From Nitrososphaerota archaeon (lineage in GTDB: Archaea > Thermoproteota > Nitrososphaeria > Nitrososphaerales > UBA183): DNA of 6,257 nt. The translations under genes and the position numbers were made by a program. The stretch lies in contig JAPCJR010000036.1 of NCBI GenBank assembly GCA_027886865.1, positions 1 through 6,257 on the forward strand, in the 5' to 3' direction. Positions 1 through 6,257 of this stretch are shown one piece after another (the stretch's first letter is position 1; every line of letters starts with the position of its first letter). The notes beneath the pieces are model-generated. The model was not told where the DNA came from and did not search any database. It saw only the letters and a list, made by a program, of their open reading frames with translations.

Positions 1-7
1 TGCTAGG

Positions 8-15
8 CTAAATAT
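8..15 (+). promoter_or_regulatory. TATA box of the SRPBCC-like gene
   Basis: CTAAATAT is centred about 27 bases before the ATG at 39. This is the spacing expected of an archaeal TATA box on a leaderless or nearly leaderless transcript. No purine-rich ribosome-binding site precedes the ATG, which fits. Anything further upstream lies outside the window. Confidence 0.5.
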
Positions 16-38
16 GGCAGGCAGGCCTTTGAGAAGCC

Positions 39-485
39 ATGGTCGACACCACGAGGGTCTCAAAGGTCATCAACGCTCCGCTGCGCTACGCGTACGGATG
101 GTGCACCGATTTCCGCGAGGACGATTCGAAGATTACGGGTTCCACCGCCCAGAAGAGGATTGTCGAGAAGACGAAGAAGCGTGCGGTCTACGTCATGATT
201 TACAAGGGCGCTGACGGTAAGGAGAAGATGGCCGTGAATTACGTCACGCTGAAGCCGCCGAACGCGTGGTCCCTCGAGCAGTTCGGCGAAGAGGACAACG
301 AGACCGGGGAGTACCGGCTCAAGAGCCTCGGCAAGAACAAGACGAGGATCGACATGATCTTCAAGGAGACCTGGAAGGACATCGCAAAGATACCGACGAT
401 AGAGGAGCAGACCGACGGCAGCAACAGGTCGTGGGACCAGTTCATAGCCGCGCTCGAAAAAGACTACAAGGCAGAGTCCAAGTAA
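39..485 (+). CDS. START/SRPBCC-like domain protein
   Basis: This 148-residue protein has the size and pattern of a single SRPBCC (START-like, polyketide cyclase/dehydrase type) domain. An N-terminal strand reads into an 'INAPLRYAYGWCTDF' segment (residues 11-25), the typical opening strand and first helix. Alternating strand-like stretches follow (about 48-56, 64-72, 77-84, 90-97 and 101-110). A closing amphipathic helix, 'SWDQFIAALEKDYK' (131-144), would cap the ligand pocket. No signal peptide or membrane segment is seen, so it should be cytosolic. Members bind lipids or other hydrophobic ligands, or act as small enzymes; the ligand here cannot be read from sequence. The start at 39 is supported by a TATA box at -27. 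A longer frame from 14 has no homology-like content. It converges on the membrane-protein gene ending at 528 and is probably a single-gene unit. Confidence 0.75.
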   Translation: MVDTTRVSKVINAPLRYAYGWCTDFREDDSKITGSTAQKRIVEKTKKRAVYVMIYKGADGKEKMAVNYVTLKPPNAWSLEQFGEEDNETGEYRLKSLGKNKTRIDMIFKETWKDIAKIPTIEEQTDGSNRSWDQFIAALEKDYKAESK

Positions 486-527
486 CCTTCACGGAGACGC
501 GATGTTCGTCAACGCGGAGGACCTGCT

Positions 528-905
528 TCAGCCTTCAATTCGTTTCAGCATTTCGTCTTCCTGCTCTCTCAACTTCCTGACCCGGGTCCCGATTCGGCGC
601 GCCCAGAGGAAATTTACGGCCCCAACGTACACCCATGCGACAGTCAAGGCAATCAGGAGTCCCTCGAAAACCAACAACGACGGGTCCACAAGGTTGACTG
701 TCACGGTCGTTTGACCTGTAGCGAAGGGCAGTATCACCTGGGAGGCGTAAGAGGCTAGAAGCAAAACTGCTACTATCAGCGTCACTGCCGATAGCAGCTT
801 TAGCCTGCCCAAGCCGCTCTCGATGCGTTGAACTAGGATCTCATTCAACTCCATCATTTGAATATGAGGCGGCATTTCTGGAGGGAACTCTTCTTGACCC
901 GACAA
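528..905 (-). CDS. small two-pass membrane protein with charged helical tail
   Basis: This 125-residue protein has a proline-rich, acidic N-terminus (1-15), an amphipathic helix (16-36), two hydrophobic segments (about 37-60 and 76-101) and a short polar loop between them. A basic, coiled-coil-like tail, 'RRIGTRVRKLREQEDEMLKR', follows. The positive-inside rule puts both ends in the cytoplasm. I recognise no family. The first codon is TTG at 905-903. I prefer it because a TATA-like box sits 28 bases upstream, and because a CGTCAGGC element lies 34 bases before it, matching the spacing at the operon start at 1417. The first internal ATG (residue 11, at 875) has no ribosome-binding site. The gene is divergent from the winged-helix gene at 999. 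The shared upstream element suggests co-regulation with the 1417-5246 operon, so it may be an accessory membrane part of that system (inference). Confidence 0.7.
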   Translation of the reverse strand: MSGQEEFPPEMPPHIQMMELNEILVQRIESGLGRLKLLSAVTLIVAVLLLASYASQVILPFATGQTTVTVNLVDPSLLVFEGLLIALTVAWVYVGAVNFLWARRIGTRVRKLREQEDEMLKRIEG

Positions 906-929
906 ACGTCCGTTCCGAGCGGTCCGCGC

Positions 930-937
930 ATTTAACT
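930..937 (-). promoter_or_regulatory. TATA-like box of the 528-905 membrane-protein gene
   Basis: On the minus strand the sequence reads AGTTAAAT, centred about 28 bases before the TTG start at 905. This fits a leaderless archaeal transcript and supports the TTG over the downstream ATG. A CGTCAGGC element (947-940) lies just upstream, over the position of the TFB-recognition element. Confidence 0.45.
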
Positions 938-939
938 GT

Positions 940-948
940 GCCTGACGC
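940..948. promoter_or_regulatory. GCCTGACGC element, candidate regulator half-site
   Basis: GCCTGACGC lies between the two divergent TATA-like boxes (930-937 on minus, 965-972 on plus). The same nine bases occur at 1352-1360, and the inverted eight bases at 1376-1383. On reading both strands I found no other GCCTGACG in the window. Seen from the minus gene it ends 34 bases before the start codon. The copy at 1376-1383 ends 33 bases before the operon start, in the same orientation. Confidence 0.4.
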
Positions 949-964
949 GCGGTAAGGCCGAGCG

Positions 965-972
965 CTTAATTA
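965..972 (+). promoter_or_regulatory. TATA box of the winged-helix gene
   Basis: CTTAATTA is centred about 30 bases before the ATG at 999. There is no ribosome-binding site between it and the start, so a leaderless or very short-leader transcript is likely. Confidence 0.5.
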
Positions 973-998
973 CGCGACCAGACGCCTTTCCACTTCGA

Positions 999-1283
999 AT
1001 GAAGCCGGTCCGGGCCAAACTGATGTTGATGATGGAGATCCTGGTCGCTCTGCGCGACGGCCCGGTGATAAAGAACCATCTTGCTCTGGTCTGCAACATC
1101 AATTTCGGCCGCATCGGCGAGTTGCTGGACCAGCTTGAGCGGAAAGGATTGATCGTTCGCAAGACTGTAAAGGACAGTCCAGATCAGTACAGCCTTACCG
1201 AGGCCGGGATGAAGGTCTCAATGAGCTACCAGTGGATCAACAGTTTAGTCATGGGGGACGACGATAATTCTGTCAAGCGTTAA
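999..1283 (+). CDS. winged-helix DNA-binding protein (HTH_45-like)
   Basis: This 94-residue protein is almost entirely one winged helix of the small archaeal type often annotated HTH_45. Helix 1 is about residues 3-19 ('RAKLMLMMEILVALRDG'). Helix 2 and the recognition helix run through 'IKNHLALVCNINFGRIGELLDQLERKGLI' (24-52, abridged here to its outline). The wing strand is 'DQYSLTEAGMKV' (62-73), with the family's usual 'y-LTeaG' ending, and a short amphipathic helix (74-85) may dimerise. It should bind DNA as a transcription regulator. It sits between two promoters that share the GCCTGACG element, one of them its own divergent region, so autoregulation and control of the following operon are plausible (inference). 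No sensor domain is visible. Confidence 0.8.
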   Translation: MKPVRAKLMLMMEILVALRDGPVIKNHLALVCNINFGRIGELLDQLERKGLIVRKTVKDSPDQYSLTEAGMKVSMSYQWINSLVMGDDDNSVKR

Positions 1284-1351
1284 GGACCCTTCCCGGCCTT
1301 TGTCCGCTCAGGGCTGCATTGCGAAAAGGAGCCAGACTTCCATTTAAGCTA

Positions 1352-1383
1352 GCCTGACGCTCAGTCCGGACTCGCCGTCAGGC
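1352..1383. promoter_or_regulatory. 32-bp dyad, candidate operator of the four-gene operon
   Basis: The arms GCCTGACG (1352-1359) and CGTCAGGC (1376-1383) are perfect inverted repeats. The centre AGTCCGGACT (1363-1372) is a perfect 10-bp palindrome, and both share the same axis (1367.5). Only the three-base spacers (1360-1362 and 1373-1375) fail to pair, so 26 of 32 positions are symmetric. The dyad ends five bases before the operon's TATA-like box, where archaeal activators or repressors often bind. TTTAAGC flanks it on both sides (1343-1349 and 1390-1396) as a direct repeat. A hairpin role for the preceding gene is possible, but there is no T-run after it. Confidence 0.55.
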
Positions 1384-1388
1384 AGCCT

Positions 1389-1396
1389 CTTTAAGC
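1389..1396 (+). promoter_or_regulatory. TATA-like box of the four-gene operon
   Basis: CTTTAAGC is centred about 24 bases before the ATG at 1417, with no Shine-Dalgarno sequence in between. This fits leaderless transcription of the first gene. A second TTTAAGC at 1343-1349 could be an alternative upstream box and would give a leader of roughly 45 bases. Confidence 0.45.
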
Positions 1397-1416
1397 AAAC
1401 GACGTCCTCGCAGTTC

Positions 1417-2730
1417 ATGAATCAAATTTCGCCGCAAGTGGCGACAATCGGCGAAGGAAAGACGCCTGCGGCCGGCGCTCCTCCTTCAGTATGGCTGGGG
1501 TATGCGCCAACGGGTGGCCGCGTCTCGATGCGGCTGGATGAGATGAAGCGCAGGCTGCTCGTCGGAGGACAAAGGTCTGGCGAGCTCGCGGGCCTCATCG
1601 CTCATGCCTGCCGAGAGAGCGACATCAGGATACTTGTACTCGATATGGAAGGAATCGTCTCCCAGCGCGCTTCAGGGTACATGGAACACTATGACTATAC
1701 CTGCTTCCTGCACGACGCATTCAGGATCGAAGAGGAGGAAGCCACCATGCATGGGCAGCTTATCGCGGCGGCTTACACGGCGGCGATGGGCCTGAATTCC
1801 GAAGAAGAGGCGATCACCGCCGCGGCCCTTCACAAACTATCATCCCAGGACAGCACTTCCAGCCCCGCAGTGCTGTTCGATGCGCTAGACTCGGTGGAGG
1901 GGTTCAGGGGCTTCTACGTCGACAAGCTGAAGGGGCGGGTGGGGTCGCTGAAGTTTCTGGAGGCCGCAGAGAATGGCTCGTTCATGTCCCTCCTCCCCAT
2001 CGGCGGCTCCATAATCAGCTTCGGGACGGCGAGATATCCTCAGGCGACCGAGCTGGCATCTGCAATCTTTCTCGCCAAGCTCATCGCGATGCTACCCCAT
2101 GCAAAGGTCGCCCCGGACATCGTCATGGTCACCGGGGCACACCGCATCTTCGGGGCTCTGCCGAGGGTCCAGCACAGGGAAAGGCTGCTCATGGAGATGC
2201 TAGAGTCCCGCATGACCTTCATCCTGACGTCTGACCAGATGCACGCTCTCAGCGACACGGTGAAGGACGCGTTCACGAACAAGGTCCTCTCGAGCGACGC
2301 CTGGAACGACAAGGTCGAGACGCGTTGGAAAGAGCATTCGCACGACCCTATCCTTCCGAACGCCTTCGCCATAGCCGACGGCCACTTCGGGCACCAGAGG
2401 ACCTTCATCGCCAGAACGTTCGAACCGAAGTTCGAGGAGGCAAGGACAGGTCCAGACCCGACAGAAGGCAGGGCTGAGAGGAACGAGGAGCTGACGATGA
2501 TCATCCTCGACGACATCAAGCGCTACGAAGCACCCACGAAGACCTCGATCATCGAGTTCCTGGCCGGCGAGTACGGGACCGAGGCCGCGGAGAACGAGCT
2601 CGACCGACTCTTCGCCGATGGGTGCATCAAGCTCGAGTCCAGGGAACCCGGGGCCGGTGGCGGGCATGCCATGCTAGTGTATACGATCACGGAGAAGGGC
2701 CTTCGAACTCTGGAGGGGCTTCAGAGATGA
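1417..2730 (+). CDS. HerA/VirB4-like pseudo-ATPase with C-terminal winged helix
   Basis: This 437-residue protein follows the plan of a HerA/FtsK/VirB4-type ATPase domain: a lead-in 'VSMRLDEMKRRLLVGG', strand two 'IRILVLDMEG' (70-79), a long helical middle, and 'LASAIFLAKLIAMLP', then 'PDIVMVTGAHRIF' (233-245). The sensor-like 'FILTSDQMHAL' (268-278) keeps its glutamine, Q274. Both catalytic motifs are lost. The P-loop reads GGQRSGEL (50-57), with glutamate 56 where lysine should be and leucine 57 for Ser/Thr. Walker B has T239-G240 instead of Asp-Glu before the conserved Ala-His. It should therefore not hydrolyse ATP. Residues 355-437 form a winged helix ending in 'YTITEKGLRTLEG'. There is no HAS-barrel N-terminal domain, which makes it shorter than HerA. 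It leads the operon and overlaps the next gene by ATGA. A structural or regulatory subunit for the RadA-like partner is likely (inference). Confidence 0.75.
   Translation: MNQISPQVATIGEGKTPAAGAPPSVWLGYAPTGGRVSMRLDEMKRRLLVGGQRSGELAGLIAHACRESDIRILVLDMEGIVSQRASGYMEHYDYTCFLHDAFRIEEEEATMHGQLIAAAYTAAMGLNSEEEAITAAALHKLSSQDSTSSPAVLFDALDSVEGFRGFYVDKLKGRVGSLKFLEAAENGSFMSLLPIGGSIISFGTARYPQATELASAIFLAKLIAMLPHAKVAPDIVMVTGAHRIFGALPRVQHRERLLMEMLESRMTFILTSDQMHALSDTVKDAFTNKVLSSDAWNDKVETRWKEHSHDPILPNAFAIADGHFGHQRTFIARTFEPKFEEARTGPDPTEGRAERNEELTMIILDDIKRYEAPTKTSIIEFLAGEYGTEAAENELDRLFADGCIKLESREPGAGGGHAMLVYTITEKGLRTLEGLQR
2712..2718 (+). promoter_or_regulatory. Shine-Dalgarno site fixing the RadA-like start
   Basis: GGAGGGG lies eight bases before the ATG at 2727, inside the 3' end of the upstream gene. 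It picks 2727 over the upstream in-frame ATG at 2622, whose extra residues read as an out-of-frame shadow of the winged helix. The same heptamer at the same spacing precedes the next gene. Confidence 0.6.
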
Positions 2731-3764
2731 CCACCACCGAGATGGACCCTCTGCCAAGGATCGCGACACACTGCAAGGCCATCGATACTCTCTTCGACGG
2801 CGGGCTTGCCACCGGGACCATCACCCAGATCTATGGTGAGAAGGCCCTCGGGAAGAGCATCATATCGTTCCAGACGGCTTGCGCGACGGTCGCAAGCGGG
2901 TCCAGCGCGATCGTGATCGATACCGAGCAGTCCTATGACAGCTACCTCACGCCCTACTGGAGGTCTTCGTTCGCCAACCGGTTCGGGAAAGAGATACCCA
3001 TAGTCAGAGTAAAGCTGGAGAGGGCACCAAAGACCTTGGACAAGAGGAAGAAGACCGGCGTGACGAGAGGGCAGGTCATCTCTTCCTTCGGGAACACGCT
3101 CGACCAGCTCGGAATAGCCTACTCAGAGTCCCACCTCAAGTCCATCGCCGACATAGTATCGCCTGAGCTTCGCGCAGACATGCCGGAGGTAACAAGCCCC
3201 TCGATCCTCATCCTGCAGGTCCCGGACGCGGAGGAGCTCCTCGCCCTGCATGGTTACAACGCTAGGAAGGAAGTATCAGAGGGCGGGCGCGTGGAGATAA
3301 GGCTGCAGTCGACCCCGGTCTATGAGTCCCTGCTCCACGACCTGATAGTGAAGACGGGCGCAAAGCTGCTCATCTACGACTCCATCTCAGCGCCGATGAA
3401 GGCGAGCTTCCCCAACACCCAGGACCTGCCGGCCCGCTCCTCGACCCTCGCCATGACCCTCGCGCACGCTCAGCGTCTCTGCGCTCAGTTCGGGATAGCC
3501 GTGACAGTGACGAGCCACGTCACCATCGACCCCATCAAGGCGTGGGACAGGAGGCCCTACGGCGGGATAATCCTCGGGCACGAGGCGAAGTTCTGCCTGG
3601 AGATAACGAAGGGCACTGCGAAGCGCAACGCGGATGCTGAGTGCATCAATCCAGAGGACGGGGACCGGGAGAAAGCCAAGGCGTTCTGGGTCGCACGCCA
3701 TCCGGCGATGGAGGAGTACTCGAAGTTCGGCATCTCCATGGTGGACAAGGAGGGGTTCCACTGA
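2727..3764 (+). CDS. RadA/RadB-like recombinase-family ATPase with large insertion
   Basis: This 345-residue protein is a RecA/RadA-superfamily ATPase. It opens with the RadA-like 'IDTLFDGGLATGTITQIYG' (19-37) and an intact Walker A, GEKALGKS (37-44). 'VIDTEQSY' (63-70) carries the presumed catalytic glutamate E67, and Walker B is 'LLIYDSIS' (214-221) with D218. 'ARSSTLAMTLAHAQRL' (236-251) and 'PYGGIILGH' (277-285) match RadA's helix and L2-end motif. The RadA 'TNQ' motif is T262-S263-H264 here. The N-terminal helix-hairpin-helix domain of RadA is absent, as in RadB and aRadC-type paralogues. Between E67 and D218 there are about 150 residues, against about 65 in RadA, so an insertion of some 85 residues lies near 98-160. 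It is basic at its start. It is the only protein of the operon with intact nucleotide-binding motifs and probably its motor or switch. DNA binding is inferred. Confidence 0.85.
   Translation: MTTTEMDPLPRIATHCKAIDTLFDGGLATGTITQIYGEKALGKSIISFQTACATVASGSSAIVIDTEQSYDSYLTPYWRSSFANRFGKEIPIVRVKLERAPKTLDKRKKTGVTRGQVISSFGNTLDQLGIAYSESHLKSIADIVSPELRADMPEVTSPSILILQVPDAEELLALHGYNARKEVSEGGRVEIRLQSTPVYESLLHDLIVKTGAKLLIYDSISAPMKASFPNTQDLPARSSTLAMTLAHAQRLCAQFGIAVTVTSHVTIDPIKAWDRRPYGGIILGHEAKFCLEITKGTAKRNADAECINPEDGDREKAKAFWVARHPAMEEYSKFGISMVDKEGFH
3749..3755 (+). promoter_or_regulatory. Shine-Dalgarno site fixing the membrane-protein start
   Basis: GGAGGGG lies eight bases before the ATG at 3764, identical in sequence and spacing to the site at 2712-2718. 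The stop of the preceding gene and this start overlap as TGATG, so re-initiation by terminating ribosomes is likely. Confidence 0.6.
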
Positions 3765-4846
3765 TGGGCTGGCTGCTGAAGATAGGCGCTCTCCTGGTTG
3801 GGCTCGCGAGCCTGACTTTGGGGTTCTGGCCCATCTGGGTCGCCTGCTTCGGGTACCTTGCGTACTCCCTCTGGTCTGCGACGAAGAGGCGGACGGTCCT
3901 GGTGCGGGACCAGAGGAAGCCCCGGGAGGCGCCCCAGGTGAAGAGGAGCGTCTTCAAGAAGAGGTACATCGCGGCAGGTTTCTCCTTCGTGCTCGCCCTG
4001 GCTGCCCTCGGCGAAGGCGGGACTTACGCCCCCTGGGTCTTCGGTTTCATCGGCGCCGCGATAGTCGCGTCCGGTGTCTTCAACCGCGGGCCGAGCCTCT
4101 CCCAGTTCAGGCCAGTACCAGATTCCATACTCCTCAGGAGCAGGTGGCTCCCGATCTCGTGGGCCTCGGTCATAGAGGTGAAGTTCGGCACCCAGCAGAT
4201 GTCGAGGGCGCTCTCCTCCGTGGGGAACGAGATGGTCATGACGGTCTCTTCCGAGAGGGTGTCGGTCTACCTGCCCCTCCGCGTGCGGGCGTTCTCCGTC
4301 CCATCGGCCGAGGCGAAGGTCGCCGAGAGGCTCGCGCCGATCGCGAGGATGCTGAGCGCCAGAGGCGCGTTCGCGCTGCCGCTTGACTCGAAGGAGGCAG
4401 CCGCCCGAATGGACTGGTCGCTGAGGGCAGTGGACCTTGCCCTCGAGTATGGCATGGACGGGGCCACGGCGCTCACCTCGACGCCCTTCGATGTGCTCGT
4501 GCTCGGCCCTTCGGGGCACATGCTGGAGTCAGCGGCAGCCTATGTCGTCCAGCCGAGCAGGAGGCCGGGATACGTCTTGATCCCTTCGCCGGGCAGGAAG
4601 CTCGAGAGCCAGCCGCTGCTTTGGGAGGCACTGGAGACGCTGAGCGAGAAGCACATGCCCCAGACGCCCGACGCATACACCTCGTTCCTCAGCGGGGTCT
4701 GCGCGACCAAGGGGGAGGGCCTTGGGGAGAGGCTGATTAATGGGGGCCAGAGCGGGCCGGGGACGGTCCTTGTCGGCTCGCTCGGGTCGACCCAAGTCGA
4801 GCTGACGCGGCCCCAGCTCAGGGCGATAGTGAGGGCCTATGGCTGA
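3764..4846 (+). CDS. four-pass membrane protein with large cytoplasmic region
   Basis: This 360-residue protein has two hydrophobic hairpins: segments at about 4-20, 22-38, 68-84 and 89-105. The loop between the hairpins is strongly basic (41-67), so it and both termini should be cytoplasmic, leaving some 255 residues in the cytosol. Residues 119-200 show a strand pattern ('SILLRSRWLPISWASVIEVKFG', spoken of here only by its ends 120-142, then 'NEMVMTVSS' and 'RVSVYLPL') followed by a helix ('SAEAKVAERLAPIARMLSARG'). This resembles bacterial membrane PH (bPH2-type) domains, which also follow paired membrane helices. The resemblance is by eye and tentative. Residues 205-360 are not recognised. 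The start at 3764 has a strong ribosome-binding site and a TGATG junction. An upstream extension to 3641 would overlap the RadA-like gene. In context it is the likely membrane anchor for the two ATPase-fold proteins. Confidence 0.75.
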   Translation: MGWLLKIGALLVGLASLTLGFWPIWVACFGYLAYSLWSATKRRTVLVRDQRKPREAPQVKRSVFKKRYIAAGFSFVLALAALGEGGTYAPWVFGFIGAAIVASGVFNRGPSLSQFRPVPDSILLRSRWLPISWASVIEVKFGTQQMSRALSSVGNEMVMTVSSERVSVYLPLRVRAFSVPSAEAKVAERLAPIARMLSARGAFALPLDSKEAAARMDWSLRAVDLALEYGMDGATALTSTPFDVLVLGPSGHMLESAAAYVVQPSRRPGYVLIPSPGRKLESQPLLWEALETLSEKHMPQTPDAYTSFLSGVCATKGEGLGERLINGGQSGPGTVLVGSLGSTQVELTRPQLRAIVRAYG

Positions 4847-5246
4847 GGCGGAATGGTCCGGATTTGACAGCCTGAAATTCAGCAGGATCGGGCCGGTCTT
4901 GGCAGTCTTGGTCGACATACGCGAGGAAGAGATACTGTCTCTCTGCAGAGAGCTCCTCGACACGGCGTTTCCCGATTCGGCCGGCAAACACGTGATAGCC
5001 GCCATGCTGCGGGCGAGCGGTACCATGAGCCTGCGCGAGATCGCGTCGGGCTGCGACAGAGGAAGGCGCGCAATAATGCCCGACGGTGAGCTGCGGGCAG
5101 CGGTCGAAAGGATGGCGAGGGAGGGGATAATCGTGAACAAAGGGACGCCCGAGAAGCCCCGCTATTCCCTGGACGGAGGCGACAGGCGCGTCCAGATGCT
5201 GCGGAGGATGTATGGTCCGATGAGGTTTGGCGAAGCCGAAATATAG
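4839..5246 (+). CDS. small winged-helix protein, last gene of the operon
   Basis: This 135-residue protein overlaps the membrane-protein gene by eight bases (ATGGCTGA), with a modest GTGAGGG site just before the start. Residues 1-46 form an N-terminal part with a hydrophobic strand and helix ('IGPVLAVLVDIREEEILSLCRELL'; positions 17-40, ends only diagnostic). Residues 48-111 look like a winged helix: 'KHVIAAMLRASG', 'MSLREIASGCDRG', recognition helix 'ELRAAVERMAREGII', and wing 'EKPRYSLDGG'. A basic tail 'RRVQMLRRMYGPMRF' follows. It could be a DNA-binding adaptor for the complex or the operon's own regulator. Being translated with the membrane protein, rather than having its own promoter, leans towards the former. 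No named family is recognised. Confidence 0.65.
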   Translation: MAEAEWSGFDSLKFSRIGPVLAVLVDIREEEILSLCRELLDTAFPDSAGKHVIAAMLRASGTMSLREIASGCDRGRRAIMPDGELRAAVERMAREGIIVNKGTPEKPRYSLDGGDRRVQMLRRMYGPMRFGEAEI

Positions 5247-5264
5247 GATAGGACTACACAATTG

Positions 5265-5591
5265 CTATTGAGTTTTCGTCGTCCCCTTCGAGTCGGAGCC
5301 TTTCTTGATTGCCTCGATTCTTTCATCTACGAAAGCTACCTGACCTTGCAAGAAAGTTCTGTACCCTTCCAACAGCTCCAGCTGCTCGCGATTGGTCTTG
5401 TTGTCAAGAGACGTCAGCGCGTCCGACAGCGACTGACCAGCCTGCTCGAGCGACCGGTCCAACGCGTGTTCGATTTCAGGCGCCCTCTTGGAGAATTCCG
5501 CCTGCAATGACTTGGTCGTGCTATCTATGAACTCCTCCATGCTTTTGATTGTGTCGCTCACGCTCTTGTTTACCTTTTCGGCGGTGCTCAT
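5265..5591 (-). CDS. small helical coiled-coil protein, possibly phasin-like
   Basis: This 108-residue protein is highly charged, rich in Ser, Lys, Glu and Gln, and almost certainly all helical. A first amphipathic helix spans about 4-62 with heptad-like spacing. A short break, 'DNKTNRE', precedes a second helix of about 69-97 ('EQLELLEGYRTFLQGQVAFV' onward), and a disordered lysine-rich tail ends it. There is no cysteine, membrane segment or signal. The helical hairpin form and composition recall phasins that coat polyhydroxyalkanoate granules, but this is only a resemblance; any small coiled-coil scaffold would look alike. I chose the ATG at 5591 over a frame opening at 5654 because a TATA box (5614-5621) sits 26 bases upstream of it and the extra residues would cross that box. 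It converges on the four-gene operon with an 18-base gap and is probably unrelated to it. Confidence 0.65.
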   Translation of the reverse strand: MSTAEKVNKSVSDTIKSMEEFIDSTTKSLQAEFSKRAPEIEHALDRSLEQAGQSLSDALTSLDNKTNREQLELLEGYRTFLQGQVAFVDERIEAIKKGSDSKGTTKTQ

Positions 5592-5613
5592 CGTGATTTG
5601 GCCGCAACGTGCG

Positions 5614-5621
5614 TTATTTAA
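5614..5621 (-). promoter_or_regulatory. TATA box of the helical-protein gene
   Basis: On the minus strand the sequence reads TTAAATAA, centred 26-27 bases before the ATG at 5591. It is the best TATA match in the window and decides the start of that gene. The rest of the 5592-5711 gap holds only A+T-rich sequence with short T-runs and no visible gene. Confidence 0.6.
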
Positions 5622-5711
5622 GGAAAGGAAGATTCTCCTGTCACTCGATGTCAAGAAGATGTCGCGTGGTTACAAAAGAGCATATTTTCGTTTCTAGCTA
5701 CGGTCCTGTTT

Positions 5712-5927
5712 CTATTCGAACTCCGATCGTTGCTTCTCAGTCTGCCTGATGATGTACTGGATTACGAATACGGTCACTTCGCTGTGATGCGGCACCCAGG
5801 TCGTCAGCGCTCTTGTGCCCGTCTTCTTCTTGAAGGTGATGTGCTTGCCGGACCTGACCTCCTCGAATCCGTTCGCCTTCAGGATTTCAGTTACTCTTCG
5901 TCGTGGAAGTGGTCGAAGCCTTGCCAT
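5712..5927 (-). CDS. hicA: HicA-type (YcfA family) mRNA-interferase toxin
   Basis: This 71-residue protein matches the small HicA/YcfA double-stranded-RNA-binding fold from end to end. The opening 'MARLRPLPRRRVTEILKANG' is the usual first helix. 'FEEVRSGKHITFKKK' (21-35) holds the catalytic histidine H29 after the conserved glycine (canonical form G-S-H, here G-K-H). 'TTWVPHHSEVT' (42-52) is the conserved VP-H strand, and the last helix is 'FVIQYIIRQTEK'. HicA toxins bind and cleave mRNA in the ribosome's neighbourhood and are held inactive by HicB. The usual glycine/isoleucine-rich step before the last helix ('kgTLrsI') is altered to 'TVFVIQYI', so activity is likely but not certain. The ATG at 5927 lies inside hicB, giving a 41-base overlap in a different frame and implying coupled translation. 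The base composition is richer in A+T than the operon to the left. Confidence 0.85.
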   Translation of the reverse strand: MARLRPLPRRRVTEILKANGFEEVRSGKHITFKKKTGTRALTTWVPHHSEVTVFVIQYIIRQTEKQRSEFE

Positions 5928-6165
5928 GTAAGACGCCTTCGGGGATACTCACGGGTATGTTCGCCAGCGACAGAGACAGCAAGTCATCGATGGAAGGTTT
6001 TGCTGTGTCGGGATCCCTAAGGTATTCATCTATCAATGCGGCCATATTCTCTTTCGCCTCTTTCTCTGTCCTACCCTGAGTCGCGATATCCAGGATCGGG
6101 CAAGAGGCGACAAACCACTTGTTCTCTCTGGCCATCACGATGGGAAGGGGTATCTGCAAAGCCAT
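5887..6165 (-). CDS. hicB: HicB-type (UPF0150) antitoxin
   Basis: This 92-residue protein carries the HicB partial RNase-H-like fold. The first strands are 'LPIVMARENKWFVASCP' (7-23), then 'LDIATQGRTEKEAKENMAAL' leads into the conserved helix and 'IDEYLRD' (45-51). Family members bind the HicA toxin and block its active site. A C-terminal stretch of about 40 residues follows, of which the last dozen ('GKASTTSTTKSN') is low-complexity. It is encoded by the DNA that also encodes the start of HicA. No ribbon-helix-helix or helix-turn-helix domain is visible, so this shorter form may not repress its own promoter directly. The antitoxin gene comes first, so it is translated ahead of the toxin. The start at 6165 is supported by a TATA box at about -24. 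Confidence 0.85.
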   Translation of the reverse strand: MALQIPLPIVMARENKWFVASCPILDIATQGRTEKEAKENMAALIDEYLRDPDTAKPSIDDLLSLSLANIPVSIPEGVLHGKASTTSTTKSN

Positions 6166-6185
6166 GAAACAGGACTCGGATTTGC

Positions 6186-6193
6186 GATATAAG
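6186..6193 (-). promoter_or_regulatory. TATA box of the hicBA operon
   Basis: On the minus strand the sequence reads CTTATATC, centred 24-25 bases before the hicB ATG at 6165, with no ribosome-binding site in between. This fits a leaderless hicBA transcript. Confidence 0.55.
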
Positions 6194-6207
6194 CGTATCA
6201 GCGTATC
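6192..6207 (-). repeat. tandem GATACGCT repeat upstream of hicBA
   Basis: On the minus strand two perfect 8-base copies, GATACGCT GATACGCT, run directly into the TATA box. They cover the position where TFB contacts DNA, so they may be an operator for this toxin-antitoxin promoter. The remaining bases to the right edge (6208-6257) show no gene. Confidence 0.4.
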
Positions 6208-6257
6208 GAGGGTCGGCGCCTAAATTGAGTCCGAGCCGCGTCCTTGCCCGAAGCTAC

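Follow-up and report, generated by a model that had tools for sequence, protein, structure and literature searches.

HerA-type and RecA-type ATPases both occur in archaea as parts of larger assemblies, and several of these are the closest described relatives of the locus analysed here. Archaeal HerA (Pfam DUF87) belongs to the FtsK-HerA superfamily, its Walker B consensus is DEAH, and in the HerA-NurA system the nurA gene lies beside the HerA-type gene. RadA/Rad51 carries a P-GG turn in its ATPase core, and the archaellum motor ArlH-ArlI-ArlJ consists of a RecA-fold protein, a second ATPase-type protein and a membrane protein. The Ced/Ted systems of DNA import combine a HerA/VirB4-type protein with membrane partners, among them the CedA channel with six or seven transmembrane helices (excerpts of PMC9905601). 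The PolB2 mutasome (PolB2, PPB2 and iRadA) includes a catalytically inactive RadA relative, iRadA, and its operon pairs this protein with a second enzyme long thought dead (excerpts of PMC11791011). We could not match the three genes described below to any of these systems, on which, as far as sequence comparison can tell, their apparent novelty rests, and no published account of them was found in the open-access PMC literature, preprints being outside its scope.

The window, i.e. the whole stretch of 6257 nucleotides analysed, comes from a Nitrososphaerota archaeon and contains the following features:

528-905, minus strand: two-TM gene, two hydrophobic stretches by hydropathy, linked to the trio A-B-C
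999-1283, plus strand: wHTH gene (Pfam HTH_45, E 3.9e-10), linked to the trio
1417-2730, plus strand: gene A, 437 amino acids, HerA-type protein that lacks Walker motifs and ends in a winged helix
1564-1587, plus strand: site at which A has lost Walker A (GGQRSGEL), by alignment, translation checked
2122-2151, plus strand: place of Walker B in A (VMVTGAHRIF), without a DEAH-like end, by alignment
2712-2718, plus strand: GGAGGGG, 8 bases 5' of the B start (ATG)
2727-3764, plus strand: gene B, 345 amino acids, RadA-like ATPase core that lacks the N-terminal region found in RadA
2835-2858, plus strand: Walker A motif of B (GEKALGKS), intact in 37/37 B proteins
2919-2927, plus strand: DTE of B, where RecA-type proteins have the catalytic glutamate, DxE in 37/37 B proteins
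3009-3341, plus strand: stretch containing the B-specific insert of about 80 residues, by motif spacing and alignment
3378-3383, plus strand: Walker B aspartate-serine of B, by alignment
3749-3755, plus strand: GGAGGGG, 8 bases 5' of the C start (ATG)
3764-4846, plus strand: gene C, 360 amino acids, four predicted transmembrane helices and a soluble part
3773-3862, 3968-4018 and 4031-4081, plus strand: predicted helices of C (residues 4-33, 69-85 and 90-106), by hydropathy
4082-4843, plus strand: soluble part of C, about 250 residues, by hydropathy
4839-5246, plus strand: gene D, 135 amino acids, accessory small protein, weakly winged-helix-like

An earlier note on this DNA had proposed a four-gene operon, A to D, and an ORF check returned the four plus-strand frames as it gave them, overlapping by 4, 1 and 8 bases. 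The divergent two-TM gene, the upstream wHTH gene and the insert in B are additional to that note. Taken together, A, B and C may well encode a single membrane-anchored DNA-handling complex in which B supplies the ATP hydrolysis that A has lost, a reading suggested by sequence comparison and to which we give somewhat less than an even chance.

A pattern scan of one genome per species (84 980 species) yielded four loci with a close B relative (L001-L004), from genomes labelled archaeon, Nitrososphaerales archaeon and, twice, Thaumarchaeota archaeon. In 300 sampled genomes of the class of L002, 34 encode a B-type protein with an E-value of 1.5e-19 or lower, a count that rests on the gap to the next match (1.5e-8); at E 0.001 as many as 283 of the 300 match B, those beyond the 34 via short stretches. 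These 34 genomes together with the window, L001 and L003 provide 37 loci, which were grouped by B identity into 18 close, 9 mid and 10 distant ones. A search of 398 genomes of the phylum, scoring the best five candidates per genome, gave at least seven matches to the B alignment, among those listed full-length ones only in G002 and G100 and five partial ones; a distant B query returned, among the matches listed, the same two genomes only, both of them class members. All trio genomes, several of which are MAGs, come from one archaeal class, the searches outside which covered its phylum. Viral contigs yielded no B relative in a close-relative search, and one pattern match only.

By profile, A lies directly upstream of B in 26 of the 37 loci, and the 10 distant loci have an A-sized frame (398-426 residues) at its place; a single locus (L060, 1/37) has B and C and no A, and in L065 a run of N interrupts A. 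All 36 loci that reach far enough carry, after B, either C or a gene with predicted transmembrane helices. In the close loci (18/18) it is a C homologue (cut by the contig end in L049 and with an internal stop in L004). The gene after B has predicted helices in 8 of 9 mid loci, the contig running out in L062, and in 10/10 distant loci, where the helix-rich protein is small and a separate soluble one comes after it (contig ends truncate two of the soluble genes). Among the first 40 neighbour clusters, no neighbour other than the trio has a fixed place in all three groups. The expectation that the four genes stay together was therefore borne out for A, B and C, while B falls to 25% identity, and failed for D, found in place in 3/18 close loci: what is conserved is the A-B-C trio, accompanied in some loci by further genes, rather than a fixed set of four.

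Searches of Pfam, NCBIfam, PADLOC and PHROGs gave nothing useful for A or C (sub-threshold Pfam matches only for C), the A of the window being without any match in Pfam. A profile of the 18 close A proteins aligned with a profile pooled from 24 HerA proteins of comparable genomes over 267 columns of the HerA ATPase core (hhalign 95.5%, E 1.5e-8), compared with 0.1% for the reversed HerA profile and 0.9% for the B family as controls; the best of 34 unrelated neighbour profiles reached HerA at E 4e-5 (21 columns) and the next at 6.2e-5 (62 columns). The match depends on pooling, single HerA subgroups giving 37.4%, 0.2% and 1.3%. Mid A proteins align with close ones over their full length (98.3% and 97.2%) and distant ones over the last 77 columns only (81.8-87.9%, with a profile built from 9 of the 10 distant sequences), and on their own neither group matches HerA (0.1-0.6%), so that core homology to the FtsK-HerA superfamily is found for close A while mid and distant A reach HerA only via close A. 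Judged by these profiles, the close A proteins are HerA-type proteins without the ATP-binding motif, as the description of A as an inactive HerA-like protein had anticipated; for the core of distant A, HerA ancestry is putative. An origin of A as a diverged RadA was rejected on its 0.9% hhalign score against the B family.

The Walker A motif GxxxxGK[ST] occurs in 0/35 A sequences, and its loss in the window is therefore not a sequencing error; the Walker B region of A is likewise degenerate in the alignment. In these respects the trio differs from the FtsK-HerA superfamily, as it does in the constant neighbour of A, a RecA-type ATPase. NurA was not found beside A: it is encoded in 11 of 22 genomes, and only in one of the 22 (G005) does it lie about 6 kb from the trio, where it adjoins another DUF87 gene. 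The C-terminus of A (approximately 2485-2727) shows a weak resemblance to PadR-like winged helices in 5 of 16 members (best E 0.0016), and searches of A against the PDB gave PadR matches at E 0.011 and weaker.

B, labelled RadA-like in the earlier note, matched Pfam Rad51 at E 2.9e-18, which supports the label, and shares with RadA the ATPase core, the Walker A motif, the DTE triplet and, at the place of the P-GG turn, the sequence PYGG. Its best-scoring models were those of RadA, RadB and Rad51. It nevertheless differs from RadA in score (70.8 bits against a cut-off of 259 for NF003301, and 61.3 against 361.15 for TIGR02236), in the missing N-terminal domain (Walker A lysine at residue 32-43 in 23/23 B proteins, compared with residue 119 or later in 8 RadA frames) and in the insert of about 80 residues. 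The last is reflected in the spacing between the Walker A lysine and the Walker B aspartate: 168-175 residues in 23/23 B proteins, 89 in 8/8 RadA of the same genomes (a set without G002 and G173, where RadA has a different kind of long insert) and 80-83 in four of seven RadB proteins, those in which the pattern was found. The long spacing of B is kept across loci while B identity drops to 25%, which supports a common origin of the B proteins. In a tree of 39 rows, whose RadA, RadB and KaiC labels were assigned from profile scores and lengths, the 23 B proteins form one group (95/93), next to which lies one KaiC row with a very long branch. RadB was also tried as an identity for B, which scored 66.1 bits against a cut-off of 172.4 (TIGR02237); scores, the missing N-terminal part, the insert and the tree rule out B as either RadA or RadB. 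Moreover, B does not replace RadA, since 9/9 genomes searched have a separate RadA-type gene. On this sequence evidence B is a distinct family related to RadA. The best PDB match of its insert had an E-value of 0.12, and no relative was recognised there.

As in the PolB2 mutasome, for which we draw on excerpts of PMC11791011, an operon here pairs a RadA relative with a presumed dead protein. The arrangement is a mirror image of the one described there, because iRadA is the inactive partner in that system whereas B retains both Walker A and DxE in 37/37 proteins. Neither a polymerase nor PPB2 was identified in the window.

C had been called a four-pass membrane protein, which agrees with hydropathy, and in most of the 16 close C proteins, as in the window, two helix pairs lie near the N terminus. 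Mid C aligned with close C at 19% (hhalign; E 0.0012 over 212 columns), the best unrelated control profile reaching E 0.0033 over 46 columns, and these profiles no more than suggest that C is homologous from group to group. The best PDB match of C was 9n2d_B ('Bam G', E 0.002) over residues 69-159, membrane helices included, and the next had E 1.4. C was also considered as the N-terminal part of a split HerA/VirB4 protein and rejected in that role (0.0-0.3% for every combination of C and HerA sets).

A HerA-type protein next to a membrane protein recalls the Ced/Ted systems, and the trio could in principle be a reduced, domesticated apparatus for DNA import or export of the type IV secretion or Ced/Ted kind, with A a former VirB4/HerA-type pump; domesticated systems of such a kind are described in archaea in excerpts of PMC9905601. 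We consider this improbable: the pump is dead in all A sequences, where Ced/Ted has an active VirB4/HerA-like ATPase, and its partner here is RadA-like; C matched no HerA set, N-terminal regions included (0.0-0.3%), and its four predicted helices compare with six or seven in CedA as described in those excerpts, no CedA-like protein being found in the trio; and the first 40 neighbour clusters include no conserved pilin-like partner. The trio also resembles the archaellum motor in consisting of a RecA-fold protein, an ATPase-type protein and a membrane protein, from which it is set apart by the HerA-type nature of A and by B scoring 22.4 bits against a cut-off of 215 for ArlH.

By eye, the neighbours of the trio in the first 40 clusters resemble housekeeping genes, and in the window a HicA-like toxin gene lies downstream. 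This toxin gene and the frequency of HerA-like helicases in archaeal dark-matter islands, according to excerpts of PMC4158269, could be taken to mark the trio as a defence module, which we regard as very improbable indeed given that none of A, B, C and D matched a PADLOC model at E 0.1, that the search of viral contigs for close relatives found no B relative, and that the neighbourhood has the housekeeping character just described. The claim that the locus corresponds to none of HerA-NurA, Ced, the archaellum or a known defence system holds for the systems compared, each of them departing from it in a feature that we examined.

D lies directly 3' of C in 3/18 close loci (the window, L003 and L046), each time with the same 8-base overlap, and is present in 3 of 18 trio genomes searched. 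G001 encodes a D homologue (48% identical) away from the trio, converging on a HerA gene with an internal stop. Given this rarity behind C and the separate location in G001, D is accessory. The winged helix ascribed to D found faint support in a match to Pfam PaaX below the cut-off (E 0.018); across Pfam, NCBIfam, PADLOC and PHROGs, everything that D matched was weak and under the cut-off.

Upstream, the two-TM gene accompanies the trio in 17/18 close loci, and in every one of these A is encoded on the other strand; in the exception, L004, the two-TM gene lies on another contig of the same genome. A wHTH homologue is likewise found in 17/18 close loci, opposite to A in 16 and co-directional with it in the window alone. 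Of the 300 class genomes, 16 encode the two-TM protein: every one of the 15 sampled genomes with a close-type trio, plus G265, in which the gene is at a contig end. Part of this linkage may reflect shared ancestry, as the close group probably represents a single lineage. Neither gene was found in mid or distant loci at the thresholds used, which argues that the pair is not part of the ancestral unit.

This gene pair bears on the main rival of the DNA-handling reading, an ATP-gated membrane signalling complex controlling transcription, in which C would be the sensor, B a KaiC-like switch and A a winged-helix regulator on a dead HerA scaffold. RecA-fold ATPases also act in signalling and winged helices also in transcription, and the PadR-like end of A, the linkage of the wHTH and two-TM genes in 17/18 close loci and the weak similarity of B to KaiC (E 7.3e-8) and ArlH (E 8e-5) would all be in keeping with such a complex. 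However, B scores best with the RadA, RadB and Rad51 models and not with KaiC, and the upstream pair, missing from mid and distant loci at these thresholds, is not ancestral; we therefore hold the signalling complex to be rather unlikely.

Support for the DNA-handling complex comes from the adjacency of its genes over deep divergence, from the contrast between 0/35 Walker A motifs in A and 37/37 in B, and from the insert in B; the winged-helix ends and the HerA and RadA ancestry point to DNA. We infer that A, B and C touch one another, and that the complex binds DNA, has ATPase activity and handles DNA at the membrane. A would act as a passive DNA-binding ring or platform and B as the motor, its ATP hydrolysis taking the place of the lost activity of A. 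Without the N-terminal part of RadA, B would not form RadA-type filaments; it may instead dock on A or C, perhaps via its insert, and C would anchor the two in the membrane. Such a complex would probably grip, move or position DNA there, and in close relatives the upstream wHTH and two-TM genes may regulate or assist it. In its most specific form, which we think unlikely, the proposal is one of a swapped motor: at the membrane, an ATP-blind HerA-type ring would be powered by a RecA-type ATPase dedicated to it and equipped with a docking insert, the whole being a self-contained translocase that is ancestral in this archaeal class and has no known counterpart.

Were the DNA-handling complex real, two large ATPase families would split the work of one machine, and a HerA-type pump, its motor lost in every relative seen, would have stayed next to a RecA-type partner with an intact one. 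The complex would offer a concrete entry to DNA handling at the membrane in these archaea, and the insert would mark a RadA relative that automated pipelines would label a poor RadA.

No Rfam family scored above its cut-off over the whole window, and the promoter scan, run with a sigma-70 type model only, is not meaningful for this DNA. The GGAGGGG motifs indeed precede the ATG of both B and C at an identical 8-base spacing, from which the earlier note had argued for a fixed ratio of the products. This argument is weak: the motif is mildly enriched in the window (5 matches versus 1.80 expected, with at least 5 in 7 of 200 shuffles), the site before C doubles as coding sequence for the conserved C-terminal residues of B, and exact sites are rare in relatives. 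Inspection by eye of the 18 close loci found the exact motif before C in 5, before B in 3 and before both in 2 (the window and L001), although the B/C overlap TGATG is preserved in 16 of them.

A second HerA-type gene, with a family match indicating an intact P-loop, lay within 20 kb of the trio (A, a HerA-type gene without Walker A; B, a RadA-like ATPase gene; and C, a predicted membrane protein gene) in seven of the 11 genomes searched (G003, G100, G150, G173, G203, G204 and G005), a count that includes locus L003 of G003 even though its match fell below the Pfam cut-off.
L003, 14191-15324: second HerA-type gene
In G100, the second HerA-type gene is paired with a gene encoding 610 residues (locus L154, 4820-8472). 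Several of these genomes are related, and shared synteny may explain the proximity to the trio.

Frames resembling D, the small accessory gene that follows C in the window, also occurred elsewhere. In G001, a HerA gene and a D homologue are convergent (locus L153, 6630-7748 on the plus strand and 7814-8215 on the minus strand), the reading frame of the HerA gene being interrupted by a stop codon. A further D-like frame was found in L060, the one locus with B and a C-position gene but without A, its match to D having been obtained with a profile that itself contains this frame.
L060, 8168-8560, minus strand: D-like frame directed at the 3' end of the gene in the C position

The following features surround genes A to D within the window:
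39-485, plus strand: ORF for a 148-residue protein
1389-1395: CTTTAAG, about 25 bases upstream of the start of A
5265-5654, minus strand: ORF for a helix-rich 129-residue protein
5712-5927, minus strand: HicA-type toxin gene
5887-6165, minus strand: small gene upstream of, and overlapping, the HicA-type gene
The CTTTAAG motif, spotted by eye, looks like an archaeal TATA box; were this candidate used, the transcript would be leaderless. The toxin gene matched Pfam HicA (E = 2.7e-9), and its upstream partner, which had no match backing this identity, would by position be a HicB-type antitoxin. No Pfam family scored above cut-off for ORFs 39-485 and 5265-5654.

Two further irregularities concerned individual genes. 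The C gene of L004 (4223-5257) carries a stop within its membrane part, reflecting either gene decay or a sequence error, and the RadA genes of G173 (L126) and G002 (L127) are each interrupted by a long insert that keeps the reading frame and is probably an intein.
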